64,000 nucleotides of DNA from assembly GCF_039645995.1 (NCBI RefSeq), contig NZ_CP147920.1:930001-994000 (forward strand), given 5' to 3'. The notes under the pieces were generated by a model. It was given only the letters and a program-made list of their open reading frames with translations, was not told the origin of the DNA and did no database searches. The translations under genes were made by a program, and so were the position numbers. Below, in pieces: positions 1 to 64,000 of the stretch (position 1 is its first letter; each line of letters starts with the position of its first letter). Origin of the DNA: Sulfurimonas sp. HSL3-1. Its GTDB lineage: Bacteria; Campylobacterota; Campylobacteria; Campylobacterales; Sulfurimonadaceae.

Positions 1-222
1 ATAGCGCGTCAAAAAAACAGTGCATCGCCGGCAGGCATCTATCAAAACGGTACAAAAAAGCAGACACGATCAAGTTAACAGTAAAAAACTTAAATAACAA
101 TTATTTAACTTAAAATAGATTTTTTTCGTTTTCTCGGGGGATGGCAACGCCGACGGAATGCGGACCGTTCCGCGTCGTTCGGGAGAGGTGGCGGGTCGTT
201 TCTCTTTCGGGCGCGGAGTGGG
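1..222. other. Intergenic region, no gene seen
   Basis: No convincing coding region. Bases 80-130 are very AT-rich and hold a perfect AT-only inverted repeat (TTAAATAA, 3-base spacer, TTATTTAA) followed by a T-run, which could be a weak terminator for a plus-strand gene outside the window. Around 150-180 a second GC-rich imperfect inverted repeat (CGACGGAA ... TTCCGCGTCG) lies just past the end of the minus-strand gene and may help end its transcript. Confidence 0.4.
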
Positions 223-633
223 TTATGCGCGGGAGGAGAGCAGGGCAAAGAGCATGCCCAGAGAGAGACAGAGAGGAGAAAAGTATTTTGTGTCGTACGC
301 CGCAAAATCCGTGGCGTTGATTTTTTTAAAAAATCCAACGGCATTGAAGTCGCCGACAGCCCGCAGAATGAACAGTATTGAGAGTACCCAGCCTGCAGTG
401 AGAAGCGGTTTTGCAGGGGAGGCATCGACGTAAAGCGCGTAGGCCACAAAGGCACACCCGAACAACAAAAGCGCGACGGCAAAGGTGAGGAGGCGGCCGG
501 GGTTGAGAAGGCGTTTGCCGTCCTTCGTCGGCAGCGCCCTGTTCAGGCCTGCTTCCCCGCCAAAGGCCCAGTAGATATGGAACAGAGCCGTTACGATCAG
601 AAGCGTGATGGCGGCAAGGACGATAAGCGTCAT
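223..633 (-). CDS. DUF3995-like small integral membrane protein
   Basis: 136-residue, very hydrophobic protein with about four predicted membrane segments (roughly residues 3-24, 48-68, 77-95 and 115-133). The early HIYWAFGGEAGL segment is typical of the DUF3995 family, whose function is unknown. Its start codon overlaps the stop of the upstream DUF1801-like gene by 4 bases (ATGA), so the two are probably co-translated. There is no clear Shine-Dalgarno of its own, which fits translational coupling. Confidence 0.7.
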   Translation of the reverse strand: MTLIVLAAITLLIVTALFHIYWAFGGEAGLNRALPTKDGKRLLNPGRLLTFAVALLLFGCAFVAYALYVDASPAKPLLTAGWVLSILFILRAVGDFNAVGFFKKINATDFAAYDTKYFSPLCLSLGMLFALLSSRA

Positions 634-1052
634 TTTGGTTTTTTCGGCGCGTTGGGTTTCTGCTTCATAACCCGGATGCTGGCCTTCACCAGCTTTTCGA
701 CCAGCGCCTTCGGTATGGCTTTGTCTACCGGGAAACTGATGATGGATTTGGTCGTCGCGTAATTTTCAAGCTCCTCTTGATGCTCTTCAAGCACCGGAGG
801 CCGCACATGCAAGCGGACATGGGGACGCTTGTAGCTGAACCAGGCGAACATGCCATGATAGTCATACCCCTCATAAAGATAACCGGGCATTTCAAAGTAA
901 CTGACGGTTTCCGTGGCATCCGGCGCGGCGGCCTCTATAATGCCGCGGATCTCGTGTAAACGATCGCGTACCTCCTGCGGGTATTTTTCGATGTATGCGT
1001 CAACGCCTCCGGGGACGATCTCGGGGGATCTGCTATTTGCCTTTCGTGCCAT
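630..1052 (-). CDS. DUF1801 / YdhG-like domain protein
   Basis: Small soluble protein of about 140 residues. Features such as VDAYIEKYPQEVRDRL near the N-terminus, a central YFEMPGYLY and a C-terminal FPVDKAIPKALVEKLVKA match the DUF1801 (YdhG/YjbR-like) fold, whose function is not established. I chose the ATG at 1052 rather than the one at 1091 because GGAGG sits about 6 bases upstream of 1052. It is followed with a 4-base overlap by the DUF3995-like membrane protein. Confidence 0.7.
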   Translation of the reverse strand: MARKANSRSPEIVPGGVDAYIEKYPQEVRDRLHEIRGIIEAAAPDATETVSYFEMPGYLYEGYDYHGMFAWFSYKRPHVRLHVRPPVLEEHQEELENYATTKSIISFPVDKAIPKALVEKLVKASIRVMKQKPNAPKKPK

Positions 1053-1190
1053 AGGGCACCTCCAAACGTCTGGGTAAAGTGCTGTTGGCACTGAGGCGTG
1101 CCAACACCTGTTCTGATGGTTCCATCATAATCAAATAGTTCAAACCGGCCAAGAGCGATGAGAAAAAGCAGACGTGGAAAGGCGTGGCAT

Positions 1191-1210
1191 CAAAAGCCCG
1201 GGGGCTTTTG
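1191..1210 (-). terminator. Hairpin after the RND efflux operon
   Basis: An inverted repeat AAAAGCC-CGGG-GGCTTTT lies 24 bases past the stop of the last efflux gene. On the minus strand it ends in TTTT, as expected for an intrinsic terminator closing the tolC-adaptor-RND operon. Confidence 0.55.
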
Positions 1211-1233
1211 GGCGGCGGGTGCGATATTGAGGC

Positions 1234-2949
1234 TTACGGCTCGTAGACGGAGACGGCTTTGCGCTCTTTGAACCCGAAGTGGCGCTCGAGGTCGGCGTTG
1301 TGCAGCAGCACCGGTACGACCATCAACGACGCGACGACGGCGGCGATGGTGCCGAAAATGAGTGCGACGCCCAAGCCGCCGAAAACGGCATCGCTGGCGA
1401 GCAGCGTCGAGGCGAGGATGATCGCCGTCGCCGTCAGGAAGATCGGCTTGGCGCGGGTGGCAGCGGCATAGGCGAGCGCTTCGGTTTTATGCATCCCTTT
1501 TTCACTCATCAGCGACTTGGTGAAGTCGATGAGCAGCAGCGAGTTGCGCGAGCTGATCCCGATCAGGGCGATGAAGCCGATCAGCGACGTCGCCGTCAGG
1601 AAGAAGGTGTCGGCGCTGAAGAGGTCCATAATGAAGTGACCCACGATGACCCCGATGATGGAGAGGAAGCTTCCCAGAAGGACAATGCCGCTGAGCGTAA
1701 AGCTCTTGTAGTAGACGACCATCAGCAAGAATATGAGCACGAGCGCGGCGATGAAGGCCCCGCCCAGGTCCCGGAAGGTGTCAAGGGTAACTTCCATCTC
1801 GCCGTCCCAGTGAAGCTCGTAATGGCTCCCCGTATTTTTGTCGGTGAGGGAGAGGTCGAAGAGGCCGCTCTTCTCGATGTCGTACTGCTCGGAGAGGGTG
1901 TCGAGGATCATATGGCGCGCGTCCATCAGCGGGTAGACCTGGGAGACCATGTCCGTTTCGGCCACGACGTTGACCATCTGGTGCAGGTCCTTGCTCATGA
2001 TCATCGGGTTGGCGCGGGTCGGGATGATGTCGACGACCTCGGTCAGCGGCACGAGCAGGCCGTTGCTATTCATCAGGCGCAGCCCGGAAAGCTTCTGTTC
2101 GAGGGCGCGTTTGTCCTTGCGGCTGAAGACCTTCGATTCCGGGCTCAGGGTCAGGAAGATCGGGATCTGTTCGTTGATCGTTTCGCTGTTCTTGACGGCG
2201 ATGTCCATCCCCTCGAACGCGAGGTAGATGATGTCGTTGACCTGCTTGATGGAGAGGCCCGAACGGGTGATCTTCGTGCTGTTGACCTTGAGGTCGAAAC
2301 GGTCGTAGAGCTCGTCGGCCATGACGTCGATGTCGACGAGACCCGCCGTCTGGTGGAAGATGGCGGCGACTTTGCCGGCAAGCTCGCGGATACCCGCGGC
2401 GTCGCGTCCGTAGATCTCGGCGACAATGGCGGCCAGGGTCGGCGGTCCCGCCGGCGGTTCGACGAACTTGATGTTCGTGCCTACTACGATGGGCTGGCAC
2501 GCCTCCTGGATCACCGGGCGGATGCGCTGGACCATCATGTAGGAGGGCTCGCCGCGGTCATGCTTCTTGGTCAGGTTGACGACGATCTCGGAGACGTTCT
2601 CCGAATTTTTAAAGTGGCTTCCCTTGATGAGGCCCGCGAAGTCAAGAGGCGAACCCATGCCGAGGAAGGTCTCCGTGTCGAGCACCTCCTGCTCCTGCTG
2701 GATATAAGAGGTGACGCACTGGCTGACGGCGTCGGTCTGGCGGATGGAGGAGCCGTTGGGCAGGTCGACGTAGATACTGAAGGTGTCGTTGTTCTTGCCC
2801 GGAAGCATCTTCGCCTTGACGATCTCGGTCGGTGCGATCATCAGCACGGAGAGGATGAAGGCAACGAGTGTCGCGATCAGGATTATCTTCTTCTGGGCTC
2901 TGCTCTGCAGTAGCGCCGTAATGAAGCTTTCGAACTTCTGGAAGATCAT
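1234..2949 (-). CDS. RND efflux pump, C-terminal half (split gene)
   Basis: 571-residue protein equal to the second half of an AcrB-type RND permease. It has an N-terminal membrane helix (about 22-40, the TM7 equivalent), a large periplasmic region (about 45-390) and a C-terminal five-helix membrane block (about 395-555). In TM10 the sequence is GISSRNSLLLIDF, so the proton-relay Lys of AcrB (K940) appears as Arg468. Its ATG overlaps the TGA of the N-terminal half by 4 bases and it carries its own AAGGAGG site inside the end of that gene, so it looks like a settled two-gene arrangement rather than a fresh frameshift. Substrate unknown. The two chains should assemble in the inner membrane with the adaptor and TolC-like channel encoded upstream. 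Confidence 0.88.
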   Translation of the reverse strand: MIFQKFESFITALLQSRAQKKIILIATLVAFILSVLMIAPTEIVKAKMLPGKNNDTFSIYVDLPNGSSIRQTDAVSQCVTSYIQQEQEVLDTETFLGMGSPLDFAGLIKGSHFKNSENVSEIVVNLTKKHDRGEPSYMMVQRIRPVIQEACQPIVVGTNIKFVEPPAGPPTLAAIVAEIYGRDAAGIRELAGKVAAIFHQTAGLVDIDVMADELYDRFDLKVNSTKITRSGLSIKQVNDIIYLAFEGMDIAVKNSETINEQIPIFLTLSPESKVFSRKDKRALEQKLSGLRLMNSNGLLVPLTEVVDIIPTRANPMIMSKDLHQMVNVVAETDMVSQVYPLMDARHMILDTLSEQYDIEKSGLFDLSLTDKNTGSHYELHWDGEMEVTLDTFRDLGGAFIAALVLIFLLMVVYYKSFTLSGIVLLGSFLSIIGVIVGHFIMDLFSADTFFLTATSLIGFIALIGISSRNSLLLIDFTKSLMSEKGMHKTEALAYAAATRAKPIFLTATAIILASTLLASDAVFGGLGVALIFGTIAAVVASLMVVPVLLHNADLERHFGFKERKAVSVYEP

Positions 2950-4544
2950 TTATGGCCTCCTTCATGTTTCGCATGGTCGGGACGGTGCATCATCCGCTTG
3001 GCGAAGTAGGGGGTAAAGATATAGGCGACGAAGAGCGACGCGATCAGCGCCACCGGAACGTTGGCCGGAATAGGTTTCATAAACTGGCCCATCATGCCGC
3101 CGACAAAGGCCATCGGGACCATGGTGAGGATGATGGCGAAGGTGGCGATGTTCGTCGGGGGCCCGATCTCGTCGGTCGCTTCGACGAGCAGGTCGTCTTT
3201 GGGCATGTCCGCCGACTCCACCGAGTGGAAGTGCCGGTGGATGTTCTCGATGACGATGATCGCCGCATCCACGAGGAGCCCCAGTGAGAGCAGGAAGGCA
3301 AAGAGGGTGATCCGGTTGATCGTCTGCCCGGTGATATAGGCGATAAAGAGAGTGATCGCCAGGATGGCCGGGACGGTAAAGGTGACGATGAGCGATTCGC
3401 GCCAGCCCAGGACAAAGACGAGCAGAATCGCGATGATGACGATGGAGATGATGAGGTGGAAGACCAGCTCGTTGACCGCTTCATTGGCGCGCTCGCCGTC
3501 GTTGCGGGTGATGGAGTATTTGATGCCCGCCTTTTCGAGCATAGGCTTGAAGTTTTCAAGGGCCTCTTTAACCTCGTCGGCGATGACAACGGCATTGGTG
3601 CCTTTGAGTTTGGAGATCGTCAGGGTGACCTGCTCCTGCGCGGGGGTGAAGGTGTCGCCGTCGCGGGCGCTGATAGCGGCGGAACGGAAGTTCTGGATGT
3701 CGTAGCCGTCTTCGACCTTGGCGACGTCACGGAGGTGAATGGGCGCCCCCATGTACTGGGCGACGATGATGTCCTCGACATCCCGGACGCTTTCGATGGC
3801 GTTCTTGATGCCCATGATGACGATCTCACCCTCTGTGGTACGGTTCTTGACGGCCGGCACGTTGTAGGCGAGGGCCTGGACCGCCTGGGTGATCTGCTCC
3901 AGCGAGAGGTTGTAGCCGGAGAGTTTGTTCAGGTCGACGAGGATGTTGTACTGGTGCTTATGCCCCCCTTTGAGCGCCGTGACGGCGACGTTGGGCAGGC
4001 CGTTGATGGCGTGCTGGAGGTTCTTGACCGCATCGTAGAGCCGGGTGTCGTCCATCTTGGAGGGATCCTTGGCGTAGAAGGCCACGGAGACGATGGGGAT
4101 GTCGACGTCGATGTCGAGGGGTTTGATGACCGGCTGCATCGCGTTTTCGGGGAAGATGTCGGCGTTCTGCATGATCTTGTCGTAGACCTTCAGATTCGAA
4201 TCCTCTTTCTCCTCGCCGATGTAGAAAGCGGCGTTGACGATGCCGACGTTGTCCATGGCCATCCCCATGATGTGCTCGATGCCGAGCACCTCTTTCATCT
4301 TGCGCTCCAGCGGACGGACGATGACGTTTTCGACCTCTTTGGCCGTGGCGCCGGGCAGGGCGATGATGACGGTCGAACCGCTGACGACCATCTGGGGGTT
4401 CTCTTCGCGGGGCATGATCATCAGCGAGAGGTAGCCGATGGCAAGCAGCGTGATCCCCAGGATCATCGTCAGCGGGCTGTTGATGAAGTAGCGGGCAAGC
4501 TTACCCGCGTAATCCTTGGGCGTATAGGGTTTGTGTGCGTGCAT
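2946..4544 (-). CDS. RND efflux pump, N-terminal half (split gene)
   Basis: 532 residues matching the first half of an HAE-type RND transporter: TM1 (about 25-45), a periplasmic porter region (about 46-360) and TM2-TM6 (about 360-515). The TM4 relay motif reads GLLVDAAIIVIEN, so only the first of the two usual aspartates (D426) is kept and the second is Ala. Full-length RND pumps have about 1,040 residues; this half plus the next gives about 1,100. It lies 9 bases after the adaptor gene in a four-gene operon (outer-membrane channel, adaptor, pump N, pump C). Substrate cannot be told from sequence. Confidence 0.88.
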   Translation of the reverse strand: MHAHKPYTPKDYAGKLARYFINSPLTMILGITLLAIGYLSLMIMPREENPQMVVSGSTVIIALPGATAKEVENVIVRPLERKMKEVLGIEHIMGMAMDNVGIVNAAFYIGEEKEDSNLKVYDKIMQNADIFPENAMQPVIKPLDIDVDIPIVSVAFYAKDPSKMDDTRLYDAVKNLQHAINGLPNVAVTALKGGHKHQYNILVDLNKLSGYNLSLEQITQAVQALAYNVPAVKNRTTEGEIVIMGIKNAIESVRDVEDIIVAQYMGAPIHLRDVAKVEDGYDIQNFRSAAISARDGDTFTPAQEQVTLTISKLKGTNAVVIADEVKEALENFKPMLEKAGIKYSITRNDGERANEAVNELVFHLIISIVIIAILLVFVLGWRESLIVTFTVPAILAITLFIAYITGQTINRITLFAFLLSLGLLVDAAIIVIENIHRHFHSVESADMPKDDLLVEATDEIGPPTNIATFAIILTMVPMAFVGGMMGQFMKPIPANVPVALIASLFVAYIFTPYFAKRMMHRPDHAKHEGGHK

Positions 4545-4553
4545 CTGCGCTCC

Positions 4554-5348
4554 TTACGGGATCGTGACCGTGGCGTACATGCCCGGGTAGATCGGGGCCT
4601 TTGAGCTCGTTTTGAAGGCGACCTTGACGCGGAAGGTGTGCGTCATCGGGTTGGAACTCGGGATGATGGCGCTGACGGTGCCCGTCGTCAGCAGCCCGAC
4701 AGAGGGAACCTCGACGGCGACCTTGGTACCGTAGGGGACTTTGGAAAGGTCGCTCTCAGCAACCTCGATGGCGATCTTGAGGTCGCTGAGGTCCGCCAGG
4801 ACGAAAGCGGGCATCCCCGGCATCGCCATCTCGCCGACTTTGATGTTCTTGGCGATGATGACGCCGTCGTTGGGCGCTTTGATGCGGAGGTAGTTGTACT
4901 GGTTGTAGACTTCGGAGAGCTGTGCCTTCGCCTGCGCGACCTGCTTTTTGCTGATGTCGACCATGTCTTCCATGTTCTTGGCGGCCAGTTCGAGGTTCTC
5001 GACCTCGTACTGGCTGACCATGTTTTTCTCCAGCAGGCGTTTGTAGCGGGCCAGGTTGAGCCGGACGTTGCTCAGCTGGTTCTGGTTCATCTGCAGGGCG
5101 AGTTCGGCCTGGGAGATGCCCAGTTCGACCCGCGCTTTGGCGCTGTCGACCTCTTTGGAGTCGATACGGTAGAGCAGCTGCCCCTTTTTGACGCGTTCGC
5201 CCTCGGAGGCGCCGACCTCGGTGACAAAGCCCATGTAGCGGCTGGTGATCATCTTCTGGTTATCCGAGATGACGCTCCCGGCGACGGTGAGGCCGTCGGC
5301 GGCGAGCGCGGCCGCGGCTAGCATAAAAGAGAGAAGCAGTTTTTTCAT
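4554..5348 (-). CDS. RND periplasmic adaptor (HlyD/AcrA-like membrane fusion protein)
   Basis: 264-residue exported protein with a signal peptide (about 1-17). Order: a first lipoyl half (GFVTEVGASEGERVKKGQLLYRID), a long alpha-helical hairpin (about 50-135), the second lipoyl half (IKAPNDGVIIAKNIKVGEMAMPG) and a beta-barrel segment with VEVPSVGLLTTGTVSAI. It is shorter than AcrA (about 370) and lacks most of the membrane-proximal domain, as in small adaptors of CusB/MdtA-like pumps. The start overlaps the stop of the TolC-like gene (ATGA). It should bridge the split RND pump and the outer-membrane channel. Confidence 0.88.
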   Translation of the reverse strand: MKKLLLSFMLAAAALAADGLTVAGSVISDNQKMITSRYMGFVTEVGASEGERVKKGQLLYRIDSKEVDSAKARVELGISQAELALQMNQNQLSNVRLNLARYKRLLEKNMVSQYEVENLELAAKNMEDMVDISKKQVAQAKAQLSEVYNQYNYLRIKAPNDGVIIAKNIKVGEMAMPGMPAFVLADLSDLKIAIEVAESDLSKVPYGTKVAVEVPSVGLLTTGTVSAIIPSSNPMTHTFRVKVAFKTSSKAPIYPGMYATVTIP

Positions 5349-6736
5349 TGTGTGACTCCGTTGGCAAGTTTTTCAAGGGCGAACACCCGTTCGGTCCGTT
5401 TGTTTTTGACTTCCAGCAGGGCAAGGACCTTCTCAAGCTGCTGGGACTGTTTGATAACGACGTCGCTCATGGAAGCGAGCTGCTCGCGGTAGCGCGCCTC
5501 GTAGCTGGTGTAGATCTCCTTGGCGAGGGCCAGCTCTTTGGAGAGGGCGTCGATTTCGTAGTCAAGCGATTTGATCTCGGTATGGATCTTGTCGACCTGC
5601 AGCGCGATCCCTTTTTTCGCCAGGTCGATCTGCGTCTTGGTCTTGAGGGTCTCGATGCGGGCCTCTTCGTATGCGGCGTAGTCGCTGCCGCCGGCGAAGA
5701 GGTTCCACTTGAGCTGGACGCCGACGGTGTAAGAGCCTTTGTCGGCGGCATAATGCTCGAAACTGTCGGCGGCGGTCTGGACATCGGCCTGGAAGCCGAC
5801 CATCGGCAGGTAGTCAGAAAGGGCGACGTCCTGCATGCTTTCGCGGATCTGCAGACCCGTTTTGGCCCGCTGAACGTCGATGTTGGCGGCGATGACGTCC
5901 GCCGTCTCTAGCGGCGGCAACGGGACGTCGGAATCGGGAAGGGCAATGGTGCTGACGGGCTGGTCGAGGAGGAAGCTGAGGTAGTGGTAGAGCAGCTTTT
6001 CGTTCGCTTCCATCTGGTGGATGGAGCGCGCCACGTTGGACTTTTTCGCCTGGACTTCAAGCAGGTCCGTCTGTTTGGCATACCCCTCCTGGATCATTGA
6101 CTGCGTCATCGCTTCGAGGGTGCCGATGTTGTCGTAGATCGTTTTCAGGTTCGAGAGCGCCTCATCAAGCAGGCGCATGTCGTAGTAGGCCTTGCGGGTC
6201 TCGTAGATCTTTTCATTGAGCAGTTTTGTTCTGTCGAGGCGTTTGAGGCGTTCCATCCCCTCGGCCGCTTCGACATAAGCGCTGATCTTGCCGCCGACAT
6301 AAAGGGGCAGGGTGTACTGCAGTTTGCTCTGGAAGAAGTTGCGGTCGCCTGGGTAGTTCAGCGCTTCCGGCGGCTGGGTATAGAGGGCATCGCAGGCCGT
6401 CAGGTCGCCGCCCTGACAGGCGGCGGAATTGGCCATGAACTCTGCAGCGCCGAAATCGCCGAAATTCGCTTCGCGGCCGGTCAGTTTGAAGCCGAAGACA
6501 TTGCCCGCATCATCGGAGCGGGAGATGTTCTGGATAAAATCCAGAGAGCCCCAGTGCTGCCCCCCGGCCTGTGAAGCACGTTCACGCGCACTCTGCACGT
6601 CATAGGTTGCCGCTTTGATCTCGAGGTTTTGGGCCTTCAGCAGGTCGATGGCCTCGTCCAGGGCCAGGGCGCCGTTTTGGGCCGTCGCAGCGCCGAGGCT
6701 GAGTGCCGTTGCGCAGAGCAGGGTCGCCAGTTTCAT
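5345..6736 (-). CDS. TolC-family outer-membrane efflux channel
   Basis: 463 residues with a signal peptide (about 1-19, cleavage near TAQ). Two internally similar halves carry long heptad-type helices (about 165-260 and 370-455), the TolC pattern, with beta-strand regions in between such as VGVQLKWNLFAGGSDYAAYEEA. First gene of the efflux operon and preceded by AAGGAGAG. A TATAAT box lies about 65 bases upstream on the same strand. It provides the outer-membrane exit duct for the adaptor and RND proteins encoded downstream. Confidence 0.88.
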   Translation of the reverse strand: MKLATLLCATALSLGAATAQNGALALDEAIDLLKAQNLEIKAATYDVQSARERASQAGGQHWGSLDFIQNISRSDDAGNVFGFKLTGREANFGDFGAAEFMANSAACQGGDLTACDALYTQPPEALNYPGDRNFFQSKLQYTLPLYVGGKISAYVEAAEGMERLKRLDRTKLLNEKIYETRKAYYDMRLLDEALSNLKTIYDNIGTLEAMTQSMIQEGYAKQTDLLEVQAKKSNVARSIHQMEANEKLLYHYLSFLLDQPVSTIALPDSDVPLPPLETADVIAANIDVQRAKTGLQIRESMQDVALSDYLPMVGFQADVQTAADSFEHYAADKGSYTVGVQLKWNLFAGGSDYAAYEEARIETLKTKTQIDLAKKGIALQVDKIHTEIKSLDYEIDALSKELALAKEIYTSYEARYREQLASMSDVVIKQSQQLEKVLALLEVKNKRTERVFALEKLANGVTQ

Positions 6737-6798
6737 GATTGCTCTCTCCTTGTGTTGTTGCGAATGTTACAAAAAAGTTATAAAAATTATGAGGATGA

Positions 6799-6804
6799 AT
6801 TATA
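6799..6804 (-). promoter_or_regulatory. -10 box (TATAAT) for the efflux operon
   Basis: TATAAT on the minus strand, about 60 bases before the TolC-like start. The divergent region also holds 10-bp inverted copies ATGTAAACAC (6824-6833) and GTGTTTACAT (6917-6926), which may be regulator sites. Confidence 0.5.
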
Positions 6805-7014
6805 CACCATACGATCTTAATCAATGTAAACACGCCAGCACGCCCCGGCACGGTTTTTTCATTAAGAGCATAGGAAAATCTTATCACAATATTCACAAGC
6901 TTTCCACTGAATAGGGGTGTTTACATGCCCGTTACCACATTTTTACCCTATTTAAGCTACACTTGCAGCATCTTACGGAAACGCCCCTGTAGGCGGTGTA
7001 TCAGAGGAGTACGG

Positions 7015-7611
7015 GTGAGTCTCAAAGAGAATATCTCGATGGTTAAGGAAGAGCTGAGCACGGAGGAACAGTTCTTCGAACAGGCAGTCAAGACCGAACG
7101 GTTCGTCAAAAAGTACAAGAAACCGCTGATCGCGGCGGTAGCGGCGGTGGCCCTCGCCGTCGTCGGCACGGCGGCGTATGACGCCTATGACGCTTCCAAA
7201 CGCGACGCGGCAAATGCCGCCTACCTGACCCTGCAGTCCGACCCGACCAATGCGGCGGCAAAAGAGACGCTCAAGGCGAACGCGCCGCAGCTTTTTGACG
7301 CATGGAAAATGTCCGTGGCGATCAAAAGCGGCGACGTCAAAGTCCTCCAGGCGCTGACGTCGTCCCCGGCGTCCGAAGTTGCCGACGTCAGCAGCTACGA
7401 AGCAGCGGCGATCGCCAAAGACGCCAAAGCGCTGGGCAGCTACAGCTACCGCCAGGGCGGTGTTTACAAAGAGATGGCCCTGATCGACGAAGCCGTGCTC
7501 CTGATGCAGGAGGGCAAAACGGATGAGGCGCACCGCCGTCTGCAGATGATCGGGGAGCAGTCCCCGCTCGCACCACTGGCGGAAGCGCTTTCGCACTACG
7601 GCGTGAAATGA
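7015..7611 (+). CDS. YfgM-like single-pass membrane protein with TPR-type periplasmic domain
   Basis: About 198 residues. A charged N-terminus ending KYKKP is followed by one membrane helix (about residues 43-60, AAVAAVALAVVGTAAYDAY) and an alpha-helical periplasmic domain ending in TPR-like helices (EAVLLMQEGKTDEAHRRLQMIG). I take the GTG at 7015, which has GAGGAG 5 bases upstream; ATG at 7039 is an alternative. The next gene, overlapping by 4 bases, encodes a BamB-like lipoprotein, the same order as yfgM-bamB in E. coli, which supports an envelope role. The family assignment is an inference from topology and context. Confidence 0.65.
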   Translation: MSLKENISMVKEELSTEEQFFEQAVKTERFVKKYKKPLIAAVAAVALAVVGTAAYDAYDASKRDAANAAYLTLQSDPTNAAAKETLKANAPQLFDAWKMSVAIKSGDVKVLQALTSSPASEVADVSSYEAAAIAKDAKALGSYSYRQGGVYKEMALIDEAVLLMQEGKTDEAHRRLQMIGEQSPLAPLAEALSHYGVK

Positions 7612-8681
7612 TCAAGCAGGCTTCTCTCTTCCTCGTCGGCGCACTGCTGGCCTTTTCGGGCTGCAGCAACAAAGAGTACTATACGCCGGAGCAGACCGTC
7701 AACGACTGGCCGGTCTGCAAAACACCGAACCATTCGGCAGAAGCCATTGTCGGCGAACGTCCGAAGGTGGAGCAGATCCCGACCTGGCCGACCTGTCAGC
7801 GCACCGGGGTCTACCTGGTCTCCAAAGGGGCGCAGGGCGCCGTGGGACGCCAAGGCATGGTCGTCGAAAAAAGCGGCGTCAGCGGCTTCAAGATCCCCGA
7901 CGGGGAGCGTTTCCTCGGCCAGAGCGGCGGATGGTTCCTCTCGACGGGAATAGACGGGAACGTGACGCTGCGGCGCAGTGAGACGAATGAAACGAAACGG
8001 CTGGCACTGGAAAAGACGGTCGCCGCCGCCGCGGTGGAGGGGGACTACCTCGCCGTACTCTTTTCCAGCAACGATATCGGGATCTACCGCCTCTCCACGG
8101 GCAAGAGCTACTACAAGCTGCCGGGAACGCCGGCGACGGCAGTGGATGTCCGCATCTCCAATCCCTACTTCCTCGGGAACCTTGTCGTTTTCCCGACGCT
8201 TGACGGCCGCCTGGTCGTCGTCAACTACGAGGAGAAGGAGCTTCTGCGCTCGACGGTGGTCAGCACAGAAACCTATTTCGACAACGTCTTCTATTTCAAA
8301 GTCATCGGTGACACGATGGTGGCGGCTACCCCGAACCGTCTTTTCAGCCTGAGTGACAAAGAGCGGCGTGAGAAGCTCGACCTCCGCGACGTCGTCTTCG
8401 ATGCCTCGGGGATCTGGGCGGCAACGAAAGAGGGGGAAGTGCTCCACCTCACCCCGGCACTGCAGCCGGTGGCCAAGCAGAAGTTCCCTTTTGCGCATTT
8501 TCTCGGGATGATCGTGGGCAAAGAGAAGCTCTACCTGCTCGAGAAAGAGGGCTACCTGATCGTCATGGATAAAGCGATGACGCAGACGGAGGTCTACAAT
8601 ATCGCCCTGGACGACGGGATCAACTTTACCGGGGAGAAAGCCTTCTACGTGCGCGACAAGATCATTACCGTCGAAGAGTAG
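7608..8681 (+). CDS. BamB-like outer-membrane lipoprotein (beta-propeller type)
   Basis: 357-residue lipoprotein: signal peptide with lipobox LAFSGC (lipid-modified Cys19), then a beta-strand-rich domain with short repeating hydrophobic strands (for example NLVVFPTLDGRLVVVNYEEKELL and KLYLLEKEGYLIVMDKA), as in PQQ-like propellers. It overlaps the YfgM-like gene by 4 bases. By analogy with yfgM-bamB it may be the BamB-like accessory of outer-membrane protein assembly, but similarity to BamB is only at the level of fold and context. Confidence 0.6.
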   Translation: MIKQASLFLVGALLAFSGCSNKEYYTPEQTVNDWPVCKTPNHSAEAIVGERPKVEQIPTWPTCQRTGVYLVSKGAQGAVGRQGMVVEKSGVSGFKIPDGERFLGQSGGWFLSTGIDGNVTLRRSETNETKRLALEKTVAAAAVEGDYLAVLFSSNDIGIYRLSTGKSYYKLPGTPATAVDVRISNPYFLGNLVVFPTLDGRLVVVNYEEKELLRSTVVSTETYFDNVFYFKVIGDTMVAATPNRLFSLSDKERREKLDLRDVVFDASGIWAATKEGEVLHLTPALQPVAKQKFPFAHFLGMIVGKEKLYLLEKEGYLIVMDKAMTQTEVYNIALDDGINFTGEKAFYVRDKIITVEE

Positions 8682-8687
8682 CGCGGC

Positions 8688-9509
8688 GTGTCCGGTCCGC
8701 TCGAAGCCTTTATCGAATACATCACCGTTACAAAGGCCCTGAGCAAGCGGACGGTCGAGGCGTACCGCTCGGACCTCGAACAGCTCGAGCGTGCGGCAGA
8801 GCGTCCGCTGCTCTCCTTGGAGACCGCCGACGTGCTGAAACTGCTCGGCGGGATCGCGAACAAACGCACCCTCAACCGCAAACTCTCCTCGCTCAACGCC
8901 TTTTTCGCCTTTTGTCATTCGCGCCGCTTTACGGCGGAGTCGGAACGCTTCGCCCTCGCCAAGATTCCCAAACTGCTGCCGAAGTTCCTCAGTTTCGATG
9001 CGATCGAACGGGGTGTGTCAGCGATCGGGACGGAAAAATGGACCGACCTCCGGGACCGGGCGCTGATCATGTTCCTCTATGCGACGGGGGTGCGCATCAG
9101 CGAAGCGCTCGCCGTCGAGCGGAGCGATTTCGAGGGGGAGTGGCTTCGGGTACGGCACGGCAAGGGGGAGAAAGAGCGTCTCGTCCCCGTCGCCGAGGCT
9201 GCACGGCGTATGATCGAGCGCTATCTCGACGCGGTGCCCTTTGAGCGCAACCAGCTCTGGCTGAACCACCGGGGGCGGGTGCTTAGCCGCGTCTCCGCGT
9301 ACAAGATCACCCAAAAATACCTCGGGATCTCTCCGCATGTCCTGCGCCACTCCTACGCGACGGCGCTGATCATCGGCGGAGCGGACCTGCGGGTCGTCCA
9401 GGAGCTGCTGGGGCACGCCTCGCTGCTGACGACGCAGGTCTATACCCATGTGCAGAAGCAGAACCTCAAAGAGACCGTACAGCGCTACCACCCCTACAGC
9501 AACGGCTAA
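8688..9509 (+). CDS. xerH: Tyrosine recombinase, XerH/XerD-like
   Basis: 273 residues: an N-terminal SAM-like core-binding domain (about 1-90) and a catalytic domain (about 100-265) with the complete active site R136 (GVRISE), K159 (HGKGEK), H217 and R220 (HVLRHSYA), H243 (LGHASLLTT) and nucleophile Y252 (QVYTHV). Campylobacterota usually have one such enzyme acting on a difH site in chromosome-dimer resolution. It starts with GTG six bases after the BamB-like gene, so it is probably in that operon. No dif-like site was recognised in the window. Confidence 0.85.
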   Translation: MSGPLEAFIEYITVTKALSKRTVEAYRSDLEQLERAAERPLLSLETADVLKLLGGIANKRTLNRKLSSLNAFFAFCHSRRFTAESERFALAKIPKLLPKFLSFDAIERGVSAIGTEKWTDLRDRALIMFLYATGVRISEALAVERSDFEGEWLRVRHGKGEKERLVPVAEAARRMIERYLDAVPFERNQLWLNHRGRVLSRVSAYKITQKYLGISPHVLRHSYATALIIGGADLRVVQELLGHASLLTTQVYTHVQKQNLKETVQRYHPYSNG

Positions 9510-9536
9510 AGGTCAAGCCGACCCCCCGCGGATGTC

Positions 9537-10202
9537 TCAACGGACGGGGAAATCGAAATAGCGGTCGGGATAGGGCTCGCTTTCCAGCGTAAAGTGCCAC
9601 CACTCCTCCCGCAACGGCCGGAAACCGGCGCGCGTCATGATGCGCTGCAACAGCAGACGGTTCGCGCGCTGCTGCGCCGTGACCGCCATACTGTCGGGCC
9701 ACGACTCGGGTCCGAAGAAATCGAAGCCCGTTCCCATGTCCAGCTCCTGACCGCTTTCCCGGTCGACCAGTGTCAGGTCGACCGTGCTGCCGCGCGAGTG
9801 CCCCGACCGCGCCGCAATATACCCCGCTTTGAAGAGCACGCTTTTGTCGACACGGGGGTAGTAGGCAGCCTTCATCTTCGTATCGTCGAGATCCTTCGCC
9901 CAGCGTACGAAATGATCGACGGCGCGCTGGGGACGGTAGGCATCGAAGACCTTGAGGCCGAGTCCGAAGGGCGCGAGGGCGGCTTCCGCCTGCTTCAACG
10001 CCGCCGCCGCCGGACGTGTCAGGTAGCAGCGCGGCGCTTCGTAGCCGTCAACGGGCCGACCGACAAAGTTGTTGCTGCCGAAATAGCGCGCCTCGATGCG
10101 GAGGGAGGGAACGGCTGCTTTGAGATCGACGAAGTCGGGCGGTACCGCTTCGGCGGCGGCACCGAGGCAAAACAGCAGCAGGGAGAAAAGGAGTGAACGC
10201 AT
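9537..10202 (-). CDS. ddpX: D-alanyl-D-alanine dipeptidase (VanX/DdpX family)
   Basis: 221 residues with a signal peptide (about 1-19), so periplasmic. Zinc and catalytic motifs of the M15D family are present: SGHSRGSTVDL (H135, D142) and EEWWH (E200 catalytic base, H203). DAYRP (R90) is the usual substrate-stabilising Arg region. It would cleave D-Ala-D-Ala dipeptide released from peptidoglycan so the amino acid can be reused; there are no vanA/vanH genes nearby, so resistance is not implied. Convergent with xerH. The start at 10202 is at the signal peptide; the longer upstream reading has no signal peptide. Confidence 0.85.
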   Translation of the reverse strand: MRSLLFSLLLFCLGAAAEAVPPDFVDLKAAVPSLRIEARYFGSNNFVGRPVDGYEAPRCYLTRPAAAALKQAEAALAPFGLGLKVFDAYRPQRAVDHFVRWAKDLDDTKMKAAYYPRVDKSVLFKAGYIAARSGHSRGSTVDLTLVDRESGQELDMGTGFDFFGPESWPDSMAVTAQQRANRLLLQRIMTRAGFRPLREEWWHFTLESEPYPDRYFDFPVR

Positions 10203-10343
10203 CGCAAAAACCTTTTTCGGGGCATTATAGCACTCCGGGAAAGATCGGCATGTTTTAATCATAAATTCTAATATCAAAAATATGTGATTTCCTAAGAACG
10301 CTGGGCATAAAATGAAAGAGAGCTTTTGCATGAAGGAGACGTG

Positions 10344-10841
10344 ATGAAGTGGATAAAAAACGGAAGCTTTCGGGGCGCGGTCTGCTGTGCTGCTCTGCTG
10401 CTGACAGGGCTCGCCCTTGTGGCATCGGAGAAGACCGACATGTTGGAACAGGGGCGTTACGTCGCGGTGATGATGGGGTGCAACGACTGCCATACGCCGA
10501 ATTATCTGATGCGCGAGGGGAACGTCCCCGAGAAGCTCTGGCTGACGGGGAGTGCATTTGGATGGCGCGGTTCCTGGGGGACGACCTACCCGACGAACCT
10601 GCGCAACCGGCTGAGCCAGATGACGGAGGATAAGTGGGTGGCGTTCGCAAAAAACCTCAAAGCGCGTCCCCCCATGCCCTGGTTCAACCTTAACCAGATG
10701 AAAGAGCGGGATTTACGGGCTTTTTACCGCTATGTACGGCATCTGGGGGCGGCCGGAAGCGAGGCCCCGGCATACGTTCCGCCGAGTGCGGAACCGCATC
10801 CCCCCTACGCGACATTCCCGCCGCCGCCTCCCGCACAATAG
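10344..10841 (+). CDS. Periplasmic c-type cytochrome, monoheme
   Basis: 165 residues with an N-terminal signal/anchor helix (about 9-27) and one heme-attachment motif CNDCH (C46, C49, H50). The rest is small and Met-rich, with a Pro-rich C-terminal tail (PPSAEPHPP...PPPPPAQ). ATG at 10344 is chosen because AAGGAG lies 5 bases before it. Likely a soluble or membrane-anchored electron carrier. Partner unknown; none of the neighbours is a respiratory enzyme. Confidence 0.75.
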   Translation: MKWIKNGSFRGAVCCAALLLTGLALVASEKTDMLEQGRYVAVMMGCNDCHTPNYLMREGNVPEKLWLTGSAFGWRGSWGTTYPTNLRNRLSQMTEDKWVAFAKNLKARPPMPWFNLNQMKERDLRAFYRYVRHLGAAGSEAPAYVPPSAEPHPPYATFPPPPPAQ

Positions 10842-10945
10842 GAGTGAATAATTTTTGGAAAGAAATATGCATTATCCCTTGCGGAAAATTATCGGGAATA
10901 CGTTCTGTCTACCCGGTTCCGAAATTCAAATGCAAGAGGGTCGTA

Positions 10946-11137
10946 ATGTCTCAGAAAGTGCAAGTCAAAATCGAAGGTCTCCCGGAGGGAGCTATCAGTG
11001 CCGAAACAATGCAGAAAAAGATCATGAAGAACATCGTTGCCGAGATCAAATCTGCCAATATGGACGGGCTGAACCCCTTCGACCTCGATATTGACGCAGG
11101 TCTGGATGTCGCCGTTGAGATGACGCCGGGCGCCTGA
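10946..11137 (+). CDS. 63-residue peptide, candidate RiPP precursor
   Basis: Small acidic/amphipathic protein with no Cys, Trp, Tyr or His and a single aromatic residue, Phe45, in NPFDLDIDAGLD. It ends in MTPGA. The start at 10946 has GAGGG at good spacing; the longer reading lacks a ribosome site. It is followed 46 bases later by a radical SAM/SPASM enzyme, the layout of peptide-modification loci in which the Phe-Asp-Leu-Asp segment could be the modified core. This role is inferred from context only; I do not recognise the peptide family. Confidence 0.6.
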   Translation: MSQKVQVKIEGLPEGAISAETMQKKIMKNIVAEIKSANMDGLNPFDLDIDAGLDVAVEMTPGA

Positions 11138-11151
11138 CGTTCGTCAATGCT

Positions 11152-11170
11152 GCCGCTGCTCTCCCGCGGC
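11152..11170 (+). promoter_or_regulatory. Intercistronic hairpin between peptide and maturase genes
   Basis: GCCGC ... GCGGC inverted repeat, followed about 9 bases later by TTTT just before the radical SAM start. It could act as a partial terminator that keeps maturase levels below peptide levels. Confidence 0.35.
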
Positions 11171-11183
11171 GGCGGATGCTTTT

Positions 11184-12272
11184 ATGATCGCTTCCGTAAT
11201 TCTAAAACTGACCGAAACGTGCAATCTCGACTGCACCTACTGTTATATGTTCAATTCCGAAGACAAGACCTACACGCGTGTCCCGAAGTTCATGCCCCTC
11301 GAGACAGGCCTGAAGGCGCTTGATCGTATCGCCGATTATCTCGGAGAGCATCCCGAGCGGCGCATACGCCTGGTCCTGCACGGCGGTGAACCCTCGTTGT
11401 GGCCGGAAGCCTCCATGACCCCTTTTCTGGCAGCAGCCGGTGCGCTGCGGCGGGAGACGAAGCGGCTGGGCATCGGCCTGCAGACGAATCTCTACGACTA
11501 CGATGCGGCGCTGCTCAAACGGATCGCGGCAGCGGGCGGTTCCATCGGGGTAAGCCTGGACGGGCCGGCAGCCTATAACGACCGGCGCCGCGTGACAAAA
11601 GGAGGCGGCGGCAGCTACGCGCGGGTCGCGGAGAACCTGAAACGGCTGGAATCAGACGGGCTGCTCCCCTTTTTCGGCGGGGTCCTGAGCGTGGCGGACC
11701 CCGACATCCCGCCCGCGGACTATTTAGCCTGGATCAAGACGCTGCCGAAAAAGCGGGTGAGCGTACTTTGGCCCATCCACTACAACTACGACGCGCCGCC
11801 GAATCGGGATTACGGGGCGTGGTACGCCGAGCTTTTCCGGTTGTGGGCCGAGGCGGACGACCCTTCGATTGATATCCGCATCTTCCGCGACGCGATCAAG
11901 CGCATGCTGGGCTCTTCACACCACGGCGATGGTGTCGGGGGCGAAAGGCTCAACAGCGTCATCGTCAACAGCGACGGGCAGTATGAACGCCATGACTACC
12001 TGCGCTACTTTGCCGACGGCGCGGTACGGACGGACTTCAACGTCCGCGAGCACGGGCTGGAGACGGCTGCGCAGGATCCGGTCATCCGCCGCTGCGCCGA
12101 TCTGCGCGAAACGCTGCCGCCGGAGTGCGTCGCCTGCGGACACTACGAGGTCTGCGGCGGGGGCTTCGTTGCGAACCGCCTCGGCGGGGAGGGCGTGGAT
12201 TTTTCGCGCAAATCGGTGATGTGCGGGGATCACCAGCGCTTCTTTGACACGGTCCGTTCCTACCTCGGCTGA
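11184..12272 (+). CDS. Radical SAM/SPASM peptide-maturase-like enzyme
   Basis: 362 residues. The radical SAM cluster motif is CNLDCTYC (C13, C17, C20), followed by HGGEPSLW (SAM-binding GGE), LQTNLY and SLDGP. A C-terminal SPASM/twitch region has C304, then C315-x2-C318-x5-C324 with GGG, and C347. The opening ILKLTETCNLDCTYCYMFNS with a following PKFM resembles FxsB/GrrM-type enzymes that make cyclophane crosslinks in short peptides. The anaerobic sulfatase maturases are the alternative, but no sulfatase is nearby. The 63-residue peptide gene just upstream is the obvious candidate substrate. There is no transporter or protease gene beside it. Confidence 0.8.
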   Translation: MIASVILKLTETCNLDCTYCYMFNSEDKTYTRVPKFMPLETGLKALDRIADYLGEHPERRIRLVLHGGEPSLWPEASMTPFLAAAGALRRETKRLGIGLQTNLYDYDAALLKRIAAAGGSIGVSLDGPAAYNDRRRVTKGGGGSYARVAENLKRLESDGLLPFFGGVLSVADPDIPPADYLAWIKTLPKKRVSVLWPIHYNYDAPPNRDYGAWYAELFRLWAEADDPSIDIRIFRDAIKRMLGSSHHGDGVGGERLNSVIVNSDGQYERHDYLRYFADGAVRTDFNVREHGLETAAQDPVIRRCADLRETLPPECVACGHYEVCGGGFVANRLGGEGVDFSRKSVMCGDHQRFFDTVRSYLG

Positions 12273-12300
12273 GCGGGGCAGAGGGTCCGTTTTAGTAGTG

Positions 12301-12306
12301 TATAAT
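12301..12306 (+). promoter_or_regulatory. -10 box (TATAAT) for the PEBP gene
   Basis: TATAAT preceded by TAGTG, 34 bases before the ATG at 12341. AAAGGAG lies in the short leader. Confidence 0.6.
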
Positions 12307-12340
12307 GGGTGACGTTCGATTTACGCTCAAAGGAGTCATC

Positions 12341-12877
12341 ATGAAAGCAGTGATGAGTGTTCTGCTGGTTGCCGCCGCATGGCTGCATGCCGGAAATTTT
12401 ACGCTGACAAGCAGCGATCTTCAGGGACAGCTGACCATGAAGGAGGTCTTTAACGGCTTCGGGTGCAGCGGTGAAAACGTTTCGCCGGCGCTGCAGTGGG
12501 CGAACGCGCCCAAGGAGACGAAGAGTTTTGCCGTGACCGTGTATGATCCGGATGCGCCGACGGGCAGCGGCTGGTGGCACTGGGTCGTCTTCAACCTGCC
12601 CGCAACGGTGACCGCTCTGCCTTCCGGTGCCGGGAACGGTGCCAAAGGCCTGATGCCCAAAGCAGCCGTACAGAGCATGACGAGCTTCGGACAGGCGGGC
12701 TTCGGCGGAGCCTGCCCTCCGGTCGGTGACCGTCCGCACCGCTATGTCTTCACCGTTTACGCCCTCGATGTCGCGGCCCTCGACCTGGACGTCTCGGCAA
12801 TGCCGGCGCTGGTGGGGTACATGCTCAACGCCCATGCCATTGCAAAGGCGTCACTGATGGCGTACTACGGCCGCTAG
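12341..12877 (+). CDS. YbhB/YbcL-family PEBP (Raf-kinase-inhibitor-like) exported protein
   Basis: 178 residues: a signal peptide (about 1-17), then the phosphatidylethanolamine-binding protein fold with DPDAPTGSGWWHWVVFNLP (the conserved DPD and H) and GGACPPVGDRPHRYVF (the second half of the anion-binding pocket). Start at 12341, chosen for AAAGGAG six bases upstream. Biochemical role of the bacterial family is unclear; periplasmic small-ligand binding is the usual guess. It is followed one base later by the YjdF-like gene, probably as one transcript. Confidence 0.85.
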   Translation: MKAVMSVLLVAAAWLHAGNFTLTSSDLQGQLTMKEVFNGFGCSGENVSPALQWANAPKETKSFAVTVYDPDAPTGSGWWHWVVFNLPATVTALPSGAGNGAKGLMPKAAVQSMTSFGQAGFGGACPPVGDRPHRYVFTVYALDVAALDLDVSAMPALVGYMLNAHAIAKASLMAYYGR

Positions 12878-12878
12878 C

Positions 12879-13493
12879 ATGGGACGCGGCGCGCTCCTTG
12901 CGTGGACCGTGATCTTTGCCGGGACTCTGCTCTGGTCCGGAATCGCACCGAAAGACCGCCTGACCTGGGTGCTCGAAGTCGCCCCCGCGGTCATCGGTTT
13001 TGTCGTCCTGGCCGTGACCTACCGCCGTTTCCCCCTGACGCCGCTGCTCTACTGGCTGATCCTGCTCCACAGCATCATATTAATGATCGGCGGCCACTAC
13101 ACCTATGCCGAAGTGCCGTTTTTCGACGGGTTGCTTGAGAGCAGCCGCAACAACTACGACAAGGTCGGCCATTTTGCCCAGGGGTTCGTACCGGCGCTGA
13201 TCGCGCGGGAAGTGACGATCCGCCTGGATGTGATCCGCGGGGAGGGGTGGCGCTTCTTTTTCATCGTCAGCTTCTGCCTGGGGCTCAGCGCCTTTTACGA
13301 GCTCATCGAATGGTGGGTCGCGCTGCTCAGCGAGGAGGCCGCAGAGGCGTTCTTGGGGACACAGGGGTATGTCTGGGATACGCAGTCGGATATGGGGTAC
13401 GCCCTGTTCGGCGCCCTCGCCGCGCTCCTGATGCTGCGCCGATGGCATGACCGGCAATTGCGCCAGCATGCCCCTGTCAGGGGAAGGGAGTGA
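12879..13493 (+). CDS. YjdF-like (DUF2238) integral membrane protein
   Basis: 204 residues with about six predicted membrane helices and the family-typical stretches GGHYTYAEVPF, NNYDKVGHFAQGF and AFYELIEWWVA plus WDTQSDMGYALFGA near the C-terminus. Function unknown. Begins one base after the PEBP stop, and its own stop is directly adjacent to the diguanylate cyclase start, so the three genes likely share a transcript. Confidence 0.8.
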   Translation: MGRGALLAWTVIFAGTLLWSGIAPKDRLTWVLEVAPAVIGFVVLAVTYRRFPLTPLLYWLILLHSIILMIGGHYTYAEVPFFDGLLESSRNNYDKVGHFAQGFVPALIAREVTIRLDVIRGEGWRFFFIVSFCLGLSAFYELIEWWVALLSEEAAEAFLGTQGYVWDTQSDMGYALFGALAALLMLRRWHDRQLRQHAPVRGRE

Positions 13494-14432
13494 ATGATGG
13501 TCGACGCTGCACGGTTGCATACGCAGGTTTTCAACTCCATTGATGAGCAGATCGCGGTCATCGACCGCAGCGGAACGATTATCGACGTTAATGCCGCCTG
13601 GAAGGCTTTCGGAGCGGCAAACGGGATCATCGAAACGTTTGCTTGCGTCGGAAGTAACTATCTTCAGGTTGTGGAGGCGTCGGTTCTTTCCGGCGATGCC
13701 CTGGCCGTTGAGGTCTCGGCGGGCATCCTGGATGTCCTTCAGGGAGAGCGGGCCGATTTCAGGTATGAGTACCCCTGCCACAGTCCGGAGAAGAAGCGCT
13801 GGTTCATGATGCACGTCAAGCCACTGGAAGGAAGTGGAAACGCGATCTTCGTCATCACGCATCACGACATTACGCAGCGGCACCTGGCGGAGGAACACGC
13901 GGCCTTCCTCTCCCGGCATGACCCGTTGACGGGCCTGGCGAACCGCCGGCACTTTAACGAATTCGTTCAGGAAGCGCTCCAGCGGGGTGCACGGAACGGC
14001 GCTTCCGTGACCTTGCTGGAATTGGATCTGGATAATTTCAAATCGTTCAATGATGCGCTCGGCCATCCTGCGGGAGATGACTGTCTGGTCAAAGTGGCCG
14101 AAGTACTGCATGAACATACCCGCAGAGCGGACGACCTGGCGGCGCGTTTGGGCGGGGACGAATTTGCCGTCGTTTTAGGTGGGAACGACATGGAAATACA
14201 CCAGGAGACTGCCGCGTCGATTCGCAGGGAAATCGAGGCGCTCGGGCTTGCGTTCGACGCCGGAAAACGACGGGTGACGACAAGCATCGGCGGTGTTTCC
14301 TCGCTTCCGGGACCTGGAGAAAAGGTCGAGACGCTGCTCGCCGCAGCGGACAGGATGCTCTACCGCGCCAAGGCGCAGGGTCGCAACCGCGTGGTCTTCG
14401 AACCGTTGCCGCAGGGATCTTCAGGGGAGTGA
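13494..14432 (+). CDS. PAS-GGDEF diguanylate cyclase
   Basis: 312 residues. N-terminal PAS domain (about 8-128; NSIDEQIAVIDRSGTIIDVNAAW ... ITHHDITQRH), then a GGDEF domain (about 140-305) with intact active site GGDEF at 220-224 and an allosteric I-site RADD at 211-214, five residues upstream. Expected to make c-di-GMP under product inhibition. Soluble, with no membrane segment. Two adjacent ATGs; the first directly follows the previous stop, with GGGAG upstream. Confidence 0.88.
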   Translation: MMVDAARLHTQVFNSIDEQIAVIDRSGTIIDVNAAWKAFGAANGIIETFACVGSNYLQVVEASVLSGDALAVEVSAGILDVLQGERADFRYEYPCHSPEKKRWFMMHVKPLEGSGNAIFVITHHDITQRHLAEEHAAFLSRHDPLTGLANRRHFNEFVQEALQRGARNGASVTLLELDLDNFKSFNDALGHPAGDDCLVKVAEVLHEHTRRADDLAARLGGDEFAVVLGGNDMEIHQETAASIRREIEALGLAFDAGKRRVTTSIGGVSSLPGPGEKVETLLAAADRMLYRAKAQGRNRVVFEPLPQGSSGE

Positions 14433-14457
14433 CACTGCCCGGCATCGATTCGTGCGC

Positions 14458-14463
14458 TATAAT
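14458..14463 (+). promoter_or_regulatory. -10 box (TATAAT) predicting a leaderless mRNA
   Basis: TATAAT ends six bases before the ATG at 14470, so a normal start point would fall on the A of the start codon. There is no Shine-Dalgarno upstream. Confidence 0.55.
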
Positions 14464-14469
14464 TGCACT

Positions 14470-14826
14470 ATGAAAATGCTCCACTACGAAGAGACACGCA
14501 CCATGTTCAAACCCATCATCGACCGCCTCAATGCCAAAGGACTGATCTACAAAAACCTTGATGAGGTCCAGCCGAAGGCACTGGGGATCCGCAACCGTAT
14601 CCGTCTCTTCAGTGCGACGGACCGCCAGGGGTATTACACGGCGATCTTCGTCGTCGCCCAGAAGAGCCGGGTCGTGATGAAAGACGTGGAGAAACTCGAC
14701 GTCATCCTGCGCAAGCTGGAACTGTACGCGGACCACGCGTTCAAACACCGGGTCCTGATGATCGACGCGCCGCTCTGTTCCAAGGCCGAAGCCGCCTTTA
14801 GACAACAAGGCTGGAAACTTATTTAA
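14470..14826 (+). CDS. Conserved hypothetical protein
   Basis: 118-residue soluble protein, unrecognised. It is alpha/beta in character with KALGIRNRIRLFSATDRQGYYTAIFVVAQKSRVVMKD in the middle and a C-terminal helical part. The -10 box sits six bases before ATG 14470, predicting leaderless translation; the in-frame ATG at 14503 (MFKPII) is the alternative and would give a 33-base leader with only a weak AAGAGA. No operon partner on the same transcript, since a repeat element with a terminator-like end follows. Confidence 0.65.
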   Translation: MKMLHYEETRTMFKPIIDRLNAKGLIYKNLDEVQPKALGIRNRIRLFSATDRQGYYTAIFVVAQKSRVVMKDVEKLDVILRKLELYADHAFKHRVLMIDAPLCSKAEAAFRQQGWKLI

Positions 14827-14834
14827 TGCTACGC

Positions 14835-14957
14835 TGCAGGAGCAAAGCCCCTGCAACTACGTTGACACTGTGTTCGTGTTGTCCTCGGGCTAAACGCCCT
14901 GCGGAATTACGCTACGCTAAATCGGCAGCGGGCCCTTGCGCCCTTGGCGCTTTATTC
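14835..14957 (+). repeat. Dispersed structured intergenic repeat, copy A
   Basis: First of three related intergenic sequences. It has a 5' hairpin TGCAGG-AGCAAAGCC-CCTGCA, then CTACGTTGACACTGTG, then GCGGAATTACGCTACGC, then a 3' hairpin GCGCC-CTT-GGCGC followed by TTTATT. Copies B (27774-27899) and C (61746-61821, minus strand) share the order, with different but still pairing stems. Confidence 0.65.
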
Positions 14958-14986
14958 GCCCCATTAAGTTAAGGTGGAATCTAACA

Positions 14987-15610
14987 ATGCTTTTATGTGA
15001 TATCGGCAACACCTCTTTCCACTTCTACGACGATACGCAGGGGCGTGATTACCGGGAAGATGCCGCTGCATTCGATCCCGCCGGCGTGACGCTCCCCGTC
15101 TACTACATCAACGTCAATGCCTCGCTCCAGTCCCGTTTGGAGATGCTGGAGAACTGGACCGACCTGCGCCCCTGTATCAATTGGCATGACTACTATGCGA
15201 CGATGGGCATCGACCGTGTTGCAGCCTGTGAAGCGGTGGAAGAGGGGGTCATTGTCGATGCCGGCAGCGCTATCACGGTCGACGTTGTGCGCGGCGGGCG
15301 TTTTCAGGGGGGATTCATCTACCCGGGGGTGTCGGCGCTCGCGGAGACCTACCACCGCATCTCTCCGCGCCTGGACAGCTCATTCAATTTTGATATGCAA
15401 TTGGATAAAATGCCGAAAAATACGCGGGATGCGATCAGTTACGGTGCCCTGGGCCTTTTGGCCAAAGAGGTGTCCGGTTACGGCCTGCCGGTCTACCTCA
15501 CCGGCGGGGACGCATCTCTGCTCATGCCGCTGTTCAGCACGCCGAACTATGAGCCGCTGCTGCTGTTCTCGGGCATGAAAAAGATCATTCAAAAGGCTGG
15601 ACTATGTTGA
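14987..15610 (+). CDS. coaX: Type III pantothenate kinase
   Basis: 207 residues of the CoaX family. It has the N-terminal phosphate-binding motif CDIGNT (D5 to T9), a central GIDRVAACEA and VDAGSAITVDVV (second phosphate/Asp motif) and FIYPG. It phosphorylates pantothenate in the first step of CoA synthesis; coaD is also in this window at 44447. It is shorter than many CoaX proteins (about 240-260), typical of the Campylobacterota form. Start at 14987 (AAGGTGG about 10 bases upstream). It overlaps hisG by 7 bases. Confidence 0.85.
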   Translation: MLLCDIGNTSFHFYDDTQGRDYREDAAAFDPAGVTLPVYYINVNASLQSRLEMLENWTDLRPCINWHDYYATMGIDRVAACEAVEEGVIVDAGSAITVDVVRGGRFQGGFIYPGVSALAETYHRISPRLDSSFNFDMQLDKMPKNTRDAISYGALGLLAKEVSGYGLPVYLTGGDASLLMPLFSTPNYEPLLLFSGMKKIIQKAGLC

Positions 15611-16221
15611 CCGTCGCGCTGCCGAAGGGCAGAATCGCCAAAGAGACCCTCGAGATTTTCGAGACGATTTTCGGAGAGACGTTCGCTTTCGACGACCGCA
15701 AGCTGATTCTCGATACGCCGAACTTCCGTTTTCTGCTGGTACGCAACCAGGACGTGGCGACTTATGTCTACCACCAGGCGGCCGATATCGGCGTCGTGGG
15801 GCTTGATACCCTCGAAGAACAGGGGCTCGACGTGATTCGCCTGCTGGACCTTGGCCGCGGCTACTGCCGCGTCGCTATCGGGATGAAGCAGGGCGAGAAG
15901 CTCGACCTCACCAAGCCGGAGATCAAGGTCGCGACGAAGATGGTCAACATCACTAAACGCTACTTCGCCGAGCGCGCCGTCGCCGCCGACGTCATCAAGC
16001 TCTACGGCTCCATCGAACTCGCCCCGCTGGTCGGGCTGGCGGATATGATCGTCGATATCGTCGAGACGGGAACGACGATGAAACAGAACGGCCTGGAGGT
16101 CGTCGAGGAGATCATGGAGTCGACGACGCACCTGATCGCCAACAAAAACAGCTACTTTGAGAAAAAAGCGGAGATCCTCGACATCTACGAAAAGATCAAC
16201 AAGGTCGTCAGTGAGTCTTGA
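15604..16221 (+). CDS. hisG: ATP phosphoribosyltransferase, short form
   Basis: 205 residues, the short HisG type without the C-terminal regulatory domain. It starts LTVALPKGRIAKE; the PRPP-binding stretch is IVDIVETGTTMKQNGLEVVEEI. First enzyme of histidine synthesis. Short HisG normally works with HisZ, which I do not see in this window; hisD lies at 53341 and hisS at 42667. It overlaps coaX upstream and the methyltransferase downstream by 11 bases. Confidence 0.9.
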   Translation: MLTVALPKGRIAKETLEIFETIFGETFAFDDRKLILDTPNFRFLLVRNQDVATYVYHQAADIGVVGLDTLEEQGLDVIRLLDLGRGYCRVAIGMKQGEKLDLTKPEIKVATKMVNITKRYFAERAVAADVIKLYGSIELAPLVGLADMIVDIVETGTTMKQNGLEVVEEIMESTTHLIANKNSYFEKKAEILDIYEKINKVVSES

Positions 16222-16891
16222 CCTCTACGCGAAGGCCGAACACCTCCTCGGCATAGAGGAGTCGACCGAACGGCTGCACGATCTTTACCTGAATACCCTG
16301 CAAAACTACCCGGCAAAATCGCTGCTTGATATCGGCTGCGGCCGCGGTGCTTTGATGCAGAAAGCGCAGGAGATGGGCCTGGCATGCACGGGCATCGACC
16401 AGAGCGAAGTGATGGTGGAGGCCGCCGCGGCCAAAGGGCTTGATGTGTCGCGCAAGGGGATCTGCGAAGTCGAAGGGAGCTACGACGCCGCCGTTGCCGT
16501 TTTCGATGTGCTCAATTTCCTCGACAAGGACGGGCTTTTCGTTTTCCTTCAGTGCGTGGCGCAGCGGCTCAACCCGGGCGGGGTCTTCATCGCCGACATC
16601 AATACCCTTCACGGCTTCACGGATGTCGCGGAAGGGACGATGACGAACGAGGACGAGGAGCACTTCCTGGCCGTCGACGCCTATTTCGAAGCCGAAGAGC
16701 TGCATACGCAGTTCACCCTCTTTACGAAAACGTCGCCGGAGTGCTACGCCAAGGAGCAGTCGGAGATCGTGCAGTGGTTCCACCCCCTCAAACGGTTCCG
16801 AAACGTCCCGAACCTCAAACTGACCCACTACAAGAATATCTCGCTCTACGATACGAACGACAAGATGCTGCTGGTATTTAAAGCGCTTTAA
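16211..16891 (+). CDS. SAM-dependent class I methyltransferase
   Basis: 226 residues. Methyltransferase motif I SLLDIGCGRGALMQKA and motif II region GLACTGIDQSEVMVEAA, followed by YDAAVAVFDVLNFL. Target unknown; the closest pattern is the small-molecule (UbiE/biotin-type) class. GTG at 16211, inside the end of hisG, is taken as the start because the region before it only mirrors hisG in another frame. Confidence 0.8.
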   Translation: MSLDLYAKAEHLLGIEESTERLHDLYLNTLQNYPAKSLLDIGCGRGALMQKAQEMGLACTGIDQSEVMVEAAAAKGLDVSRKGICEVEGSYDAAVAVFDVLNFLDKDGLFVFLQCVAQRLNPGGVFIADINTLHGFTDVAEGTMTNEDEEHFLAVDAYFEAEELHTQFTLFTKTSPECYAKEQSEIVQWFHPLKRFRNVPNLKLTHYKNISLYDTNDKMLLVFKAL

Positions 16892-16923
16892 AATATCCGT
16901 TCGTGAAAACGGCGCTGTAATGT

Positions 16924-16929
16924 TATACT
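16924..16929 (+). promoter_or_regulatory. -10 box (TATACT) predicting a leaderless mRNA
   Basis: TATACT ends six bases before the ATG at 16936. The start point would coincide with the start codon, and there is no good Shine-Dalgarno. Confidence 0.5.
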
Positions 16930-16935
16930 CTAGGC

Positions 16936-18132
16936 ATGAAAAAGCCGGGGCCCGTTTACCTTTTTTTTCTCTTCCTCTTAGCGGTGTCCCTGTCGGCACA
17001 GGTGGAACCGCCCGCCTTTCCCTCCGTCTTTGACGGTCCCGTTCCCGAATGCAACTGCAGCGCACTGGTGAATGAGGTTAATGTGCATCGCGCGCTCAAC
17101 GTGACGGACTGGAAGATGTATCTGCTGGAGGAACAGGGGTGGTTCGAGAGCAGCATGGAGTATATCGACGCATTTCATGCGGATGTGACGCAGAAGGTGC
17201 ATGTCTTTTCGGCCAATGCCGATCAGAAGTTGTCCAGCTGGGGCGGGCGCGAAACGAAAAAAAAACGCCGAAGGGTTCCCCGGGACGGCAATGCCAGTGA
17301 AGGGCTCTCAGACTACTTTGACGAGCTCTTCCATGACGACACCTATTTGTACAAGGGAGAAAGGAGCTATCTGATCCTGCGCGGCGGGGCCGAGTACAAC
17401 AAGGAGGAGGGGTGGAAGTTTCTCAACAACATCCGCTTCGCGATGAAACTGCCCCATACCCAGGAGCAGCTGCAGATCTTTGTCGGTGACCCGCTGGCGG
17501 ACAAGGACAAGGATGTCATCTCCGAAAACGGCCAGATCAACGAAACGACGGGGGTGGGGGCGCGCTATTTCCTGCCGGATTTTCTGCGGGACGTCAAAGC
17601 GAGCGTTTCCGCCGGTTTCCGGGGCTTGACCAATCCCTTCACGCAGGGGCGCATCGAATACCGCATGAACTTCTATGACTGGCTGATCCGGCCGGTACAG
17701 TATGTGGATTACTCCGTCAAGAGACTGTTTTACGAAGAGACCGACCTCTATTTCGACCGTCGTATCTCCAAAGAGGAGCTGGTGCGTCTGCAGCTGCAGC
17801 GCTCAACCGAGACGGAAAGAGAGGGCATGGCGTACATGACGTCGCTCTCCTATTTTAACAGTCTCGGCTTCAGGGCGGGATTCCGTACTTTTGTGTCGGC
17901 GTCGGGGCGGACGGTGGTTGACAACCCCCAGAGCGCCGACACGAACGTCACCACAGTCGAAATGACCCCGGGCATCTACAGGTACAGCATCGGTCTCGGC
18001 TGGAAACAGGCGTTTGCGCGGCGATGGATCTTTTACGAGATCATCCCCCGCATCGACTACGACATGCAGTACGACTGGCAGCCGAATTACGTCTGCCAGT
18101 TCTGGCTGGAGCTCTATTTCGGCGATACCTGA
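16936..18132 (+). CDS. Putative outer-membrane beta-barrel protein, unknown function
   Basis: 398 residues with a signal peptide (about 1-21). A Cys pair in PECNCS is followed by a helical region, a strongly basic insert ETKKKRRRVPRDGN around residues 110-123, and then many alternating beta-strand segments such as KASVSAGFRGL, RIEYRMNFYDWL and YRYSIGLGWKQAF, ending in WLELYFGDT, an outer-membrane-barrel-like finish. Unrecognised family. The signal-peptide start at 16936 is unambiguous. Its 3' end overlaps the convergent ferritin-like gene by 19 bases. Confidence 0.65.
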   Translation: MKKPGPVYLFFLFLLAVSLSAQVEPPAFPSVFDGPVPECNCSALVNEVNVHRALNVTDWKMYLLEEQGWFESSMEYIDAFHADVTQKVHVFSANADQKLSSWGGRETKKKRRRVPRDGNASEGLSDYFDELFHDDTYLYKGERSYLILRGGAEYNKEEGWKFLNNIRFAMKLPHTQEQLQIFVGDPLADKDKDVISENGQINETTGVGARYFLPDFLRDVKASVSAGFRGLTNPFTQGRIEYRMNFYDWLIRPVQYVDYSVKRLFYEETDLYFDRRISKEELVRLQLQRSTETEREGMAYMTSLSYFNSLGFRAGFRTFVSASGRTVVDNPQSADTNVTTVEMTPGIYRYSIGLGWKQAFARRWIFYEIIPRIDYDMQYDWQPNYVCQFWLELYFGDT

Positions 18133-18944
18133 GCCAACAGTTTTTTCATCAGTTCGATGTGGTAGCTCTCCTGGAAGTTGATAAAGTCGAAAAAGGCGGA
18201 GAGCTCCTCATCCCTGACCGCTTCGGCGAGGGAGCGGCACTGTTCTTTGGCATTCTCCTCCTCGGCGATGCCGTTGCGGATAAAGGCATCGAGATCGTCG
18301 ATCTTGTAGGTCCGTTCATCCAGGGGACGGGGCAGGGCGAGGATCCCCATCTGCGCCATCATGTTCCCGAAGGACTTCAGGTGGAACTGCGACTCGTCGA
18401 TCAGGTCCTGGTAGATGTCGCGCTCGAGCAGGTTGCCGCTTTCGTTCTGCATATAGGCGTAGATGAGGATCAGCTCGTACTCTTTGTAGGACTCCTCGAA
18501 CAAAAAGAGGGTCAGCGCGTCGGTCTGGGGCTGGTCGAGGGATTTGCCCGGCAGGGTGCGGTGGCGGTCGAAGGCGGTCACGGGGGCGTTGGTGTCGGGA
18601 CGTTCCTGCAGGGCCTCCAGTCTTGCGATGAGGTATTCGTCGTCGGTAACCATGCGTGACGAGAGCACTGAAGCCGGGTAGAGGGCCATGGTCGCCTCGA
18701 CGGCCCCAGTGAGGGCTTTCAACGCTTCAAACGTGTCGGCGGGTCGACCAAGGTCGACGTCGCGGTCGTAGGTGTATGCGGTTCCCTTTTCCGCCAGGGC
18801 GCGCGCGATCCAGCGCAGATGCCGGAAGGCGATCTGGGCATGGTCGTAGAGCTCGGACTTGACCGCCTCGTCTTCGAGCATGAAGGAGGTAAAGAGGATT
18901 TTAAGCCAGAGGGCGTGTTTATGCCCGAAAACGTCCGCTGTCAC
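18114..18944 (-). CDS. Ferritin-like diiron-domain protein
   Basis: 276 residues, all-helical. Several Glu/His-bearing helices look like ferritin-type iron ligands: FLFEESYKEYELIL, DLIDESQFHLKSFG, IAEEENAKEQC and FINFQESYHIELMKK. Function is not established; iron storage/oxidation or an iron-supply role is suggested by the co-transcribed Fe-S scaffold gene, whose stop overlaps its start by 4 bases. The C-terminal 6 codons overlap the convergent outer-membrane protein gene. Confidence 0.7.
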   Translation of the reverse strand: MTADVFGHKHALWLKILFTSFMLEDEAVKSELYDHAQIAFRHLRWIARALAEKGTAYTYDRDVDLGRPADTFEALKALTGAVEATMALYPASVLSSRMVTDDEYLIARLEALQERPDTNAPVTAFDRHRTLPGKSLDQPQTDALTLFLFEESYKEYELILIYAYMQNESGNLLERDIYQDLIDESQFHLKSFGNMMAQMGILALPRPLDERTYKIDDLDAFIRNGIAEEENAKEQCRSLAEAVRDEELSAFFDFINFQESYHIELMKKLLAQVSPK

Positions 18945-19372
18945 TTCGTCTCCTCCGTGGCGCAGCTGCTGGCAATGGGGAGCCGGTGCAGCTCCTCCTC
19001 CCCGCCCTGAGACCGGTGTGACAGGTTCTGCAGGGCGGCGTTGAACGCCGTCAGAACGAGCTCCGAGCAGGCCCGCTGCTTTTCGGGGGCGTCGGCGACC
19101 TTCTCCTCCATCTTGTGCATGATCGCGGTGGCTTCGTCGATGCCCGCGCCTTTGACCATTTCGGTAAAGACGGAACCGAGCACGACCGTGTCCTGACAGC
19201 CGTTGGTCGCAAAGGCGATCTCGTTGACCCCAGCGGTGTCCTTGCCCAGGTACAGGATGACATACTCGCCGCTTCGTTCGTCGTAGCCTATGCCGACCCC
19301 GCCCGGGTCATCCAGTTTGCCGTAGTTTTTCGGCGCCATCATATGTTCGATGATCTCGTCGCTCAGTTCCAT
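18941..19372 (-). CDS. IscU/NifU-like Fe-S cluster assembly scaffold
   Basis: 143 residues of the IscU/NifU N-terminal fold: ELSDEIIEHMMAPKNYGKLDDP at the N-terminus, FATNGCQDTVVLGS (C59) and RACSELVLTAF (C102). The first of the three classical scaffold cysteines (in N-P-x-C-G-D) is missing; the equivalent region reads GIGYDERSGEY. ATG at 19372 chosen as the family-typical start. It is co-transcribed with the ferritin-like gene. Confidence 0.75.
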   Translation of the reverse strand: MELSDEIIEHMMAPKNYGKLDDPGGVGIGYDERSGEYVILYLGKDTAGVNEIAFATNGCQDTVVLGSVFTEMVKGAGIDEATAIMHKMEEKVADAPEKQRACSELVLTAFNAALQNLSHRSQGGEEELHRLPIASSCATEETK

Positions 19373-19463
19373 TTCCACCCCTCTGTGTACTTCTTGTGAT
19401 ATTATTCTAACCTTAATATGCTTGAAGGAGCGCACTGAGCGCTACCGCTGCGAAGGAGATGCC

Positions 19464-21224
19464 CTGAGTCGCCGCAAACCCGTCAAAGATAACGGTTTTA
19501 CCGCCAAAGATTTTCTTGTCACGACCCCCGAAGAGATGCAGCGCCGCGGCTGGGAACAGCTTGATGTCATCCTCGTCAGCGGGGACGCCTATATTGATTC
19601 GCCCTTTATCGGCGTGGCGATGGTGGGGCGCATTCTTGAGCGCGAAGGGTACCGTGTCGGCATCATCGGCCAGCCGGACATCGAGAGCGCCGAAGAGATC
19701 AGCCGCCTCGGGGAGCCCCGGCTCTTCTGGGGGGTGAGCGGCGGAAGCGTCGACTCGATGGTCTCCAACTATACGGCGACGAAGAAGTTCCGCAACAGCG
19801 ACGACTATACTCCCGGCGGCAAAAACAACAAGCGTCCCGACCGCGCGACCCTGGTCTATACGAACCTGATCCGCCGCCATTTCAAACATACGGCACCGAT
19901 CGTTCTGGGCGGAATCGAAGCGAGCCTGCGCCGCATCACCCACTACGACTACTGGAGCAACAAGCTGCGCAAACCGATCCTCTTTGACGCCAAGGCGGAC
20001 TATCTCATTTACGGGATGGGGGAGATCGCCCTGCTGGACCTGACGCATGCTCTGGAAAAGGGCGAAAGTCCGACGACGGTACGCGGGGTCTGTCATATCT
20101 CCAAAACGCCGGAGCCCGATTACATTCAGCTCCCTTCCCACGCCGAGTGTCTGAAGGAGAAGGAGCGCTACATCGATATGTTCCAGTACTTCTACGACAA
20201 CAACGACCCCATCTCCGCCAAGGGGCTCTGCGAGGAGGTCGACGGCCGCTACCTGATCCAGAATCCGCCCTGCGACTACCTCAGCGAGCCGGAGATGGAC
20301 GGCCTCTCCGCCATGCCCTTTACGCGGGAGCTGCACCCCTATCACAGGCAAGAGGGTGAGGTGAAGTGCCTGGAGACGATCAAATTCTCCATCATGACCC
20401 ACCAGGGGTGCTGGGGCGAATGCAACTTCTGCGCCATCGGCGTGCACCAGGGGCGCACCATCCGTACCCGCTCGGAGGCCTCCATCGTCGGCGAGGCAAA
20501 GGCCTTTACCGCGTACAATGATTTCAAGGGGATCATCTCCGACGTCGGGGGGCCGACGGCGAACATGTACGGCTACGAGTGTAACAAAAAGCTCAAACTC
20601 GGCACCTGTGACCACCAGCGCTGCGTCGATTCGCGCCACCTCTGCTCCTCCATGAAGGTGGACCATTCGCGCAACATCAACCTGCTGCGCCAGGTGCGGG
20701 CTGTGCCGGGGATCAAGAAGGCCTTTGTCGCTTCGGGCATCCGCTACGACCTGATCAACGAGGACAAACAACACGGCTACGACTACCTGAAAGAGCTGGT
20801 ACGCCACCATATTTCCGGGCAGATGAAGGTGGCACCGGAGCACACACAGCAGCACGTTCTCGACCTGATGGGCAAGCCGGGCAAGCAGACGCTGATCGAT
20901 TTTAAAAAGCTTTATGATAAACTAAACGCAGATGAGGGAAAAAAGCAGTTTTTGACGTACTATCTTATTGCAGCACACCCGGGCTGTACGGAAGCGGACA
21001 TGCATGAGCTGAAGCGCTTCACGTCCGAAGAGCTCAAGATGAATCCGGAACAGGCGCAGGTGTTTACGCCGACGCCGGGGACGTGGTCATCGGTGATGTA
21101 TTATACGGAGATGGATCCGGAGACCCGGAAAAAGATCTTTGTCGAAAAAGATACGCGCCGCAAAGAGAAGCAAAAAGAGATCGTCGTTAAAAAACAGCAG
21201 TTCAGGAGCGGTTTCGCCAGTTAA
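19464..21224 (+). CDS. ygiQ: YgiQ-family radical SAM protein
   Basis: About 586 residues. An N-terminal YgiQ domain (EEMQRRGWEQLDVILVSGDAYIDSPFIG) precedes a radical SAM domain with cluster motif CWGECNFC (encoded about 20410-20433) and a C-terminal domain with MKVAPEHTQ and FTPTPGTWSSVMYYTEMDP. Function of the family is unknown. Start is unusual: a strong GAAGGAG sits 5 bases before a CTG at 19464, giving SRRKPVKD; TTG at 19422 or ATG at 19350 are in-frame alternatives without ribosome sites. A -10-like TATTAT is at 19400-19405, downstream of the ATG at 19350, which argues against that start. Confidence 0.85.
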   Translation: MSRRKPVKDNGFTAKDFLVTTPEEMQRRGWEQLDVILVSGDAYIDSPFIGVAMVGRILEREGYRVGIIGQPDIESAEEISRLGEPRLFWGVSGGSVDSMVSNYTATKKFRNSDDYTPGGKNNKRPDRATLVYTNLIRRHFKHTAPIVLGGIEASLRRITHYDYWSNKLRKPILFDAKADYLIYGMGEIALLDLTHALEKGESPTTVRGVCHISKTPEPDYIQLPSHAECLKEKERYIDMFQYFYDNNDPISAKGLCEEVDGRYLIQNPPCDYLSEPEMDGLSAMPFTRELHPYHRQEGEVKCLETIKFSIMTHQGCWGECNFCAIGVHQGRTIRTRSEASIVGEAKAFTAYNDFKGIISDVGGPTANMYGYECNKKLKLGTCDHQRCVDSRHLCSSMKVDHSRNINLLRQVRAVPGIKKAFVASGIRYDLINEDKQHGYDYLKELVRHHISGQMKVAPEHTQQHVLDLMGKPGKQTLIDFKKLYDKLNADEGKKQFLTYYLIAAHPGCTEADMHELKRFTSEELKMNPEQAQVFTPTPGTWSSVMYYTEMDPETRKKIFVEKDTRRKEKQKEIVVKKQQFRSGFAS

Positions 21225-21236
21225 AGGAGCAGACAA

Positions 21237-22763
21237 TTGGCACTGTTTGGAAAGCTATTTAAGAAAAAAGAGCCCTCGAGGCCGGAAGTTGTCCCGGTCG
21301 AGGCGGTCGAATTGCAAGACGCCCCGTTCAACCTCAACGATACGTTGCGCGATGTCGCGAATATCCTCTCCCTTGATGCGCAGGAGAAGCGCATCTCCAT
21401 CGTTTACCGGATGAAAAAGAATGTCCCTTCCGCGGTCATCGGAGACCGCTACAAGCTTTCCCGTCTACTGAGCGACATCATCGGGAATGCGATCGATTTT
21501 ACCGATAAGCGCGAAGATGTCGTCGTCCAGATCAGCCGGAACGAAAGCAATGACGAGGCGCTGGAGCTCCATTTCGAGGTGATCGATTACGGGGTCGGGA
21601 TGGACGAGACGATCGTCGAAGAGAACCTGATGCCGATGCTGACCAGCGACACCCCGGCCGCGGCGTTTGAGATCCGCGGCAGCGGGCTGCAGCGCGCCCG
21701 TGACATCGTGCACGCGATGCAGGGCAGCATCCGTCTGAGCAGCCGGCCGAAGAAAGGGACGCGAGTCAATTTCCATCTGCTCCTTTCCGCCGAAAACCTC
21801 AAGGAAAAACGCCACTACCGTCTGCCGAATAAAGAAGGCGTCGGGCGCAAGACCCTGGTCGTCGACAACGATATCGGCAGTGCGAAGGCCGTGGTGCCGA
21901 TGCTGGAATACTTCCGTCACGACGTGAGCGTCGGCAATGTGGCGGACCTGGCCTTCATGGAGTCGTACGATATCGTCATGGTCTCCTCCGAATACTGGAG
22001 CGACGAACTCTATGCGGATATCCAGAAGCTGGGGGACGCATGCCCGAAGATCGTGATGATCGAAAGTATGATCAACCACCAGGAGGTCGAGGAGCGCGCC
22101 CTCGAGTACGTCGACTGGCTCATCTATAAGCCCTTCACCCAGCAGTTCGTCTTCGAGATGCTGGTGGCGCTCTACTCCGATGCGCTGAGCACGGCTCCAG
22201 AGGAGCCGGAGGCCGCGGCGCCGGAAACACCTGCCGTCGAGGAGGCCGTCAAGGAAGAGGCGCGCCCCGAGCCGCACGTTCCGGAAGAGGTCGCTCCGGC
22301 AGCCGATACGGCAAAAGCGAAAGCCGTTTCAGCGGTGGAGGCCTTCCTCAACGGGACGGTCATGGCCGGCGAGCAGAATGAGCGCAGCGTCTATTGCAAA
22401 TCTGCCCACCAGTTTTTTGTGGCGGCGGACGGATTGGCCCACTGCGGCAATGACTATACGGCCTTTGTCGAAAAACTCAAAGAGGCGATCTGGAAGTATG
22501 TCAAGGCCGACCGCGTGATCATGGGGATGATCGGGCAGGGGCAGCTCGGGGAGGCGGCGGAGTACTGCGTCAAGATGAAGCAGTCCCTTGCCGAACTCGG
22601 TGTGTATAAACTCGCCTGCCTCGCCGATCTGCTTGAGGCGGCGTGCCGGGAGCGGAATGCGGAGGAGATAGAGGCATTGACGAATGCCATCGGATTTATT
22701 CTCAAACAGACGATTTCGTCCCTCGATCAGTTCATCGAACAGTCGAAATACAAAATCCGTTAG
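21237..22763 (+). CDS. Histidine-kinase-like ATPase protein with degenerate receiver domain
   Basis: 508 residues, cytoplasmic. It has a HATPase_c domain (about 30-190; N-box N84, G1 D117 in VIDYGVGMD, G2 GSGLQRA) with no preceding dimerisation/His-phosphoacceptor domain. After a KRHYRLP linker (191-197) comes a receiver-like domain (about 204-315) that keeps K298 but has Ser in place of the phospho-accepting Asp. An Ala/Pro/Glu linker and a helical C-terminal domain (about 365-508) follow. The TTG start has AAAGGAG at 7 bases. It is closely related in layout to the next gene and probably works with it. Confidence 0.75.
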   Translation: MALFGKLFKKKEPSRPEVVPVEAVELQDAPFNLNDTLRDVANILSLDAQEKRISIVYRMKKNVPSAVIGDRYKLSRLLSDIIGNAIDFTDKREDVVVQISRNESNDEALELHFEVIDYGVGMDETIVEENLMPMLTSDTPAAAFEIRGSGLQRARDIVHAMQGSIRLSSRPKKGTRVNFHLLLSAENLKEKRHYRLPNKEGVGRKTLVVDNDIGSAKAVVPMLEYFRHDVSVGNVADLAFMESYDIVMVSSEYWSDELYADIQKLGDACPKIVMIESMINHQEVEERALEYVDWLIYKPFTQQFVFEMLVALYSDALSTAPEEPEAAAPETPAVEEAVKEEARPEPHVPEEVAPAADTAKAKAVSAVEAFLNGTVMAGEQNERSVYCKSAHQFFVAADGLAHCGNDYTAFVEKLKEAIWKYVKADRVIMGMIGQGQLGEAAEYCVKMKQSLAELGVYKLACLADLLEAACRERNAEEIEALTNAIGFILKQTISSLDQFIEQSKYKIR

Positions 22764-22773
22764 GGGGTGGCGG

Positions 22774-25377
22774 ATGCAATATTATAAACTGATCATAACC
22801 GCGCTTGTCGCCATGGCGTCATTGGCATTGATGGCGGCGGAACCCTATATGAATATTGTGGTTGCCGCGGGCAACAGCAAAGCGGAGATGGACATCTATG
22901 TCCATACCCTGAAGCGGAAATTTGCCGAAGATCCCGCCATCGCCGAAGCACAGGCCAAAGAGCATTTCGAGGTTGTCAGTCGACGGTCGGGGCGTCACTA
23001 CATCACCAGTGTCGAGCCGCTCCGCGACAGCGAGGTCGTCTCCAGGGTGCTGGAAAAGGTACAGCGTTCTTTCCCGGACGCCTATGTCTATACCCACCGC
23101 GGCGATGAAGTGCCTGCAGCCGAACCCGAGCCGAAGGTAGAGGTGAAAACGATCTATGTTCCCGCCGAACCGGAGATCAAAACAGTCTATATCCCTGCCG
23201 CACCGGAGGTCAAAACCATCTATGTCGACAGGCCTTCGAAAGGGATCCCGTCCGAAAAGATCCTGATTGCGCTGGTGATCCTCGGAGCGCTCTTGCTGCT
23301 GCTGATCCTTTTCGCCCTCTATCAGAAGCAGAAGCTGTCAAAAATAAGCCGCGTACTCAAAAAAGAGCACGAAGAGCTCGAGCAGATGCTCGAGCACCAA
23401 GAAGATATCATGGTCAACGTCGGCGAGAAGATCCGGCAGCCGGCCAAGGAGATCAACACCAGCAGCGAGAAGATCCTTCAGACGCAGCTCGACCCGGAAC
23501 AGAGCCGTGAACTGGAGAAGATCAAGCATTCCGATGAACTGCTCCTGGACATCACGAATGACCTGATCGACTTCCTGAACCTCAAGTCCGACAAGGTCAA
23601 GCTGCGGCATGAACTGTTCAATATCAACAACGTTCTCGACGAGATGGCAGGTACGGTCAGTAGCCGTGCACGGGGCCGCGGGGTCGAATTCATCTTCGAC
23701 ATCGAGAAGGGCGTACCGGCCAAGTTCATCGGGGATTCGCTGCGCCTGGGGCAGGTGCTTACCAACCTGATGAGCAACGCTATGAAGTTCACCGAAGCCG
23801 GGGAGGTGAAGCTCCATATCCGGCGTCTGCCGGACAAGGGCGGGAAGGTGATGCTGGAGTTTATCATCTCCGACACGGGCATCGGTATTGATCCGAAACG
23901 TTTCAATGATATCTTCGAACCCTTCTCCTCAGCCAACGATCTCAAAGAGACGGGCCTGGGGCTCTACATCTCCCGTGCGCTGATTGGGATGATGGGCGGT
24001 GCCATCGAGATCAAAAGCGTCATAAGCAAAGGGAGCGATTTCATTCTGACGATCCCGCTGGAAGTGCCGGACGTCAACGAAAAACGCCACTACCGTCTCC
24101 CGGCCAAGGCCTTCACGGGACACAGTTTCGTGATCGTCGAGGTGCAGCCGACGGCGGCGGATGCGCTCAAAAAGATGCTGGAGTACTTTAAAAACGACGT
24201 CAGTGTCCGATCGCTGGGGGCGATCAGAAACAAGAGTGATATTCTCTTTGAGAGCGAGGTCGTTATCATCGCCGAAGACGCCTTTACGCCGGACGTCCAG
24301 GCCCTGATAAAGCGGGTCAAGAGCGAAACGGACAACAAGGTCGTTCTGGCGGGAAGCATGATGAACGAGCCCCACGACGTCTCGGGACTCAAATCCCTGA
24401 TTGATGCACGCATCATGAAGCCGCTGAACCTTCAGCGTATCTACGACCTGATCGTTGACCTGTTCGAAGACAGTATCAAAGAGGTCGATACCGAGGGCGT
24501 GACGCCGCGGCACACGTCGCCCAAAGCGATCACCGAGCAGCACTATGAGGATGTCCCGGAAACGCCGAATATCACGAAGCAGAGCTTCAGTGCCTTTGCG
24601 GGGGCGTCGGTACTGATTGTCGAAGACAACCTGATCAACCAGAAGGTGCTGCTGAGCCTCTTCAACGGCAGCGGCATCCGGGTCACCATGGCCAGCGACG
24701 GCGTCGAAGCCCTTGAAGCGGTGCAGGACCCGAAAAACCGTTTCGACCTCGTGCTGATGGATATTAACATGCCGGTCATGGACGGCTACGAAGCGACGCG
24801 CCACATCCGTTCGGACGCGCAGTACGACGATATGCCGATCGTCTCGCTGACCGGTCTGGGACTGCCCGAGGAGATCGCGAAGATGTACGCGCTCGGGATG
24901 AACGCGCATCTGACCAAGCCGGTGCAGGTCGGGCGGCTCTATACAGTGTTCAGCCGCTTTGTCAAGGCGGTCGCTCCGGCCGCCAAGACGCCGGCCCGCA
25001 CGGCAACGTCGCCGCTGAAGGGGACCACCTTCGCCAATACGGAAGTACTCGCGGCCAAGGACGGTCTGATGCGCGCCAGCGGCGATGCGGAGCTTTACGG
25101 CGAGATCCTCGAGGAGTACGTCACGCTGTACGCCAGTGCGGACCAGACGCTGGAAGTCTTTATCAAGACGGGGAACTTCGATGCCGCCAAGAAACTGGCG
25201 CACGATATCAAAGGCGTCAGCGCCAATATCGGCGCGACCCACATGGTACAGGTCAGCGAGGCCCTCAATGTCGGCCTGTCGCGTAACCTGGAGAACAGTA
25301 AACTGCTCGCGCTCAAAAGCGATTTCGACCGCCACCTGCATGATGTATTGAAAGAGGCGAGAAAGTACCTGCCGTAA
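22774..25377 (+). CDS. Hybrid sensor kinase-like protein (His site replaced), REC and HPt domains
   Basis: 867 residues: signal peptide/anchor (1-21), periplasmic domain (about 24-155) ending in three xVKTIYVPA-type repeats (about 123-151), membrane helix (162-183), coiled coil and dimerisation region (190-265). The usual HEIRTP motif reads EKIRQP here, so the phosphorylatable His is Glu218. Then a HATPase domain (about 278-432; N331/N335, DTGIGID, GLGLYIS), a KRHYRLP linker (437-443), a degenerate receiver (about 448-565), a complete receiver (611-730; E617, D618, D663, K715) and an HPt domain with H810 (LAHDIKG). Start at 22774 directly after the partner gene. Stimulus unknown. Confidence 0.85.
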   Translation: MQYYKLIITALVAMASLALMAAEPYMNIVVAAGNSKAEMDIYVHTLKRKFAEDPAIAEAQAKEHFEVVSRRSGRHYITSVEPLRDSEVVSRVLEKVQRSFPDAYVYTHRGDEVPAAEPEPKVEVKTIYVPAEPEIKTVYIPAAPEVKTIYVDRPSKGIPSEKILIALVILGALLLLLILFALYQKQKLSKISRVLKKEHEELEQMLEHQEDIMVNVGEKIRQPAKEINTSSEKILQTQLDPEQSRELEKIKHSDELLLDITNDLIDFLNLKSDKVKLRHELFNINNVLDEMAGTVSSRARGRGVEFIFDIEKGVPAKFIGDSLRLGQVLTNLMSNAMKFTEAGEVKLHIRRLPDKGGKVMLEFIISDTGIGIDPKRFNDIFEPFSSANDLKETGLGLYISRALIGMMGGAIEIKSVISKGSDFILTIPLEVPDVNEKRHYRLPAKAFTGHSFVIVEVQPTAADALKKMLEYFKNDVSVRSLGAIRNKSDILFESEVVIIAEDAFTPDVQALIKRVKSETDNKVVLAGSMMNEPHDVSGLKSLIDARIMKPLNLQRIYDLIVDLFEDSIKEVDTEGVTPRHTSPKAITEQHYEDVPETPNITKQSFSAFAGASVLIVEDNLINQKVLLSLFNGSGIRVTMASDGVEALEAVQDPKNRFDLVLMDINMPVMDGYEATRHIRSDAQYDDMPIVSLTGLGLPEEIAKMYALGMNAHLTKPVQVGRLYTVFSRFVKAVAPAAKTPARTATSPLKGTTFANTEVLAAKDGLMRASGDAELYGEILEEYVTLYASADQTLEVFIKTGNFDAAKKLAHDIKGVSANIGATHMVQVSEALNVGLSRNLENSKLLALKSDFDRHLHDVLKEARKYLP

Positions 25378-25400
25378 CGGCGGATTTAGTAATCATTCCC

Positions 25401-25406
25401 TACAAT
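25401..25406 (+). promoter_or_regulatory. -10 box (TACAAT) predicting a leaderless mRNA
   Basis: TACAAT ends six bases before ATG 25413. No Shine-Dalgarno in the gap. Same geometry as at 14458 and 16924. Confidence 0.5.
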
Positions 25407-25412
25407 TACCGC

Positions 25413-25661
25413 ATGAGAATAGATAAATTTCTGAATGCGGTCAATATCACGAAGCGCCGCACCGTGGCGCAGGATATGCTCGCAAACGGGGTCGTCAGCA
25501 TCAACGGCCAGAGTGTCAAGGCGAGCAAAAACGTCGCGGTGGGGGACATCATCGCCATTGCCTACCTCAAGGGGGAGAAGCGCTACGAAGTGCTGCAGAT
25601 CCCGACGACGAAATCCACACCCAAATCGATGCAAAGCGAATACGTAAAGGAACTGAATTGA
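25413..25661 (+). CDS. S4-domain RNA-binding protein (Hsp15/RqcP-like)
   Basis: 82 residues, essentially one S4 domain: MRIDKFLNAVNITKRRTVAQDMLANGVVSINGQSVKASKNVAVGDII. Proteins of this size bind structured rRNA/tRNA, for example Hsp15 or RqcP in rescue of stalled 50S-peptidyl-tRNA complexes; which one applies here cannot be told. Its TGA overlaps the TTG start of trpD. Confidence 0.85.
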   Translation: MRIDKFLNAVNITKRRTVAQDMLANGVVSINGQSVKASKNVAVGDIIAIAYLKGEKRYEVLQIPTTKSTPKSMQSEYVKELN

Positions 25662-26644
25662 CCTACAGCGAAGCCCAAGCCGCGTTTGAACGCCTTTTCC
25701 GGCATGAGATGGACGATGCGCAGATGCGCGACTTCCTGCTCTCGATGAAACTGGATGAAACGATGCCGGTCGAGGCGCTGGCCGCCGCGGCATCCGTGAT
25801 GCGCGCCAATGCCGTTGCGCTGCCCGTGGACGAAGCGCTGCGTCCGGAGTTGATCGACATCGTCGGCACGGGTGGTGATAAGATCGGCAGTTTCAATATC
25901 TCCTCGACCGTAGCGATCCTCTGCGCCTCGATGGGTTCCTACGTTGCCAAGCACGGCAGCCGCTCCGTCACCTCGAAATCGGGCAGTGCCGATATGTTCG
26001 AAGCCCTGGGGGTCAGGCTCGATCTTGGCATCGAACAGACCGCGCGTCTGCTCGAGGAGACGGGCTTTACCTTCATGTTCGCCCAGAATCACCACCCGGC
26101 GATGAAGTTCATCATGCCGGTACGCAAAAGCATCCCCGAAAAGACGATCTTCAACGTCTTGGGCCCGCTGACCAATCCCGCCGGCGTCAGGAAGATTATG
26201 CTCGGCGTCTTCGATAAAAGCTTCGTGCCGAAAATTGCGGAAGCGCTGAAGATCAACGACGTGACATCGGCGATCGTCGTCAGTTCAAAGGAACGGATGG
26301 ACGAGATCAGCATCTCCGACATCACCTACGCGGCCCGTGTCGATGATAAAGGGATCACCGAATACGAGATCGATCCCGCCCTCTACGGCATTCCGCGCCA
26401 GCCCCTTGAAGCAATTGTCGGGGGCGATGCCGTTGCGAATGCCACGATTTTGCAGAACATCTTCGAAAACCGTGCGACGGAAGCGCAGCGCGATATCGTG
26501 CGGATCAACGCGGCCAATGCCTTTATCGTCGACGGAAAGGCACGGGATATCCAGGAGGGGCTCGAGATGGCCGACGAGGCGCTGCTGGGAGGCCGGGCCA
26601 AGGCCAAGCTGGCGCAGATCATCGAGGTCTCGTCAAAACTGTGA
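25658..26644 (+). CDS. trpD: Anthranilate phosphoribosyltransferase
   Basis: 328 residues. Family signatures are present: DIVGTGGDKIGSFNISST (residues about 67-83, PRPP binding), KHGSRSVTSKSGSAD and HHPAMKFIMPVRK. It transfers phosphoribose from PRPP to anthranilate, the second step of tryptophan synthesis. TTG start in an AATTGA overlap with the S4 gene; the 3' end overlaps tsaE by 4 bases (GTGA). No other trp genes are in the window. Confidence 0.92.
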   Translation: MTYSEAQAAFERLFRHEMDDAQMRDFLLSMKLDETMPVEALAAAASVMRANAVALPVDEALRPELIDIVGTGGDKIGSFNISSTVAILCASMGSYVAKHGSRSVTSKSGSADMFEALGVRLDLGIEQTARLLEETGFTFMFAQNHHPAMKFIMPVRKSIPEKTIFNVLGPLTNPAGVRKIMLGVFDKSFVPKIAEALKINDVTSAIVVSSKERMDEISISDITYAARVDDKGITEYEIDPALYGIPRQPLEAIVGGDAVANATILQNIFENRATEAQRDIVRINAANAFIVDGKARDIQEGLEMADEALLGGRAKAKLAQIIEVSSKL

Positions 26645-27057
26645 GACAGCTCAAATGCGGCCGGGAGGATCTGGACCGGGTGGTCGGCGCCATGATGGAT
26701 GCGCTGCCCCGGGGCGGCGTCGTGGTCCTGCAGGGCGACCTCGCCAGCGGCAAGACGACGCTGACCCAGGCCGCGGCACGCCATCTCAATATCGACGAAC
26801 CGGTCACCTCGCCGACCTTTTCGCTGCAGCAGTGCTACGGCGACCAGATGTTCCACTACGACATCTATAACCACGGTATCGAGCATTTTCTCGCCCTGGG
26901 GCTTCTTGAAGAGCTGGAAAAGCCGGGATACCATTTCATCGAATGGGGGGATGAAACTCTCATAGAGATGCTGAAGATAGCGGAGATTCCCGCCGTCGTC
27001 ATTGAAATCGAAAAGTGCGCTCCCGACGCACGCTGTTACAAGGTGTACCATGCATAA
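26641..27057 (+). CDS. tsaE: tRNA threonylcarbamoyladenosine biosynthesis ATPase TsaE
   Basis: 138 residues with Walker A GDLASGKTT (32-40), SPTFSLQQCY, HYDIYN and a C-terminal GLLEELEKPGYHFIEWGD. It is the ATPase that drives the TsaB-TsaD complex making t6A37 in ANN-decoding tRNAs. GTG start overlapping trpD's stop; its 3' end overlaps the lptB start by 8 bases. Confidence 0.9.
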   Translation: MRQLKCGREDLDRVVGAMMDALPRGGVVVLQGDLASGKTTLTQAAARHLNIDEPVTSPTFSLQQCYGDQMFHYDIYNHGIEHFLALGLLEELEKPGYHFIEWGDETLIEMLKIAEIPAVVIEIEKCAPDARCYKVYHA

Positions 27058-27772
27058 ACTGAGCGCCCAGGAGTTGGTCAAGACGATCAAACAGACGGAA
27101 ATCGTCCGCGGAGTCTCTTTGGAGGTCAACACCGGCGAGGTCGTCGGCCTGCTCGGTCCCAACGGGGCGGGCAAAACCACGACCTTCTATATGATCTGCG
27201 GCCTTGTCGAAGCGACGGGCGGCGAAGTCTTCATCGACGAGAAAAACATCTCGAGCTATCCGATGCACGCCCGGGCCCGAGCGGGGATAGGCTACCTGCC
27301 GCAGGAAGCCTCCATCTTCAAAGACCTCACCGTCGAGGAGAACCTGATGGTCGCGGCGCAGGCGGTGATCAAGAGCAAGAAGGAGCAGCGCGAGCGTATC
27401 GACGAGATGCTCGATATCTTCAACATCGAACCGATCCGCTACCGCAAGGGGATCAGCCTCTCGGGCGGGGAGCGCCGCCGCGCCGAGATCGCCCGCGCCC
27501 TCGTTGCCCGTCCCCGCTTCTTATTGCTCGACGAACCCTTTGCCGGCGTCGACCCGCTGGCGGTCCTTGATATCCAGAAGGTCGTCGAGCAGCTGGTCAA
27601 GCACGACATCGGCGTGCTGATCACCGACCATAACGTCCGCGAGACCCTCGACGTCTGCGATCGCGCCTACGTCATCAAGAGCGGTACGCTCCTCGCGTCG
27701 GGCACAAGCGCCGAGATCATGGTCAACGAAGATGTCCGGCGGCACTACCTTGGCGAGTCGTTTAAATTTTAA
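27050..27772 (+). CDS. lptB: LPS export ABC transporter ATP-binding protein LptB
   Basis: 240 residues. Walker A GPNGAGKTT (36-44), Q-loop GYLPQEASIFKDLTVEENL, signature LSGGERRRAEIARAL, Walker B FLLLDEPFAGVDP and switch ITDHNV are all intact and of the LptB subtype. It powers LPS extraction from the inner membrane with LptFGC. ATG 27050 chosen (AAGGTG upstream; earlier reading overlaps tsaE). It is followed immediately by repeat copy B, which ends in a terminator. Confidence 0.92.
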   Translation: MHKLSAQELVKTIKQTEIVRGVSLEVNTGEVVGLLGPNGAGKTTTFYMICGLVEATGGEVFIDEKNISSYPMHARARAGIGYLPQEASIFKDLTVEENLMVAAQAVIKSKKEQRERIDEMLDIFNIEPIRYRKGISLSGGERRRAEIARALVARPRFLLLDEPFAGVDPLAVLDIQKVVEQLVKHDIGVLITDHNVRETLDVCDRAYVIKSGTLLASGTSAEIMVNEDVRRHYLGESFKF

Positions 27773-27773
27773 C

Positions 27774-27899
27774 GGCATAGGGGCAAAGCTCCTATGCCTA
27801 CGTTAACACTTAGTTTGTCCTTGCGGAGCTGCGAAATTCCGCTTCGCTACATGCTTCAGCAGCAGGCTCGCGCGCAGGTAAACCGCGCTTTTTTCTTTT
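27774..27899 (+). repeat. Dispersed structured intergenic repeat, copy B (ends in a terminator)
   Basis: A 5' hairpin GGCATAGG-GGCAAAGCT-CCTATGCC (11 pairs with an AAA loop when the GC/GC and G-T pairs are counted) is followed by CTACGTTAACACTTAG, GCGAAATTCCGCTTCGC and a 3' hairpin GCGCG-CAGGTAAAC-CGCGC with TTTTTTCTTTT. It starts two bases after lptB and ends four bases before the next ATG. Confidence 0.7.
27870..27899 (+). terminator. Intrinsic terminator within repeat copy B
   Basis: Stem GCGCG (27870-27874) and CGCGC (27884-27888) followed by a T-rich run of 11 bases. It closes the S4-trpD-tsaE-lptB transcript. Confidence 0.7.
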
Positions 27900-27902
27900 C
27901 CA

Positions 27903-28655
27903 ATGAACGAATATGATCTAAAAACACTTTTGGATGCGGAGATGGGGCAGCGCAACCATGCGCAGGAGATCTCCTATGAACGTCCCGATCCCATTCTCGT
28001 CGCACAGCGTTACCAGGAGCCCTACAGCGCGCTCGTATGCGCGCTGTTCGCTTACGGGCGCGCCGATCTGATCGTCCGTTTCCTCGACGGTCTCGATTTC
28101 AGGCTGCTGGATGCGGAGGAGAGCGCTATCCGCAGGGCATTCGAAGGGCAATACTACCGTTTCCAGAATCGGACGGACATCATCGAATTCTTTATCACCC
28201 TGCGGCGTCTGAAGCTCGAAGGCGATATCGAAGCGCTGTTCACGGAGGCGTACCGTCCCAATCGTTCCGTGATTGACGGCGTGAATGCCGTGATAGCGAA
28301 GATGCAGGCGCTCAACGGTTATGAGAGCCGCGGATACCGCTTTCTCGTCGGCCGTGAAGTGACCAAGTACAAAGGGGGCGCGCCGATGAAGCGGTGGCTG
28401 ATGTTCCTGCGCTGGATGGTCCGCAGCGACGCCATCGATTTTGGGCTCTGGCAGGGTGTCGGCACCTCCGATCTGCTGATGCCCCTCGATACCCATACGT
28501 TTAACGTGTCGCGCCGGCTGGGACTTCTGCAACGAAAGAGCTACGACTTGCAGGCCGTCGCGGAGTTGACGGAGAGCCTCAAACGTTTTGATCCGGATGA
28601 CCCCGTAAAGTATGACTTCGCCCTCTACCGCCTCGGCCAGGAGAAACAGTACTGA
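27903..28655 (+). CDS. DUF2400 / TIGR02757 family protein (HhH-glycosylase-like C-terminus)
   Basis: 250 residues, recognised from ERPDPILVAQRYQEPYSALVCALFAYGRAD at the N-terminus and PLDTHTFNVSRRLGLL (about 198-213). The latter resembles the DTHV-x-RVSxRLGL segment of endonuclease III-type DNA glycosylases, so a DNA repair role is a reasonable guess; no activity is established. The ATG lies only four bases after a terminator and has no Shine-Dalgarno, so how it is expressed is unclear. Confidence 0.75.
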   Translation: MNEYDLKTLLDAEMGQRNHAQEISYERPDPILVAQRYQEPYSALVCALFAYGRADLIVRFLDGLDFRLLDAEESAIRRAFEGQYYRFQNRTDIIEFFITLRRLKLEGDIEALFTEAYRPNRSVIDGVNAVIAKMQALNGYESRGYRFLVGREVTKYKGGAPMKRWLMFLRWMVRSDAIDFGLWQGVGTSDLLMPLDTHTFNVSRRLGLLQRKSYDLQAVAELTESLKRFDPDDPVKYDFALYRLGQEKQY

Positions 28656-28738
28656 TCCCTGCCCATTAATATTGATACAATGTTTATTTATGTTTTTATA
28701 AAATTTATTGTGTTTCATTTGCTTTAAGCTCATAAGAG

Positions 28739-28744
28739 TACAAT
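28739..28744 (+). promoter_or_regulatory. -10 box (TACAAT) for the YbjN-like gene
   Basis: TACAAT in an AT-rich intergenic stretch, 31 bases before the ATG at 28776. Confidence 0.45.
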
Positions 28745-28775
28745 GCTGCGTATCCGGACGACAAAGGGAACGCAA

Positions 28776-29255
28776 ATGAAACGGAACGAAACAGTGGCTT
28801 TGTCACTCCTTACCGCCTGTGTGTTCATGCCAAACATCCAACTGCTGCACGCTGAGGATCTGCTCTGGGCAGAGGGGGCAAAGGCGATCGAAAGCATGGC
28901 AAAGGGGTTCGGCAGCGCGACGCTTAAAACGAGCAGTAACGGTGCCCCCTACATTATCGGGCGCATTGACGGGACAAAGTACGGCATCTACTTTTACGGG
29001 TGCGAGGATGACGGTTCGGCGTGCAAAAGCATTCAATTTACCGTAGGGTGGAGCGAAGCGAAGATGACGATGGAGACGATTAACCGGTGGAACCGGGATA
29101 CACGTTTCGGAAAGGCCTATCTCGACGAAGAGGGTGACCCGTGCCTGGAGATGGACGTCAACCTGGATTACGGCGTGACGTCGCGCAACGTCGAAGACTC
29201 TTTCGACCTCTGGACGCGTGCGCTCAAAAGTTTTAAAACGGATTACCTGGACTAG
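28776..29255 (+). CDS. Exported YbjN-domain-like protein
   Basis: 159 residues. A signal peptide (about 1-26, ending near LLHAEDLLW) precedes a domain with GKAYLDEEGDPCLEMDVNLDYGV and IQFTVGWSEAKMTMETINRWNRDTRFG, which matches YbjN-type sensory-transduction-regulator proteins. Those are usually cytoplasmic chaperone-like proteins; here it is exported. Two Cys (in YGCEDDGSACKS) could form a disulfide. Start at 28776 with an AGGGA ribosome site. Confidence 0.65.
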   Translation: MKRNETVALSLLTACVFMPNIQLLHAEDLLWAEGAKAIESMAKGFGSATLKTSSNGAPYIIGRIDGTKYGIYFYGCEDDGSACKSIQFTVGWSEAKMTMETINRWNRDTRFGKAYLDEEGDPCLEMDVNLDYGVTSRNVEDSFDLWTRALKSFKTDYLD

Positions 29256-29351
29256 GACGGGTACTTTCGTAGGGAAAAGAGGGGAAGGCCTCTGTCGGCA
29301 GAGCGCGAACCGTCTGCGCGCTCCGTGCGTCGATGGGCCGTTGGGGTGATG

Positions 29352-29371
29352 CCGCCGCTTTGTTGCGGCGG
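29352..29371. terminator. GC-rich hairpin between convergent genes
   Basis: CCGCCGC-TTTGTT-GCGGCGG lies between the convergent YbjN-like and histone-like genes. There is no long T-run on either strand, so it may act as a weak bidirectional terminator. Confidence 0.45.
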
Positions 29372-29378
29372 AGGGGTG

Positions 29379-29579
29379 TCAGGCCGCTTTCTTGACCGCT
29401 TTTTTGGCCGCTTTCTTGGCGACTTTCATCTTTGCCGGTTTATCCTTCAGGACGATCTTTGTCACTTTTTTTGCGACTTTTTTCATTGCCTTCTTCTTCA
29501 GCACTTTTTTCGCCACGGCTTTCTTGGCCGCTTTTTTCGCCACTTTCGCTACCGCTTTTTTCTTCAGGACCTTTGCCAT
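29379..29579 (-). CDS. Histone H1-like lysine/alanine-rich DNA-binding protein
   Basis: 66 residues built almost entirely of K-K-A-V/A-K-K repeats: 29 Lys (44 %) and 17 Ala, no aromatic residues, no Cys, no Arg. Composition and repeat pattern are those of bacterial H1-like (HctB/AlgP-tail-type) proteins that coat or condense DNA. ATG at 29579 chosen for AGGGAG upstream. The promoter is unusually good for this window (TTGACA, 17 bases, TATGAT) and is followed by a 24-bp palindrome. Poly-lysine repeats also arise as tails of larger proteins, but here it stands alone. Confidence 0.75.
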   Translation of the reverse strand: MAKVLKKKAVAKVAKKAAKKAVAKKVLKKKAMKKVAKKVTKIVLKDKPAKMKVAKKAAKKAVKKAA

Positions 29580-29601
29580 TTTTTTCTCCCTTTGGATTGT
29601 T

Positions 29602-29625
29602 TTTATTACTAAATTTAGTAATAAA
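29602..29625. promoter_or_regulatory. 24-bp perfect palindrome in the leader of the H1-like gene
   Basis: Perfect palindrome with core TTACTAAATTTAGTAA (29606-29621), extended by four matching bases on each side. It begins 8 bases after the -10 box of the H1-like gene, so it covers the likely start of its mRNA. It could be an operator for a dimeric repressor, possibly the HTH-like protein encoded divergently. Confidence 0.6.
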
Positions 29626-29633
29626 TTATTACC

Positions 29634-29662
29634 ATCATACATTTTTTATATTATCATGTCAA
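29634..29662 (-). promoter_or_regulatory. Near-consensus sigma-70 promoter of the H1-like gene
   Basis: On the minus strand TTGACA (29662-29657), a 17-base spacer and TATGAT (29639-29634). This is the best -35/-10 pair noticed in the window; most other promoters here show only a -10 box. Confidence 0.7.
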
Positions 29663-29712
29663 TAGAGCATAGCGAAAGGAAACATTATCATTCGGGATCG
29701 AAAGGACGCAAG

Positions 29713-30003
29713 ATGACGTTTATAGAGTTCAAAAAACTGCTGCTGGACGCGGAGATCACGCTGCCGAAATTCAGCAAGCTGATCAAAGTGAGCGAAAAGA
29801 ACCTGCAGTCGTACAAGAAGAAGGGCGAAGTACCCAATACGATCGCCGTCATCGCCGCCTGTTTCGCCGAGATGAAAAAAAGCGGGATGGCGTATGCATC
29901 CGTGGTGGAGGCGTTGGAACTGAAGGCCAAAACAAAGAAAGGGGCGGGGTTCGCCAAGAAGAAAAAATCGGATGCATCGGAAGAGGCGGAAAAGACGGAG
30001 TGA
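29713..30003 (+). CDS. Small HTH-like protein with basic tail
   Basis: 96 residues. The N-terminal part (ITLPKFSKLIKVSEKNLQSYKKKGEVPNTIAVIAACFAEM) looks like a small helix-turn-helix of the XRE type, and the C-terminus (about 71-86) is Lys-rich (KAKTKKGAGFAKKKK) followed by an acidic end. Probably DNA-binding. Divergent from the H1-like gene across a 133-base AT-rich region with a palindrome, so it may regulate it. ATG 29713 chosen (AAAGGA upstream); the longer reading runs antisense through the H1-like gene. Confidence 0.6.
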   Translation: MTFIEFKKLLLDAEITLPKFSKLIKVSEKNLQSYKKKGEVPNTIAVIAACFAEMKKSGMAYASVVEALELKAKTKKGAGFAKKKKSDASEEAEKTE

Positions 30004-30057
30004 ATCGTGCCGTACGGCGGGGAAGGGGGCTTTTACCGAAGGGGCAGGAGAAAGTGT

Positions 30058-30063
30058 TATAAT
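30058..30063 (+). promoter_or_regulatory. -10 box (TATAAT) for the CoA-binding protein/ilvA genes
   Basis: TATAAT 20 bases before ATG 30084, with AAGGAA in the short leader. Confidence 0.6.
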
Positions 30064-30083
30064 TCCCGAAAAAAAGGAACGAT

Positions 30084-30515
30084 ATGGAGTGCGAATTCCC
30101 GACGGTAAACGCCAATAACGATGAGATCAAGGCGATGTTCGAAGCGACCAAGACGATCGCCGTTCTCGGGCTCTCCCCCGATGAGAGCAAGGACAGCCAC
30201 CGTGTAGCGAAATACCTCAAAGAGGCGGGCTATAAGATCGTTCCTGTCTACCCCAAAGAGGAGGAGATCCTCGGCGAAAAGGTCTACCGCTCCCTGGCCG
30301 AGATCCCCTTTCCGGTCGATATGGTCGATATCTTCCGCAAGCCGGCAGCACTGGATGCCGTCGCGGACGCCTGCATCGCGCGCGGTGATGTGAAGTTCTT
30401 CTGGGCCCAAAAGGGGATCGTCAACAACGCGGCCGCCGAAAAAGCGGAGCAGGCGGGGATGAAAGTTGTTCAGAACCACTGCACGATGGTCGAACACCGC
30501 CATCTTTTGGGGTAA
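30084..30515 (+). CDS. CoA-binding domain protein (YccU-like)
   Basis: 143 residues: a Rossmann-type CoA_binding domain with TIAVLGLSPDESKDSHRVAKYLKEAGYKIVPVYP and a C-terminal GIVNNAAAEKAEQAGMKVVQNHCTMVEHRH. Proteins of this size bind CoA or acyl-CoA in vitro; cellular role is not known. It lies five bases before ilvA and probably shares its transcript. Confidence 0.85.
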   Translation: MECEFPTVNANNDEIKAMFEATKTIAVLGLSPDESKDSHRVAKYLKEAGYKIVPVYPKEEEILGEKVYRSLAEIPFPVDMVDIFRKPAALDAVADACIARGDVKFFWAQKGIVNNAAAEKAEQAGMKVVQNHCTMVEHRHLLG

Positions 30516-30520
30516 CACCG

Positions 30521-31732
30521 TTGTTTCCTTTCAGCAAGATCGAACAGGCCGCCGAACGCATCGGCGGCGTCGTGACGAAAACCCCCTATGCCTTTGCGCC
30601 CTATCTCAGTGAAATGAGCGGCTGCGAGGTCTACCTCAAGAAGGAGAACCTCCAGATCACGGGTGCGTTCAAGATCCGGGGTGCTTACAACAAGATCGCT
30701 TCGCTGAGCGACACGGAACGCGCACGCGGCGTTGTCGCGGCGAGTGCGGGCAATCATGCCCAGGGGGTTGCCTACTCCGCGTCGCAGTTCGGGATCCGTG
30801 CCGTCATCGTCATGCCCGAATCGACGCCGCTGACCAAGGTGGACGGTGTGCGCCATTTCGGGGCGGAAGTCATCCTGCACGGCAACAACTACGACGAAGC
30901 CTATGCCCATGCCGTCGCCTACGGTACGGAGCACGGGCTGGAGTTCGTCCACCCCTTTGAAGATGACGAGGTCATCGCCGGACAGGGAACATTGGGCCTG
31001 GAACTGTTGGCGGCGGGTGAACGTCCTGACGCGGTGGTCGTCCCCGTCGGCGGCGGCGGCCTGATCAGCGGCGTTGCGGCTGCCATTAAGCATCTAGACC
31101 CCTCCATCGAGGTGATCGGCGTCAGCGCGACCGGCGCGCCGGCGATGCGTCAATCTTTTGAAGCAAAGCGGCCGATCGATACGACCTCGGTCCGTACCAT
31201 TGCCGACGGGATCGCCGTGCGCGACACGTCGCCGAAGACCCTGGCATACATCCTGGAGAGCGTCGACCGTTTTATCGGCGTCGACGACGAAGAGATCGCC
31301 AACGCGATCCTCTTTCTGCTGGAAAAACAGAAGCTCTCAGTCGAAGGGGCCGGTGCCGTCGGTGTCGCGGCGCTGCTGCACAAAAAACTGCCGCACCTTG
31401 TCGGCAAAAGGGTCGCCGTGGTGCTTTCGGGCGGGAACGTGGACGTCACGCTGCTCTCCGTCATTATCGAGAAGGGTCTGCTCAAATCGTTCCGGAAAAT
31501 GAAACTGACCGTTACCCTGGTCGACCGTCCGGGATCGCTGATGCAGCTAACAGAACTGCTCAAGTCCCTCAACGCGAACATTGTGCATATCGCTTACGAC
31601 CGCACCTCGACGGATCTTGACTACGGGGATGCCAACGTGACGATCCATCTGGAGACGAAGGGCGAGGCGCACCAGAACGAGATCCGCGACCTCCTTCACC
31701 GCCACGGCTATCTCAGCCAGGAAGGGCACTGA
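30521..31732 (+). CDS. ilvA: Threonine dehydratase with C-terminal ACT domain
   Basis: 403 residues. The PLP lysine is in TGAFKIRGAYNK (K51); SAGNHAQGVAYSA and PVGGGGLISG form the cofactor phosphate and glycine loops. A single ACT-like domain (about 328-400) is at the C-terminus, the length class of the ~400-residue enzymes (TdcB-like plus ACT). In this setting, close to ilvB and ilvH, a biosynthetic role (threonine to 2-oxobutanoate for isoleucine) is likely. TTG start. Confidence 0.9.
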   Translation: MFPFSKIEQAAERIGGVVTKTPYAFAPYLSEMSGCEVYLKKENLQITGAFKIRGAYNKIASLSDTERARGVVAASAGNHAQGVAYSASQFGIRAVIVMPESTPLTKVDGVRHFGAEVILHGNNYDEAYAHAVAYGTEHGLEFVHPFEDDEVIAGQGTLGLELLAAGERPDAVVVPVGGGGLISGVAAAIKHLDPSIEVIGVSATGAPAMRQSFEAKRPIDTTSVRTIADGIAVRDTSPKTLAYILESVDRFIGVDDEEIANAILFLLEKQKLSVEGAGAVGVAALLHKKLPHLVGKRVAVVLSGGNVDVTLLSVIIEKGLLKSFRKMKLTVTLVDRPGSLMQLTELLKSLNANIVHIAYDRTSTDLDYGDANVTIHLETKGEAHQNEIRDLLHRHGYLSQEGH

Positions 31733-31737
31733 CCTCT

Positions 31738-32658
31738 ATGGCCAAAGTCGTTGCGATCGACCTGGGGTCGAACACCTGCCGCGCCATCGAATACGATTGT
31801 GCGACGGGCAGCTTCGGCCGCGAATGCGAACGGATCGTCAAGACCGCAGACCGGATGCACGAGACGGGCCTGATAGACGAGGGCGCGGTCGAGCGGGTGA
31901 TCGCCGCGCTGAAAGAGGCCGATGCGCTGTTCGATCTGAAAAAAACGCCCTACCACGCCGTCACGACCGCGGCGATGCGTATGGCGAAGAACAGTGACGA
32001 AGTGCTTGACCGGATTGCCGGGGAGACGGGGGTGCGGTTCGAGGTGATCGATGCCGACCGGGAGGCGTTTTACGCCCTGACGGCGGCCCGTGCCCGCCTG
32101 GCGGAACTCGGGATGTCAGCGGAATCGCTCTGCATGATCGACATCGGCGGCGGCTCGACGGAGGTAATCTTCTATCAAAAGGGCGAGACGGTCTCAAAGA
32201 GTTTTCCCATCGGCATCGTGACGGTGGCCCAGCAGTGCGAAGATCCCGAGGAGATCAGGACCTTCGTGCAGCTTCAACTGCTGCGTGAGGTGTACATCTT
32301 TGTGGATACGTACATCATTACCAAAGGGCGCCCCCTGACCTTCGTGATGACGGCCGGGACCCCGACGACCATTGCCGCGTTTCTGCAGGGAATGACCTAC
32401 GACAGCTACGACCCGACGAAGATCAACGGCTACAGACTCAGCAGGCCCGATTGCGAGAAGGCGCTGCAGGAACTGCTGGCGCTGGACGAAATGACACGCA
32501 CGCTTTATGTCGGTGTGGGACGCGAGGCGCTGATCGTCGCGGGGATCGTTATTGTCGAGCTCTTCTACGAAGTGCTTGACTACAATGACGCGATCGTGAT
32601 CGACGACGGAGTGCGCGAAGGGGTGGCAATCGCTTTTTGCGAAGAGGGGGAGCACTAA
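31738..32658 (+). CDS. Ppx/GppA-family phosphatase
   Basis: 306 residues, the short two-subdomain form without the HD-like C-terminus. ASKHA phosphate loops are seen at IDLGSNTCRAIEYD (near residue 7) and MIDIGGGSTEVIFY (about 131-144); AAMRMAKN and GTPTTIAAF are also typical. It degrades polyphosphate and/or pppGpp; which substrate is preferred cannot be read from sequence. It begins 5 bases after ilvA. Confidence 0.88.
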   Translation: MAKVVAIDLGSNTCRAIEYDCATGSFGRECERIVKTADRMHETGLIDEGAVERVIAALKEADALFDLKKTPYHAVTTAAMRMAKNSDEVLDRIAGETGVRFEVIDADREAFYALTAARARLAELGMSAESLCMIDIGGGSTEVIFYQKGETVSKSFPIGIVTVAQQCEDPEEIRTFVQLQLLREVYIFVDTYIITKGRPLTFVMTAGTPTTIAAFLQGMTYDSYDPTKINGYRLSRPDCEKALQELLALDEMTRTLYVGVGREALIVAGIVIVELFYEVLDYNDAIVIDDGVREGVAIAFCEEGEH

Positions 32659-32716
32659 ATCCCTCTTTCCCCCTTATTTAAGCGAAAAACTTACCCCTGT
32701 TTAACGATTAATCGAC

Positions 32717-32722
32717 TATAAT
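32717..32722 (+). promoter_or_regulatory. -10 box (TATAAT) for ilvBH-lpxD
   Basis: TATAAT 86 bases before the ilvB ATG. The transcript would carry an 80-base leader with competing stem possibilities (see next entry). Confidence 0.55.
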
Positions 32723-32741
32723 TACCCCATTTTTATCTGAT

Positions 32742-32796
32742 TTAGATAGAGTCTCGGAACCGATAGAACACTGTGCTATCTACGGGACGTTTTTAC
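32742..32796 (+). promoter_or_regulatory. ilvB leader with mutually exclusive stems (possible attenuator)
   Basis: CTATCTA near 32779 can pair with TAGATAG near 32743, or its CTATC part with GATAG near 32762 to form a hairpin followed closely by CGGGACG and a TTTTT run. That is the pattern of an attenuator, but no leader peptide or known riboswitch is recognised. Confidence 0.3.
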
Positions 32797-32808
32797 GAGG
32801 AGAAAGCC

Positions 32809-34503
32809 ATGCAGATGAGTGGCGCACAGATGGTCATTGAGGCACTGAAACACGAAGGGGTTGATACCGTATTCGGTTACCCCGGCGGTGCCATCATGAA
32901 CGTCTATGACGAAATATACAAACAAGACGATTTCCAACATATCCTGACCCGGCACGAGCAGGCGGCCGTGCATGCAGCGGAGGGGTATGCGAAGGTAACG
33001 GGCAAGGTCGGCGTGGCGATGGTCACCTCCGGACCGGGCTTTACCAACGCCGTGACGGGAATCGCCGATGCGTATATGGACTCCATCCCTCTCGTCGTTA
33101 TCAGCGGGCAGGTCCCGATGTCGCTGATCGGGACGGATGCGTTCCAGGAGATCGACTCCGTCGGTATCAGCCGCTCGTGTACGAAGCATAACTACCTTGT
33201 CACCGACGCGGCGGACCTTCCGCGCGTCCTGAAAGAGGCCTTTTACCTCGCCGCGACCGGGCGGCCGGGACCGGTCCACGTCGACATTCCCAAAGACGTT
33301 ACGGCACAGATCGCCGAGTTCGACTACAGCAGACCGGTAGAGATGGAGACCTACAAGCCGACGACCAAAGGGAATGCACGCCAGATCAAAAAGGCGATCG
33401 AGGCTATTGCCGCGGCCAAGCGTCCGCTGCTCTACCTCGGCGGCGGTATCATCAGCGCCAATGCGGCGGACGAAGTCCGTGCTTTCGCGAAAATGACGGG
33501 CATTCCGGCGGTTGAAACCTTCATGGCCCGCGGCACGATGGGGGCGGACAACCCGCTCGTGATCTCCATGCTGGGGATGCACGGCTCCTATGCCGCGAAC
33601 ATGGCGATGAGCGAAACTGACCTGGTCATCGGTCTGGGGGCGCGTTTCGATGACCGCGTGACCGGGAAACTGAGCGAGTTCGCGAAAAATGCCGACGTTA
33701 TCCATGTCGACATCGACCCCGCGAGCATCTCCAAGCTCGTCAACGCGGAGTACCCGATCGTCGGGGATGTAAAGTACGTCGTCGAAGAGATGACGACCCT
33801 GGCCAAGGGTAAAGTCGATCCGGAACGTTATGCACCGTGGCTGGAGACGATCGACCACTTCAACAAACTGCATCCGCTGGGCTATGAAGAGGAAGCGGGT
33901 ACGATCAAACCGCAGTGGGTCATCGAGCGCATCGGGCAGCTGCTGGGCGAAAAGGCTAATATCAGCACCGACGTCGGCCAGCATCAGATGTGGACGGCCC
34001 AGTTCTACCCCTTCACGCGGCCGCGTCAGTTCATCAGCTCCGGCGGACTGGGCACGATGGGCTTTGGTTTCCCGGCGGCGATGGGGGTCAAGCGCGGCGA
34101 TATGGAGCGCGTCAGCATCAACGTCACGGGCGACGGCTCGATCCTGATGAATATCCAGGAGCTGATGACGTCGGTCGAGTACAAACTGCCGGTCATCAAC
34201 GTCATCCTGAACAACCATTTCCTGGGGATGGTCCGCCAGTGGCAGACGCTCTTTTACGACAAGCGCTATTCGGAGACGGACCTCTCCATGCAGCCCAACT
34301 GGGTCGGGCTCGTCGAGAGCTTCGGCGGAGTCGGCTACAACGTCGAGACGAAAGAGGAGTTCGACGCCGCGCTCAAAGATGCGGTCGAGAAGAACGTCGT
34401 GGCGATGATCAACGTCAGCGTTTCGCGTTTCGAGAACGTTCTGCCGATGGTCCCGGCCGGCGGTTCGCTGTTTAATATGATGTTGGAATACAAGGATAAA
34501 TGA
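32809..34503 (+). CDS. ilvB: Acetolactate synthase large subunit
   Basis: 564 residues. The TPP glutamate is in RHEQAAVHAAEGYA (E50). The FAD/central domain has LGGGIISANAADEVRAFA, and the TPP/Mg motif is GDGSILMNIQEL...NNHFLGMVRQWQ. First common step of valine/leucine/isoleucine synthesis. ATG at 32809 has GAGGAG 6 bases upstream. It is translationally linked to ilvH (ATGATG over the TGA). Confidence 0.95.
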   Translation: MQMSGAQMVIEALKHEGVDTVFGYPGGAIMNVYDEIYKQDDFQHILTRHEQAAVHAAEGYAKVTGKVGVAMVTSGPGFTNAVTGIADAYMDSIPLVVISGQVPMSLIGTDAFQEIDSVGISRSCTKHNYLVTDAADLPRVLKEAFYLAATGRPGPVHVDIPKDVTAQIAEFDYSRPVEMETYKPTTKGNARQIKKAIEAIAAAKRPLLYLGGGIISANAADEVRAFAKMTGIPAVETFMARGTMGADNPLVISMLGMHGSYAANMAMSETDLVIGLGARFDDRVTGKLSEFAKNADVIHVDIDPASISKLVNAEYPIVGDVKYVVEEMTTLAKGKVDPERYAPWLETIDHFNKLHPLGYEEEAGTIKPQWVIERIGQLLGEKANISTDVGQHQMWTAQFYPFTRPRQFISSGGLGTMGFGFPAAMGVKRGDMERVSINVTGDGSILMNIQELMTSVEYKLPVINVILNNHFLGMVRQWQTLFYDKRYSETDLSMQPNWVGLVESFGGVGYNVETKEEFDAALKDAVEKNVVAMINVSVSRFENVLPMVPAGGSLFNMMLEYKDK

Positions 34504-34973
34504 TGCAAAACGAAAGAAGAGTTGTATCGGTCATCTTACAGAACGAAGCCAGTGCCCTGTCGCGGATCACGGACCTCTTTTCGGCCCGCGGCTACAATAT
34601 CGAGTCGTTGACCGTCGCGCCGATCCCGGAATCGAAATATTCCCGCCTGACGATCGCGACCTCCGGCTCCGTCCGGGTGATCGAACAGATCATCAAGCAG
34701 CTGCACAAGCTCATCCCCGTTCTGCGGGTCTATGAACACGCCGATCTCGTCGAGAAGGAGATGGCGATGGTCAAGTTCCCGATCGGGGAGAACCTCTCCG
34801 ATATCGAAACGCTGAGCAAGGCCTACAACGGCAAGATCGTCAATGTCGGCAACGACATGATCATCGCGATGGTCGCCGACGAGCCCAAACGCGTTTCGCA
34901 CTACCTCGAAGCTGTTAAACGTTTCAATCCCAAAGAGATCGTACGCAGCGGCACCGTGGCCCTGGAGCGCTAG
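34500..34973 (+). CDS. ilvH: Acetolactate synthase small (regulatory) subunit
   Basis: 157 residues with an N-terminal ACT domain (RRVVSVILQNEASALSRITDLFSARGYNIESLTVAP) that binds valine, and a C-terminal activation domain. It pairs with IlvB encoded just upstream. Two tandem ATGs at 34500 and 34503; the second is better spaced from AAGGA. It is followed without a gap by lpxD, an order also known in Campylobacter. Confidence 0.93.
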   Translation: MMQNERRVVSVILQNEASALSRITDLFSARGYNIESLTVAPIPESKYSRLTIATSGSVRVIEQIIKQLHKLIPVLRVYEHADLVEKEMAMVKFPIGENLSDIETLSKAYNGKIVNVGNDMIIAMVADEPKRVSHYLEAVKRFNPKEIVRSGTVALER

Positions 34974-35969
34974 GTGCGACTCTCTCTTATCGCGGAAACA
35001 CTCGGAACGCCACTGCCGGGTGAAGAGCGCGAGATTCGTGCGATGAATACGCTGGCGGAGGCGTCGGCAGAAGAACTCTCCTACCTTTCGGATAACCGTT
35101 ACCTCAAATCTCTGGAGACGACAAAGGCCGCGGCGGTGCTGGTCAAAGCGGATGCCGCGGATGCCGTTCCTGCACACTGTATCGCCCTGGTTTGCGAGGA
35201 CGTCTCCCTTGCGATGGCGAAGGCGACATCCCTCTTTACACCGCCGCTGATCGATCATAATGCCGCCGAACCGATTATCGGGGTTGAGAGTTTCATCGAC
35301 CCGCGCGCCAATATCGAGAAGGGGACCGTCATCGGCAAAGGCGTCACGGTGATGGCCGGCGCCTATGTCGGATCGGGCGTCGTGATCGGCGATGATACGG
35401 TGATCTTCCCCAATGTGACAATCTACCGCGACTGCCGTATCGGTTCGCGTTGCCGTATCCACGGCGGCAGCACCATCGGCGCGGACGGCTTCGGCTACGC
35501 GCATACGGCCCAGGGCGAACACGTTAAGATCTACCAAAACGGCAACGTTGTCATCGAAGATGACGTCGAGATCGGGGCAAACTGCTCGATCGACCGGGCG
35601 CTGTTCAATTCGACGATTATCCGCCGCGGCGCCAAGATCGACAATAACGTGCATATCGGCCACAACTGCGACATCGGGGAGCACTGTATCTTCGTTGCGC
35701 AGGTCGGCGTCGGCGGGTCGACGCATCTGGGCCGCAACTGTGTCGTCAGCGGCCAGACGGCCTTTTCCGATCACCTCGAGATCGCCCCGTTTACGACCTT
35801 CACGGCGCGTTCGGGCGTCACGAAGTCCATCAAGGAGAGCGGTAAAATCTTCAGCGGCTACCCGCTGATGGAGCATCGCCTCTGGACCCGGCTGCAGAGC
35901 CGGCTGTCGAAACTGGCCAAAGAGGGGATCAGCACCAAACGGAGGACGAAAGCGCATGAAACTGAGTGA
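34974..35969 (+). CDS. lpxD: UDP-3-O-acylglucosamine N-acyltransferase, copy 1
   Basis: 331 residues: an N-terminal uridine-binding domain (about 1-95), then a left-handed beta-helix of hexapeptide repeats (about 100-290) with [12 protein letters not shown] holding the catalytic His, and a C-terminal helical tail ending in a basic stretch. N-acylation step of lipid A synthesis. It starts with GTG (GGAG upstream) directly after ilvH and overlaps a second, clearly paralogous lpxD by 14 bases. Copy 1 differs in the last coil ([33 protein letters not shown]) and in its longer basic tail. Confidence 0.9.
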
Positions 35970-36906
35970 GTTCTGCCAAAAACTCGCCATTCCCTTCAGC
36001 GGGGAGGAGCGGGAGATCAACGGTCTCAATGCCCTGCAGGAAGCGGGGCAGAATGAAGTGAGCTTTTTGGAAAACCCGAAATACGCTTCACAGCTCTCGG
36101 GAACCAATGCCGCAGCCGTGCTGGTGACGGAGGCGATGGCGCAGCATCTGCCCGAACAGTGCACTCCCCTGATCGTCGACGAGCCCTATATCGTGCTGGC
36201 GAAAGCCTCCGCCTTTTTCGCTCCTCTTCGCCTTGAACATGATCTGCCTGAGAGTATTATCGGCGAGGGGACGGTGATCGAGGAGGGTGCCTTTGTCGCC
36301 AAGGGAAGCCGTATCGGAGAGAACTGTCATATCATGCCGGGTGCTTTTGTCGGCAACAATGTCACGATAGGCGATAACACGATCCTCTATCCCAACGTGA
36401 CGGTCTACCGCGATTGCAAGCTAGGCAGCGACTGTATCATCCACGCGGGAACGGTCATCGGCAGTGACGGTTTCGGGTTCGCGACGACCAAGCTGGGCGA
36501 ACATGTCAAAATCTATCAGAACGGAAACGTCGTGATCGAGGATGACGTCGAGATCGGCTCCAATACGACGATTGACCGTGCCGTCTTCAAGAGTACGGTA
36601 ATCAAAAAAGGGGTGCGCATCGACAACCTTGTCCAGGTGGGCCACAACTGCGTTGTCGGCGAATACAGCGTTCTAGTCTCCCAGGTGGGGCTTGCAGGCT
36701 CCTCAAACCTCGGACGCAACGTCGTCATGGGCGGCCAGAGCGCAACGGCCGGCCACCTCTCTATCGCGCCGTTCACGACGATTGCCGCGCGCGGCGGCGT
36801 GACGAAAAATGTCGATAAAGCCGGCGTCTACGGCGGGTTCCCGCTGATGGAACACAGACTCTGGTTGAAGCTCCAGGGCAAACTGGCACGGCTGCTTAAG
36901 GCGTAA
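35956..36906 (+). CDS. lpxD: UDP-3-O-acylglucosamine N-acyltransferase, copy 2
   Basis: 316 residues, same architecture as copy 1: uridine-binding domain (1-95), hexapeptide helix (about 100-285) with [14 protein letters not shown] carrying the catalytic His, and [18 protein letters not shown] at the end. The [15 protein letters not shown] coil and [14 protein letters not shown] look closer to standard LpxD enzymes than the matching parts of copy 1. Likely the main enzyme, or the one with different acyl-chain preference. Which copy is essential cannot be told. Confidence 0.9.
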
Positions 36907-36931
36907 AAAGGGGGGAATCCCCGCCTTACGC
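36901..36931. terminator. Bidirectional hairpin between lpxD and the DUF4395 gene
   Basis: GCGTAA ... TTACGC with inner GGGG ... CCCC. The stem spans the lpxD stop codon and the stop of the convergent gene. Confidence 0.5.
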
Positions 36932-37420
36932 AATCTCATCTTTCGTTATCCCCGATCGCATACCCATAAATTTTTTCTTGTCGGTAGGCGAATGCCTGAA
37001 AAATCCGCCAAAACCTAAGCGGTTCAATTGAAAATAGAGAAAACAGCCTATACACCAGCCTGCATACGAAACGGCAGTCAGTGTGATCAAGACGACAACG
37101 ACTCCCCAGGCGGTTAATCGGTAATCGAAGTGCAGCATTGCCAGCACCGATGCCAGACTCAAAGCCCCGATGAGCTGTCCGAATTTGTGCGGCTGTATAT
37201 TATCGAGCCGGTAATCCGATTTCATAATACCCAACGGTTGTACAACCCATCGGTATAGAAGTGAGAAGGGACTGAGAGACCTTACGGTACCCGATAACAA
37301 GAACAGTATGCTCAAGACAATGAGCAGCCTACTGTCTTGTAAAACCAAAGCGATCGACAGGATGCCTATCGTAAGAATCTGTCCCATTTTTATTTCGGCA
37401 TGATCAATATACGTTGCCAT
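36926..37420 (-). CDS. DUF4395-family integral membrane protein
   Basis: 164 residues with about four hydrophobic helices (roughly 15-42, 85-97, 105-118, 118-132) and the family-like FLLSGTVRSLSPFSLLYRWVVQP and AGWCIGCFLYF segments. Function unknown. It has lower GC than its neighbours. AGGAGC lies before the ATG. The AraC-type regulator gene is 73 bases upstream on the same strand and an inverted repeat TGTAG-GAACATG-CTACA (37441-37457) lies in the gap, so it may be regulated by that protein. Confidence 0.75.
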   Translation of the reverse strand: MATYIDHAEIKMGQILTIGILSIALVLQDSRLLIVLSILFLLSGTVRSLSPFSLLYRWVVQPLGIMKSDYRLDNIQPHKFGQLIGALSLASVLAMLHFDYRLTAWGVVVVLITLTAVSYAGWCIGCFLYFQLNRLGFGGFFRHSPTDKKKFMGMRSGITKDEIA

Positions 37421-37440
37421 GAAATGCTCCTAGAAAATGA

Positions 37441-37457
37441 TGTAGGAACATGCTACA
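37441..37457. promoter_or_regulatory. Inverted repeat upstream of the DUF4395 gene
   Basis: TGTAG, 7 bases, CTACA, located 21 bases before the start of the DUF4395 gene, between it and araC-like gene. Possible operator. Confidence 0.3.
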
Positions 37458-37493
37458 AAAAATAGAAAATTAAATCTTGTACAAAATGAACAT

Positions 37494-38312
37494 TTATGAA
37501 AAAAGATTTTTCTGATACTCTCTGGGAGTGAGTTGAAAGACCCTTTTAAACAGTCTGTTTAAGTGGCTCTGATCAAAAAATCCGCTCATCTGGGCCGCCT
37601 CCGAGACCGATAGGTTACGGGACAGCAACTCTTTGGCCAAATGGACCTTTTTATTGATAATGTATGAATGGATAGGCAGACCGAACTCTTTCTTAAACAC
37701 CCTCAATATATGCGCGATGGAGAGGTGCATGGCGTCAGCAATGTCACCTAATAAAAGTTCGTTTTCAAGGTTTTCAACAATGTATGCTTCGATTTTTAAC
37801 GCCAATGCCTGACTCTCTATATCGATATTATTGGTTTCGTGATTATCGCAAAAGTTGAGGAAGAGTGGCGTGGCAAAGTTGACGACCTTCTCCTCCTTTT
37901 CGAGTAAAGAGCATTCACTTGAAAGCAATGTATCGCACATAGTCATAAAGTGGCAAAAGACGTCTTGATCGTCCAAGAGCGTAATGTTCACAGGCGCATA
38001 ATCCGCATGACCGTGCAAGAGAGTGTTTTGCAATGATTTGCACCATGCTACACCTAAAAAAAGTACATAGCTCTCTTTTGTTTCAAGCGTTGTCATCGTG
38101 GCCCGATGCGCCAGCCCCGGGTTGATAATTGAAATTGAGTTCGGTTTTAACGCTTCTTTCTTCTCATTGAATTCGATATTCAACTGTCCGCTTTTTATGC
38201 CGCTTATCGTCAAGGCGTCGTGCTGATGCATTTTGTCACAACTGACAACTTTTGAGACATAGCGCAATTCAATGAAAGGGAGTCTGTCTGATTTGAAAAT
38301 TTTGCTTTTCAT
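37494..38312 (-). CDS. AraC-family transcriptional regulator
   Basis: 272 residues: an N-terminal cupin-like AraC ligand domain (about 1-150) and a C-terminal double helix-turn-helix (about 170-270; LLGDIADAMHLSIAHILRVFKKEFGLP and LSVSEAAQMSGFFDQSHLNRLFKRVFQLTPREYQKN). Codon use and base composition are clearly more AT-rich than in the surrounding genes, suggesting transfer together with the DUF4395 gene. Ligand unknown. Confidence 0.88.
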   Translation of the reverse strand: MKSKIFKSDRLPFIELRYVSKVVSCDKMHQHDALTISGIKSGQLNIEFNEKKEALKPNSISIINPGLAHRATMTTLETKESYVLFLGVAWCKSLQNTLLHGHADYAPVNITLLDDQDVFCHFMTMCDTLLSSECSLLEKEEKVVNFATPLFLNFCDNHETNNIDIESQALALKIEAYIVENLENELLLGDIADAMHLSIAHILRVFKKEFGLPIHSYIINKKVHLAKELLSRNLSVSEAAQMSGFFDQSHLNRLFKRVFQLTPREYQKNLFS

Positions 38313-38497
38313 CTGCTCTGCCTGGAAAATATTTTCGATCTTTGTTTATATCTTACCGCATTGATGCATGGCATCGAGAGATCGCTATTCAACCATACAG
38401 CAAAGTTTCTAGAATAGGATAGAGAAAGAATGAAGAAGAGGGTAGATTCAGATAGGTGGGAAACGCTGGAAGATGCAGCCGCAAAGGCTGCAAAGGA
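38313..38497. other. Intergenic region with hairpin after aspC
   Basis: AT-rich to about 38,450, with no gene seen. GCAGCC-GCAAA-GGCTGC at 38475-38491 lies just beyond the aspC stop and may be its terminator on the minus strand. Confidence 0.4.
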
Positions 38498-39664
38498 TCA
38501 GTAGGTTTTGACGAAGTCGGCGATCCGCGCGATCCCTTCGCGGATATTCTCGATGTCGGTGGCAAAGCTGAAGCGGAAATAGCCGTCCATGCCGAAGCCG
38601 AGTCCCGGGACGACGGCGACCTCTTTCTCTTCGAGCAGGCGCTTGCAGAAGGTAAGAGAGTCATCCGTGACCGCTTTGATATTGACAAAGAGGTAGAAGG
38701 CCCCGTCCGGGGAGAGGACGGAGAGGCCGTCGACGGCGTTGAAGCGTTCGACCGCTTCGTCACGGCGCGCCATAAAGGCCTGGCGCATCATCTCGATCTC
38801 CTCGTCGGCGGAACCGTCGAGCCCTTTGAGCGCGGCATACTGGGTGATGGAGTTGATGTTCGACGTGCTCTGGCTCTGCAGTTTCTTCGTCGCCTTGATC
38901 ATCTCCGTATCCGCAGAGGCCATGTAGCCGAAACGCCACCCCGTCATCGCGACGGATTTACTCAGACCGTTGATGGTGACGGTCCGCTGGAACATATCGT
39001 CGCTGATTGCCGCCGCGGAGGTGAACTCCCCTTTGTAGATGAGTTTTTCGTACATTTCATCGCTGGCGACGATGATGTCGGTGCCTTTGAGGACCTCTGC
39101 GAGTCCTTCGAGCTCCGCTTTGGAGTAGACGGCACCCGTCGGGTTGGACGGCGTCGTGAGGATCAGCATCTTCGTGTTCGGCGTGATGGCTGCTTGCAGC
39201 TGCTGCGGCGTGATCTTGAAGCCGCTGGCGTCGTCGGTCATGATCTCGACGGGGGTACCGCCGCAGTACTTGACCAGCTCCGGGTAGGTGACCCAGTACG
39301 GCGCGGGAATGATCACCTCGTCGCCTTCCTGGATCGTCGCCGAAAAGAGGTTGAAGAGCGAATGCTTGGCACCGTTGTTGACGATGACCTGGTTCATCTC
39401 GTAATGCAGGCCGTTATCGCGTTTCAGTTTCTCGATGACGGCACGTTTAAGTTCCGGGATGCCGTCGACGGCCGTATAGCGGGTCTTATCGGTTTCGATG
39501 GCCTGGATAGCGGCATCTTTGATGACGCGGGGCGTACCGAAGTCCGGTTCGCCGGCGGAGAAACTCAGCACGTCCTTGCCCTGGGCGCGCAGCTCCTGCG
39601 CGAGGGCGGTGACGGCGATCGTGATCGATTCGGAGAGGACATTTACTCTATCGGTCAGTTGCAT
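38498..39664 (-). CDS. aspC: Aspartate aminotransferase (class I/II PLP aminotransferase)
   Basis: 388 residues. The PLP lysine is in TINGLSKSVAMTGWRFGY; SAGEPDFGTP, NNGAKHSLFN, TPSNPTGAVYSK and the C-terminal FRFSFATD (substrate Arg) are typical of subgroup I-gamma aspartate transaminases. It interconverts aspartate/2-oxoglutarate and oxaloacetate/glutamate; some family members also act on prephenate. A -10 TATAAT lies about 45 bases upstream. Confidence 0.9.
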   Translation of the reverse strand: MQLTDRVNVLSESITIAVTALAQELRAQGKDVLSFSAGEPDFGTPRVIKDAAIQAIETDKTRYTAVDGIPELKRAVIEKLKRDNGLHYEMNQVIVNNGAKHSLFNLFSATIQEGDEVIIPAPYWVTYPELVKYCGGTPVEIMTDDASGFKITPQQLQAAITPNTKMLILTTPSNPTGAVYSKAELEGLAEVLKGTDIIVASDEMYEKLIYKGEFTSAAAISDDMFQRTVTINGLSKSVAMTGWRFGYMASADTEMIKATKKLQSQSTSNINSITQYAALKGLDGSADEEIEMMRQAFMARRDEAVERFNAVDGLSVLSPDGAFYLFVNIKAVTDDSLTFCKRLLEEKEVAVVPGLGFGMDGYFRFSFATDIENIREGIARIADFVKTY

Positions 39665-39708
39665 TCTATGCCTTTTGGCGGGAAAAATCCCTAGTGTTAA
39701 ATCATGAA

Positions 39709-39714
39709 ATTATA
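39709..39714 (-). promoter_or_regulatory. -10 box (TATAAT) for aspC
   Basis: TATAAT on the minus strand about 45 bases before the aspC ATG, which itself is preceded by AAAAGG. Confidence 0.5.
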
Positions 39715-39762
39715 CCACTATAAGCATAAGGGCAGTGCTGAAACGGCCTCTCGGAGCGAAAT

Positions 39763-40110
39763 TTAAGCGCGGCGCGCTCTGAGACGATAAACAAGGAGGT
39801 GAAGCAGCATTGCAGCCGTCAGGGCGGCGGCATCGACGGCAACATCGGACAGTGAAGCGTACCGGTTCGGGAGAAAGGCCTGCACGGCTTCGATCAGAAC
39901 GCCGTAGCCGAGCAGGAGCGCGCTGCGCCGGCGCCATGAAAATGCGGGGTAGGCGAAAAGATGGAGCATGTAGAGGGTAAAAAACGCGGCAAAGTGGTTG
40001 AGAATGTCACTGAAGGAAACGATCTCCGGGAGCGGTTCGTACGTCGGGATAAAGGCGAGAAGGGTGACGGCAAGCAGTGTTACGGCGAAGAGGAGCTTCG
40101 CGGCGTTCAT
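39763..40110 (-). CDS. VanZ-like small membrane protein
   Basis: 115 residues with about four predicted membrane helices and VanZ-like features: [25 protein letters not shown] and [28 protein letters not shown]. Function unknown despite the name from glycopeptide-resistance clusters. It overlaps cysE by 4 bases (ATGA) and is the last gene of the cysE transcript. Confidence 0.8.
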
Positions 40111-40805
40111 TTCATCGCTTTGAGGAACGAATCGTAGATATGCTCCAGCTCCAGATCCTGTTCGAGGATCTCAGCGTTGTCCTGCATCAGGATATGCTCG
40201 AGGACGGCGACCCGCTTGAGCAGGTACTCGAAGAGCTCCTTGTCGATATCGGGGAGTTTGTTGTGGCTGAGGGGGTCTTTGTCACGTCCCTTTTCAATAA
40301 TCCGAGCCGGGATGCCGACGGCGGTAGAGTTGTCCGGAACCGGTTTGACGACGACGGAGTTCGAACCGATCTTGGCGTTTTCGCCGATAATGATGTCGCC
40401 GAGCACCTTCGCACCGGCGCCGATGACGGCGTTGCTTTTGATTGTCGGGTGGCGTTTGCCCGGGGTGAGGCTGACCCCACCCAGGGTCACGCCCTGGTAG
40501 ACGAGCACGTCATCTTCGATAATACAGGTCTCCCCGATGACGACGCCGATGCCGTGGTCAATGAAGAAACGGCGGCCGATCGTCGCGCCCGGGTGGATGT
40601 CAATGTTGGTCAACACCTGGTTAATGGCCATAATAAAACGGGCGGTGCGGCGAAGCCCCTTCCGGTAGAACCGGTTGGCGATGCGGTACCAGGTGACGGC
40701 CCAGATACCGGGATAGTTGAAGAAGAGTTCGAAGCGGCTGCTGATCGCGGGGTCGTTGCGGTAGACGTTCGAAAAATCTTCTCTGATCTCAGCAAACAGT
40801 CCCAA
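40107..40805 (-). CDS. cysE: Serine O-acetyltransferase
   Basis: 232 residues. A helical N-terminus ([18 protein letters not shown]) is followed by hexapeptide repeats forming a left-handed beta helix (about 70-170): [24 protein letters not shown] with the active-site His/Asp and [17 protein letters not shown]. It makes O-acetylserine for cysteine synthesis. A C-terminal helical extension follows (about 195-232). It lies 11 bases after speA. Confidence 0.9.
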
Positions 40806-40816
40806 TGCGAACCCCT

Positions 40817-42649
40817 TTATTTCGTTGTACGCAAGTAGCCGTTTTGCGCCAGAAAGTGTTTAAGTGTGGAAAGTGTATCACGGTTTTCTTCCTTTGTCAT
40901 AAATTCGGATTCGGCGATACGCGTTTCAAGTTGTTTTAATACGGTGGCCGGGTCATACTCGAGGTTATCGAGGATCTCCAGGATATCTTCGGCTTCGTCG
41001 AGGTTGGTGAAGCGGTAACCGTCGTCGTCGATCAGTACCGTTGCCTCGCTGGGATGGCTGAAGAGGTTGTGGTGCATGCCGAGGGTCTCCTGGTAGGCGC
41101 CGACGTTGAAAAAGCCGAGGAAATACTCCTCGACGTCCAGGTCGACGTCGTGCAGGTAGAGCGGCGCCTTGGGATCGAAGCCGATCTCCCCGTCGCTGTC
41201 GCAGGTGATGTCCCACAGCGACGCGGCACGGATTGCCGGCTGTTCGAGCCGGTCCAGCGGCATGACGGGGAAGTGCTGTTTCAGCCCCCAGTAGTCCGGC
41301 ATGCTTTGGAAGAAAGAGCTGTTGACAAGGTAGCGCTCCTGCAGCCTCTCCTGCAGCCGTTCGATCTCGGGCAGCTGGTTGCTTTGCTTGAGGTAGAGCG
41401 CTCTTTTGATAATCAAATGTACGAGGGTCTCCGCATTCGAGCGGTCCTGGAGGTCGATATAGCCCAGCTCGAAAAGTTTGAGCAGGGATTCGAGGTGGTC
41501 AAGCGCGTCGTGCAGATACTCGATACTGTTGCCCGAGGTGAGCATATTGTTCAGTTCGAGCAGCTCCTCGATCAGCGGCGGGTTGACCTCCTTGAGCTTG
41601 AGGGAGCGCTCCTGGTAGTCGTGGGAGAAGAGCTCCAGCACCGGCGTGACGAGGACGGCGTGCGACGCGGTGATGAAACGGCCCGACTCGGTGACGATGT
41701 TCGGGTGTTCGACCCCTTTGGCCCGCATGATGCCGCCGAGCAGGAAGACAACGTCGTTGGCGAACTCTTTGAGGCTGTAGTTCCGGACACGTTGCGTCGG
41801 GTGCTGGGCGTATTCGACGGAGAGGCCGCCGCCGATGTTGATGGCCCGCAGGGCGTCGGCCCCCATCCGTTTGAGTTCGGCGTAGATGTTCCCCGCTTCG
41901 CGCAGCGCGCGTTTGAGCGGGGCAATCTCGTCCATCTGCGACCCGATATGGAAATGGAGCATCGTAAAGCGGTCAAGCAGGTTATGGCGCTTGAGCAGGT
42001 CGAAGGCTTCGAGCAGTTCGGTCGAGGTGAGGCCGAATTTGGCCTGCATCCCGCCGCTTTTGGCCCAGATACCGCTGCCGCCGCTGTGCAGACGGATACG
42101 GATACCGATATTCGGGACACGGAAAGAGGTGTTCTCGGCGACTTCAATGATCGATTCGAGTTCGCCGATCCCCTCGATGGTCAGGGTGATGTTATGTCCC
42201 ATCTGCGCCGCGAGGAAGCCCATAGTGATCATCTCGACATCTTTGAAGCCGTTGACAGTAATGGGGGAGCCCGTCGGCGTATTGGCCATGGCGAGGATCA
42301 GTTCGGCTTTGGAGCCGGCCTCGAGGCCGTAACCGTGTTCCCGGCCCGCCTCCACGATCGATTTGACCACTTCGGGGTACTGGTTGACCTTCAGGGGGAA
42401 GACGGCCTTGAAACGCCCCTGGTAGTGGTTCTCTTCGATGGCCCGGGTAAAGTGGCCGTAAAGCGCATCGATCTGTTTGGCAATGAGGTGGGGAAACCGG
42501 AGAATGACGGGACCGGTAATCCCCTCCGAACGGATCTGCGTGGTAATATCGATGAGCGCGGGAGAGCTTTTATAGTTGATGTGGGCTTTCCCGTCGCGAA
42601 TAATGAAGTTTTGGTCACCCCAGATATCGAGTCCGTAGGGCTGTTGCAT
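40817..42649 (-). CDS. speA: Biosynthetic arginine decarboxylase
   Basis: 610 residues, fold-III PLP decarboxylase. The PLP lysine region is [58 protein letters not shown] and the C-terminal [10 protein letters not shown] (active-site Cys/Asp) are all present. It forms agmatine on the route to putrescine/spermidine. ATG 42649 is chosen; the upstream 39 codons overlap the end of hisS and are Arg-rich noise. Confidence 0.92.
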
Positions 42650-42666
42650 GTGCGTGCTTCCTGAAG

Positions 42667-43878
42667 TTAGAGTTGATCGGCCGGAATAACCGATTCGGTT
42701 TTGGTTTCGAGGTCTTTGATCCAGACCTTCCCTTCGTTGCGTTCGTTTTCGCCGATCACGACGCAATAGCGTGCGTTGATGCGGTCGGCCCCTTTGAGGT
42801 GGGCCTTGAGGCCTTTGGGCGCGTATTCGACGACGACGGTGTCACCGGTGCGTTTGTCACGGGCGAGCTGCATGATCTGGGGCAGGGACTCGGCGTCCAT
42901 CGCCCCCATGTAGTAGCCGTGACGGAGCGCTTCGGGCATTTTGATCAGCTCCAGCAGACGTTCGATCCCGATGGCGAAACCGACGGCCGGGGTAGCGCGG
43001 CCGTCCAGGAACTCGACGAGGCGGTCGTAGCGCCCCCCGCCGGCCACGGCGCTCTGGGCACCGATCTCGTCGCTGACGAACTCGAACGCCGTCTTGGAGT
43101 AGTAGTCCAGTCCGCGCACCAGGTGGGTGTCGACCTCGTAGGCGATCCCGCCCTCGTCGAGCAGCTGTTTCAGCGTCGCAAAGTCGCTCTCGCACGCTTC
43201 GCAGAGGTTGTCCATCAGTTTCGGAGCCTCTTGGTAGAGGATCTGGCACTTGTCGTTCTTACAGTCGAGCACGCGGATGGGGTTGGTCGCTTTGCGGCGG
43301 GCACAATCCTCGCAGATATGCTCTTCGTGCTTGTCGAGGAAACCGACGAGCATCTCGCGGTACTGCGGCATACAGTGCTGGTCGCCGAGGGAGTTGATCT
43401 TGAGACGGAAAGAGATCCCAAGGGCCGTGAGAATGTCGGCGATCATCGTGATGATCGTGACGTCCTCGTAGACGGAATCAACGCCGAAGCTTTCGCAGCC
43501 GAACTGGTGGAATTCGCGCAGGCGCCCCTTCTGCGGGCGTTCGTAGCGGAACATCGGCCCGTGGTAGAAATAGCGGTGGATCCCCCCGGCGCGGTCAAGC
43601 TTGTTCTGCACGAAAGCGCGCACGACGCCGGCGGTCCCTTCGGGGCGGAGACAGACGTCGTTCTCGCCCTTGTCGATGAACTGGTACATCTCCTTGCCGA
43701 CAATGTCGCTGGACTCGCCGACGGAGCGTTTGAACAGCGTCGTCTCCTCGAGCAGCGGCGTTTCGACGTAGCTGAAGCCGTAACGCCTGGCGATGGCCGT
43801 GGCCGTTTCCAAAAAGTATTCAAACCGCACGTTGTCCGGCGGCAGTATGTCATTCATACCACGCAGGGAACGAATCAT
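42667..43878 (-). CDS. hisS: Histidyl-tRNA synthetase
   Basis: 403 residues, class II synthetase. Motif 1 region is near residues 40-75, motif 2 is FRYERPQKGRLREFHQFGCE, histidine-specific motifs are LVRGLDYYSKTAFEF and GGGRYDRLVEFL, and motif 3 GFAIGIERLL. The C-terminal anticodon-binding domain is about 320-400. It starts with RSLRGMNDILPP, as usual. It overlaps tmk by 4 bases. Shorter than E. coli HisRS by about 20 residues but complete. Confidence 0.95.
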   Translation of the reverse strand: MIRSLRGMNDILPPDNVRFEYFLETATAIARRYGFSYVETPLLEETTLFKRSVGESSDIVGKEMYQFIDKGENDVCLRPEGTAGVVRAFVQNKLDRAGGIHRYFYHGPMFRYERPQKGRLREFHQFGCESFGVDSVYEDVTIITMIADILTALGISFRLKINSLGDQHCMPQYREMLVGFLDKHEEHICEDCARRKATNPIRVLDCKNDKCQILYQEAPKLMDNLCEACESDFATLKQLLDEGGIAYEVDTHLVRGLDYYSKTAFEFVSDEIGAQSAVAGGGRYDRLVEFLDGRATPAVGFAIGIERLLELIKMPEALRHGYYMGAMDAESLPQIMQLARDKRTGDTVVVEYAPKGLKAHLKGADRINARYCVVIGENERNEGKVWIKDLETKTESVIPADQL

Positions 43879-44462
43879 GACTCTCCTTTGGTGATGATAA
43901 TTTCTTCGATCTGTTCGGTGATCGTATCGACGTCCAGCGCGGCATCGATGACGAGGGTCGGGATCCCCAGCAGCCGGGCGGCCCGCTCCAGTTCATCCTG
44001 AATCGCCAGCAGGTACTCGGTGCCCCGGGACTCGATGGCGTCCTGCTCTTTGCCGGCGAGACGGCGTCTGAGCTCGGGTTCTTCCAGCTTCAATACGACG
44101 GCGAAGTCGGGCAGCACCCCTCCCGTGGCAAAGCGGTTGAGGTGGAGCAGTTCGTCGGGCTCGAACGCCTGCTTGACCATGGCGTAGGCCATCCCCGAAA
44201 TGACCGAACGGTCCGAGACGATCAGTTCGGAGCGGTGGGGAAGGACGACCTCCTCGATATGCTCGCTGCGGTCGGCCAGGAAGAGCAGCATCTCCGCGCG
44301 CTCGGACCGGACCCCCGTCTCCAGGAGCAGGGAGCGGATCCGCTCCCCGGCAGGCGTGCCGCCGGGTTCCTTGGTGAAACAGGCATCGGGGAAACGCTCC
44401 CTCAGGGCTGCCATCTGGGTCGACTTCCCGGCGGTATCGATCCCCTCTAGGACAAGGTACAT
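43875..44462 (-). CDS. tmk: Thymidylate kinase
   Basis: 195 residues with P-loop EGIDTAGKSTQ, the DR(S/Y) motif VSDRSVISGMAY and a short LID region. It phosphorylates dTMP to dTDP. It overlaps coaD by 16 bases and hisS by 4 bases; all are co-oriented. Confidence 0.93.
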   Translation of the reverse strand: MYLVLEGIDTAGKSTQMAALRERFPDACFTKEPGGTPAGERIRSLLLETGVRSERAEMLLFLADRSEHIEEVVLPHRSELIVSDRSVISGMAYAMVKQAFEPDELLHLNRFATGGVLPDFAVVLKLEEPELRRRLAGKEQDAIESRGTEYLLAIQDELERAARLLGIPTLVIDAALDVDTITEQIEEIIITKGES

Positions 44463-44938
44463 GAGTCCATTCCCCGGATGATGGCTTCCACCTCGGCGGG
44501 CAGCAGGTGCTCCGTTTTGCCGTTGAAGGTGAGCAGATTGCGCACGATGGAGGAGCTGACAAAGGCGTTTCTCAGACTGGGCATCAGGTAGACCGTTTCG
44601 ACGTTCGCATCGAGCGAATGGTTCAAATAGCCCAGCTGCAATTCGTATTCGAAATCGCTGACGGCGCGCAGACCGCGGATCAGGATATCAGCACCGTATT
44701 CGCGCGCCAGGTCTATGGTGAGATTGTCAAAGCCGATCACCTCGACATGCTCGAGGCCCCCGACGGCGGCATGGGCCATGCTGACGCGCTCATCCAGGGT
44801 GAACATCGGCTTTTTCGTGTGCGACTCGGCGACGGCGACGATGACGCGGTCGAAGAGTTTGAGCGCCCGTGCGATGATGTCGTAGTGCCCGTTGGTGATG
44901 GGGTCGAAGGTCCCCGGATAGAGTGCTGTTTTAATCAT
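44447..44938 (-). CDS. coaD: Phosphopantetheine adenylyltransferase
   Basis: 163 residues. The nucleotidyltransferase motif is YPGTFDPITNGHYDII, RGLRAVSDFEYELQ contacts substrate, and SSSIVR is near the C-terminus. Fourth step of CoA synthesis; coaX, the first step, is at 14987. It overlaps ubiX upstream by 8 bases. Confidence 0.95.
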   Translation of the reverse strand: MIKTALYPGTFDPITNGHYDIIARALKLFDRVIVAVAESHTKKPMFTLDERVSMAHAAVGGLEHVEVIGFDNLTIDLAREYGADILIRGLRAVSDFEYELQLGYLNHSLDANVETVYLMPSLRNAFVSSSIVRNLLTFNGKTEHLLPAEVEAIIRGMDSCTLS

Positions 44939-45458
44939 CGCTCCCCCAGCGTCTGTAAAGATCGTTTTCGATACCGATCAGGTCGAACCATTTGCCGATC
45001 ATAAAGTTCTCCATGGCATCGAGGCTCTCCTGTTGCGAATAATATGCCAGGACCGGCGGGGCGATAAAGACACCCAGGGTTGCCAGTTTGTGCATGTTTT
45101 CCAGGGCAATGGCCGAAAAGGGCATCTCCCGGGGTGCGAGCAGCAGGGTCTTATGCTCCTTGATCATCACGCTCGCCGCCCGTGTGGTCAGGTTGTCCGC
45201 GATGCCGACGGCCACCTTGGCCAGCGTGTTCATACTGCAGGGGATGATCAGCATCGCATCCGCGCCGAAGGAGCCGGAGGCCAGCGGCGCGGCGATGTCG
45301 TCCTCGTCGTGCAGCGTGACATCCTGCTCGTGGCGGAAAACCGTCTTGGCGTTTTCGGAGACAATGAGGTGCTTCTGGACATGATCCGGCAGGGCCCGGA
45401 GGGTTTTGAGTCCCAGGGAGGCTCCGCTTGCACCGCTGATGGCTATGATGATCTTCAT
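44931..45458 (-). CDS. ubiX: Flavin prenyltransferase UbiX
   Basis: About 175 residues. FMN-binding ISGASGASLG at the N-terminus, SGSFGADAMLIIPCSMNTLAKVAVGIADNL and LAPREMPFSAIALENM are diagnostic. It makes prenylated FMN for UbiD-type decarboxylases, which in menaquinone-using Campylobacterota could serve futalosine-pathway or other decarboxylations. ATG at 45458 is used (conserved start MKIIIAISG). Confidence 0.92.
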   Translation of the reverse strand: MKIIIAISGASGASLGLKTLRALPDHVQKHLIVSENAKTVFRHEQDVTLHDEDDIAAPLASGSFGADAMLIIPCSMNTLAKVAVGIADNLTTRAASVMIKEHKTLLLAPREMPFSAIALENMHKLATLGVFIAPPVLAYYSQQESLDAMENFMIGKWFDLIGIENDLYRRWGSDD

Positions 45459-45485
45459 GCACGCTCGCAAATTGAAATGGGTGCT

Positions 45486-45491
45486 ATTTTA
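45486..45491 (-). promoter_or_regulatory. -10-like box (TAAAAT) for ubiX
   Basis: TAAAAT on the minus strand, 27 bases before the ubiX ATG. Confidence 0.35.
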
Positions 45492-45492
45492 C

Positions 45493-45714
45493 CACGTGGG
45501 GACTTAGGTTGCGTATGGGCTCGTAACGGAAGTGTCGGAAAGGGGCGAGAAAGAGGGAAGAAGTACGGCTGTACTCTTCCGTCTCCGAACGAAACTTGAA
45601 CATGCGGACCATCGTGATCCGCAACGGGGTTAAAACCAAGGTAAAGAGCTTTACCCTGACTCCACTCTAGCAGAGCAAACTTGGCGTTATCCTTAAATCG
45701 CCCCTGAAACGGGG
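45493..45714 (+). ncRNA. Candidate structured non-coding RNA, unknown class
   Basis: A gene-free stretch with unusually dense secondary structure. Stems: GGAAG/CTTCC plus AGTAC/GTACT around a GGCT loop (45556-45580); GCGGA/TCCGC (45604-45622); an outer CCAA/TTGG (45636-45639 and 45681-45684) enclosing GGTAAA-GAGC-TTTACC (45640-45655) and CTCT-AGC-AGAG (45665-45675), which forms a three-way junction; and CCCC-TGAAAC-GGGG (45701-45714). Loops are A-rich on the plus strand, suggesting that strand. It does not match tmRNA, RNase P, 4.5S RNA or a riboswitch I know. A mobile-element guide RNA (HEARO/omega class) is worth testing. Confidence 0.45.
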
Positions 45715-45771
45715 GGAAGAGGGGGCAGTGTTCCGGCCCGATCCATAACGTTTGTTAGTGAATCACCAAAA

Positions 45772-46188
45772 CTATTTTTCTTTGGCGATGAGGTCCTGGT
45801 ACTGCTTGATGACGGTTTTGAGCTTGTCACGGTCCGGCATCTTACGCGAAGCGATATAGCCGATGATATTGCCCGCTTCATCTTTTTTCGGCACGATCGT
45901 GACGACGACCCAGTAGTATTTTCCGTCCTTGCGGAGGTTTTTGACGTACCCTTCCCAGGTCTTTCCCTCTTTGATCAGTTTCCACATCCCCTCAAACGCC
46001 GCTTTGGGCATGTCGGGATGGCGCAGAATGCTGTGGGGCTCTCCCAGGGCTTCCTCTTTGGAGTAGCCCGTCATCTCCACGAATTTGCGGTTGACGAAGG
46101 TAATGACCCCTTTCAGGTCGGTTTCGGAGATCAGGCTTCTGCCGTCGAAAAGAACTTCTTCATCGATAGGTTTCGGTCGTTTGATCAT
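45772..46188 (-). CDS. Single PAS-domain protein (Aer/CetB-like)
   Basis: 138 residues, one PAS domain: DLKGVITFVNRKFVEMTGYSKEEALGEPHSILRHPDMPKAAFEGMWKLIKEGKTWEGYVKNLRKDGKYYWV. The pattern is that of the FAD-binding Aer/CetB energy-taxis sensors. No output domain, so it probably acts with a separate partner, as CetB does with CetA; none is nearby. A -10 TATAAT is at 46247-46252. Confidence 0.8.
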   Translation of the reverse strand: MIKRPKPIDEEVLFDGRSLISETDLKGVITFVNRKFVEMTGYSKEEALGEPHSILRHPDMPKAAFEGMWKLIKEGKTWEGYVKNLRKDGKYYWVVVTIVPKKDEAGNIIGYIASRKMPDRDKLKTVIKQYQDLIAKEK

Positions 46189-46246
46189 ATATTATCTCTT
46201 TCTTTCTAGTGCGGATGACAGTGCGCTGTACATCAGTTTTTCACAT

Positions 46247-46252
46247 TATAGC
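46247..46252 (-). promoter_or_regulatory. -10 box (TATAAT) for the PAS gene
   Basis: TATAAT on the minus strand in a short AT-rich gap, about 58 bases before the ATG at 46188. Confidence 0.45.
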
Positions 46253-46259
46253 GTGCTCT

Positions 46260-47129
46260 TTATTTGAGAACCATATGCGGGAAATAAAGTTGCATCATGC
46301 TGGTCCCTTCCACGCCGAGGGCGCGGAAAAAACGTTCCATATCGCTCTCTTCGCTCCAGACGGGGTCGGAGACGCCGCTGCGCGCTTCGAGACGCTGCCG
46401 CGCATCGTATTCGACACCAACGCTGTCAATAAGGCCAACGGCTTTCGCCTGGCGTGCCGTAAAGATGTGCGCATCGGCATAGACGCTGCTTTTATCGGGG
46501 TCAAGGCCGCGCGCATCGGCAACATCGTGAACGAACATCGCATAGGTGTCTTTAATGACTTTTTCGATCTCGGCCCGTTCATAGGGGGTCCAGGTACGGT
46601 CCGGCGTGCCGGCCTGTTTGTATTTGCCGGCCTTGACGACCTGGGTGCCGATACCGACTTTTTCCATCAGACCCTGCAGGTTCGCGCCCTGCATAATGAC
46701 ACCGATGGAACCGACCATGGCGCCGGGGTTGGCGATGATCTCGTCGGCCCAGATGGAAGCGTAGTAGCTGCCGCTCGCAAGCATTCCCTTGGCGTAGACG
46801 ACCACGGGTTTGGTCTCACGCAGCCGTTTGACCGCATAGGCCACTTCGACGGAGGGGGCCACGGCGCCGCCGGGGGAGTCGGCAACGAGCAGTACCCCCT
46901 CGATCTGGGGATTGCCCCGGGCCTCCTCCAGGGAACGGACGACCTCGGTCGTATCGATAATAGGGCCGTTCAGTTCGATGCGCTGGAGATTAACGCTTTC
47001 AAACCCGTCGTCGGGCATCGGGAAAAAGAGCACGAAAAGCAGCAGCACGAACAGCAGCGCCTTGAAGTGGTTCTGGATATAGTCGATTATCGCGCCCAGG
47101 GGGGCAAACAGCATTTTCAAAAAGTGCAT
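46260..47129 (-). CDS. sppA: Signal peptide peptidase SppA (short form)
   Basis: 289 residues: one N-terminal membrane helix (about 18-37), then a single ClpP-like S49 protease domain with GVLLVADSPGGAVAPSVEVA, the serine nucleophile in GMLASGSYYAS, and the Lys-containing region AGKYKQAGTPDRTWTPYER. It cleaves left-over signal peptides in the membrane. It sits two bases after mqnX, a pairing also found in Campylobacter. Confidence 0.9.
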   Translation of the reverse strand: MHFLKMLFAPLGAIIDYIQNHFKALLFVLLLFVLFFPMPDDGFESVNLQRIELNGPIIDTTEVVRSLEEARGNPQIEGVLLVADSPGGAVAPSVEVAYAVKRLRETKPVVVYAKGMLASGSYYASIWADEIIANPGAMVGSIGVIMQGANLQGLMEKVGIGTQVVKAGKYKQAGTPDRTWTPYERAEIEKVIKDTYAMFVHDVADARGLDPDKSSVYADAHIFTARQAKAVGLIDSVGVEYDARQRLEARSGVSDPVWSEESDMERFFRALGVEGTSMMQLYFPHMVLK

Positions 47130-47131
47130 GG

Positions 47132-48349
47132 TTATCCTTTGGGGGAGATCCCGTCGATAAAGATTCGGCGGAAGGGGTAGCGCTGCAGCAGCAGATGCAG
47201 CGGCGTGTCGTCGCTGGGGGTATGGTCCAGCTCAAGCCAGAGCATGTCGGCGGCTTTCCCTTCGGCGATTTCGCCGCAGTTGAGGCGCAGGGCCTTCGCC
47301 GCATCGACGGTGACGCTGTTGAGCAGGCGGCGGGCCAGGGGAAGCAGCGGGGTCTCCGAATGCATGAAGAGCGCTATTTTCATCTCTTCGAAGAGGTCGA
47401 GGGCGTAGTTGGAGCTGAGTCCGTCGGTCCCCGTCAGCCAGGTAAGTTCATGGGCTTCGAGGGCGTCAAGGTCGATGGCGCCGTTGCCCAGAAGCCGGTT
47501 GGATACGGGACAGTGGATGACGGTATGGCCTGCGCGGGAGAGGGCTTCGAGCTCTGTGGGCTGTGCCTGGACGACATGGGTCATCAGGGTCGGCGTGTCG
47601 GTGAACAGTTCGAGGAAGCCCGCGGCATCGTTGACGGCATACTCTTGCTGGAGCAGCTCGTGGAAGAAGGGTTTGAACTCTCCTTCGTTCCGGTCGAGCC
47701 ACTCCCGCTCGGCCGGGCTTTCGAGGTAGTGGGCTGTCGTGACGAGCCCTTCGTCCCGTGCAACCCGCAGGGCGCGCTTGATGAGGGCGGGGTGGACAGA
47801 GTAGGGGGAGTGGACGGCGACGGCGGAGAAAAAACCGGGGCGTTCGACGCTTTTCGAGGCATCGAGACGCTGCAGGAAATCCCCGTACAGGGCGTCGGCC
47901 ATCGCCGCCTGCGAGCCGATGACCTCATTGAAAAAGACGACTTTCTGCGGCGCGGCGGCGGCGGCTTCAAGGTCCAGGCCGTGGGAGCTGATGGCCCCGA
48001 AGGCCGTGATGCCGTTACTGAGCATCATGGCGATCGTGCGATCGAGGCACTCCCGGCCGCAGGCATTGACGAGCGCTTCGCGCTCCTCGATCACGCTGTA
48101 GAGCCAGGTGAGGAAATTGCCGTATTTCAGGGTCGTTTTATTGGCGCTGAATTCGAGATGGACATGGGGATTGATCAGGCCGGGCATCAGCAGCGTCGGC
48201 CCCTCCGCTTCGAGGATATCGGCGTCGGGGAAACGCGCTTGGAGCGTATCGGAAGGCGCGACGGCGACGATGGTCTCCTCGAAGGCGACGGCGTGTTCGG
48301 TCATGATGCCGGTCGGTGTGAGAATCGCGGAGGGAATGAGAATCGTCAT
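47132..48349 (-). CDS. mqnX: Aminodeoxyfutalosine deaminase (amidohydrolase)
   Basis: 405 residues of the metal-dependent amidohydrolase superfamily: PGLINPHVHLEFS (metal HxH), SAVAVHSPYSVHP, TAHYLESPAEREWL, HCPVSNRLLGNG and GTDGLSSNYALDLFEEM (metal Asp). Family and synteny with sppA and aroQ point to the deaminase of the futalosine menaquinone pathway used by Campylobacterota. Other nucleoside or triazine-type deaminases are less likely. Confidence 0.85.
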   Translation of the reverse strand: MTILIPSAILTPTGIMTEHAVAFEETIVAVAPSDTLQARFPDADILEAEGPTLLMPGLINPHVHLEFSANKTTLKYGNFLTWLYSVIEEREALVNACGRECLDRTIAMMLSNGITAFGAISSHGLDLEAAAAAPQKVVFFNEVIGSQAAMADALYGDFLQRLDASKSVERPGFFSAVAVHSPYSVHPALIKRALRVARDEGLVTTAHYLESPAEREWLDRNEGEFKPFFHELLQQEYAVNDAAGFLELFTDTPTLMTHVVQAQPTELEALSRAGHTVIHCPVSNRLLGNGAIDLDALEAHELTWLTGTDGLSSNYALDLFEEMKIALFMHSETPLLPLARRLLNSVTVDAAKALRLNCGEIAEGKAADMLWLELDHTPSDDTPLHLLLQRYPFRRIFIDGISPKG

Positions 48350-48387
48350 CGGCTGCCCTTAGAAGAACGCTTTAATATAGTCAAGCG

Positions 48388-48393
48388 TATAAT
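48388..48393 (+). promoter_or_regulatory. -10 box (TATAAT) for aroQ
   Basis: TATAAT in the 79-base divergent gap between mqnX and aroQ, 36 bases before the aroQ ATG. A small CTCG ... CGAG inverted repeat follows it. Confidence 0.55.
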
Positions 48394-48428
48394 ACCCACT
48401 CGATTTTAAAACGAGATAAGGAAGATTA

Positions 48429-48908
48429 ATGAAAATTGCAGTCATTCAGGGACCGAACCTCAATATGCTCGGCGTCCGTGAACAGCAGATTTACGGGCCG
48501 ATGAAGCTTGAACAGATCCACCAGCAGATGAAAGAGTTCGCTGACCAGAACGGCGTGGAAGTCGAGTTTTTCCAGAGCAACCTTGAGGGCGAGATCGTTG
48601 ACCGCATCCAGGAGTGTTACGGCGACGCGGACGGCATCATCCTCAACGCCGCGGCCTACACCCATACTTCCATCGCGATCCGCGATGCGATCTCCGCCGT
48701 CAACCTGCCGACGCTCGAGGTCCATATCAGCAACATTGCACGCCGCGAAGAGTTCAGACAGCAGAACATGATCGCGCCGGTGTGCACCTCTTCCATCGTC
48801 GGCTTCGGCCCGTTCGGTTACCACCTCGCCATGGTCGGTATGCTGCAGATCTTCAATGAAATCCGTGTGGCAAAACAGGCGGCGCAGCAGGCGGCGCAGC
48901 AGGCCTGA
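48429..48908 (+). CDS. aroQ: 3-dehydroquinate dehydratase, type II
   Basis: 159 residues with [16 protein letters not shown] (catalytic Tyr), [31 protein letters not shown] and [13 protein letters not shown] (catalytic His). Third step of the shikimate pathway. The C-terminus ends in a short Ala/Gln repeat ([12 protein letters not shown]) not needed for activity. aroK is 2.2 kb downstream. Confidence 0.95.
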
Positions 48909-48913
48909 CGTAA

Positions 48914-49405
48914 ATGATCGAGCGGCGGCTCTCCTCCGGCCTGGTCCTGATCCGCACAGGTCAGTTTCCCGGCCTCTTCCCCGGTCGCGGTCTGCCGCAC
49001 AGGGCGGTTGTCGGGATCGGGGGCAACCTGGGAGACGTCGTCAGACGCTTCGAACGGCTGCTCGTCCACCTTCGCCGCGACCCGCTCCTCAACGTGCTTT
49101 CCGCTTCAGCGCTGCTGCAGAACCCCCCGTTCGGCTATGCGGACCAACCCGACTTCATCAACGGGGTGCTTCTCATCGAGACGACACTGCCGCCGCGCGC
49201 GCTGATGCGTCACCTACTGCGCATCGAGCGCCGATTCCGGCGGGTACGCACCTTTGCCAACGCACCGCGGACCCTGGACCTCGATCTCCTCTTTTATGAC
49301 CGGAGACAGCTGGATTATCCGGATTTGACCGTTCCCCATCCGCATTGGCGTGAGCGCGAAAGCGTCGTGATCCCGCTCTCTTTGCTGCCGGGGAGGACGC
49401 GATGA
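48914..49405 (+). CDS. folK: 2-amino-4-hydroxy-6-hydroxymethyldihydropteridine pyrophosphokinase
   Basis: 163 residues. GIGGNLGDVVRRFERLL, SALLQNPPFGYADQPDFINGVLLIET and RTLDLDLLFYDRR (metal Asp pair) mark HPPK. It is preceded by an extra about 30 residues at the N-terminus (ERRLSSGLVLIRTGQFPGLF) seen in the Campylobacterota form. Folate synthesis. It overlaps flhG by 4 bases. Confidence 0.92.
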   Translation: MIERRLSSGLVLIRTGQFPGLFPGRGLPHRAVVGIGGNLGDVVRRFERLLVHLRRDPLLNVLSASALLQNPPFGYADQPDFINGVLLIETTLPPRALMRHLLRIERRFRRVRTFANAPRTLDLDLLFYDRRQLDYPDLTVPHPHWRERESVVIPLSLLPGRTR

Positions 49406-50229
49406 GCCGCCCGGCCAAGCGCACCCGGTTTATCGCCGTCACCAGTGGCAAGGGCGGGGTCGGCAAAAGCACGATCACCTCCAACCTGGCGCTGCTGCTC
49501 TCCATCAGCGGCCTGAAGGTGGCGGTCTTCGACGCCGATATCGGTCTGGCGAACCTGGACGTCATGTTCAACGTGACGGCAAAGCACAATATTCTGCACG
49601 TCCTCAAGGGGGAGGCAGCGCTGAAGGATGTCGTCATCCCCATCCGGAAGAACCTGCTGCTGATCCCCGGCGAGAGCGGGGAGGAGATCTTCCGCTACTG
49701 CGATGCGGAGATGTTCGAGCGGCTTATCGGCGATGCAGGGGTGCTTGACGACATCGACATCATGCTGATCGACACCGGGGCGGGCATAGGCGAGCACACG
49801 CAGCTTTTCCTGCAATCCGCCGATGACGTGATCGTCGTCACGGTACCGGACCCCGCGGCCATTACGGACGCTTATGCCACGATCAAGGTGACGGCGCGCC
49901 GCCGCAAGGATATCAAGATGATCCTCAACCAGGTCCACAGCCCCAAAGAGGCCCACAACATCTTCGCGAAGATCAGCAGTGTCGCCAATACGCATATCGG
50001 GCCGGATCTTCGCCTCGAGCTGCTCGGAGAGATGACCCGGGATGACAAGGTCGCCTATGCGGTCAAGCGGCGATCGAGTTTTGTACGGGAGTTCCCCACC
50101 GCCAGGCCGACCCGGGAGCTGCAGGCGATTGCGCAGAACATCATGGCCGATATCGACCGCAGCGTCACGGTACAGGCAAGCGAAAGCGGCATTGCCGGAC
50201 TCTTCAAACGTTTGTTGGAGCAGTTCTGA
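49402..50229 (+). CDS. flhG: FlhG/MinD-like P-loop ATPase
   Basis: 275 residues of the SIMIBI MinD/ParA class: deviant Walker A TSGKGGVGKSTITSN, switch I DADIGLANLDVMFN and Walker B IDIMLIDTGAGIG. A short amphipathic C-terminus (IAGLFKRLLEQF) could bind membrane. Gene order after folK identifies it as FlhG, which controls flagellar number and division. In relatives flhF lies between folK and flhG; here it is absent and the genes overlap. Confidence 0.85.
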   Translation: MSRPAKRTRFIAVTSGKGGVGKSTITSNLALLLSISGLKVAVFDADIGLANLDVMFNVTAKHNILHVLKGEAALKDVVIPIRKNLLLIPGESGEEIFRYCDAEMFERLIGDAGVLDDIDIMLIDTGAGIGEHTQLFLQSADDVIVVTVPDPAAITDAYATIKVTARRRKDIKMILNQVHSPKEAHNIFAKISSVANTHIGPDLRLELLGEMTRDDKVAYAVKRRSSFVREFPTARPTRELQAIAQNIMADIDRSVTVQASESGIAGLFKRLLEQF

Positions 50230-50777
50230 TGGCGCGGGGTGTCCTGAACCAGGCGGAGGTCGATGCGCTGATGGAGCTGTTCGGGACGGCGCCGAAAAGC
50301 GAACAGAAACCACAGCATGCCGAGAAACCGTCACCGGAAGTCGGGGCGCTGCGCAGCGAATTGGAAGCCACGGCCCGGCGCTGGGAGGCCGCGTTGGCGG
50401 CACTGACGGGGGCGCCGGTGACGGTGACACTGCAGAGCATTGTCCGCCGGGGCAGGGCCGCGGAGGAAGCGGACGCAATTCTGCTGATGTGCGCGGAACG
50501 GGGACGCTATTTGATCGTTCCCGAACCCCTCGTCAATCTGGTCAATGAAAAAAGCCTGGGCGCCCTGGAACCCGATCCGCTGCTAGGGCATCCGCTCAGT
50601 ACGATCGACAAGGCGCTTTTCGAATCGACAGGCGCCCTGTTTGCCGAAGGGAAAGGTCTGGCCGGGCTTGATCGTCTCCCGGGGGGCGAAAAGGTGCTCG
50701 AAGCGCGTTTCGATATCGCCGTCGCCCCGCTGCTGAAAACGACGGTGCGCCTGCTGCTGGATGAAGAATCTTTTTGA
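50229..50777 (+). CDS. Unknown protein with FliM-like N-terminal motif
   Basis: 182 residues. The N-terminus VLNQAEVDALMELFG closely resembles the CheY-P-binding SQDEIDALL peptide of FliM and the start of FliY/FliN. It is followed by an Ala/Glu linker and a domain with EEADAILLMCAERGRYLIVPEP and LSTIDKALFESTGALFAEG and a final FDIAVAPLLKTTVRLLL. Located directly after flhG, where flagellar switch genes occur in relatives, but full FliM (about 350 residues) domains are not evident. Possibly a flagellar/chemotaxis accessory. Confidence 0.5.
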   Translation: MARGVLNQAEVDALMELFGTAPKSEQKPQHAEKPSPEVGALRSELEATARRWEAALAALTGAPVTVTLQSIVRRGRAAEEADAILLMCAERGRYLIVPEPLVNLVNEKSLGALEPDPLLGHPLSTIDKALFESTGALFAEGKGLAGLDRLPGGEKVLEARFDIAVAPLLKTTVRLLLDEESF

Positions 50778-51075
50778 GTATCCCCCTCCGGCGGAGGGAG
50801 AAGAGACGCTGGAGCTACTGCTGCGCCGCGGCGCGGTCCGGATCGAGCGGATCGCCTCGAACCGGGCGCGGACGGAGTGGTACGATCAGGATGAGGAGGA
50901 GTGGGTCGTGCTGCTCGAAGGGACGGCGGAGCTCGAGATCGAGGCACGGCAGGTCACGCTGAAGCGCGGCGACATGCTGCATCTGCCGGCCCACTGCCGC
51001 CACCGGGTGCTTTCGACCTCGGATGACGCCCTATGGCTGGCGGTTTTTATGAGAGATATATCAGCGGTTGGTTAG
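50761..51075 (+). CDS. Small cupin-domain protein
   Basis: 104 residues with one cupin fold: EWYDQDEEEWVVLLEGTAELEIEARQVTLKRGDMLHLPAHCRHRVLST. Metal-binding residues of motif 1 are atypical (acidic EEEW in place of the HxH), while motif 2 keeps H-x3-H. Function unknown. The ATG lies inside the end of the preceding gene, so they are translationally linked. Confidence 0.8.
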   Translation: MKNLFEYPPPAEGEETLELLLRRGAVRIERIASNRARTEWYDQDEEEWVVLLEGTAELEIEARQVTLKRGDMLHLPAHCRHRVLSTSDDALWLAVFMRDISAVG

Positions 51076-51095
51076 GATAACCGGAAGGAATTTAG

Positions 51096-51611
51096 ATGGC
51101 AAAGAACATTATTTTGATCGGATTCATGGGAGTCGGCAAGGGCAGCATCGCCCGGGAGATCGTGAAACAGCACCCCATGGTTGCCCTCGATACGGACGAC
51201 GTGATCGAAAGCATGGAGAACCGGAAGATCAAGAAGATCTTTGAGGAGGAGGGTGAAGCGTATTTCCGCGCCATCGAACAGCATGTCGCCGAGTGGCTCG
51301 AATCGGATGTGCGCAATACGCTCATCTCGACGGGCGGCGGTTTTTTCAAAGTCAAGAACCTGAAAAAGATCGGTACCGTCGTCCTGCTGCATGCGGATTT
51401 CGACACGATACACCGCCGCATCCTCGCCCACCCGAATGCGGAAAAAAAGCTCAAAAAGCGCCCGCTTTTCCAGGATGAAGCCCGTGCCAGGGCCCTGTAC
51501 GATGAGCGGGAAAAACACTATATGAAGGCGGCCGACATCGTCATCGATGTCGAAGGCAAAAGCCCCGAGAAGATCGCGAAAGAGATCATCAAAAAGGTGA
51601 TCAGGAAATGA
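51096..51611 (+). CDS. aroK: Shikimate kinase
   Basis: 171 residues. P-loop GFMGVGKGSIAREI, shikimate-binding DTDDVIE and STGGGFFKVKNL, and a LID segment with RPLF are present. It has Gly-Ser rather than Ser/Thr after the P-loop Lys, the usual Campylobacterota variant. Fifth step of the shikimate pathway. It overlaps the thioredoxin-like gene by 4 bases. Confidence 0.92.
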   Translation: MAKNIILIGFMGVGKGSIAREIVKQHPMVALDTDDVIESMENRKIKKIFEEEGEAYFRAIEQHVAEWLESDVRNTLISTGGGFFKVKNLKKIGTVVLLHADFDTIHRRILAHPNAEKKLKKRPLFQDEARARALYDEREKHYMKAADIVIDVEGKSPEKIAKEIIKKVIRK

Positions 51612-52036
51612 AAAAGCTCCTTTCCCTCCTGATGCTGACAGCCGTGTTGATGGCAGGACAGGGCATCCAGTGGGAAACGGATTATGATGCCGCCCTCGCG
51701 AAGGCGAAGACGCTGGACAGACCGATCTTCTTCGTTTTCTCCCGCCACAGCTGCAAATGGTGCCGCCATCTGGAAGAGACGACGTTTCAAAATGCCGAGG
51801 TAATCGCACGCCTCAACGGGGAGTTCGTCAACGTTGTCGCGTATACGGATGACGGCGATTTTGTCCCCGGAGCGCTCTGGAGCCCCGGGACACCGGCCCT
51901 CTGGTTCCTCGACAGTCGCGGCGAAACGATGTTCCCGGCGATCCCGGGCGCCGTCGGCGCCGCCGATTTTCTGCACGCGACGGACATCGTCTTGGAGGAG
52001 TACAAGGCGCGCCGCGCACAGAGGGGGACGCCATGA
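51608..52036 (+). CDS. Exported thioredoxin-fold protein
   Basis: 142 residues with a signal peptide (about 1-18) and a thioredoxin-like domain: RPIFFVFSRHSCKWCRHLEETTFQNAEVIARLN with the active site CKWC, and a cis-Pro in SPGTPALWFLDSRG. Periplasmic redox role likely (DsbD-gamma/DUF255-like class). It overlaps ndh by 4 bases. Confidence 0.85.
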   Translation: MKKLLSLLMLTAVLMAGQGIQWETDYDAALAKAKTLDRPIFFVFSRHSCKWCRHLEETTFQNAEVIARLNGEFVNVVAYTDDGDFVPGALWSPGTPALWFLDSRGETMFPAIPGAVGAADFLHATDIVLEEYKARRAQRGTP

Positions 52037-53232
52037 CAAAACGCGTCATCATCGTCGGCGGCGGGTATGCCGGCGTCCGCGCGATGCAGCATTTGAGCGC
52101 ACGCCCCTATATCCAGGTAACCCTGATCGACAAAAACCCTTTTCACTATCTTCAGACCGAAGCCTACGCGCTGATCGCCCAGCAGGCGACCCTGGTCGAT
52201 GTCACCGTCGATCTGCCCGCGCTCTGCGAGAGCTATGCCTACGCCGCCTTCGTCAAAGCCGAAGTGACGGGCATCGACTTCGAGGCGAAAAAGGTCGTGA
52301 CCGAGACGCGCGATTACTACTATGACTACATCATTCTGGCGATGGGGAGCAGAACCTTCTTTCCCGATACGATCCCGGGCCTGCACGACTATGCCCACGG
52401 GGTCAAAAGCCTCAAAAACGCCTTCCGCTTCCGGCAGCAGTTCGAACAGCAGCTCTTTGCGCGCATGAACAGCGAGGGGGACGAAGAGTGCCGCCGTTTC
52501 AATATCGTCGTCGCCGGGGCAGGACTCAGCGGCGTCGAGATCGCCGCCGAACTGGCGGATTACACCGGCTGGTTCATGCAGAAAAACCGGATGCTCTGCG
52601 ACAGCATCGACGTCCACCTGATCGCTTCGCGCGATGAAGTACTTGCGGGCATGCACCCCTATTTGCAGGCCAAGGCGAAGGCACGACTGCAGAAACTCGG
52701 GGTGAATGTCATTTTCGGCAGCCGCGTCGCTGCGGTGGAGCCGAACGAAGCCGTGCTCGACAGCGGCAGGAGGGTCGCTTTCGATTTCATGATCTACGCC
52801 GGCGGCATCATTGCGCCGAGGCTGGTGCATACACTGGACGTCGAACGCAACAAAAAGGGGCAGATCGCCGTGCACCGTACGTTGGCGATCGTCGGGAAAG
52901 AGGACGCGTTCGCGATCGGCGACGTGGCGGATATCCGTGCCGAAGACGGCCGTCCGCTGCCCGCGACGGCCAACGGGGCGGAGAAGAGTGCCGCGCTCGC
53001 AGTCCTCAATCTGCTGCGCTGCAACCGCAGCGAACCGATGCTGGAACGGTCGATCCGCCTGGAGGGGTACATGGTCGCCCTGGGGCGGTTCAACGCGGCC
53101 GTCGTCATCTTCGGACGGATCAAATTCTCCGGCTTCCTTGGCTACGTGATGAAACGGCTCATCACCGACCGCTACAAGTTCCTGCTCGACAGCACGGCCT
53201 ACAAGGCGTTCCGCCGTCGTCCCAAAGGCTGA
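52033..53232 (+). CDS. ndh: Type II NADH dehydrogenase-like flavoprotein
   Basis: 399 residues with FAD-binding RVIIVGGGYAGVRAMQHL, NAD-binding NIVVAGAGLSGVEIAAELADYTG and the second FAD contact DAFAIGDVADI. The C-terminus (VIFGRIKFSGFLGYVMKRLI) is amphipathic, as needed for peripheral membrane binding. It should pass electrons from NAD(P)H to quinone; sulfide:quinone reductase is a related alternative but the conserved SQR cysteines are not seen. Confidence 0.82.
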   Translation: MTKRVIIVGGGYAGVRAMQHLSARPYIQVTLIDKNPFHYLQTEAYALIAQQATLVDVTVDLPALCESYAYAAFVKAEVTGIDFEAKKVVTETRDYYYDYIILAMGSRTFFPDTIPGLHDYAHGVKSLKNAFRFRQQFEQQLFARMNSEGDEECRRFNIVVAGAGLSGVEIAAELADYTGWFMQKNRMLCDSIDVHLIASRDEVLAGMHPYLQAKAKARLQKLGVNVIFGSRVAAVEPNEAVLDSGRRVAFDFMIYAGGIIAPRLVHTLDVERNKKGQIAVHRTLAIVGKEDAFAIGDVADIRAEDGRPLPATANGAEKSAALAVLNLLRCNRSEPMLERSIRLEGYMVALGRFNAAVVIFGRIKFSGFLGYVMKRLITDRYKFLLDSTAYKAFRRRPKG

Positions 53233-53261
53233 CCGGACCGCATATGCCTCCCACGAGTCCA

Positions 53262-53277
53262 CGGCGGAAACCCGCCG
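53262..53277 (+). terminator. Hairpin after ndh
   Basis: Perfect stem CGGCGG-AAAC-CCGCCG 30 bases after the ndh stop. No T-run follows, so termination there may be weak. Confidence 0.4.
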
Positions 53278-53302
53278 GGTGACATTCAAGAAACAAACAG
53301 GC

Positions 53303-53308
53303 TATAAT
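53303..53308 (+). promoter_or_regulatory. -10 box (TATAAT) for hisD
   Basis: TATAAT 33 bases before the hisD ATG at 53341. Confidence 0.6.
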
Positions 53309-53340
53309 TGCGCCAAAGAAGTATAGAAAAGAGACATATT

Positions 53341-54639
53341 ATGGTATTTACATCGACGACCGCCGCCGACTTCGACACGATTTTCTCCACCCTGCTCGAA
53401 CGCGGGAAAATGGATATCGAGCATGTCACCGCTATCGTCGGCGGGATCATCAAAGAGATCCGCAGCGAGCAGAACACGGCCCTGAAGCGCCACATCGCGA
53501 AGTTTGACCAGTGGACACCCGAAAAAGATGAAGAGCTAAAAATTGATGCGGAGGCGATGGCGCAGGCCTACACCCTGCTTGAGCCCGAATTGAAATCGGC
53601 ACTGCACCTCGCCTATGACCGCATTAAAGCCTACCATGAAAAGCAGCTGCCAAAATCCTGGTTCGATACGGAGAGCAACGGGACGATCCTGGGGCAGAAG
53701 GTGACACCGGTCGACCGCGCGGGCCTCTACATCCCCGGCGGGAAGGCAGCCTATCCGAGCTCGCTGCTGATGAACGTTATCCCGGCCCAGGTCGCGGGCG
53801 TCGAGGAGATCGTCGTCTGTACGCCGACGCCGGAGAACGAACCCAATGCCCTGCTGCTGGCGGCCTGCCACCTCTGTGGAGTGACGGAGGTCTACAAGGT
53901 CGGCGGCGCCTCCGCGATCGCGGCGATGGCCTACGGGACGGAAACGATCCCGAAAGTGGACGTCATCACGGGCCCGGGCAACATCTTCGTCGCCACGGCG
54001 AAGAAGCTCGTCTTCGGCGATGTCAACATCGACATGATCGCAGGCCCCAGCGAGATCGGGGTTCTGGCCGATGCGAGTGCGAACGCCAACCACATCGCGA
54101 TCGACCTGCTGTCGCAGGCGGAGCATGACGAAATGGCGAGTTCCATCCTGATCACCCCCTCGGCCGAACTGGCGGAGCAGGTGAACCTCGAGATCGAGGC
54201 CTGGCTGCAAAAACTGCCCCGCGAGCAGATTGCGCGCAAGTCCATCGTCGAGCGGGGTGCCATTATCGTGGCGCGGGATATGGCCGAGGCCGTCGCGCTG
54301 ATGAACGAGGTGGCGCCCGAGCACCTGGAGGTGTCGACGGACAACCCCTTTGAACTGCTCGCCTCCATCAAGCATGCCGGGGCGATCTTTCTGGGCCACT
54401 ATACGCCCGAGGCGATCGGGGATTATGTTGCCGGACCGAACCACACGCTTCCGACCGGCGGGACGGCCCGTTTCTACTCACCGTTGGGGGTCGAGAACTT
54501 CTTGAAGAAGTCCTCGGTGATCGCCTTTTCCCGGGCGGCCATCAACGAGATCGGCGAAGCCTGCGCCCTGATCGCGCATACGGAGGGGCTGACGGCGCAC
54601 GAGCAGTCGGTCCGCGTCCGTATGGGGAGCGCCGAGTAA
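53341..54639 (+). CDS. hisD: Histidinol dehydrogenase
   Basis: 432 residues. PVDRAGLYIPGGKAAYPSSLLMN, DVITGPGNIFVATAKKLVFGDVNIDMIAGPSEI, LLSQAEHDEMASSILIT (zinc Gln/His), APEHLEV and GPNHTLPTGGTARFYSPLGV (catalytic/zinc His region) are all intact. Last two oxidation steps of histidine synthesis. Single-gene transcript between a TATAAT promoter and a strong terminator. ATG 53341 chosen over the upstream one, which falls on the -10 box. Confidence 0.95.
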   Translation: MVFTSTTAADFDTIFSTLLERGKMDIEHVTAIVGGIIKEIRSEQNTALKRHIAKFDQWTPEKDEELKIDAEAMAQAYTLLEPELKSALHLAYDRIKAYHEKQLPKSWFDTESNGTILGQKVTPVDRAGLYIPGGKAAYPSSLLMNVIPAQVAGVEEIVVCTPTPENEPNALLLAACHLCGVTEVYKVGGASAIAAMAYGTETIPKVDVITGPGNIFVATAKKLVFGDVNIDMIAGPSEIGVLADASANANHIAIDLLSQAEHDEMASSILITPSAELAEQVNLEIEAWLQKLPREQIARKSIVERGAIIVARDMAEAVALMNEVAPEHLEVSTDNPFELLASIKHAGAIFLGHYTPEAIGDYVAGPNHTLPTGGTARFYSPLGVENFLKKSSVIAFSRAAINEIGEACALIAHTEGLTAHEQSVRVRMGSAE

Positions 54640-54661
54640 GATAACTCCTGCTTATCCGAAG

Positions 54662-54705
54662 AAGATGTCAACTTAAATTGAATATCTTCTTCAATCTTTT
54701 TTTAT
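54662..54705 (+). terminator. Intrinsic terminator after hisD
   Basis: Perfect 9-bp stem GAAGAAGAT ... ATCTTCTTC followed by AATC and a TTTTTTT run, about 20 bases past the hisD stop. Confidence 0.7.
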
Positions 54706-54964
54706 ATTATTAAAAATAATTTTACCAACACCGCATTTTTTACACATAACAGCCCAATTTTGATAATTCTGTGCCGCCAATTTAGTTTCAGTTAAAGTTA
54801 AATCCGATAGCATCCAGATAGCGTAAATGCCTTATAATGCCCTTATTTGCGGGGGTTTTAAATATTATAAGACATGATAATCGTACTGACGCTTTTGCAT
54901 TTTCCGTTCGAAACGGAGGATACAAAAGCGTCTGTGCCGCTTAAAACTGGTGTAAGGAGAACAC
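54706..54964 (+). promoter_or_regulatory. Upstream region and leader of the molybdoenzyme operon
   Basis: 259-base AT-rich gap without a gene. TATAAT lies at 54833-54838, predicting a leader of about 120 bases. A long hairpin at 54888-54932 is formed by GACGCTTTTG and CAAAAGCGTC (10 perfect pairs) with an inner CCGTT-CGA-AACGG stem. AAGGAG precedes the ATG at 54965. The hairpin has no T-run, so it is more likely a protein-binding or RNA-stability element than a terminator. Confidence 0.55.
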
Positions 54965-55606
54965 ATGCAATTAGGCTTCCTGGTTGATCTGCATCTGTGT
55001 ATGGGATGTAAGGGTTGTGAGATCGCCTGTAAAGTGGAAAACCAAGTTCCGCTTTCCACATGGCGTCTTCGTGTTAAATATGTGGACGTGGGAACGTTCC
55101 CGGAGACAAAACGGACGTTTACCCCGCTGCGCTGTAACCACTGTCACAATGCGCCGTGTGAGCGTATCTGTCCGGTCAGCGCGCTGCACTACATTGACAA
55201 CGGCATCGTGAACATTGACAAAGAGCGTTGTATCGGGTGTGCGGGCTGTGTTATGGCGTGTCCGTACGGCGCGATCTACATCGACCCGGAAACGCAGACG
55301 GCTGACAAATGTACGTACTGTGCCCACCGTATCGCTTCGAGCCTTATGCCGGCCTGTGTTGTTGCTTGCCCGGTTGAAGCGAACATCTTCGGTGACCTGG
55401 ACGATCCGACCTCGAATATCAGCAAGTATATTCAGAACCATCAGGGCGACGTTCAGGTCCGTAAACCGGAAAAAGGAACGGATCCGCACCACTACTACGT
55501 CGGCGGCGGCAACGTTCAGCTCAATCCTCTGGCATCGTTCAGAGTCGAAGGTCACCAGCTCTTTAACAAGCTGACGACACATATGCCGGTAGGAGGACAC
55601 CACTAA
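54965..55606 (+). CDS. psrB: PsrB-like four-cluster Fe-S electron-transfer subunit
   Basis: 213 residues with four [4Fe-4S] motif groups: CMGCKGCEIAC (12-22), CNHCHNAPCERICP, CIGCAGCVMACP and CTYCAHR...CVVACP. This is the classic DMSO/polysulfide reductase beta-subunit pattern. No signal peptide, so it would travel with the Tat-exported catalytic subunit. It moves electrons between the membrane subunit and the molybdenum subunit. It overlaps the NrfD gene by one base. Confidence 0.9.
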   Translation: MQLGFLVDLHLCMGCKGCEIACKVENQVPLSTWRLRVKYVDVGTFPETKRTFTPLRCNHCHNAPCERICPVSALHYIDNGIVNIDKERCIGCAGCVMACPYGAIYIDPETQTADKCTYCAHRIASSLMPACVVACPVEANIFGDLDDPTSNISKYIQNHQGDVQVRKPEKGTDPHHYYVGGGNVQLNPLASFRVEGHQLFNKLTTHMPVGGHH

Positions 55607-56505
55607 TGGTACATGAAGCTGTAGCTGCGACAAACGCCGTCGTCACACTCGACGTCGGGCTCCCGGGTATCGTCTGGGGATGGATCATTACAATGAATAT
55701 GTGGGCGAAAAGCATCGGTACCGGTGTTATTTTCATGCTCTTCTACCTGATGAAGCGTTATCCGGAAGCGGCTGGAAGCCTGCGTTTCCCGGTGACAGTC
55801 GTCTCCATCGTCTTCATCCATATTTTCCTGCTGTTCACGGTCATCGACCTGCACCAGATGTTCCGTTTCTGGCACATCTTCTTTACGCCGCACTGGACAT
55901 CGGCAATTACCGTCGGTGCCTGGATCGTTACGGTCCTCGTCCTCGTGCTCTTCGGTATGGCGTTCGCGACCTTCATCAAGAAGGACAACGCGCTCTTTGA
56001 CAAGCTGCTTGTCTGGGCGGTGATCCTGGCGATCCCGGTTACCCTCTATACGGCGGCCATCATGGCGGAAGCGACGGCACGCGAACTGTGGCAGATGCCG
56101 ACGGAAGCGGCACAGATGATCCTGGCGGCGACGCTTACGGGTTCTGCCACGGTCCTGCTGATGGGCGGCAACCTGCCGTACGAAGCGAAGCGTGACCTCG
56201 CAGTCATCCTCGGACTCTCCGCACTGGCGGCGTTCATCCTTTACATGTCCGAGCTGGTCTTCGGGCCGATCAAGGCAGAAGAGGTTGCGGCAACACTCGA
56301 AGCGGTCAAAGGCCACGGCGAGTACACGACGATGTTCTGGGTTGGACAGGTTCTGGCGTTTATCGCACCGTTCGTTCTGGTCATCCTGAGCGTGACAAAC
56401 CGCTCTGCCGGCCTGCTGAAGGTCGCGGCCCTCTCCGCGATCGTCGGACTCTGGATCGTCAAGCACGTCTGGCTTGTCATTCCACAACTCTTGCCAATGA
56501 GCTAA
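55606..56505 (+). CDS. psrC: NrfD/PsrC-like quinone-reactive membrane subunit
   Basis: 299 residues, about eight membrane helices starting near residue 22. It has GIVWGWIITMNMWAKSIGTGVIFMLF at the N-terminus, typical of NrfD/PsrC membrane anchors, and a C-terminal helix VGLWIVKHVWLVIPQ. It exchanges electrons with the (mena)quinone pool and has no heme-binding signature. It lies between the Fe-S and catalytic subunit genes. Confidence 0.88.
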   Translation: MVHEAVAATNAVVTLDVGLPGIVWGWIITMNMWAKSIGTGVIFMLFYLMKRYPEAAGSLRFPVTVVSIVFIHIFLLFTVIDLHQMFRFWHIFFTPHWTSAITVGAWIVTVLVLVLFGMAFATFIKKDNALFDKLLVWAVILAIPVTLYTAAIMAEATARELWQMPTEAAQMILAATLTGSATVLLMGGNLPYEAKRDLAVILGLSALAAFILYMSELVFGPIKAEEVAATLEAVKGHGEYTTMFWVGQVLAFIAPFVLVILSVTNRSAGLLKVAALSAIVGLWIVKHVWLVIPQLLPMS

Positions 56506-56519
56506 AAAGGAATTGAAGA

Positions 56520-59500
56520 ATGTATAAAGAAAGCAGAAGAACATTTCTTAAAGGCGCGGCATTTACGGTTGCCGGCGCCGCCGTCGCGAAGGGCGTCTTT
56601 ACAACAGACGCTATCGCCGACTCGGTAGAAGAAAGCAAATTCACCAACACACCGGACTCCCTCTCCTTCTACCCGCCGCTCGAGCAGTGGGACGATTTCA
56701 AAGAACTCGACGGGGACGACTGGAAACGCGGCGGTATCGACCGCAAAGGCGTCCAGAGCGCTGAGAACCCCGAAGGTATCTATGTCAATGATTTCGCCAT
56801 CGTCCCGACGGCGTGTTCCAACTGTGAGGCCTCCTGTGGTCTGACGGCATGGATCGACAAAAAGAGCTTTACGGTCAAGAAATACATGGGTAACCCGCTG
56901 CACCCGGGCTCCCGCGGCCGTAACTGTGCGAAGGGTTACGCGACACAGTCACAGATGTACGATCCGGACCGTCTGGCATTCCCGATCAAACGTGCACCGG
57001 GCTCCAAGCGCGGTGAAGGTAAATGGGTCCGTACGACCTGGGACGAAGCCATGAGCACCATCGGTAAGAAGATGAACGACACGCTCAAAACAGGCGACGA
57101 GCTCTCCCGCAAATCCCTGATGTTCCACGTCGGCCGTCCGAACGAAAACGGCTTCACGGGCCAGGTCTGGACGACGTTCAAGCAGGACGCGTTCAACTCC
57201 CACACCAACATCTGTTCCTCCGGCGGACGTACGCCGACGATCCAGTGGGCGAACGACGACCGTACAAGTCCGGACTGGGCGAACGCGAAGCTCGTCTTCC
57301 TGAACTCTTCGCATGCAGCGGATGCCGGTCACTACTTCCAGCAGTCTGCGGGCTTTATCGCCGATGCGCGTAAAAAAGGCGCACGCCTGGTCGTTATGGA
57401 CCCGCGTCTCTCCAACTCCGCCGGTATGGCGGACCTCTGGATCGCGGCATGGCCTGGTACAGAGCCGGTCATCTACCTCTACCTCGCCAACCGTATCCTC
57501 CAGGAGGGTCAGGTTGACAAGCGCTTCGTGAAGAAGTGGTTCAACTGGGAAGTCATGATGAAGAACCGCAACTACCTGCAGTTCATGGTCGACAAGGGCT
57601 ACATCTCCAAGATGCCGGCGGACAAAAGCTTCGACAGCTTCATCGAGATGCTCAAAGAGCTCTACGCGCCGTATACACTTGAATACGCGGTTAAAGAGAC
57701 CCGTGTTCCGGCATACAAGCTCGAGAAACTCTACGAGATGTTCATCTGGGCCGGCGACGCGATCGCCTCTTACTTCTGGCGTGCGACGGCTGCGGGTAAC
57801 CGCGGCGGCTGGATGTCCGGCCGTACGGGTTACCTCGCCATCGCGCTGCGCGGTGCGATTGGTACCGTCGGCGGTACGTTCTTCCACCACTGGCACGTTA
57901 TCTCCGTCGCCGGCAAGGGCGGTTCCGCAACCGTCGGCCAGGGCCGCAGCGGTTCGAACGTCCCGAAAGTCGATGTCTGGAACGAACTGACGTGGCCGCC
58001 GGAGTGGCCGCTCTCTACCTATGAGATGTCCTACCTCCTGCCGCACCTCCTCACCGACGTCGAGTGGCAGGAAAAATGGAAGAAACGCGGCCTGAACGTC
58101 CCGCAGAAACTTGCTGTCTGGATCCCGCGTATGTACAACCCGGTCTGGATTAACCCGGACGGTTTCCGCTGGCTGGAAGTCCTCAAGGACGAAAGCAAGA
58201 TGGAACTGACGTTCAACCTGTCACCGACATGGTCCGAGACGAACTGGCATGTCGACTACGTCCTGCCGGTCGGTCTGGCGGGCGAACGCCACGACCAGCA
58301 CTCCGAAGCGACGATGCCGGCGCGCTGGACGTCGTTCCGCCAGCCGGTCATGCGCGTTGCGCTTGAAAAAGCGGGCTGGAAACCGAAGAACCCGAACCGT
58401 GCGACGCTCGAAGCGCACATCAAAGCGGGCCTCGGCGAAGTTTGGGAAGAGAACGAATTCTGGTTCGAGATGGGCTTCAAGCACGTCGACCCGGACGGCA
58501 GCCTCGGCATCAAGAAGATGTGGGAATCCAAGCGCAACCCGGGCCAGGCGGTTACGATCTCCGAGTGGTACGATGCTGCCTTCGGCGACAACCTGCCGAA
58601 CCTCTACAGCACGGCGACTTCCGACCCGCGCTACAAGAACAGCGAGTTCCCGGTCTACGAATTCATGCGTGACCACGGTGCTTGGCTCGAAGAGAGCAAC
58701 ATCTACAGCGCGCAAGAGCGTGAGATCAAAGAGGACGGCGACGATCTGATCGCGCACGGCCACCGTTACAACAAGCACCACGTCGAGAAAGACGAAGAGA
58801 CAGGCGTCCTGTACGCAGAAGCTCACGGCGACGCGTGGAAGTACAAAGACGGCAAAAAACCGATCGGTATCGAGATCGACGGTAAGCGCATGGACGGTTT
58901 CGAAACCCTGGATAAAAAGCTCGACTTCTTCTCCGAGTGGATGGCGGACGAGTGGAAATGGCCGGAGTACGCAATTCCGTTCTATCCGCGTAACGACGAA
59001 GAGAAGAAGGCGATGCCACATATCGTATCCCATGTCAACCACATGTACATGAATGCGGACAACGAGTTTGCGCTCAACACCGTCTTCCGTCTGCCGTACA
59101 ACATCCATACGCGTTCTGCGAACTCCAAACACCTGATGGAGATCTCACAGAACCACGACCCGATCTGGATCAGTACAGAAGATGCGAAACGCCTCGGCTT
59201 CAAGCGCGGCGACGCGATCCGCGTCCGCATCACCGACACCGTTTCCAACCTGGAAAGCGGTTACTTCGTCGCGATGGCGATCCCGACAGAGGGTCAGCGC
59301 CCCGGTACGCTTTCGTGTTCACACCACGGCGGCCGCTGGAAGCTGAAAAACGCCATTACGATCCCGAACGGTGTCTCCGACGGTAAAGTCGAGGACATGC
59401 CTGCGGGTACGGGCGACCTGAACGATCCGGCATTCCTGCAGTCCTCTCCGGACGCTGCAGGTACTGCAGCCGGCGCGATCAAGATCGCCGATTACGACGG

Positions 59501-59939
59501 TACGACCGGCATGAACAGCTTCGGTGTTCCGACGGCAGAGATGCAGATGGACGGTAAGACGGGTAAACTCAAGTATGTCGAGGGTATCCATCCGTTCCAC
59601 GCCAAGCGTTTCGCGGCGTATAACAAAGACAGCGATAACATCTGGTGGGACGGTCTTTCCGGCTCCTGGCAGAATGCCGTCGCTCCGACGCACCCGGACC
59701 CGATTTCCGGTATGCACTGCTGGCACCAGAAAGTTATCCTGGAAGCGGCGCAGCCGGGTGACAAGATCGGTGATATCGTTGTTAACTACGAGAACAACTT
59801 TAAAACCTATCAGGCATGGCGTGACGAGCTTACGCGCGGTCTGGACGCCGACTCGACGTTCCGCCGCCCGCCGCAGATCAAGCGTCCGTGGGTACCGCTC
59901 AACGAAAAAGCGTACCGCGTCGATATCAAAGACGTTTGA
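56520..59939 (+). CDS. Molybdopterin oxidoreductase catalytic subunit (PsrA/PhsA/SreA-like)
   Basis: 1,139 residues. Tat signal ESRRTFLKGAAF (1-35), so periplasmic. Its [4Fe-4S] site is C99-x2-C102-x3-C106 ... C136 (NCAKGYATQ). The molybdenum ligand is probably C232 in NSHTNICSSGG, as in polysulfide, thiosulfate and arsenate reductases, rather than Ser (DMSO reductase) or Asp. A C-terminal pterin-binding domain follows (about 830-1130; NIHTRSANSKHLMEISQNHDPIWIST). At over 1,100 residues it is longer than PsrA (about 760) and nearer to TtrA-like or archaeal SreA-like enzymes. Sulfur/polysulfide reduction is the likeliest role in this lineage, but tetrathionate or oxidised-sulfur substrates are possible. 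Confidence 0.85.
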   Translation: MYKESRRTFLKGAAFTVAGAAVAKGVFTTDAIADSVEESKFTNTPDSLSFYPPLEQWDDFKELDGDDWKRGGIDRKGVQSAENPEGIYVNDFAIVPTACSNCEASCGLTAWIDKKSFTVKKYMGNPLHPGSRGRNCAKGYATQSQMYDPDRLAFPIKRAPGSKRGEGKWVRTTWDEAMSTIGKKMNDTLKTGDELSRKSLMFHVGRPNENGFTGQVWTTFKQDAFNSHTNICSSGGRTPTIQWANDDRTSPDWANAKLVFLNSSHAADAGHYFQQSAGFIADARKKGARLVVMDPRLSNSAGMADLWIAAWPGTEPVIYLYLANRILQEGQVDKRFVKKWFNWEVMMKNRNYLQFMVDKGYISKMPADKSFDSFIEMLKELYAPYTLEYAVKETRVPAYKLEKLYEMFIWAGDAIASYFWRATAAGNRGGWMSGRTGYLAIALRGAIGTVGGTFFHHWHVISVAGKGGSATVGQGRSGSNVPKVDVWNELTWPPEWPLSTYEMSYLLPHLLTDVEWQEKWKKRGLNVPQKLAVWIPRMYNPVWINPDGFRWLEVLKDESKMELTFNLSPTWSETNWHVDYVLPVGLAGERHDQHSEATMPARWTSFRQPVMRVALEKAGWKPKNPNRATLEAHIKAGLGEVWEENEFWFEMGFKHVDPDGSLGIKKMWESKRNPGQAVTISEWYDAAFGDNLPNLYSTATSDPRYKNSEFPVYEFMRDHGAWLEESNIYSAQEREIKEDGDDLIAHGHRYNKHHVEKDEETGVLYAEAHGDAWKYKDGKKPIGIEIDGKRMDGFETLDKKLDFFSEWMADEWKWPEYAIPFYPRNDEEKKAMPHIVSHVNHMYMNADNEFALNTVFRLPYNIHTRSANSKHLMEISQNHDPIWISTEDAKRLGFKRGDAIRVRITDTVSNLESGYFVAMAIPTEGQRPGTLSCSHHGGRWKLKNAITIPNGVSDGKVEDMPAGTGDLNDPAFLQSSPDAAGTAAGAIKIADYDGTTGMNSFGVPTAEMQMDGKTGKLKYVEGIHPFHAKRFAAYNKDSDNIWWDGLSGSWQNAVAPTHPDPISGMHCWHQKVILEAAQPGDKIGDIVVNYENNFKTYQAWRDELTRGLDADSTFRRPPQIKRPWVPLNEKAYRVDIKDV

Positions 59940-60017
59940 GTTTAATCCCTCCCACCAAGCAGGCTTTCAGCCTGTGCGGTTACAATCTCACCACATCAAA
60001 ATACAATTAGGTCATAA

Positions 60018-60635
60018 ATGGAACAGACACAAGCACGCAGCAATATCTATGCACTTCTTTCAAGAGTGTTGATGCAGGAAGCCGACACGGAACTTATCGA
60101 CATTATCAACAACGATGACGCCATCTTGGAGATGATGCCGAACTACAAGGTCTGGGACGCGCGCACGACTCTTCAAAGCAGTGAACTGATCGAGAAGCAC
60201 CTCAGTCCGGACTTTACGAATATCTCTTTGCTGCACCTGATCCCCTACGAGACCTTCTATACCCGCGAGGACCAGATGATCGAGACCGGCGGCGCCAACC
60301 CGGTGACCGATATGTATTCCGCATACGACTTTATGGTCGACTTCGCCGAAGCGCGTGTCGTCTCCGCTGATCATATCGGGGTCGAGATGGAGTTTATGCA
60401 CCACCTCTGCGAAGCGCAGATCAAGGCGATGAACGACAATGACAGCGAAGCGGTCGAGGAACTGATGAATGTCGAGCGGGAGTTCCTGGACAAACACCTT
60501 GTCCGTTGGGCACCGCTTTACCTGCTCAATATGAAGCACGAGTCCCGCTCTCCGCTCTATTATGACGCGGCGGACATGGCGCTGGAGTTCATTCTCAGCG
60601 ACTACCAGTATCTCAGTGAGACAGCGGGAGCCTGA
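60018..60635 (+). CDS. TorD/DmsD-like molybdoenzyme maturation chaperone
   Basis: 205 residues, all-helical TorD-family protein: IPYETFYTREDQM, DHIGVEMEFMHHLCEAQ and FLDKHLVRWAPLYL are the family's conserved blocks. It binds the Tat signal of the catalytic subunit encoded just upstream until cofactor is inserted. The gene overlaps the next Fe-S protein by one base. Confidence 0.9.
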   Translation: MEQTQARSNIYALLSRVLMQEADTELIDIINNDDAILEMMPNYKVWDARTTLQSSELIEKHLSPDFTNISLLHLIPYETFYTREDQMIETGGANPVTDMYSAYDFMVDFAEARVVSADHIGVEMEFMHHLCEAQIKAMNDNDSEAVEELMNVEREFLDKHLVRWAPLYLLNMKHESRSPLYYDAADMALEFILSDYQYLSETAGA

Positions 60636-61738
60636 TGGCCGGAATTACCTTAAACCCGGGACGCTGCGTACGGCAGCTCAGTACGCTGAGCACCTGCGAC
60701 AGCTGTATGACGGCATGCCCGACCGAGGCGCTTGTCGCAACGGAGAACGTCCCCGCCGTCAACCAGGCGGCCTGTGTGGGCTGCGGCGGATGTGCCGGGG
60801 CGTGTCCGACAGAGGCGATCAGTGTCGACGATTTCAGTGCAACGGAGTTCTTCTTTGCCTTTGCCGGCGATGCGGACAACCTCGTCTCCTGCCGGAAAAA
60901 CGTCCCCTGTATCGCGGCGCTCAGCGTCGACCACCTCTTTTCGCTTGCCTCCCTGAAGGGGGGGATCCGTCTCGATACGGGCCACTGCGAAGGGTGCGAG
61001 ATCGCCTCAACCTGCCGCCCGCAGTTCGAGGCGCGCGCCGAAGAGGCTTCCTACCTGCTCGATGCGATGATGAGCAGTGCCGGGATCGTTTTCGAAGATG
61101 CGGCCTTTGAAGAGGAAGCGGACGCGGAGGAGAGTGACCGCCGCGGCTTTCTGCGCGCGTTCAACCTGAAGACGCTGGCGGAGGGGAAGGCGAAGTTCGA
61201 ACGCGAGGTGGAGACGGCGACGGATGAACTGATCCGCCACCAGCTCGATTCGACGGCGATCGCCCAGCTGCGAAGCAAGACGCTGCCGGATAAACGCAAA
61301 CTGCTCTTTACCGCGATGAAACGGGCCGACCGTCCGTCGGAATACCACGTCGTCGACGCTTCCGAACTGACGCTGGCCTCCCAGAAGCTGATGGACGGCG
61401 ACAAATGTACGGCGTGCCAGATGTGCTACCGCGTCTGCCCGACGGGGGCGCTCACCAGCGACATCAAGGGGGCGAAGATCGATTTCGACGCGATGATGTG
61501 CGTGCGCTGCCATCTCTGCCATGATGTCTGCGAGCCGGACGCGCTGACACTGTCGTCCTCTTTCAACATGAAAGAGCTCTTTGAGCCGACGCAGCAGCGC
61601 CTCGTGACTTTCACTGTCCGTAACTGCGACGAGTGCGGCAACCCCTTTACCTCCCTTGCCGGGGAGCGGGTCTGCCACCGCTGCCGTATCGAGGAGGAGG
61701 AAGCACGCACCCTCTGGGGCATAGGAGAGGATCAGTGA
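60635..61738 (+). CDS. Polyferredoxin-type 4Fe-4S protein
   Basis: 367 residues, cytoplasmic. It has CDSCMTACP, CVGCGGCAGACP, a Cys-rich CEGCEIASTC region, a helical middle (about 165-235), then CTACQMCYRVCP and CVRCHLCHDVCEP, and a C-terminal CDECG ... CHRC that looks like a zinc finger. So at least four [4Fe-4S] clusters. Such proteins follow TorD-type genes in several Campylobacterota molybdoenzyme operons; probably electron supply or maturation of the enzyme. Confidence 0.8.
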   Translation: MAGITLNPGRCVRQLSTLSTCDSCMTACPTEALVATENVPAVNQAACVGCGGCAGACPTEAISVDDFSATEFFFAFAGDADNLVSCRKNVPCIAALSVDHLFSLASLKGGIRLDTGHCEGCEIASTCRPQFEARAEEASYLLDAMMSSAGIVFEDAAFEEEADAEESDRRGFLRAFNLKTLAEGKAKFEREVETATDELIRHQLDSTAIAQLRSKTLPDKRKLLFTAMKRADRPSEYHVVDASELTLASQKLMDGDKCTACQMCYRVCPTGALTSDIKGAKIDFDAMMCVRCHLCHDVCEPDALTLSSSFNMKELFEPTQQRLVTFTVRNCDECGNPFTSLAGERVCHRCRIEEEEARTLWGIGEDQ

Positions 61739-61745
61739 ATAGTGC

Positions 61746-61821
61746 AAAAAGCGCGGTTTGCTGCGCACGGACCTGCCGCCGAGGCAAACCCAGTGTTAAC
61801 GTAGGTTCAGGGGCTTTCAAG
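61746..61821 (-). repeat. Dispersed structured intergenic repeat, copy C (shorter, inverted)
   Basis: On the minus strand: GAAAGCCCCTGAACCTACG, TTAACACTGGGTTTGCCT, then GGCAGG and a 3' hairpin GTGCG-CAGCAAAC-CGCGC followed by TTTTT. It matches copies A and B in order but lacks about 40 bases in the middle, and the left stem is not preserved. It lies opposite to the flanking genes, so its terminator-like end acts on the minus strand only. Confidence 0.6.
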
Positions 61822-61877
61822 GAAACATCGCAAGCGAGCGGTACCCTTGTTTTGCTCCGGAACCGAATGGAGCCGAA

Positions 61878-62639
61878 ATGAACGAAGCCAATCAGATAAC
61901 ACAGGTAACGAAGCTGTATGGCTTCATTGCAGAAGAGGCGCAGCAGAACCGCTTTGCCGTCACCCTGAACAAGCGGTTCAAAGCCGCCGGAGACGATGCG
62001 ATGATGATCCCGATGAACATCCGTCCCGACGACTTTTACTTTACGCTTTCGAATATGAAGCAGTCGCACGTTAACGGTGCGGTCATCGGAGCAGAGTATC
62101 AGGATCAGGCGCTCGAAATCGTCGATGAGGCTTCGGAACTGTGCGAACGTACCGGGCTGTGCGATACCGTTGTCGTCGCGAACGGGCAGATGCACGGGGA
62201 GCTGCTCATGCCGCTCGCGCTGAAGCAGATGGCGGAGAAAAGCGGTGTGAAACGTCTCGCCCTGATCGGCGCCACGCCGCTCGCGGGGGCGGTGGCGCTG
62301 AGTTTTGTAGCCGGTACGGTCGCGATGTTCGATCCGTGGATCGAAGATCTGATGGCACTGCAGCAGCGCCTCGGCACCGAGCTCGACATCAACCGTCTGG
62401 CGGAGGGGATGGACATCGACCTTTCCGGGTACGATATGGTGATCAACCTCTCCGAGTTGACGGAGCTTTCGATGATCAGTGCCCTGCCGCCGCTGAACCT
62501 CGACCTCAAACAGCCCCGTCAGCCCTCGGCGCTGCAGCTGCGCTGCATTGAACTCGACCGTGCCTACAGCGGCTACGAGAGTCTGCTGGACATCATGACC
62601 GGGACGGTCTATAATTATTTGACAAAGGAAAAGAGATGA
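61878..62639 (+). CDS. Shikimate-dehydrogenase-like (AroE-fold) protein, active site not conserved
   Basis: 253 residues. The N-terminal half (KLYGFIAEEAQQNRFAVTLNKRFKAAGDDAMMIPMNIRPDDFYFTL then VNGAVIGAEYQ) follows the AroE substrate-domain pattern, and the second half has a Rossmann-like LALIGATPLAGAVALSFVAG. The catalytic Lys of AroE (usually in NVTxPxK) is replaced by the IGAEY segment, so it is probably not a shikimate dehydrogenase. Role unknown; it follows the molybdoenzyme operon and overlaps the next gene by 4 bases. Confidence 0.55.
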   Translation: MNEANQITQVTKLYGFIAEEAQQNRFAVTLNKRFKAAGDDAMMIPMNIRPDDFYFTLSNMKQSHVNGAVIGAEYQDQALEIVDEASELCERTGLCDTVVVANGQMHGELLMPLALKQMAEKSGVKRLALIGATPLAGAVALSFVAGTVAMFDPWIEDLMALQQRLGTELDINRLAEGMDIDLSGYDMVINLSELTELSMISALPPLNLDLKQPRQPSALQLRCIELDRAYSGYESLLDIMTGTVYNYLTKEKR

Positions 62640-63145
62640 ATCATCATGATCTGGATGACCTGAAAGCGGAATTCGACAAGTTCGTCCGCGAAAAATGTAC
62701 GACCGACGAGAAAGGCAACCCCGTCGAAAATGAATACGATGCCGGGGACGCCGTCGACGATGAGCCCGTTCCGGCATTCGTTGACGAGCTGGAGAACAAG
62801 CTGCTCGCACCGGTCCTCAGCGGTGTCTACCTCTCGCGTATCGACATCAAGCGCATCTCACAGGCCCTGGACGAATCGCTGCCGATTAAAGAGCGCAAGA
62901 AGATGATCAAGGCGCTTTTCCGCCATACGACCTCCAAAGAGTGGCTGCGCGGCGCATTCGACGAGATCAACAACCACATGGACGGACGTATTCTCATCTA
63001 CCGTCAGCTCGGGGAAGCCTTCCCGGCAACAAAAGCGATCTTTGACGAACATATCGCCAAGGCTGAGAAGACGAAGCGGATGTTCGACCAGATCGTCGCG
63101 GATTTCGAAGAGATCGAACCGACTGACGAGCCGATGATGGTGTAG
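62636..63145 (+). CDS. Conserved hypothetical protein, helical
   Basis: 169 residues, mostly charged helices, no membrane segment and no Cys apart from one in KCTTDEKG. I do not recognise the family. It overlaps the AroE-like gene by 4 bases, and both sit at the 3' end of the molybdoenzyme region, so a link to that enzyme's maturation is possible but unproven. Confidence 0.6.
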   Translation: MNHHDLDDLKAEFDKFVREKCTTDEKGNPVENEYDAGDAVDDEPVPAFVDELENKLLAPVLSGVYLSRIDIKRISQALDESLPIKERKKMIKALFRHTTSKEWLRGAFDEINNHMDGRILIYRQLGEAFPATKAIFDEHIAKAEKTKRMFDQIVADFEEIEPTDEPMMV

Positions 63146-63187
63146 GGCGTGCGCGTTACGCCTGTATGAGATACTATAAGGTTATGG

Positions 63188-63222
63188 TATAGTATATGCC
63201 TATAAACGGTGCCTCGCACCGT
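63188..63222 (+). promoter_or_regulatory. -10 box and 5' hairpin of the CigR-like gene
   Basis: TATAGT (63188-63193) then a perfect hairpin ACGGTGC-CTC-GCACCGT (63206-63222) ending directly against AAGGAG. The hairpin would sit near the very 5' end of the mRNA. Confidence 0.5.
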
Positions 63223-63233
63223 AAGGAGTTATT

Positions 63234-63545
63234 ATGAACAGAAGAGGTCTTCTTGCCCTTGCATGTATCGGAGCACTCTGTGTCTTCCCGGTCCAGGCGA
63301 AAAACGACAAACACGGTGATCTCCCTCCGGGGCTGCAGAAAAAAGCCCGCAGTGGCAAGCCCCTTCCTCCGGGCTGGCAGAAAAAGCTTCAAAGAGGCCA
63401 ACGGATCGATCGTGCTGTCTTTGAACAGGAAGCCGTGATTATCGCTCCCCGTGACCGTGACGGTCTCCTGACCGTCCGTATCGATGGTAAAGTGGCCCGG
63501 GTCGCTGAAAAAACGCTGGAAATCGTCGATATTCTCCAGCGGTAA
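63234..63545 (+). CDS. Small exported CigR/RcnB-like protein
   Basis: 103 residues: signal peptide (about 1-23), then a short repeat LPPGLQKKARSGKPLPPGWQKKL, a PPG-x2-KK pattern shared with CigR/RcnB-type periplasmic proteins, and a beta-strand-rich C-terminus (VIIAPRDRDGLLTVRIDGKVARV). Function unknown. Strong AAGGAG right after a hairpin; see the regulatory entry. Confidence 0.6.
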   Translation: MNRRGLLALACIGALCVFPVQAKNDKHGDLPPGLQKKARSGKPLPPGWQKKLQRGQRIDRAVFEQEAVIIAPRDRDGLLTVRIDGKVARVAEKTLEIVDILQR

Positions 63546-63624
63546 TCATGCGCGGCCTACGCTTTGCCGTGCCGCTCCCGGCGTGTCGGACGGCGCCGAT
63601 CCCTTTTTCCCGTCCGAGTAACCC

Positions 63625-64000
63625 ATGAGCTTTGAATTTCCCTGGCTGTTTTTACTGCTGCCCCCGCTATGGTACTGCCTCTACCGCTGCCGCGAACGTT
63701 TGAGCCCGCGCTATTTCGTCCATCTTGAATTTTTTGCCGTACGGCGGGGTTGGTTCAAATGGCTCTGGCTGCTGCGTTATTTTGCGGTGCTGCTGCTGGT
63801 CACTGCAATAGCCTCTCCCGTGACCGTCGACAAAGACGATCCGCTCAACCGCCAGGGGGTCGATGTCGTGCTGGCCCTCGATGCCAGCGGCTCGATGGGC
63901 GCCTCGGGCTTTGATCCGCAGAGCCGTGAGAGCCGCTTCGACATCGCCAGAAAGATCGCGAAGCACTTTATCGTTGACCGGATCGGGGATAACGCGGGGG
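63625..64000 (+). CDS. BatA-like von Willebrand factor A membrane protein (partial)
   Basis: Open to the right end of the window; about 125 residues are visible. It has an N-terminal membrane helix (FPWLFLLLPPLWYCLY), a second helix (LLRYFAVLLLVTAIASP) and the start of a vWA domain with MIDAS motif DASGSM (in LALDASGSMGAS). This is the BatA/aerotolerance layout; a MoxR ATPase and other Bat genes would be expected nearby outside the window. Confidence 0.75.
   Translation, partial: MSFEFPWLFLLLPPLWYCLYRCRERLSPRYFVHLEFFAVRRGWFKWLWLLRYFAVLLLVTAIASPVTVDKDDPLNRQGVDVVLALDASGSMGASGFDPQSRESRFDIARKIAKHFIVDRIGDNAG

Follow-up and report, generated by a model that had tools for sequence, protein, structure and literature searches.

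Among the systems described so far, one of the closest to the locus reported here is that of ChlB, a protein in which a radical SAM part is fused to an alpha-ketoglutarate HExxH part. In the passages of PMC12636437 that cite Morishita 2024 and Ruel 2025, ChlB is presented as a cyclophane synthase acting on ChlA, after which its HExxH part hydroxylates Asp and His. The three-residue cyclophanes reported in PMC11002830 are attached to Asn, Asp, Arg, Ser or Ala, and not to Leu. Related peptide-modifying enzymes are collected in the NCBIfam families YhhB (NF041707) and FxsB (TIGR04269), and triceptide (3-CyFE) systems are recognized by an enzyme with a CX3CX2C core and a ChlB/YhhB/FxsB-like C-terminal region, encoded beside its cognate precursor, and by a product in which a ring carbon is bonded to a beta carbon across residues i and i+2. 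A search of the literature on radical SAM RiPPs of Campylobacterota or Sulfurimonas, which did not cover the Sugiyama 2022 triceptide landscape, returned no title about the present system.

The window that we analyzed is a whole stretch of 64,000 nucleotides from Sulfurimonas sp. HSL3-1. It holds a short open reading frame followed by a radical SAM enzyme gene, which an initial annotation had read as a candidate RiPP precursor with its modifying enzyme. The features of this locus, in window coordinates, are the following.

10842 to 10945, forward strand: region upstream of the peptide gene, with a GAA..AAATGCAT-like element and the ribosome-binding sequence AAGAGGG (five-locus alignment)
10946 to 11137, forward strand: precursor peptide gene, 63 aa, MSQKVQVKIEGLPEGAISAETMQKKIMKNIVAEIKSANMDGLNPFDLDIDAGLDVAVEMTPGA (beside the enzyme gene in five genomes and two genomic contexts)
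10997 to 11065, forward strand: probable leader helix, about residues 18-40 (low-confidence model and likeness to distant precursors)
11066 to 11134, forward strand: probable core, residues 41-63, with Phe45 as the sole aromatic residue in NPFDLDIDAGLDV and as the putative cross-link position
11138 to 11183, forward strand: intergenic stretch with a GC-rich hairpin (11150-11175)
11184 to 12272, forward strand: radical SAM peptide-modifying enzyme of the YhhB/FxsB/ChlB group, 362 aa (NCBIfam, Pfam, PDB sequence and fold, tree)

The peptide gene starts with an ATG at 10946, directly preceded by AAGAGGGTCGTA, and its product contains one Phe (F45) but lacks Cys, Trp, Tyr and His altogether. The positions of both genes, their 63 and 362 codons, the peptide composition and the 46-base gap between them had all been given before, and each was found again in the sequence; over five copies of the locus, the gap varies from 40 to 48 bases. 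Within the family (228 genomes), five genomes carry the enzyme: four of the eight that belong to the genus and one from a different genus. In a sample of the order (249 genomes) it was seen in this genus only. In all five Campylobacterota genomes that carry the enzyme, the window's own included, the peptide adjoins it. Alignment of the five peptides showed that residues 35-55 are invariant. Conservation of the peptide open reading frame exceeds chance, as it retains 87-98% identity in four relatives, keeps its place ahead of the enzyme gene and has a dN/dS of 0.04-0.09 wherever this could be computed. The enzyme mostly gave values of 0.12-0.19, so that constraint on the peptide is stronger than on the enzyme. 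Between the window and its nearest relative (L002), the peptide gene has zero synonymous changes at an enzyme dS of 0.28; about ten would be expected, giving a P of about 1e-5 under a simple model. These missing synonymous changes could reflect codon constraint, RNA constraint or local recombination.

Within the genus, the neighborhood of the pair is conserved whole. The copy in the other genus (G031) shares with the window only the peptide, at 87%, and the enzyme, at 74%, and all flanking genes tested there differ. Since the peptide and enzyme genes are the sole genes common to this locus, they form a functional unit, and comparison of the sequences indicates that the pair has moved or had its surroundings exchanged. 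The cytochrome c-like gene upstream and the PEBP gene downstream of the pair in the window are absent around the G031 copy, and we rejected both as parts of the system. As anticipated by the initial annotation, the shared two-gene unit contains neither a transporter nor a protease. A few kilobases upstream, on the other strand (1234-6736), the window carries an efflux operon that by sequence encodes an RND pump, an adaptor and a TolC-like outer membrane protein; the TolC-like gene is conserved in the genus and is not present in the G031 stretch that was read. In G031, a PF10014 2OG-Fe dioxygenase is encoded downstream of the enzyme on the same strand (L020, 6536-7420, minus strand), with a small lipoprotein-like open reading frame between the two, and this protein is a possible second tailoring enzyme. 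The window genome has no PF10014 match, and a 2OG dioxygenase partner was therefore rejected there.

All five loci keep the ATGCAT-containing element ahead of the peptide gene, even that of G031 with its different flanks. Although a sigma-70 scan of the upstream region found no promoter, this conservation suggests that the element may act as one. The intergenic hairpin (10 bp, -23 kcal/mol, z -2.2) likewise occurs in all five loci, with differing sequences. It had been described as a hairpin with a T-run; the hairpin held across the loci, but the T-run (TTTT) is confined to two of them, those of the window and its nearest relative. The hairpin is thus not a conserved terminator, and that assignment was discarded.

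We then compared the enzyme with characterized radical SAM families. Its radical SAM triad, CX3CX2C, consists of C13, C17 and C20, and the region of the auxiliary cluster contains C315, C318, C324 and C347; these seven residues are invariant in the clade, and a further cysteine, C304, is not. The cysteines of the first half of the canonical SPASM domain are absent, so that of the earlier label of radical SAM/SPASM enzyme the first part stands and a full SPASM domain does not. The best NCBIfam profile was YhhB, with 229.5 bits over the full length (curated cut-off 445 not reached), followed by FxsB with 215.2 bits, also over the full length (cut-off 370 not reached). Scores for XyeB (111.6 bits, cut-off 450), sulfatase maturase (99.7 bits, cut-off 349) and GrrM (51.4 bits, cut-off 310) also fell below their cut-offs. 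The suggested FxsB/GrrM-type resemblance is therefore borne out for FxsB and not for GrrM, with YhhB closer than either and no cut-off reached. By sequence, the closest PDB protein was the radical SAM domain of ChlB (E 7e-37). ChlB was also the closest fold (Foldseek 7e-23, Z 32.4 over 349 residues), with anSME second (Z 26.9), as judged from an enzyme model built from six sequences with a mean pLDDT of 74 and weak stretches around the cluster loops. A sulfatase maturase identity, which had been proposed as a check, was rejected on profile, sequence and fold, and the enzyme groups with the cyclophane synthases. Against a defense library it gave weak viperin matches and nothing else, as expected from the radical SAM core common to both. 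Together, these comparisons support the enzyme as a relative of the cyclophane-type radical SAM enzymes that falls into no curated family. As in triceptide systems, it combines the CX3CX2C core with a ChlB/YhhB/FxsB-like C-terminal region, and a cognate precursor lies beside it in all five close homologs.

A scan of a species collection recovered four relatives that share 39-45% identity, from a proteobacterial MAG (L009), from Streptomyces canus (L010), from a MAG of the Comamonadaceae (L011) and from Polaromonas (L013); against the YhhB profile these four score 226-261 bits. A planctomycete (L012) has a more distant relative, whose open frame (5527-7092) extends for about 160 residues ahead of the radical SAM part and may include a fused N-terminal domain. 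All four of the 39-45% relatives have a short precursor-like open reading frame upstream of the enzyme, so that the pairing, whose conservation had been named as a check, extends beyond the close homologs. No further clade members were found in samples of Burkholderiales (349 genomes), Streptomyces (296), the order of L009 (61) or, beyond those named, the Campylobacterota order (249) and family (228), and plasmids and viral contigs yielded only more distant kin. A Gloeobacter plasmid (L030) and a Calothrix plasmid (L038) encode unnamed YhhB/FxsB-like enzymes with a short upstream peptide, followed by ABC transporter genes in the former and with a NACHT-domain gene nearby in the latter. In a maximum-likelihood tree of the window clade, the four distant relatives and 16 plasmid-record enzymes, among them annotated YhhB, FxsB and XyeB, the window clade and the four relatives made up one side of a branch with 100/100 support, outside YhhB, FxsB/HaaB and XyeB; the clade's own branch measured 1.41 changes per column. 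The order among the remaining enzymes is unsure because of their long branches. Given the scores below cut-off and the separate position in the tree, we did not file the enzyme as YhhB or FxsB; it belongs to a rare branch, not yet named, that neighbors the known cyclophane-forming enzymes. In L011, a mod_HExxH peptide beta-hydroxylase gene (94 bits, cut-off 40) overlaps the enzyme gene downstream, and L013 has a similar overlapping downstream gene that shares the HEHSH motif. As neither these genes nor PF10014 occur in the window cassette, tailoring varies around a constant peptide-enzyme pair.

The window peptide itself matched no NCBIfam or Pfam profile. It is thus a precursor type that is new in the sense of having no entry in the family databases searched, in agreement with the earlier suggestion of a new family. 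A low-confidence model of it (pLDDT 58) shows a strand-helix-strand-strand arrangement with the helix at residues 19-36. This helix corresponds to a helix-like stretch that precedes the core in distant precursors (SRILEAA, GRILETA and SRIMDAV, with KKIMKNI in the window). The C-terminal cores of the distant precursors (KFGLKFSLDIEF, SWDMDFTLHIH, VVFGLKW) repeat an aromatic-x-(L/M)-(D/K/H) pattern, as FGLK, FSLD, WDMD and FTLH, with FDLD in the window; the only Phe or Trp of the distant cores outside it are chain-terminal ones and one FNPA. A plain beta strand also gives an aromatic-x-Leu pattern, and for this reason we treat the motif as a lead and not as proof. When the precursors are aligned, Ala51 of the window peptide stands opposite the Phe of FGLK, and Phe45 occupies another column. 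Homology of the window peptide with the distant precursors is by itself weak, as 6 of 100 shuffles reached its score.

The sister precursors led to a further module. The core of the L009 precursor (5721-5933), DEVEVKFGLKFSLDIEF, matched Trypco1 (PF19493) with E 1e-4 and 23.3 bits (cut-off 24.6) and NF041216 (CU044_2847) with 23.4 bits (cut-off 23). Moreover, a profile of the four non-Campylobacterota precursors scored 26.6 against four Trypco1 domains, compared with a shuffle maximum of 14.4. For the window peptide, the profile-profile score was 13.5, just above the maximum of 100 shuffles (13.2), in the same register, and hmmscan against Pfam gave no Trypco1 match. From these sequence comparisons, the Trypco1 link appears good for the sister precursors and is only suggestive for the window peptide. 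The L009 precursor suggests that peptide-modifying enzymes may act on some small proteins of the Trypco1 type. Trypco1 was named after its neighborhood with trypsin-like peptidases in conflict systems (PMC7159879).

The conserved pairing and the kinship of the enzyme with cyclophane synthases support the original reading of a RiPP pair. We lean, by a modest measure, towards a two-gene RiPP unit whose likeliest product is an i,i+2 cyclophane joining the Phe45 ring to the beta carbon of Leu47. The 63-residue peptide would be the substrate of the adjoining enzyme, with its N-terminal strand and helix as a putative leader and the remainder as core. C13, C17 and C20 would bind SAM and a [4Fe-4S] cluster, allowing a 5'-deoxyadenosyl radical to be made. 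This radical would abstract a beta-carbon hydrogen from one of the core residues, which would then be joined to the Phe45 ring, and the predicted bond to Leu47 lies inside the invariant NPFDLD stretch. The intergenic hairpin would probably keep the peptide mRNA above that of the enzyme. Both the absence of Leu attachment among the cyclophanes of PMC11002830 and the position of Phe45 in a column other than that of the FGLK Phe count against this proposal, as do the beta-strand explanation of the motif and the weak homology with the distant precursors. Between genera the leader is conserved as strongly as the core, and the unit lacks a transporter and a protease; the product is therefore likelier to serve within the cell than to be a variable weapon.

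The same observations fit a possible, if somewhat doubtful, alternative, in which the peptide is a small protein kept whole, modified by the enzyme and retained in the cell like a built-in cofactor or regulatory part, with no leader removal or export. In its favor are the conservation of the full peptide length between genera, leader and core alike, the modeled strand-helix-strand-strand arrangement, the lack of a transporter or protease in the shared unit and the likeness of related cores to the Trypco1 module; however, the model is of low confidence and the window peptide's own Trypco1 match is marginal. A bolder reading makes the enzyme a cyclophane synthase of a kind apart, served by a precursor family of its own whose core derives from the Trypco1 module of bacterial conflict systems; it would link Phe to an aliphatic (Leu/Met) beta carbon, and the modified protein would work whole and intracellularly. 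This strikes us as improbable.

The chemistry itself could also differ. With the same pair of genes, the enzyme might instead catalyze epimerization, a cross-link at Asp46/Asp48 or a four-residue ring, which we regard as unlikely. The enzyme scores below every subfamily cut-off and sits in its own clade on a long branch, and radical SAM peptide enzymes are varied in their chemistry, but the closest profiles and the closest solved structure are all cyclophane synthases, and a thioether is out because the peptide has no Cys. That the enzyme is sulfatase-maturase-like or another non-peptide SPASM enzyme, with an unrelated or untranslated small open reading frame beside it, is highly improbable in view of the conserved pairing. 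Although anSME is the second-best solved fold, the sulfatase maturase profile and sequence scores are far lower, and the small open reading frame accompanies the enzyme in a second genomic context under strong purifying selection.

On the preferred reading of a cyclophane-forming unit, the locus would extend the cyclophane RiPPs by a rare branch and a new type of precursor, which occur in two genera of a single Campylobacterota family, with scattered members in Streptomyces, Comamonadaceae and another proteobacterium. Because the unit consists of two genes in about 1.3 kb, its chemistry can be tested by one co-expression. That leader and core are conserved to the same degree suggests a fixed role in the cell, an unusual trait among RiPPs, and the Trypco1 likeness of the sister precursors offers a lead on what this conflict-system module may be.

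ChlB is the closest solved enzyme by both sequence and fold, at 26-28% identity. Its auxiliary cysteines align with those of the window enzyme, and the first SPASM half is missing in both. The HExxH part is fused in ChlB and standalone in the Comamonadaceae clade members, whereas the window cassette has no HExxH domain or gene. YhhA/YhhB resembles the window pair in having the precursor directly upstream of the enzyme, and some of its loci include the 2OG oxygenase YhhC. The enzymes, however, belong to separate clades, and YhhA cores end in YDRxHxRHNR, of the YxR/HxR type, which the window core, devoid of Tyr and His, does not contain. In FxsA/FxsB and HaaA/HaaB the peptide is also encoded upstream, with HExxH genes nearby in some loci, but the enzymes again form a clade separate from that of the window, and the FNSF/FSS cores of FxsA type are absent from its peptide. 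Finally, both Trypco1/CU044_2847 models match the core of the L009 precursor, and the core alignments share one register; the Trypco1 model spans 98 positions.
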